From the NCBI GenBank assembly GCA_019677205.1, contig JAAMXY010000572.1, positions 1-23,385 on the forward strand: 23,385 bases of DNA, in the 5' to 3' direction. The notes under the pieces were generated by a model. That model did not search any database. It saw only the letters and a program-made list of their open reading frames with translations, and was not told the DNA's origin. Both the position numbers and the translations under genes were made by a program. Positions 1 through 23,385 of the stretch are shown piece by piece. Source of the stretch: Pinguiococcus pyrenoidosus (taxonomy: Eukaryota; Sar; Pinguiophyceae; Pinguiochrysidales; Pinguiochrysidaceae). Position 1 is the first letter of the stretch. Every line of letters starts with the position of its first letter.

Positions 1-346
1 GCAGAAACCGGTCTCGGAGCGGTCTGGTAATAATGGTCTGGTAATAGGAATTATCGTTTTTTTTACATTACAGTCCAAACCATTTCATGATAGTGAAGAC
101 TGTTTCACGACAGTCCAGACTGTTCAGAGTCTCGCCATGTTGACATCATTCTCATAAAGATTGCGTCAATACGGTATTGGAAAATTTTCATTTCGCCCTT
201 CGCCAATGGTGATGGTGCGAAGCATCTTTTGACAATTTTCAAATTCCTACTGGATCCATTCGGCTGTGCAATCGATTGCCCCGCAACGCCAAGGCAGAGA
301 AAGGAGGCACGACAGGACACAACAAGAGACAAGACTTGCAAGCAGT

Positions 347-1286
347 ATGTCCAAGCTCAACAAGGACATCCTGAGCCAGGCCATCGATGACTGCTACGCT
401 TTCAGCGCTGGCGAGGCCATCATGATCGACGGCGAGGAAGTCAAGGGCAAGAAGCGGAACTTCGTGGAGACCATCGACCTTCAGATCGCTCTGAAGAATT
501 ATGACCCCACGCGGGACAAGCGTTTCACGGGCTCCATCAAGCTGCCGCAAGCCGTGCGGCCCAACATGAAGATCTGCATCCTGGGGAATGCGGTGCACGC
601 GGAGCAGGCGCAAAACGCGGGCGTGGATTGCATGACCGTGGATGACCTGAAAAAGTTCAACAAGGTACGCGCCCCGGCCGGCGCTGGAGACGGTTGAGCC
701 CTTGCTTGAAGTGCCGGGCGAGGGAGGGAGGGATGAGCGCCTGTGTGGAGAAATCGAGAAATGGAGAAAGCGATAAGTGGCGACATGGACGAGGAACTTG
801 GTCGGAAGGGGAAAGCGTGGATGGCGGGGATTTCCAGGGAGAAAGGGAGAAAGGGAGAAAGGGAGGTACGCTGCGCTGATGCTGACCTGTTGCCTGGACA
901 CTTGCTTCTGCTAGAACAAGAAGCTTATCAAGAAGTGGGCGAAGAAGTATGATGCCTTCGTGGCCAGCGACACCATCATCCGACAAATCCCGCGGCTGCT
1001 GGGACCCGCGTTGACCAAGGCGGGCAAGTTCCCCACGCTGTGTACGTCCAGCGAGAACGCGGTGGAGAAGGCGGAGGAGATCAAGACCATCGCGAAGTTT
1101 CAGATGAAGAAGGTGACCTGCCTGAACGTGAGCGTTGGAAACATGAACATGAGCAAGGATGAAGTGCGATACAACGTCCAGCTCTGCTCCAACTTCTTGA
1201 CTTCTCTGCTGAAGAAGAACTGGCAGAACATTGGCAAGATGTACATCCACAGCACAATGGGGCCTAGTCAGCAAATCTACTTCTAA
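347..1286 (+). CDS. RPL10A: 60S ribosomal protein L10a (uL1), two exons
   Basis: This gene encodes the large-subunit protein uL1/L10a, which forms the L1 stalk at the ribosomal E site. Exons are 347-664 and 915-1286, giving 229 residues. The 250-nt intron starts GTACGC, ends CTAG and has a branch-like GCTGAC at about 879. The join is phase 0 and restores the family core KKxNKNKKLIKK. Family motifs visible are [12 protein letters not shown], the central [17 protein letters not shown] and the C-terminal [12 protein letters not shown] followed by STMGP. The ATG at 347 was chosen because the protein then starts MSKLNKD like its relatives; an in-frame extension to 266 exists but is not conserved. 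Compared with human L10a (217 aa) there are about 12 extra residues near positions 19-33 ([13 protein letters not shown] region). The gene converges on the channel gene, with 140 bp between the stops. Identification is firm. Confidence 0.96.
837..866 (+). repeat. purine tandem repeat inside the RPL10A intron
   Basis: The 8-bp unit GGGAGAAA is repeated three times and followed by GGGAGG. It lies in the 3' half of the RPL10A intron, upstream of the branch region. The run is all purine on the plus strand. It could be a splicing enhancer or simply slippage-prone sequence; only the repeat itself is seen. Confidence 0.8.
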
Positions 1287-1426
1287 ATTCGACGCGATCT
1301 GAATGGAATCAATCAGTCTTGCGTTAACTAGTTGCGTCTCAGTCCCAGCGCTCGGAATTGGGAGTACAGCGCATTCTCCGCTCTGTGTCTCCCTTCGAGT
1401 CTCGCCATAATCTAAGCAGCGCCGTT
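1287..1426. other. intergenic gap between convergent genes
   Basis: These 140 bp separate the stop codons of RPL10A (plus strand) and the channel gene (minus strand). Both 3' UTRs and polyadenylation signals must lie here or overlap the opposite gene. No AATAAA was noticed on either strand. Confidence 0.7.
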
Positions 1427-4400
1427 TCAAACCAGGGGATGCGACCGATCACTTTCGATGCTTCTACTCGACTGTACTGATGCCCTCCTCGCTTGGAAGG
1501 CCTGTGCAAGGAGCTGCCCTGGAAGGTTCAGGGACTTGCGCATGCCTGAGAGGACCGAGGGTCGAGACGCGGTTGACATTCGTCGATCCTCCGACACCTC
1601 GGTGCGCTCGTCTTCGAGCCCCTCCTCTCCAAGAATCTTGTCAAAAAATTGGTGACCCAGACTCGCCTGGTACAAAGGGATTCTGTTCGCGCGGACAAGC
1701 TCGGATCCGGAAGACAGGGTTCTGCGCTGCTCGGTATCGTTCGGATTCCACACCGCCTCCACGTACTGCAGAATCGTTGCCGTCGGAGTGTGGGTGATAA
1801 GGCCGTTCTTCGTTAGGAAGTCCTCAAACAGAATTCGAGCGTCCCGCTCGGTCATCGTGTTGCAGATCTCCTTTAGACTGTCCGTGCCGAGCAAGTACAG
1901 CTCCACGGGGGAGGCGGCCTCGATCGTCTCCTGCCGCACACCCGATTTTGAGACCAGGGCGTACTCGCCGAAGTGGTTTCCTTTCCGGAGAAGGTTCCCC
2001 AGGATTTCGATCTTTCGCTGCACCAGGTGAGCGTCTCTCCGCCCATCGGAGTCGAGCACGGAGAGGTCGGGAGGAAGGGAGACGCGGACGTGCCCGGCCC
2101 CGATGAAGTAGATGTCCCACCCCACGTCGCCCGCTTCGTAGATGAAGGTATACTGGGACGAGGCTTGCGTCTTGAGGGCCATCGCGATCCTCTTCCTCGT
2201 CATTTCCTTCCGGTCGTCGAGCACGGGGACGGCATCCAAGATTCGCTTGCGCACCGCGAACGCCAGGTCAAGGCGCAAGGGCTTCGGAAGATCCTGCATG
2301 ATCTCTTTGTCGTCCAGCAGATGCGAGCGCTCGTAGACATGCTTGTAGTGCCTCAGGATCGTTTGCTCAAGGTCCCGGGGGAACTTTCGGTACCGCATGT
2401 ACTCCTCCAATGACTGCATCTTCAGCTTGAAGGCGCTGCTGCCGGTGGAATCGACGCGCTGAAACAAGATTTTAAAGGCACCGATGAGCGCCGCGAAGAC
2501 ACAGGCAGCCAGCGTCATCACGAACAGCTGAAAGGTCGTCTCCCCAACGTTCCTGGGAATGATGTCTCCATATCCCACTGACGACATCGTCGTCAGGGTG
2601 AAGTACAACGACCGAGTGTAGCACTCCCCCGCGGTCATTGTCGTGACACAGATGTCGTGAGCGCCGCGATCGTCGTCGAAGGTCGCCAATCCGGCTTTCA
2701 CCGCCCACGTGGTTTGGCTGCTCCTCTCCAGGAACCGATGGATCATGAACCACGTGCAGGCGACCCAATGGTTGGCGAAGACAAAGACGGCCAGAACCTT
2801 CGCTATCAAGCTGATCGAAGACGGGATGCGGACCTGGTGGAAGTGAAGGTCCTTCTCAATGGCACGGACTTTGTCTGGAATCTCCAAGAGGCGAACGAAG
2901 CGAAAGAGCCGGAGACAGAAGTACGCCACGTTTCGCTGCCCCCTTGACGCCATCAGGCAGAACGAGCCGGTGGGAAACAAGCCAACTAGATCAAGAGCTC
3001 TCCTGCTCTTCATGTAGTGCTCTCGGACGGACGATACTTCGTTGACGATGAAGCCCTTCTCCACGAAGGGGAAGAACCTGAAGTGCAGGAAAGCGTCGAG
3101 GAGCAGGAGTCCGTCCGCAACCAGATTGAAGGTCACGGGGATCCCGACTGCGCTGTTCCGGCGCCCGTCGATGTAGAACGCGGCGTAGTACGGCGTGGCG
3201 ATGCCAATGTGGACCATCGTGAGCAACACGACGACGTTCCAAGCGCAACGAAAGGAGCTGTGGGGCTGCAGAATCTTTAGGTCGATCCTTTCCCGCATGT
3301 TGGACTGCTGGCTCGCGGCGACCATGCGGATCCGACCGAGCTTCTGCGCAGGATCGTTTGCGTTCACCAGGTTGGTCTCGAAGATTTCGTACCGGTGCTG
3401 AAGCTCCTGGACGGCGGCGAACACCTTCCCTCGCAAAACCGGGTGGTCGCGCAGCACCTCCTCCACGGCGCTGTCTTCCAAGGTGTAGACTTCCGTGAAG
3501 TCCACGCATCGCACCGTAGCGCGGCGCTTCTCCCTGGCTAGGACTGCGGTCTCACCGAAGAAGACGCCTTCGTGAAGCGTGGACATCACGGTGACATCAT
3601 CCGGCGCGATCACTTCCACTCGCCCTTTCACCAGGAAGTACATCTCTCGCCCGATCTCGCCGGCGGTGATCACGTTGTCGTGGTTGTTGTAGATTTCAGG
3701 GACCAAGCGGATTGCCAGCTCCTCGACGAGCTCGTCCGAGAGACTCGCGAAGATGGGGCACTTGGCGATGTACTGCACCCGGCCGTTCTTTGATATCTCC
3801 ATCCGTAAGGTGTACGGCAGGTCGTCAAAGTGCGACTGCTCCCCGAAGGACCCCTGTCCTGCGATCATAAGGTTCATGAAGTCGTTCACCCTGGTCTGAA
3901 GCTGTCGAGGGACTTTGTGCGTGTGCATGTAGGCCTTGAGCGCTTCTGCCCTCTCTGTACTTGCGGCCTCCTCGGCATTCAAGTTCGCGAGGATGTTCGC
4001 AACGTTGCCGATGACCACGGCCGAGACCGTCATCCCGATGATGAGCCAGAACAGCACGTAGACGGTTTCGCCAACGTTCGCCGGGACGACGTCCCCGAGG
4101 ACAACGACCAACAGCGTAGGCGCCGCCCAGTAGATGGCCCGAAGGTAGCGCTCCGAGACGCTACCGCCATCGACGGGAAGATGACCCAGCTCGATTTGGA
4201 GTTGCACCCAGGACTCGTGGTATCTGCAAAAGGCCCACTCCGTGATCTCAAAGGCCTGTCCGGCCTGAAGGGTACTTCTTGAAGCCTGGTCGCACTTGTC
4301 CTAAGAGGGGCGAACACTGTCATCCCAAGGACCGAGCGTGCTCAAACGTAGTTGCTACTTACGTGAATGTGCCGGAAGCGCGCAAGCATGTACAGTCCGC

Positions 4401-7400
4401 AGGCCGCCCAGTGCGCAACCATCCACACGCAGAAGAGAAGGCCGAGGAGCTGGACAAGACTCGCCGCCACGGTGGTGTGCTCAAGCAGTCTTTCCAAGTT
4501 CTGCCAGCCCTTGCGTGCGCGTGGAACCCGCAAGAGCTTTGGCACTCGCAAGAAGGCGATCGCAAGCCACCGACTCCCGGGGCTCACAGCGAGCGCCAGT
4601 ATCTCCAAAGGAACGCACGAAATCGCAGCGAGGTAGAATCCATTCTGTCGAAAGTTGTCCCATATGGCGACTTGATCGAAGTAGAGCTCCCCTTCGTAGA
4701 GGAAGGCGAAGTGCCTTGATCGCAGGTACAAATCGACGAAGAAGACGCCATCGACGACCCAGTCTAGGTAGAGGAAGACCGCGACGTACTCAAAAGCAAT
4801 GCGATAGGGGATGTAGAAGGTCTGGTACACCACGCAGAGGCAAATCAAGGATGTCCAGCCCTGTTGCACTCGTCCGTCGGGCAAGAAGACGGTCGGCTGG
4901 TTCCCCCCGTCCTGATCCTCGCCAGCTGTCGCCCTTTGCACGGGTGCCATCACTGGTTCGAGATAGGCAGACCATGGCCTTCTTTCGTTCATTTTGTGAA
5001 AGTTCGCCCGCACCCGCTCATTGTGGCGCATCTTGGTCGACAGCGTCTCGCTCAGAGAGCGGTACATCTCGGTGCTCCAGTTCGGGAACATGTCCATAAC
5101 CTCTTGGATGCACGAAAGGGTTATCAGAAAGCAGTCGCAGTAGGACCTGGCCGTCACGCTTGCCGTGCGGACAGCTCGGGGCTTGAGCAAGATTGACTCG
5201 CCGAAGTAGTCGCCATCGTGGAGCGTGGCGTACGCCACCTGTTGATCTTCGCTGCTCACGACCAAGAAGCCCCTCTCAACCAGGTAAAGCTCCTTGCCAA
5301 CCTCTCCGGAGCGGATGACCACGTCCCCGGGCAGAAAGACGCGGGGGACCAGTCTGGATGCCAGGGCCTGTCTGACGCCCTCCTCGCAATCGCGAAGGAA
5401 CGGAATGCTCTTCAGTGCCGCTCCCGTGACAGCGCTGGCAACGTTTCTCCTCAGGGGTGGAGGCAGCTCTTTCAGGACCGCGGCCTCATCCACAACGCCT
5501 TGACGACTCCACATGTAGTCGGCGTAGTTAAGCACTTTCTCCATGAGAGCTGGACTGAAGTCCTCTCGCACCATCGCGCGTCGTATGATTCGCATCCGCT
5601 GACGGTACTGACGTGCGTTCTTCGTCAACTTCTCCATCAGCGATGCCAAGGCTCCAACCATTGCCGGGAGGAGAATGGCTCCCACGAACACGATAACTGT
5701 TGCCATTCCCGACTCCACGGGGTTCGAGGAGGGCGGTACGATGTCGCCGTAGCCAACGGTGGACATGCCGACCATGGCAAAGTATAGAGCCCGAAGATAA
5801 ACGACGTAGCCAACATCCTGGTCTTGCCCGAAGAAGGACGTGCACGGGGAGCAGCGATCAGCAGCGCTCCGATCGGCTTGGATCCACGTATCCATCCCCT
5901 GATCGAAGAGGCCGCTCTTAATGCTAAACTCCGATGCACAGATGAAGAGGCACCCAGCCCAATGGCACAGGAGTAGCATGGCAGCGTTGTACTCCAGAAA
6001 GCGACCGAGCTCGATGGTATACCAACCAAAGCGTTGGCGGAGTCGCTTCTGTACCTCCCTCGTGGACATGACGAGCTGTCCCAGCCTCAGCAGCTTGGGC
6101 AAGCGTACGGCTGTGAAGACTGCCGGGCGGGAATCAACGGCAAGGAGAAGCTCCCAGGGGAACACTTCAAAGAGCTCCTTCCAAAGGCATCTCTTGGTCA
6201 AGAAGCGCTCCTTGATCCTCTCGGTGTCGTAGATGACGATGCCGTCCTCCAGGTACATGAAGTGCTGATACTCCAGGTATATGTGCAGCGCCCACGCTGC
6301 ATCTACGAGCCACGTAAAGCAGAGTAGAGTAAGACGCGTGTACATCACCGGAGCAAACATGGCTGCCAGGTGGATAGGCATGGTGATCGCGTAGAAGGCG
6401 GCGCACACGAAAATCAGCACATCCCACCACTGCCGGAAGCTTGACTGCGGAATGAAGTGCCGCCTCCGCGAAGTCGAGAAAGATCTGATCGTATCTGAGT
6501 GCTCCGATATCACCCGCGACCCCGCGCGACTCCGGAGCCGCGCCAGCTTCAAGCGCTTTGACGACAACTGCACATCGCCCTTGAAGGATTTCTTGTACAT
6601 GCGGGCAATCTCCGCCTGCGAGCATTGCGAAAGCATGACGCTTTGGAACGCGAGAGCAGGGAGGAGAAGGACCTCGGCGTAGGTCTTCGCCCGGATCGAG
6701 TAGTCGCATCGGACGTCCTCGTGGAACAAGCATTCGTCCCCGTAGTGATCCCCCGAATTCATGCCCTGGATGATGCGACTGTTTGGGTCATCGCTTTCGT
6801 TGATGTTCACCTCGCCCCGCTGCACCAGGAGGACTCCGCGGATCTGTTCGCCTTTGCCCATGACGACATCCCCGGGGCTGTAGAGGTGCTGATCCAGCCT
6901 GCTTGTCAGAGCATTCAGGAAGGCAAAGTTCAGTCCTCGGAGCACGGGCAGCTGCCGCAGCAGGTCTCGCCTCATGACGGAAGAGACTTGGATCTGCAGC
7001 GTTCTCGGCAGCTCATTGATGAATTTCCTCTCGTCGACGCCTCGTAAAAGGAACCACCTGTGCTCATAGAAGCTGACCAGCTTGGCCTTGAGCCATTGTG
7101 GGAGCTTCCGGTAAGTTATGTACTTGTCAAGTCTGTCGAGTCTCTCGTAAAACGTCGTCTGCGCGGCGTCAAAATTGGTGATCATGATCGTCAGATTCGC
7201 AATGGCCGCGCAGCACATGGCAACCCCGACGTGCATGAGAATCATGGTCACCCGCGTCTCCGGCAGCGAGATGGGGACGATGTCACCGAAGCCAGTGGTG
7301 CACATGGTGACGAAGGCCCAGTAGATCGCGCGCCCGTAGGTGTGGACCAGGGAATAGCTTAGCTCATTACTTGCGCTGTCAAGAAGGCCGTCCTGCTCAA

Positions 7401-8914
7401 GCCAGTTTCCCTACAGGGCGCAGCGTCGTAAGCTTCCAAGAGCTCAAAAATGGATGGGAGGGCCTTCTGCGGAGCGCACCTGCGAAGTTCGCGAGCCGTT
7501 GAGACCAACACGGAAGAAGAGGCACGCGGCCCAGTGGCCAAACATGGCCAAGGCACAGTAGAACTTGACCATCCGCTGCACGCCGAGGTGTCGAACAAGG
7601 TTCTTGTCCTCCAGTAAAGCGAATATCTCGTCGGTGAAAGCCATCATGCGGAAGTACCACAGCATCCGATTGAGCTTGTACAGGATGATCGCTCGCTCGC
7701 CTGCTGCATACGCGAAGACGTCGAAATGCAGCACCGCCGCAACTTCTAGGCAAAGTATGGCGACATCCGACGGGTTGCGTCGGATTTCTAAGCCAGAAAA
7801 TTCCCGAGACCTCTTCTTGCGAAGAAAACCCGCAGCGCGTCGCAACCAGATGCGTCCGTAAGCTCGGAAGATCTTCCGTTGCGTGTACAACACGCAGGCG
7901 ATCAAGAAGGTCTCGGCTACCGTGTCCAGCGCGATGAAGGCGGCGTACCTCTCCTCAAAGGAGTACTTGGGGAAGAAGGCGATTCGCAGAGGGATCGTGA
8001 TCAGGAGATATGTCGCGCAGGCCAGTCGCAGGGACACCCACAGAAGATCCGCGTTCCAATTGTCCTTTTGGGTATCAGCCACAAGGACACCTTCTGTGAG
8101 CTCGCGCTGCAGGGGCACGATCTTGTTGGAACGGAAAAACGACTTGCGCGCTCCACGCTTTCCTTGCGTTTGGGTGGTGCGGCGGCGACCCCAGATCAGC
8201 TGGCTCCAGCGCCGTATGTCCCGGTCAGGTGCAAGGAGGCTCGGCGTCCTATGCAGACTCCTCGTCCTCTCGAAGGCCGAAGAGCTCGTGGCCTTTCGCA
8301 GGGGAGGAACCGAGCTCTGCTCTCTCGCAAGCAACCCACCGCCTGTGCCGCTGAACGGTGCTTTGTTGTCCGTGCTGCTCGCGGCGCTCCCAAAACTCAC
8401 GTCGTTGAAGCTGGCCGTACGCATCAGCAGCTCTCGGGGCCCTCCTGATCCCCCCTTTAGGGGCGCAGCGTGCTCCTCTGGCCTTGCCTGCGCCATGTTC
8501 CGCCACCTCCGTCTCTTTGCGCGCTTTGCGGCGGCGGACGAGGACGAGTTCGCACGATCCACAGCATTAATCCAGTGTTCAGTAGCGGGGTCGTCAGCGG
8601 TTGCAATCGAGCTCTGAGGAAGTGTGAGGCTTAGCTCGGAAACCATCGTCGTGGCAGCAAACCAAGAAGCTTACCATGCTTTCCAGCGTGGCGTCTCCAT
8701 GGCTCTTCTGGCCCTTGCTGATCTGTGGGACCGCTTGGTCGTTCGCCTTGCCTGCGTCCCTGTGTGGCAAGTCGCCCAAATCCTCGAGGCTCGGTATCGA
8801 CGGCCTCTCGTGCAGGCTCAGCACGGATATGGTCGGCGAATCCGGCACCCGCGTTGGAAGCGTATCCCCCAGGGCATCAACGTCCAACGCGGTCGCCGGA
8901 GCGTCGTCCGCCAT
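1427..8914 (-). CDS. four-repeat (pseudotetrameric) cyclic-nucleotide-gated channel, CNGK-like
   Basis: Exons, in transcript order, are 8914-8675, 8613-7480, 7410-4363 and 4300-1427. Three phase-0 introns of 61, 69 and 62 nt join them into about 2431 residues. The start ATG sits in CACCATGGCG, a Kozak-like context. After a Ser/Arg-rich N terminus (about 1-260), the chain repeats four times the order S1-S4, S5, pore, S6, C-linker, cyclic-nucleotide-binding domain. The selectivity filters are TTGFGD (496-501), TVGYGD (1009-1014), VVVLGD (1539-1544) and SVGYGD (2048-2053). The cNMP phosphate-cassette regions lie near 677, 1191, 1719 and 2248. Cassettes II (YFGE with RTASV) and III (FFGE with RRATV) look competent; I and IV are altered. 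One chain could form a whole pore, as in animal CNGK channels. Both termini carry basophilic-kinase motifs (RTASF, RKATS, RRMS, RRAS). The protein would sit in the plasma or ciliary membrane and is probably K+-selective, but ion and ligand are inferred. Repeat architecture is firm. Confidence 0.93.
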
Positions 8915-9941
8915 GGTGCCTCTCGCCACGCCCTGCGCTCCCTCGACCCCGCCAACTACGTTTGCTTTCGCATGTCTTCTGCGTCCGCCAAGTTCCGCGG
9001 ACGCAAGCGGGTTGGGGCGTCGACACGGACGAAGCTTGCGACCTGCAGAAAAACTGAAGCTGGGGAGGCTTGCTCTTCAGCGTTGGAACCTGATGCAGCT
9101 ATCTACACGTGTCTTATGGACGATGCAAAACACTCACTAACTCACTTGACTCGGATTGCAATGCTATGCGTAGATCGAAACCGAAGCATGCCGATTGGTG
9201 GGAGTCGGGTTCCACAATTGACGAAAACGGATGTTCATTGGTCACTGTTCTGAAACGGACTGTAAGAAGTGCCCGATTGGCGTCACCGTTGACATTTCGG
9301 AGCCCAAGGAGCCAATGAAGAGCCTCCCTTCCTACAACTAAACGCGAAAAACTCTTCGGCCATGCCACAGCGACTTCGTCCCGCAGTCACACCAACAGCG
9401 GAGACTTCGGAGCGCAATCGTCCTACCCTACGGGGGAAGCGTGTTTAGGCAGAATAAGGTGTCGGTTTGATAAATCTCGTCGTGATTGGCTCATCATCTT
9501 AGCTTGATCAAATTCATATGGGATATTACAAATATTTAAAATTAAATATTAACGACCACCGGAAAATGGGTTCAGCGAAGGTTTGGCGCTCCTTTCTGCT
9601 CGTCTCTTCATCTTCTGAAGCCTCAGAACAACCCATAGCCCATCATTCAGACAGCGAAGGTCTTTTACAGCATTTCTGTGATCGATCCTATGATCGAAAC
9701 AGGGGTGGCACGCGCACCTCGCTCTAGCAGGACAAGCAAATCCTTTATATTTCGACCCTATCCACTTGTAGAAGCAACGCGCAGACTCATTTTCATTTCG
9801 TACCTATAAAAAGAAAAAGAAAATTTAAATGCGGATGCGAACTGGAAGGCATCACGAGGACGGCTTTAACGTTCTTGGGGATGACAGGATTACCAATGAA
9901 GAGAGCACTTCCTCCGCCATCCCCGACTTTGCACACGATAC
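8915..9941. promoter_or_regulatory. upstream region of the channel gene with several CCAAT-type boxes
   Basis: I see no convincing gene in this stretch. Read on the minus strand (the direction of the channel gene), CCAAT pentamers occur at 9194-9198, 9276-9280 and 9485-9489. The middle one is preceded by TGACG, a CRE half-site. One CCAAT is on the plus strand at 9312-9316. An AT-rich patch lies at about 9505-9555. The motifs are short and could be chance; a promoter role is inferred from position only. Confidence 0.3.
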
Positions 9942-10550
9942 TTATTCATGAAGATTCTTAAGAGCCGAAAGCGAAGCCGGAGAACGAAGGAAGAGCAACA
10001 AAGACGAAGCGGGACCCCATGTGGCTGAACTGACGGAAGCTGCGGCCCTTCCCACTTGTTCTTCAGCCTGAAACGAAGCATCAACGAGGAGCATCCGCAG
10101 TACCTTGAGTCCAAGCTCTTTGAGATATGTCTTGCCAAGAAGACGCAGGAGGCCAACGCCAGCTGCTCCAAGCAGCCGCTGGACTCCCCATCTCACGGCA
10201 TGGCGACTGACGCTCGTCCCCAACGCCCGGCTCGCTTCTGCTGCCGCCATGTCGAAGGAGAAGCCCTTGTCTAGGGCATCGCAGGCCTTCTGAAAGGCTG
10301 GGCAGTCGGTGTCGCCGAAGACCACGTTGCTACCGCCGGACCCGGGCTTCCGAAACGAAGCGTCAAAGTCGAGGCCTTCTTCGTTTGCGGTGTACGTAGA
10401 CGCCACAACGCGTTCAATTGTCTTCCGTGCACCCAGACCGAGCCCTAGCTCTCTCCGAAAGGTGCCCAGCGTCCTATCCTTGCCGCTCCATTCCTCAGCA
10501 GGCTGGCTCCCAAGCCCAAGCTTGCTGATCCAGTATATCTTGATGGCCAT
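9942..10550 (-). CDS. unrecognised ORF, possible helix-turn-helix protein
   Basis: This open frame of about 202 residues starts at the ATG at 10550, beginning MAIKIYWISK. I do not recognise the family. The middle (KGFSFDMAAAEASRALGTSV then SRHAVRWGVQRL) reads like a helix-turn-helix of the kind found before Tc1/mariner-type catalytic domains. The C-terminal third is low-complexity (Ala/Ser/Leu) and may be out of its true frame. A GTACTG...TTTCAG stretch inside it could be a very short intron or degeneration. No catalytic triad is visible. It sits at the edge of a transposon-rich, gene-poor area, so a decayed mobile-element gene is the most likely alternative to a genuine lineage-specific gene. 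The frame also extends upstream without an ATG to 10598. Confidence 0.35.
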   Translation of the reverse strand: MAIKIYWISKLGLGSQPAEEWSGKDRTLGTFRRELGLGLGARKTIERVVASTYTANEEGLDFDASFRKPGSGGSNVVFGDTDCPAFQKACDALDKGFSFDMAAAEASRALGTSVSRHAVRWGVQRLLGAAGVGLLRLLGKTYLKELGLKVLRMLLVDASFQAEEQVGRAAASVSSATWGPASSLLLFLRSPASLSALKNLHE

Positions 10551-11541
10551 GCGCGTTTCGCCCCCTGTGACCTTCAGATTGACCTCAGCGGAGGCCAAAA
10601 GCTACGTGCGACCCTTGCAGCTAGTCTATTTTGCCTTGAGGGCCCCCTATGTGATGATTTCGACGTTCAGAGACCGTTTTCGCAGCGCATGTTTCGAGTG
10701 GTCGACCCCTTTTCTTGCAATTTCCTTCGGCACGTACTCAGCTGTCCACACAAAAGCAGAAAAGGATGCCATAAGTACTCGAGATCGAGAGCTATGCATC
10801 CCCGAAAAAGAGACGTAAGACGCGGAAGATATTACTCGTCTCAGTGAAACCCTTCAGAATCGGTGCGGGGAGAAAGAAGTGAAGGGAGTTACCCAACAAT
10901 GTCTCATCTGACAAAATTTATCTCCCATTACAGTATATAATTTATTCAGCTGATCTTGTTTGAGTTTTGGGCAGATCCATTATCTGATCGCATTTGCTAG
11001 CAATTCAAATTCCGAGCAAAATTATATGAAGCCGAAAACCCAGTAGAACAAGACGAAATATAACTGTTCTTAACAGGGGGTCCCGTTAACAACTGGCACC
11101 TGTCCGCCCCATCGCAAATGTGGGCTTTTGTGGGAACAGGCTTCCCGCAAATTTGAAGAACATGAACGCGCACAAAATGCCCAACTTCGCCAAGATAATG
11201 TACCTTGCTATCTGGATTCGGTGTGAAAATGATTTGATTCTTCCTGTATAAAGTCACTTGCCAACCAATTGCTGTTCATTGGATGCCCAATATCTTACTA
11301 GATAAAATAAGTTTTGCTTCTTATGCAGAAAGACAGAGATCTGATACTTTCTGTATGAGATCAGTCATCAACGAATTGGTTTTTCTTAAAAGCCTACTAG
11401 ATGCGGTCGCAAAGCTTAATCTCTGGTAGCTATTCCAACTGCTGTATTGCCACTTCTTCTTGGTTTCTCTTTCACAATAATATACATTTGGATTGCCAAA
11501 ATTGTCGTTAGGCTACTTCTAAAAATGAGAAATCCGTTTAA
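10551..11541. other. gene-free, AT-rich stretch
   Basis: About 1 kb without a convincing gene on either strand. Composition becomes clearly AT-rich from about 10900 (for example around the TATATAATTTATT run near 10934), unlike the GC-rich flanking genes. Short ORFs here show no family resemblance. It is probably intergenic or decayed repeat sequence. Confidence 0.5.
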
Positions 11542-11545
11542 TTAA

Positions 11546-11796
11546 CACCGGGTCCACCTAAGAACCCACCTTTTTTTGGTAGTACCCAGAGGTACCCAGT
11601 TCCCACTTTGGCACGCTTGTGTGCGCCAGCTGAAGCCTATTCGGCGCTTGCGCAGTACACACCTACCCATAAACAGAGTAATGCGCGTACAACGGAACAA
11701 TTTTGACGGCATTTGACGCACTACTGCTGGAGAAATGGCGAAAGTGAATTTGAGCAAATCACCCAAAATAGGGTGGGTTCTTAGGTGGACCCGGTA
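11546..11796. mobile_element. 251-bp MITE with TTAA target-site duplication (piggyBac-type)
   Basis: The left terminus (11546-11570) and right terminus (11772-11796) are 25-bp inverted repeats that differ only at the outermost base (C versus T when read inward). They begin ACCGGGTCCACCTAAG and continue AACCCACC. Weaker complementarity continues about 15 bp further in. Both ends are directly flanked by TTAA (11542-11545 and 11797-11800), the duplication expected of piggyBac-superfamily insertion. The interior has no transposase and no convincing ORF, so this is a non-autonomous element. The near-identity of the termini suggests a fairly recent insertion. The superfamily call rests on TTAA alone. 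Confidence 0.85.
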
Positions 11797-11800
11797 TTAA

Positions 11801-12197
11801 AATTCTCCGGAAAGCTTATTACGGCTGCCAGAATTGAGAATTCTGATTTCTAATCGGAGCTGATTGAGGAGACTTCAGCCCAAAATTCTGCTTGAAAAAT
11901 AAGTTGGCTGGAGAATTCGGTTTACCTCTTCCCGCCTTTTTTGGATCAAAAGTGTTGGCGCTAGTTTTCGCCGATTTCTCGATATGGTGCTCGTCCAGCC
12001 ACCAAAGAAGACATCTCATGAGACAATGTATCCGTGCACTTATGGCCGTTGCGCTCATGGATCGCCCTTCGCATCTGGAACGATTGCGTTGCTCTGGGTT
12101 CCGAAATGGCATGCGCTGTGGTGCCTTTGCGCACCACATGTGCAGCATTTCATTCCTAGCTACTTTCTCACTTGAGATCGCTGGGAGACTTGTCTAG
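11801..12197. other. no recognisable gene
   Basis: About 400 bp between the MITE and the next exon-like frame. Small ORFs on both strands show no family resemblance. A pyrimidine-containing TTGTCTAG at the end (to 12197) could be a splice acceptor for the frame that follows. Confidence 0.4.
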
Positions 12198-12256
12198 AGT
12201 GCGCAGTGGAAAGGTCGACGGGGTCCAAGCAGGCGCCGACCACGACGGAGACTACA

Positions 12257-12307
12257 AGCGTTTCCGCAAGGACATCGGAGACTCCCAGCGTTTCCGCAAT
12301 GACATCG
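12257..12307 (+). repeat. 30-bp-period direct repeat in a Ser/Thr-rich coding stretch
   Basis: The 21-bp segments 12257-12277 and 12287-12307 match except at one base and have a period of exactly 30 bp (ten codons). In the plus frame they encode SVSARTSETP followed by SVSAMTSTHR. The multiple-of-three period suggests duplication within coding sequence. Confidence 0.7.
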
Positions 12308-12871
12308 ACTCACCGACCCTCCAACGCAACGATTCTTGCGCGCTATCGAGCTCTTCTCGCGTTTGAAGCAGTCATGACTGTCCAGCAAATGGCGGAGATG
12401 CGTAAAGAGGACAGGTGGATCGCGACAAAGCAAAAGTACCTTGAAAAGGTTCAGTGCGCATTCCGGGAAGGAGGTCTCTTCGCCCACCCTCATGATGCAC
12501 AGAATGTTGAAGTTCTTAAGACGACACTGTCGCCTACCGCTGAAGAGCTTGACGGTGAAAAGATCTGGGCGCTGTACGCAAAGGCAAGGAAGCAGATTCG
12601 CTTGGTGCTCTTGCCGGCTTTCGACAAGACTGAGGCTCAATCAGGAAAAAGCACAGAGGACGCTCTGAAGGCAGCACGACTGGCTGCATACAAGCTCACG
12701 AAGGCGGGCATCGCGGCCTCTGACGTACCTCCTCAGTACTATCCGATGAGCTGGCTGGCATTTGTGGCATACAGAGATGAGCCCGGGGTCCGGCCACTCA
12801 GGTATGCAAATGTTTTCATTTTGAGAGGGAGGTGTGACCGCCGAAAAGAGTTAGAGAATCCTTTAGATTGA
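12299..12871 (+). CDS. unrecognised coding exon, helical basic protein
   Basis: The frame is open from a stop near 12171 to a stop at 12871; the first ATG is at 12299 (about 190 residues). The same frame reads back through the Ser/Thr repeat to about 12198, where TCTAG could be an acceptor. CTCAG|GTATGC at 12797-12807 is a plausible donor, so this may be an internal exon rather than a whole gene. The product is rich in Ala, Lys, Arg and Glu and looks mostly helical (RYRALLAFEAVMTVQQMAEM, later KARKQIRLVLLPAFDK). I do not recognise a family. It lies next to a Harbinger transposase relic on the opposite strand, so it may be an element-borne accessory protein or a host gene damaged by insertion. 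Function is unknown. Confidence 0.4.
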   Translation: MTSTHRPSNATILARYRALLAFEAVMTVQQMAEMRKEDRWIATKQKYLEKVQCAFREGGLFAHPHDAQNVEVLKTTLSPTAEELDGEKIWALYAKARKQIRLVLLPAFDKTEAQSGKSTEDALKAARLAAYKLTKAGIAASDVPPQYYPMSWLAFVAYRDEPGVRPLRYANVFILRGRCDRRKELENPLD

Positions 12872-12922
12872 TCCAAAGGAGCGGCATAAAGAGAGGAGGA
12901 CTGGAAATCCGGCGCAGTTCTT

Positions 12923-13120
12923 TCAATGAAGCGGTGGAAGAGCTTTGCGGGGACGACACGTAGTGCCGTCTAGGAATCCCACAGCGCGTGGGTCTCTAAG
13001 TGGACATCGACCCTGGATTGCTGAGGCGAAGATCTGTAGCTCTTCGGGAGTTGCCATGACACGCAGGCCTAGCTTGCTGGAGAAACGGACGTGAATTCTG
13101 TTCAGTGTCTCGTAGTACAC
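12923..13120 (-). pseudogene. PIF/Harbinger transposase fragment (N-terminal part of DDE domain)
   Basis: The minus-strand frame reads YYETLNRIHVRF, then TPEELQIFASAI, then CPLRDPRAVGFLDGTTCRP. This follows the order seen in PIF/Harbinger nucleases, where the first catalytic Asp lies in a GFxDGTxxxxCRP motif preceded by an A-AI--KG-PL segment. The frame stops just after CRP, so the second and third acidic residues and the usual downstream NGHK-like motif are missing. Similar codons upstream (to about 13140) suggest the reading once extended further. It is a decayed or truncated copy and cannot be catalytic. Family resemblance is from memory of the motif pattern. Confidence 0.6.
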
Positions 13121-13215
13121 TCCGCTACTTGTCTTGCTTGCTTGTCGTCTACCCGGGAACTCAACATGTCCTCACATATCACTAGGGGTTTGCTTCGCTT
13201 CAGGAAAGAGCTCCG

Positions 13216-13274
13216 TCAAGTCCGACTGGCGAAGAAGAAGCAAGGAGCTAGCTACATTGCTCAAGTCCGACTGG
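13216..13274 (+). repeat. 14-bp direct repeat, 45-bp period
   Basis: TCAAGTCCGACTGG occurs at 13216-13229 and again at 13261-13274. The 45-bp period is a multiple of three, but no coding sequence is established here. It is probably part of the decayed element upstream of the transposase relic. Confidence 0.7.
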
Positions 13275-13342
13275 TGATCTGGAAGGCAGCTACGAAGACT
13301 GGCTGCAATCTGCCCCTTTCACGAAGTTCTCGACAGCTTTGA

Positions 13343-13708
13343 AGCCCGGGAAGATGCCGCAAAAGATGCACAGGGGAGGTGCTTCTCGCTCTTCGGCAAG
13401 TGAAGACAGCCTAGTGGAAGGCTCGCTCGCTCTATGAGACAGGTGATGCAGCAACCAACCGACTCGACGGTTCTTTATCGCCTTGCCGACACGTGGAGGT
13501 ATACATACTGGAGTACATAGGGTGGTAGACCAAAAGTCAATGGGATAGGAGCTGAAGTACGGCAGTAGTTTTCTCGACTCTCCCGTCGTCCTTCCTCGGC
13601 AAGGTTTCGGCTAGCGAACGTGCGCCACACATCGCTACAGCCCTCCTTAGTCTGCGTTGTCGCCTCAGCTCGCTAGTCTTAAGTCACTCTTGGCACCAGA
13701 TCGCCGAA
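13343..13708 (+). promoter_or_regulatory. upstream region of the Hsp70 gene
   Basis: These 366 bp precede the Hsp70 start and hold no convincing gene. I looked for heat-shock elements (alternating GAA/TTC pentamers) and found no clear trimer. A promoter role is inferred from position. Confidence 0.35.
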
Positions 13709-17285
<3,577 letters not shown>

Positions 17286-17301
17286 GCATTCCGTGAGCTC
17301 C
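17286..17301. other. 16-bp gap between convergent stop codons
   Basis: Only 16 bp lie between the Hsp70 TAG (17283-17285) and the ALKBH8 stop on the other strand (17302-17304). The 3' UTR of each transcript must therefore run into the coding sequence of the other gene. Confidence 0.85.
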
Positions 17302-19896
17302 TTAACCCGCTTCGGTATCTGTCGGGGCCCGCTCCAATGCTTCCTGTCCTCGCCCTTTCGTCAGATGTATCTGCCAGTTGCCCTGGTCGTACATCTCGCA
17401 CTTGACTTCTAGCCCTTCAATCGTCCTGGCAAGTCGCGGAAGCTCGTCCCGCGCGAAGACGTGACAAAATCGTTGATACACTTCAGATCCACATTCCCTC
17501 CGGTCCGCATCCAAGGTGCCAGCCGCAGTGCTGCTGCGCCCCGAGAATCTCCGCTGCAGATGCCACGGAACCATGTTGTCTTGCTTTTGGAATTGCCGCT
17601 TGCTGCTCGGCGGCTGTTCGAATGCCCAGACAGTTATCTGCGAAGACCACAGGGATCCTTTCAGCGGCAACCCCGAAGTGATGAAGATCGTGACAGGATT
17701 TGGCATTCCTACCAAGATTGCCCCGCCGCCCTTCACAACTCGGTACATCTCGCGCAGGGCCTGCAATCGCCGTGCCTCGGTGCTACAGCGGGCACGTGCG
17801 TGATGGAGTACGTAAGTCATTCAAATCATGCGTCTCGCTAGCTCCGCCGCGCTTACCTGAGGTGATGCAAGACCGCAACGCATATGATCGCATCGAACGC
17901 ATCGTTTCGGAAGGGAAGACGAAGGCAGTCAGCAGCCGCCACCTGCTTGGACGCAGACTGAGTCATCTGAACGAGCTCCCCAGGCAGAAGCATCAACGAG
18001 GTACCTCATGTTGGAAGGGAGCGGGCACTGCACGGGACCCCTCGACACTGCCTCCTCCTCTCGGACGTTTCCGGCTTCTGGGGTCGCCGAGCCTCCGTCT
18101 TCCTTCCTCTGTCTGGGCTCGATCGTGGATGGTGCCATGGTCGCCTTGAGAGCCGATCTCCAGAAGCTCCAAGCAGGTGTCCATTCCAAAAGTGAGGATG
18201 TTCGCGCGATTGGTGGCGAGGTACTTCCCATCTCCTTCGGATCAAAGAGAGGTCCGATTTGTCAGATGCAGATCTCGCCTTGCGTCATGCTCAACAGGCA
18301 TACCGCAGCCCACGTCCAGCACCAACGACCCAAAGGGCAGTCCCTCAAGAAATTCTCTCACGGCGCGCCACAGAATTCCACGTCTACCTCAGCAGGTTGT
18401 GAGAGTAGATCCATCTACACGGCATGTGATGCGTCTCCAGACCTGGCTCGCGTGTGCGTCCAGTGGGGTGCAATGGCCGTGTACACCTTCCGAACGTGGT
18501 CCCTCTCCACCGCCGGCGTCACCCATGGCGAGCGGCCGGAGCTTCCCCCAGCTTCCGCCGCAGCAACTGTCCGGAAAGTGAGGGAGACGCGACGAGCCCT
18601 GCTCGTCCATTCGACTCAGCCCTTCGATGGAAACACAAGTCCGTGATCGACACGTAGTATGCCCACCTCTGCACAGCGTTGCCCTGAATCTGATCAACAC
18701 TCCTGCTGCTGATGCCATGGGTCCACCTGTGTCAAGATTCGATTGACGTCTTCCCAGCCAAGCTTGGATCGACTTCACCGCGGCCGTACCTTCGCCTGGC
18801 GTCGCCACTTAGGAGCAGTAGCGACCGTGGCTTCAATTGCACCGCACGAAAAGCTACGACGCGGTCCCTGTCGCCTTTTTCCTGTCCCTTCTGCTCAATG
18901 GCGCTCTCGTTCTGCCCGCTGCTGCTGCTGCCGCTGCTGCTGCTGTCCACCGTTTCCCGCATTCGAAAGTCCATCACTGTGGACGACCCTGGCAAGGCGT
19001 TGGCGCTGGCTTGGAAGAGCTCTCTCAGGTACGCAACTCACGTACCAAGACTCAGACTCACGATGACATCCGCAAAGGCGTCCAAAGTATCCACATGAGG
19101 AGCAATTCCCTTCAGACAAGAGCCAAGGAGTGCCTCTCAGAGAGACAGAAGGTCGCGATGAAAGCCAGCCAGAACGCTCGTCGCACCTGGCCCGGTAGGT
19201 ACTCGTTTGCAGTGATCTGATCAAAAGTCACCCCAGCTTCCGCCTCAATGCTTTCCTTGATCGTCTGTAGCCAAGCTGGCGCTGCATCTGCTGGCAAGTC
19301 CGCGCGGAGGGTGTCGTAATTGAAGCCACGAATCCAATGCTGCACTCGACGATTCATCGCAGGTTTCCCGGGCGCCCACGCTGCGCAATCCGCTCCGAGG
19401 GGTCCATCTAGCAAGGCCTTCTCCTCCTCGGCACCGATAAAGTCGGTGACAATGCGAAGACCTGGCACGACAACACCTCTGGACAGCGACGTGCACGGAG
19501 GCAGGTGACCCTGGGCGCCACCAGCGTCTTCCTCGTCTACTCTCTCCGCGAACTGCACAAACAGCCGTCTTCCTTGCAGGCGCTCAGACGCTCGCTGCTG
19601 GCCAAAAGCGGCTTTTGCTGCCTCTGCGTCCTGCACATTGCTGAAGCGGACGAAGAGGAAGCGACCTTGCTCCGGCATGAAAACCTCCTCCACTCGGCCA
19701 AACTGGCCGAACTCGGCTTCGACATCCGCCTTCGCCTGACCGAGACCTGTGTGCGCACCACAAACTGGAGGATTTAGAGGCTCGAGGGATGCTTTGTCAT
19801 TGCTCCGGGACTCTTGCCTGCGCCGATGCCGCTCACGTACAGGGACGAGCTGGCTTCGCCCGTCCCTTTGCGGTAGCGACGCTTGCCGTTTGGCAT
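17302..19896 (-). CDS. ALKBH8: ALKBH8-type tRNA wobble-uridine enzyme: RRM + AlkB dioxygenase + methyltransferase
   Basis: The enzyme methylates cm5U34 of tRNAs to mcm5U and then hydroxylates it. About 639 residues in 11 exons: 19896-19818, 19746-19187, 19109-19046, 18988-18790, 18726-18667, 18598-18443, 18383-18304, 18234-18005, 17942-17857, 17782-17713, 17637-17302. All joins keep frame. Order: RRM (LYVSGIG, then RFLFVRF); AlkB 2OG-Fe(II) domain with NEYLPGQ, iron ligands H218 and D220 (HVD) and H304 (WTHGI), and Arg-rich RRVSLTFR (323-330); then a SAM methyltransferase with LVLDVGCGDGKY (393-404), VLHHLST (500-506), TVWAFEQ, VPWHL and YDQGNWQIHL. Length is near human ALKBH8 (664). Two low-complexity insertions stand out: a Ser/Gly/Gln run after VMDFR, and about 45 Arg/Gly-rich residues (428-476) in the methyltransferase that may hide an unrecognised intron. 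It converges on Hsp70. Confidence 0.93.
19747..19817 (-). other. probable GC-AG intron in ALKBH8
   Basis: On the minus strand the donor reads GCAG|GCAAGA and the acceptor ACACAG. Joining here gives LYVSGIGAGLGQAKADVEAE, a well-spaced RRM beta1-alpha1. An alternative GT donor six bases further on (GTCCCG) also keeps frame but adds two residues and is a weaker splice site. Confidence 0.6.
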
Positions 19897-20305
19897 CGAA
19901 TCTGCCTGCTTAAGGCGCGTCCGCTGCTGCAACGCTGCGGTGGACGCTTTAGGTCGTGGCAGAGAATCTGGGCGGAGCAAATGAAGACAAGGGAAATGCG
20001 GAAGAATGCGGAAGAATGCGCTGAGTGCCGATGATTGCGGCTCTCGGGCGCTGTCCGTCTATGCGGACAGACTCGAGAGTTGGGCCCGATGCATGGCTCC
20101 CTGGCTGCATGGCTGCATGGCTTCCTGGCTTCCTGTGTTTCGCTCACGTGCAGCGTGATGCCACGGAAGGTTGTGGTAGCTTTAACATGTTTCTGTTTAT
20201 CCATTGCCTTGGCATCGTGCAACTACGGACTCGAAGTGCTGGCAGAGAGAGACCTAAGGGTCCGTGCCTCTTCCGCGCATCCACTTCGGTGCTTTCGCCT
20301 TCGCG
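19897..20305 (-). promoter_or_regulatory. region between MPDU1 3' end and ALKBH8 start
   Basis: These 409 bp hold the MPDU1 3' UTR and the ALKBH8 promoter; no gene is convincing. A short tandem repeat of AATGCGGAAG occurs at about 19995-20020, and reiterated CTGGCTGCATGG-like units at about 20099-20133. Function is inferred only from position. Confidence 0.4.
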
Positions 20306-21483
20306 CTACGAGGTTTTCAGCTTCTGCTTATCCTTTTCTCCCTGCTCAAGGGCTTCTCTGGTCGCTTTGCTGTACACTAGGATCTGTGAGAGCAGAATGC
20401 CGTTCCAAGTTGCGCCGATGGCAACTACGGTGAGCGCCCAGAGGTCTCCTTTGGCGACACGGACAGCCTCGGTGAGGCACAAGCAGGTCATGCTCCGGAG
20501 GGGGTTCTGGTCGACGGTTACCTTTCACTTCTATTGCTGTGGTAAACACCCGCGCTGCAGCGCCGAGGAAATTCAAGGCGGTGCTTATGCCGCTCAGGCG
20601 GCCTGTGTGCCCCTGCCGAAAGTTCGCCCACACCTGCCCTCCTCTGTGCCGGCGCCGTGATTAATCGCGTGGCGAGCAGCTAGGCGTCAATCGCTTGGCC
20701 AGGACCACATACCTTGCAGCAAAGTTGAATGGCAGGGTCGCCACGAGGAGCAGACTCCGCTTCTCCAGAGGGAGAGAAGAGCTGCCTCCAATCATGCACG
20801 CGGCCACGCTCATCGCGACGAAGACCTCCGTGAAGGAGGCCTTGCGATAGTACCAGCATTGGCCCAGGATGATCACGCTCTGCAGCAGAAGAAACGCCAG
20901 CTCTCCCCACGCGGAGAAGGGATTGCCTACCGCGCAGCATTGCATGCGTTGCATGCGTTGCATGTCATGGCTTGCTTGGGTCGCAAGGGAGAGGCAGCCG
21001 CGGGCCATGCGGGCGAGCAGCTACCCAGGGACGCACCTTGCAACGCATGATACAGCACCGCGAGCAAGTAGGAAGGGACGTCCGCGTAGATGCTGGCCAT
21101 GGACAAGCCCTCGACACCGCCGCCATTGTAGATGGCCAGAATCTTGACCACGCGTCTCCATTAGCGCCCGAAGAGGCAGCAGTTTCCAAAGCAACACCGG
21201 GGGCGGTCCCTCGATGTTCGCACCTGGGGCACCCGAACGAGCATGGACCCCAGGATCAGCGCAAATCCGACGCCTTTGACGAGCAAGACCTTCAGACAGC
21301 TCGGATCCAGCAGCTCCCCGCGCCCAATGAGCGTTTCAGCACTATTTGCGCGCAGCAGTACGAGTGGAAGTTAGGGCGCCGTGCCGTATCTTGGGAGGCG
21401 AGGACGCCTTCCACTGACCACTCAGAGCCGATGAAGCTCGACGCCACGGTCTCCAAGAAGTCAAGCATGCCCGGTCCACCCAT
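20306..21483 (-). CDS. MPDU1: MPDU1 / Lec35-like PQ-loop membrane protein, six exons
   Basis: MPDU1 is an ER multi-pass protein needed for use of dolichol-phosphate mannose and glucose in N-glycan and GPI assembly. Exons in transcript order are 21483-21419, 21341-21224, 21142-21037, 20926-20713, 20643-20529 and 20467-20306. The joins keep frame and give 259 residues (human 247). The first PQ-loop is RVPQILAIYNGGGVEGLSM. The family segment PFSAWGE follows, and the second loop is VWANFRQGHTGRLSG, with Gly-Gly-Gln in place of Pro-Gln, as this loop also lacks Pro in animals. The N-terminal CxE...PSCLK segment aligns with the animal protein. The C terminus is Lys-rich (KDKQKLKTS), resembling a cytosolic ER-retrieval tail. 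The start ATG at 21483 is the first in frame; a second lies five codons in. It runs tail-to-head with ALKBH8 and head-to-head with PDHB. Confidence 0.9.
20941..20964 (+). repeat. 9-bp tandem repeat in an MPDU1 intron
   Basis: TGCATGCGT is repeated twice and followed by TGCATG, within the 110-nt intron 20927-21036, the longest intron of this gene. TGCATG equals the animal Fox-type splicing motif GCATG, but a splicing role is not shown. Confidence 0.75.
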
Positions 21484-21879
21484 ACTGAGATGGAATGACA
21501 ACTATGGTGGACAAAATTCAGATGCGTTTGCGCCAAAGGCGGCGCAGTCGCCCGCATCGGCGCAATCCACCAAGAGTCAGCTGAGAGTACGATCTGCAGC
21601 ATGTACCGACCCACAGTAGGATGGGCGCGCTCAGCTGACAGTACCATGCCAATCAGACATCGGTACCCCTCTCCAGTAGGTGTTTTTGTCCTGGCGTGGC
21701 TGGAGCGCCAAGAAGTGCCGAAGGCCGCGCGGGGTGCATCCGTTTCCTCCTGTGGGATAGGCTCATTTCAAAGCGCTCGGAGCGTCCACAAAGTGTCCAG
21801 CTCGTAGTTTAGCGTTCGCAAGAAGTTGGAAAGCCTTCCAAAGTGTGGTAGGGCGCCCCCAGTCTGTTCCCGCCACTTT
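21484..21879. promoter_or_regulatory. divergent promoter region of MPDU1 and PDHB
   Basis: These 396 bp separate the start codons of two divergent genes. A plus-strand CCAAT lies at 21649-21653 (ATGCCAATCAGA). A 14-bp repeat, TCAGCTGAGAGTAC at 21577-21590 and TCAGCTGACAGTAC at 21631-21644, differs at one base and contains the palindrome CAGCTG (E-box type). These are candidate shared regulatory sites; transcription starts cannot be seen. Confidence 0.45.
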
Positions 21880-23385
21880 ATGTCTGGTTTCCTTCGAGGC
21901 ATCTTCGACAAGATGCTCTCCCGCGCCGGCGCCAAGGCCGCGCAGGCCATCAAGCCGACCATCGCGCAGAGGTCTGCGCCGCCACTGGTGCAGAAGATGC
22001 GCTCTCTGGCCACGGAGATGACGGTCAGGGAGGCCATCAACAGCGGTTTGGACGAAGAGGTGTGTGGGCCACGCGTCCCCTGTCCAATCCCTCCGCCGGA
22101 GCAGCGCGCGTGCACATGTCCCGCGAAGAGCCGCGGTGGCCAGCGCCAGAGCATGCTGACCAGTATCGTCGTTCCGCGATTCAGATGGAGCGCGACGAAG
22201 CCGTGTATCTCATGGGAGAAGAAGTCGCTCAGTACCAAGGCGCCTACAAGGTCCGTCTTATGCCCTCGCCAACACCGAGTCTGTGCAGCAGGAATTCCCC
22301 CCCCACCCTGCGCCGTCTCATATGACGCCACGGATCTGCAGATTACGAAGGGCCTCCACGCCAAGTACGGGGACAGGAGGGTGGTGGATACGCCGATCAC
22401 GGAAATGGGCTTCACGGGGTGAGGGGCCTTCAGCGACCTGGCTACTCGGCAGCTCGCGTTGCTCTTTACTCAGCGACTTTCCCACCAGGCTGGCCGTGGG
22501 ATCTGCCTACAAGGACCTCAAGCCGGTGCTCGAGTTCATGACGTTTAACTTCGCGATGCAAGCCATCGACCATATCGTGAACTCGGCTGCGAAGCAGTAC
22601 TACATGACGGCAGGAGGTGATTTCCCTTACCCCATCCCGAGCCCAGCTTTGCCCAAGATGCCCTTGGTGAACGCCTTTTCCCACGAGCGCCTCACGGCCA
22701 TTCTCGCTTCCATTGATAGACATGGCGTGTCCGATCGTGTTTCGTGGCCCCAATGGAGCCGCTGCTGGAGTCGCGGCGCAGCACTCGCAGTGCTTTGCTT
22801 CCTGGTACGCCTCGGTCCCCGGTCTCAAGGTTCGTGGAGTCGGCATCCTCCGTTTCGTTCGGCAGCTCTCCCGTGCCCTGACGGCGTGCTTGTGCCTCCA
22901 TCAGGTCGTCGCGCCGTACAGCGCAGAAGACGCCAAGGGTCTCATCAAGGCCGCGATCCGTGACCCAAACCCGGTGGTCTACCTCGAGAACGAAATCCTC
23001 TACGGAGTGAAGTTCCCCATAAGCGAGGTACTTCACGCGTGCTTGTGAGGCTGGTGGGCGTCGCCGCGCCGCTCACCTGCTTGTGTGTCGATGTCAAGGC
23101 CGTCACGAAGGACGATTTTGTGCTCCCCATTGGGAAGGCCAAGGTCGAACGGGAAGGGACCGATGTGACGCTTGTGGCCTTCAGCCGCCCGGTGCAGTTC
23201 TGCCTCGACGCGGCAGACGTGCTTGCGAAGGAAGGCATCAGCGCTGAGGTGATCAATCTGCGGTCTCTGAGGCCATTGGATCTTCCGGCGATTTTGGCCT
23301 CGGTGCGGAAGACACATCGGCTCGTCTGTGTTGAGGAAGGTGAGCCAGCACCGATCCGGTCTGCATGCCACCCCAGTCCTCCCCG
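21880..23385 (+). CDS. PDHB: pyruvate dehydrogenase E1 component subunit beta, mitochondrial (3'-incomplete)
   Basis: This is the beta subunit of the thiamine-diphosphate E1 of mitochondrial pyruvate dehydrogenase, which makes acetyl-CoA from pyruvate with E1 alpha, E2 and E3. Exons are 21880-22059, 22185-22250, 22342-22418, 22489-22616, 22720-22829, 22905-23027 and 23099-23339; an intron begins GTGAGC at 23340 and the rest lies outside the window. The first 308 residues are present (human 359). The N terminus ([20 protein letters not shown]...) is basic and amphipathic, a typical mitochondrial presequence. Conserved blocks are [75 protein letters not shown] and LRPLD. Plastid E1 beta sequences differ in these blocks, so the mitochondrial assignment is preferred. 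Every intron keeps frame. Confidence 0.95.

Follow-up and report, generated by a model that had tools for sequence, protein, structure and literature searches.

Does a single gene in Pinguiococcus pyrenoidosus encode an entire cyclic-nucleotide-binding-domain (CNBD) channel, with four units on one chain, and if so, is this simply a channel already described from animals? The question is raised by positions 1427 to 8914 of the window (the whole stretch of DNA that was analysed, 23,385 nucleotides). To its first part we answer, with a good deal of confidence, yes: the best explanation as a whole is that the gene encodes a one-chain, pseudo-tetrameric CNBD cation channel belonging to a conserved stramenopile family.

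One gene and its four units

The gene model is confirmed. Four exons on the minus strand join into one frame of 2431 codons whose sole stop lies at the end, all four exon lengths are divisible by three, and the three introns are all GT...AG and all phase 0; four exons joined through three phase-0 introns had been proposed by a sequence-only reading of this DNA. Stop codons between the units, which that reading had named as evidence against itself, were looked for and none was found. None of the introns falls between units: two interrupt units I and III, and the other is in the N-terminus.

8675..8914, minus strand: exon 1, N-terminus (residues 1-80; start codon assumed)
8614..8674, minus strand: intron 1 (61 nt, GT-AG, phase 0)
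7480..8613, minus strand: exon 2 (residues 81-458), S1 to S5 of unit I
7411..7479, minus strand: intron 2 (69 nt, GT-AG, phase 0), containing in-frame stops
4363..7410, minus strand: exon 3 (residues 459-1474), unit I pore and CNBD, all of unit II, unit III S1 to S5
4301..4362, minus strand: intron 3 (62 nt, GT-AG, phase 0)
1427..4300, minus strand: exon 4 (residues 1475-2431 plus stop), unit III turret, pore and CNBD, all of unit IV, C-tail

Intron 2 must be spliced out because of its in-frame stops, although its length would preserve the frame. Around junctions 2 and 3 it can be aligned with its paralogue in the same genome, C264, where the frame is uninterrupted, and with four other relatives, among which the turret length at these junctions varies, most at junction 2. 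Of the five relatives compared, none aligns over the intron 1 region or exon 1, and homology support starts after the first ~250 residues.

It is shown from sequence that the protein comprises four predicted S1-S6, C-linker and CNBD units in the fixed order I-II-III-IV, with pore filters that can be read directly.

6565..8061, minus strand: unit I (residues 265-740, interrupted by intron 2), with 6TM, C-linker and a degenerate CNBD
7282..7299, minus strand: filter I, T-T-G-F-G-D
5023..6447, minus strand: unit II (residues 780-1254)
5743..5760, minus strand: filter II, T-V-G-Y-G-D
3380..4878, minus strand: unit III (residues 1303-1781, interrupted by intron 3), which has a non-K+ filter behind a long turret and a CNBD whose cassette is intact
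4091..4108, minus strand: filter III, V-V-V-L-G-D, K+ signature replaced
1790..3262, minus strand: unit IV (residues 1821-2311)
2564..2581, minus strand: filter IV, S-V-G-Y-G-D

With the protein cut by us into four pieces, Ion_trans, Ion_trans_2 and cNMP_binding exceed the Pfam cut-offs in every unit (12/12); the weakest match is Ion_trans_2 in unit III (23.3 bits against a cut-off of 22.5), and the Ion_trans match of unit I starts only at profile position 70. Unit II is just 25-26% identical to the other units. The four-unit chain is borne out by C264, whose four units lie in a single unbroken frame of 2236 codons, and by a Proboscia transcriptome peptide (MMETSP0174, P0013) with unit I (partial) and units II-IV on one chain. 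For exon 4, an AlphaFold model (mean pLDDT 71.8, pTM 0.53) has HCN, CNG, EAG and plant K+ channel chains as its best PDB matches, with a TMt of up to 0.81 for CNGA3/CNGB3, the aligned part of the model being unspecified throughout.

A family with a distinctive third unit

That the gene is a lone oddity is ruled out by a family of 39 proteins, with two members in this genome, and by a second, different four-unit gene here, C382. Organisms with a family member include Triparma, Proboscia, Leptocylindrus and Hondaea, and the distribution takes in diatoms, relatives of diatoms and a thraustochytrid. The same genome also holds three two-unit genes (C246, C47 and C364), two genes with four Ion_trans matches in one frame each and no CNBD match (C411 and C716, which we read as Cav-like) and seven matches to nucleotide-cyclase domains. 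The organism was placed by its light-harvesting genes and by the tree of the channel itself.

The family, which includes the window's protein and C264, was drawn from these two and 45 proteins found by searches with the full-length protein (7 matches of 7992 scored candidates) and with unit II (40 matches of 1736), minus the three weakest of the former (P0005-P0007) and the five weakest of the latter (P0041-P0045). Because the protein of the window itself served as seed, the searches are biased to close relatives, and units covering 300 model positions or fewer are left out of the counts. In all 39 proteins the unit order is consistent with I-II-III-IV, 17 of them having all four units above 300 model positions, and three metagenomic proteins carry an extra upstream block that brings them to seven or eight units.

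What sets the family apart is its third pore. The filters are TTGFGD in unit I, TVGYGD in II and SVGYGD in IV, whereas the G-x-G of K+ channels is found in none of the 38 family units III, which have V-V-V-I-G-D or a close variant (VVV(I/L)GD); this zero follows in part from the family cut, which was our own choice, since the eight dropped proteins also lack a PTL-V-type loop. By nearest identity, two units of the dropped proteins are assigned to III, namely P0005_5 (TSGWGD) and P0007_1 (TLGYGD). Independently of the cut, all ten units of tree clade III lack G-x-G, whether the filter columns are used or not. A longer turret is likewise conserved before pore III, with a median length of 81 against 65, 63 and 69 in I, II and IV. 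A viral or prokaryotic source for this loop was considered, and nothing was confirmed in IMG/VR or a prokaryotic genome set, where 48 and 15 pattern matches, respectively, included no relative by tblastn, records close to the window's genome possibly being excluded from both.

The CNBDs differ as well. Every scorable CNBD III (36/36) retains both FGE and the cassette Arg, as do 24/32 scorable CNBD II and 23/31 scorable CNBD IV, against none of the 21 scorable CNBD I. It might thus be argued that the channel is as we describe it, except that its CNBDs no longer bind cyclic nucleotides and that pH, voltage or some other ligand gates it, as in zebrafish CNGK or KCNH. The uniform loss in CNBD I fits this idea, as do published precedents: in the portion of PMC4749565 relied on here, zebrafish CNGK has four CNBDs and yet is gated by pH, so that intact cassettes are no proof of cyclic-nucleotide gating. 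Retention of FGE and Arg in III, II and IV nevertheless points to ligand binding having been kept, and we consider this alternative unlikely, though worth taking seriously.

Age of the family and its relation to CNGK

How old is the arrangement? A 65-unit tree gathers each of the four repeats, I to IV, into a 100/100 clade of its own that holds both the labyrinthulomycete Hondaea and ochrophytes; each unit of the window's protein lies in the clade of its own number, and the clades persist (FastTree) with a new alignment from which the filter columns were removed. Since Labyrinthulomycetes and Ochrophyta come together in a single clade for every repeat number, the one-chain form should predate their split, given vertical descent; it looks old within stramenopiles, unless spread by horizontal transfer. 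The sequence-only reading had left the layout as either ancient or arisen again, a choice that is narrowed here to antiquity inside stramenopiles, with the same proviso.

We do not claim an order of duplication, because pairing tests and trees decide nothing. Topology tests on 64 units reject none of the six repeat pairings and favour none; the quick tree of 64 units has I+III (44) and II+IV (74), neither starred, with p-AU of 0.55-0.76 for the other four pairs. II+IV appears at 91 in the quick tree of 69 units and at 0.77 with FastTree, both without I+III, while the careful tree of 65 units has I+III at 82/73 without II+IV. Units of the two-unit genes form clades of their own, in a tree that does not extend to the published oomycete and dinoflagellate sequences.

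CNGK is, as had been said at the outset, the best-known precedent for the one-chain layout, and the published accounts, as far as they are excerpted here, describe it from animals and choanoflagellates (PMC4749565, PMC7576140). Four 6TM-CNBD units in one chain are a layout shared with CNGK/tetraKCNG; the likeness does not extend to the third pore loop. CNGK pores are reported with a G(Y/F)G motif (PMC4749565, in part), which is present here in units I, II and IV only, unit III having VVVLGD, and the four CNGK domains are reported as nearly alike, with no obvious specialisation (PMC6259924, in part), unlike the longer turret III, degenerate CNBD I and divergent unit II seen here. The family is not plain CNGK.

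Might it still be an orthologue, descended from a four-unit ancestor that existed before opisthokonts and stramenopiles split, was lost elsewhere and had its third pore changed later? We think this distinctly doubtful. The layout is shared and CNGK occurs in choanoflagellates too (PMC4749565, PMC7576140, both in excerpt); sea urchin CNGK is opened by one cGMP bound to its third CNBD (same excerpt of PMC4749565), the very domain whose cassette is intact throughout the present family; and the pairing reported for CNGK repeats, 1~3 and 2~4 (PMC7576140, in part), is not rejected here. Against it, filter III and turret III depart from the reported CNGK motif, none of the six repeat pairs is favoured, and no match listed in the full-length or unit-II searches is named CNGK, although most are nameless and the searches were word-based. 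Of 570 matches to a composite HCN1+CNGA1 query, the 120 listed were all HCN, by name or by 78-89% identity over half of the query, and CNGKs may stand among the other 450. No CNGK was among the best 60 of 81 PDB matches to the whole protein.

That two or more adjacent genes were wrongly joined and are really made as separate proteins is highly improbable, for while the gene model is read from DNA and contains three introns, these are 61-69 nt with none between units, separate messages are hard to square with C264 in one frame and the Proboscia peptide on one chain, and the order of units holds across the family.

A proposed working and its significance

How might the one-chain channel work? 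A single polypeptide would close one pore; cyclic nucleotide would bind mainly at CNBD III, and also at II and IV, moving the C-linkers and opening the S6 gate. In the window's units S4 spans 16 residues and includes 2-5 R/K; it is neither long nor R/K-rich like that of HCN1 (28 residues with 7 in the same alignment) and may, as in CNG channels, make the voltage dependence weak. K+ would pass through the 3+1 filter, with a selectivity that is asymmetric and probably reduced, a filter with one deviant quarter giving no basis for reading selectivity off. A flagellar role, as for CNGK, is a guess.

Heteromeric CNGA/CNGB channels offer a parallel, with one ring of unlike subunits, a few-charge S4 and chains that rank among the top structural matches to the exon-4 model, although they are four separate chains and the CNGA1 filter is T-I-G-E. 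Cav, Nav and NALCN have no CNBD and different filters, unlike the present protein with its CNBD in all four units. What they share with it is a single 24-TM chain whose repeats and turrets are specialised and asymmetric (PMC6259924, in part). Tandem 6TM-CNBD units are also known from SAR protists, as two repeats rather than four, and the 2020 survey, in the portion cited, reports that tandem channels were identified in neither diatoms nor labyrinthulomycetes (PMC7576140).

An attractive if tentative idea, which may well turn out to be wrong, is that stramenopiles invented the one-chain four-unit CNBD channel independently and then specialised its quarters, with a fixed 3+1 pore (three K+-type loops plus V-V-V-I-G-D) and a master ligand site likewise located in repeat III, and that some lineages fused a second four-unit block of the C382 type to give an eight-unit, 48-helix chain, either two channels or one double channel.

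Published descriptions, in the excerpts cited, place the four-unit CNBD channel in animals and choanoflagellates; here there is a family in labyrinthulomycetes and diatoms too, which would have originated, given vertical descent, no later than their common ancestor. The four-in-one design is thus not solely a speciality of animal sperm, and beside Cav/Nav there would be a second case in which four units were chained and labour was then divided among them. The family offers a natural experiment on the reasons for which channels come to be built as one chain, and its non-K+ loop, conserved in a single, fixed pore quarter, would make it possible to test directly how many G(Y/F)G loops are required for a selectivity filter.

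Gene structure and the single chain

The channel gene lies on contig C235, which is the window itself and belongs to a 23.7-Mb assembly of 768 contigs; the frame reading gives the gene four exons:

8914-8675, minus strand, exon 1
8613-7480, minus strand, exon 2
7410-4363, minus strand, exon 3
4300-1427, minus strand, exon 4

That three phase-0 introns join these exons into one frame, as the sequence-only reading had it, is borne out: introns 1, 2 and 3 (61, 69 and 62 nt) are read as GT-AG and phase 0 in 3/3 cases, and the joined frame runs to 2431 codons and one stop. The four successive channel units with cyclic-nucleotide-binding domains (CNBDs) that it described are also there, with Ion_trans, Ion_trans_2 and cNMP_binding above Pfam cut-offs in every unit (12/12). 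Intron 1 sits in the N-terminus, intron 2 within unit I and intron 3 within unit III, leaving none of the three between units. Across junctions 2 and 3 the protein can be aligned with the database proteins P0010, P0011, P0015 and P0001 and with the four-unit paralogue C264, whose frame is uninterrupted there, turret lengths differing among these relatives, and most of all after junction 2; this alignment backs junctions 2 and 3, but not the start codon, intron 1 or the first ~250 residues.

Manufacture of the units from separate messages, which the same reading had named as a possible refutation, is very unlikely, because no intron lies between units, because C264 (2236 codons) and C382, a different gene of this genome (2221 codons, its first unit without its start), each hold four units in a single frame, and because two diatom peptides are likewise chains of units: P0013 from Proboscia alata (unit I partial, II-IV whole) and P0026 from Leptocylindrus danicus (a partial unit, III and IV). 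Their MMETSP names mark transcriptome origin.

Family membership and descent

The unit-II query found 40 proteins at E <= 0.001 among 1736 candidates, or 45 together with the full-length query. We set the family at 39 by dropping the eight weakest (three full-length-query and five unit-II matches) and adding the window's protein and C264; the searches were word-based, and the named holders found that way are at least Triparma verrucosa (Bolidophyceae), the diatoms Proboscia and Leptocylindrus, and Hondaea fermentalgiana (Labyrinthulomycetes). Database labels vary from hypothetical protein (Triparma) to cyclic nucleotide-gated cation channel (Hondaea) and CRP-like cAMP-binding protein (JGI), and P0003 is the sole protein listed among the 45 with a precomputed RGS domain (PF00615). 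More than 300 model positions are covered in all four units of 17/39 family proteins, and unit order is consistent with I-IV in every one of the 39.

In a careful maximum-likelihood tree of 65 units and 453 columns, built without CNGK sequences, each repeat number forms one clade at 100/100 (I, 9 rows; II, III and IV, 10 each), and the four clades persist at 0.998-1.0 by FastTree in a new MAFFT alignment from which the filter region (25 columns) was removed. The Hondaea unit is the first branch in clades I, II and IV, and in III is paired with P0003 (81/75). Since Hondaea and ochrophyte units thus lie inside each repeat clade, the four-unit ancestor would, with vertical descent rather than horizontal transfer, be older than the labyrinthulomycete/ochrophyte split. 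In a concatenated-unit tree of 31 proteins the groups of Triparma and Proboscia are neighbours, and next to both comes a group (80) in which the window's protein joins P0010 and C264 (99), as expected if the gene descended vertically in an ochrophyte. As to the order of repeat duplication, tree tests rejected 0/6 pairings.

A separate four-unit CNBD protein, P0041 of Saprolegnia parasitica, has no recognisable G(Y/F)GD filter; its units pair 1 with 3 (99/97) and 2 with 4 (96/95) on long branches, the same pattern as published for CNGK.

Among the matches listed in a literature search outside subscription journals and preprints, no title or abstract concerned stramenopile four-unit CNBD channels. 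The words CNBD, cyclic nucleotide and repeat are absent from the main text of a paper on diatom Ca2+ channels (PMC11085791), and one on Phytophthora zoospore membranes (PMC12223298) mentions CNBD once, as a comparison.

The third pore quarter and the cassettes

The filter carries G-x-G in 23/23 family units I (TTGFGD 13, TVGLGD 4, TVGYGD 4, TTGYGD 2), 32/33 units II and 32/32 units IV, and in 0/38 units III (VVVIGD 35, VIVIGD 1, TVVIGD in C264, VVVLGD in the window), a count that depends on our own family limits. For that reason the firmer statement is that of the tree, where 10/10 units of clade III are without G-x-G and the clade holds without the filter columns. The backbone of K+ channels is left-handed at the first glycine of the filter, so that valine in its place should disturb quarter III. 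Loop III has the longer turret: measured between the S5 histidine and the filter, its median is 81 residues (38 units, range 60-143), whereas units I, II and IV have medians of 65 (22 units), 63 (32) and 69 (31), the ranges overlapping; before the P-T-L of loop III, W, GG and Y-x-R-x-x-x-W are invariant in ten sequences.

The phosphate-binding cassette retains both FGE and Arg in 36/36 scorable units III, 24/32 units II, 23/31 units IV and 0/21 units I, FGE alone being kept in 3/21 of the last, where the aligned cassette may be off by one residue, so that arginines may lie nearby. CNGK pores are reported to have a GYG or GFG motif, and the sea urchin channel to be gated by one cGMP at the third CNBD (PMC4749565).

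Companion genes and the proposed working of the channel

One-, two- and four-unit CNBD forms occur side by side in this genome. Three two-unit genes were read (C246, C47 and C364); in the careful tree their first units cluster together at 100/99, and a separate clade at 100/97 unites the second units. These genes, C382 and some further features of the window itself are:

L003:2257-5712, two-unit CNBD gene
L004:1747-5961, two-unit CNBD gene
L005 (C364), two-unit CNBD gene
L002:279-6941, C382, second kind of four-unit CNBD gene
Window 233-697 and 915-1286, plus strand, matches to the ribosomal protein L1/L10e family, lying in two frames and probably exons of a single gene
Window 13743-14240 and 14392-14931, plus strand, matches to Hsp70, likewise in two frames and probably exonic
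Window 14732-15247 and 16010-17149, minus strand, PF10712 matches, which may be a shadow of Hsp70

C382 has G-Y-G in 4/4 filters (the last G-Y-G-N), and FGE plus Arg in 0/3 aligned cassettes, unit 4 having no letters at that site.

Three database proteins of jgi source are longer still: P0008 (3834 aa, seven CNBD channel units), P0009 (4174 aa, eight, the first partial) and P0012 (3590 aa, seven, the first partial). Their last four units are family I-IV, and the preceding whole units match C382 units 2, 3 and 4 in register (99/98, 100/99, 100/98; 0.998-1.0 by FastTree), in a tree without the partial first units of P0009 and P0012 and with C382 unit 1 unplaced. They read as a C382-type block ahead of a window-type block, although an assembly or gene-calling error is possible; against such an error, all three proteins agree, which amounts to about two cases since P0009 and P0012 are close kin. 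That genes separate in the window's genome are yet one chain here hints that the two four-unit proteins may act together.

For exon 4, an AlphaFold model (23 sequences, mean pLDDT 71.8, pTM 0.53) has helices at the places expected for a pore helix and S6 in unit III and for the whole of unit IV, its best PDB matches being HCN, CNG, EAG and GORK chains. We propose that one chain would form one pore, with ligand bound mainly at CNBD III acting through the C-linkers on S6. In an aligned 16-residue stretch of S4, units I-IV of the window have 2, 3, 5 and 4 R/K (CNGA1 4, KCNH2 6; HCN1 has 7 over 28 residues), and such low counts suggest that voltage sensing is weak. Three loops of the K+ type plus a single V-V-V-I-G-D loop would give a fixed 3+1 filter, from which a K+-permeable cation channel of altered selectivity is expected.

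The genome has seven matches to nucleotide-cyclase domains and 29 to light-harvesting genes; at G000:C347:22577-25021 two cyclase domains share one 1279-codon frame, a candidate ligand source. Four matches to radial spoke protein 3 mean that the organism presumably has a flagellum at some stage, and our guess, by analogy with CNGK, is that the channel may have its role there.
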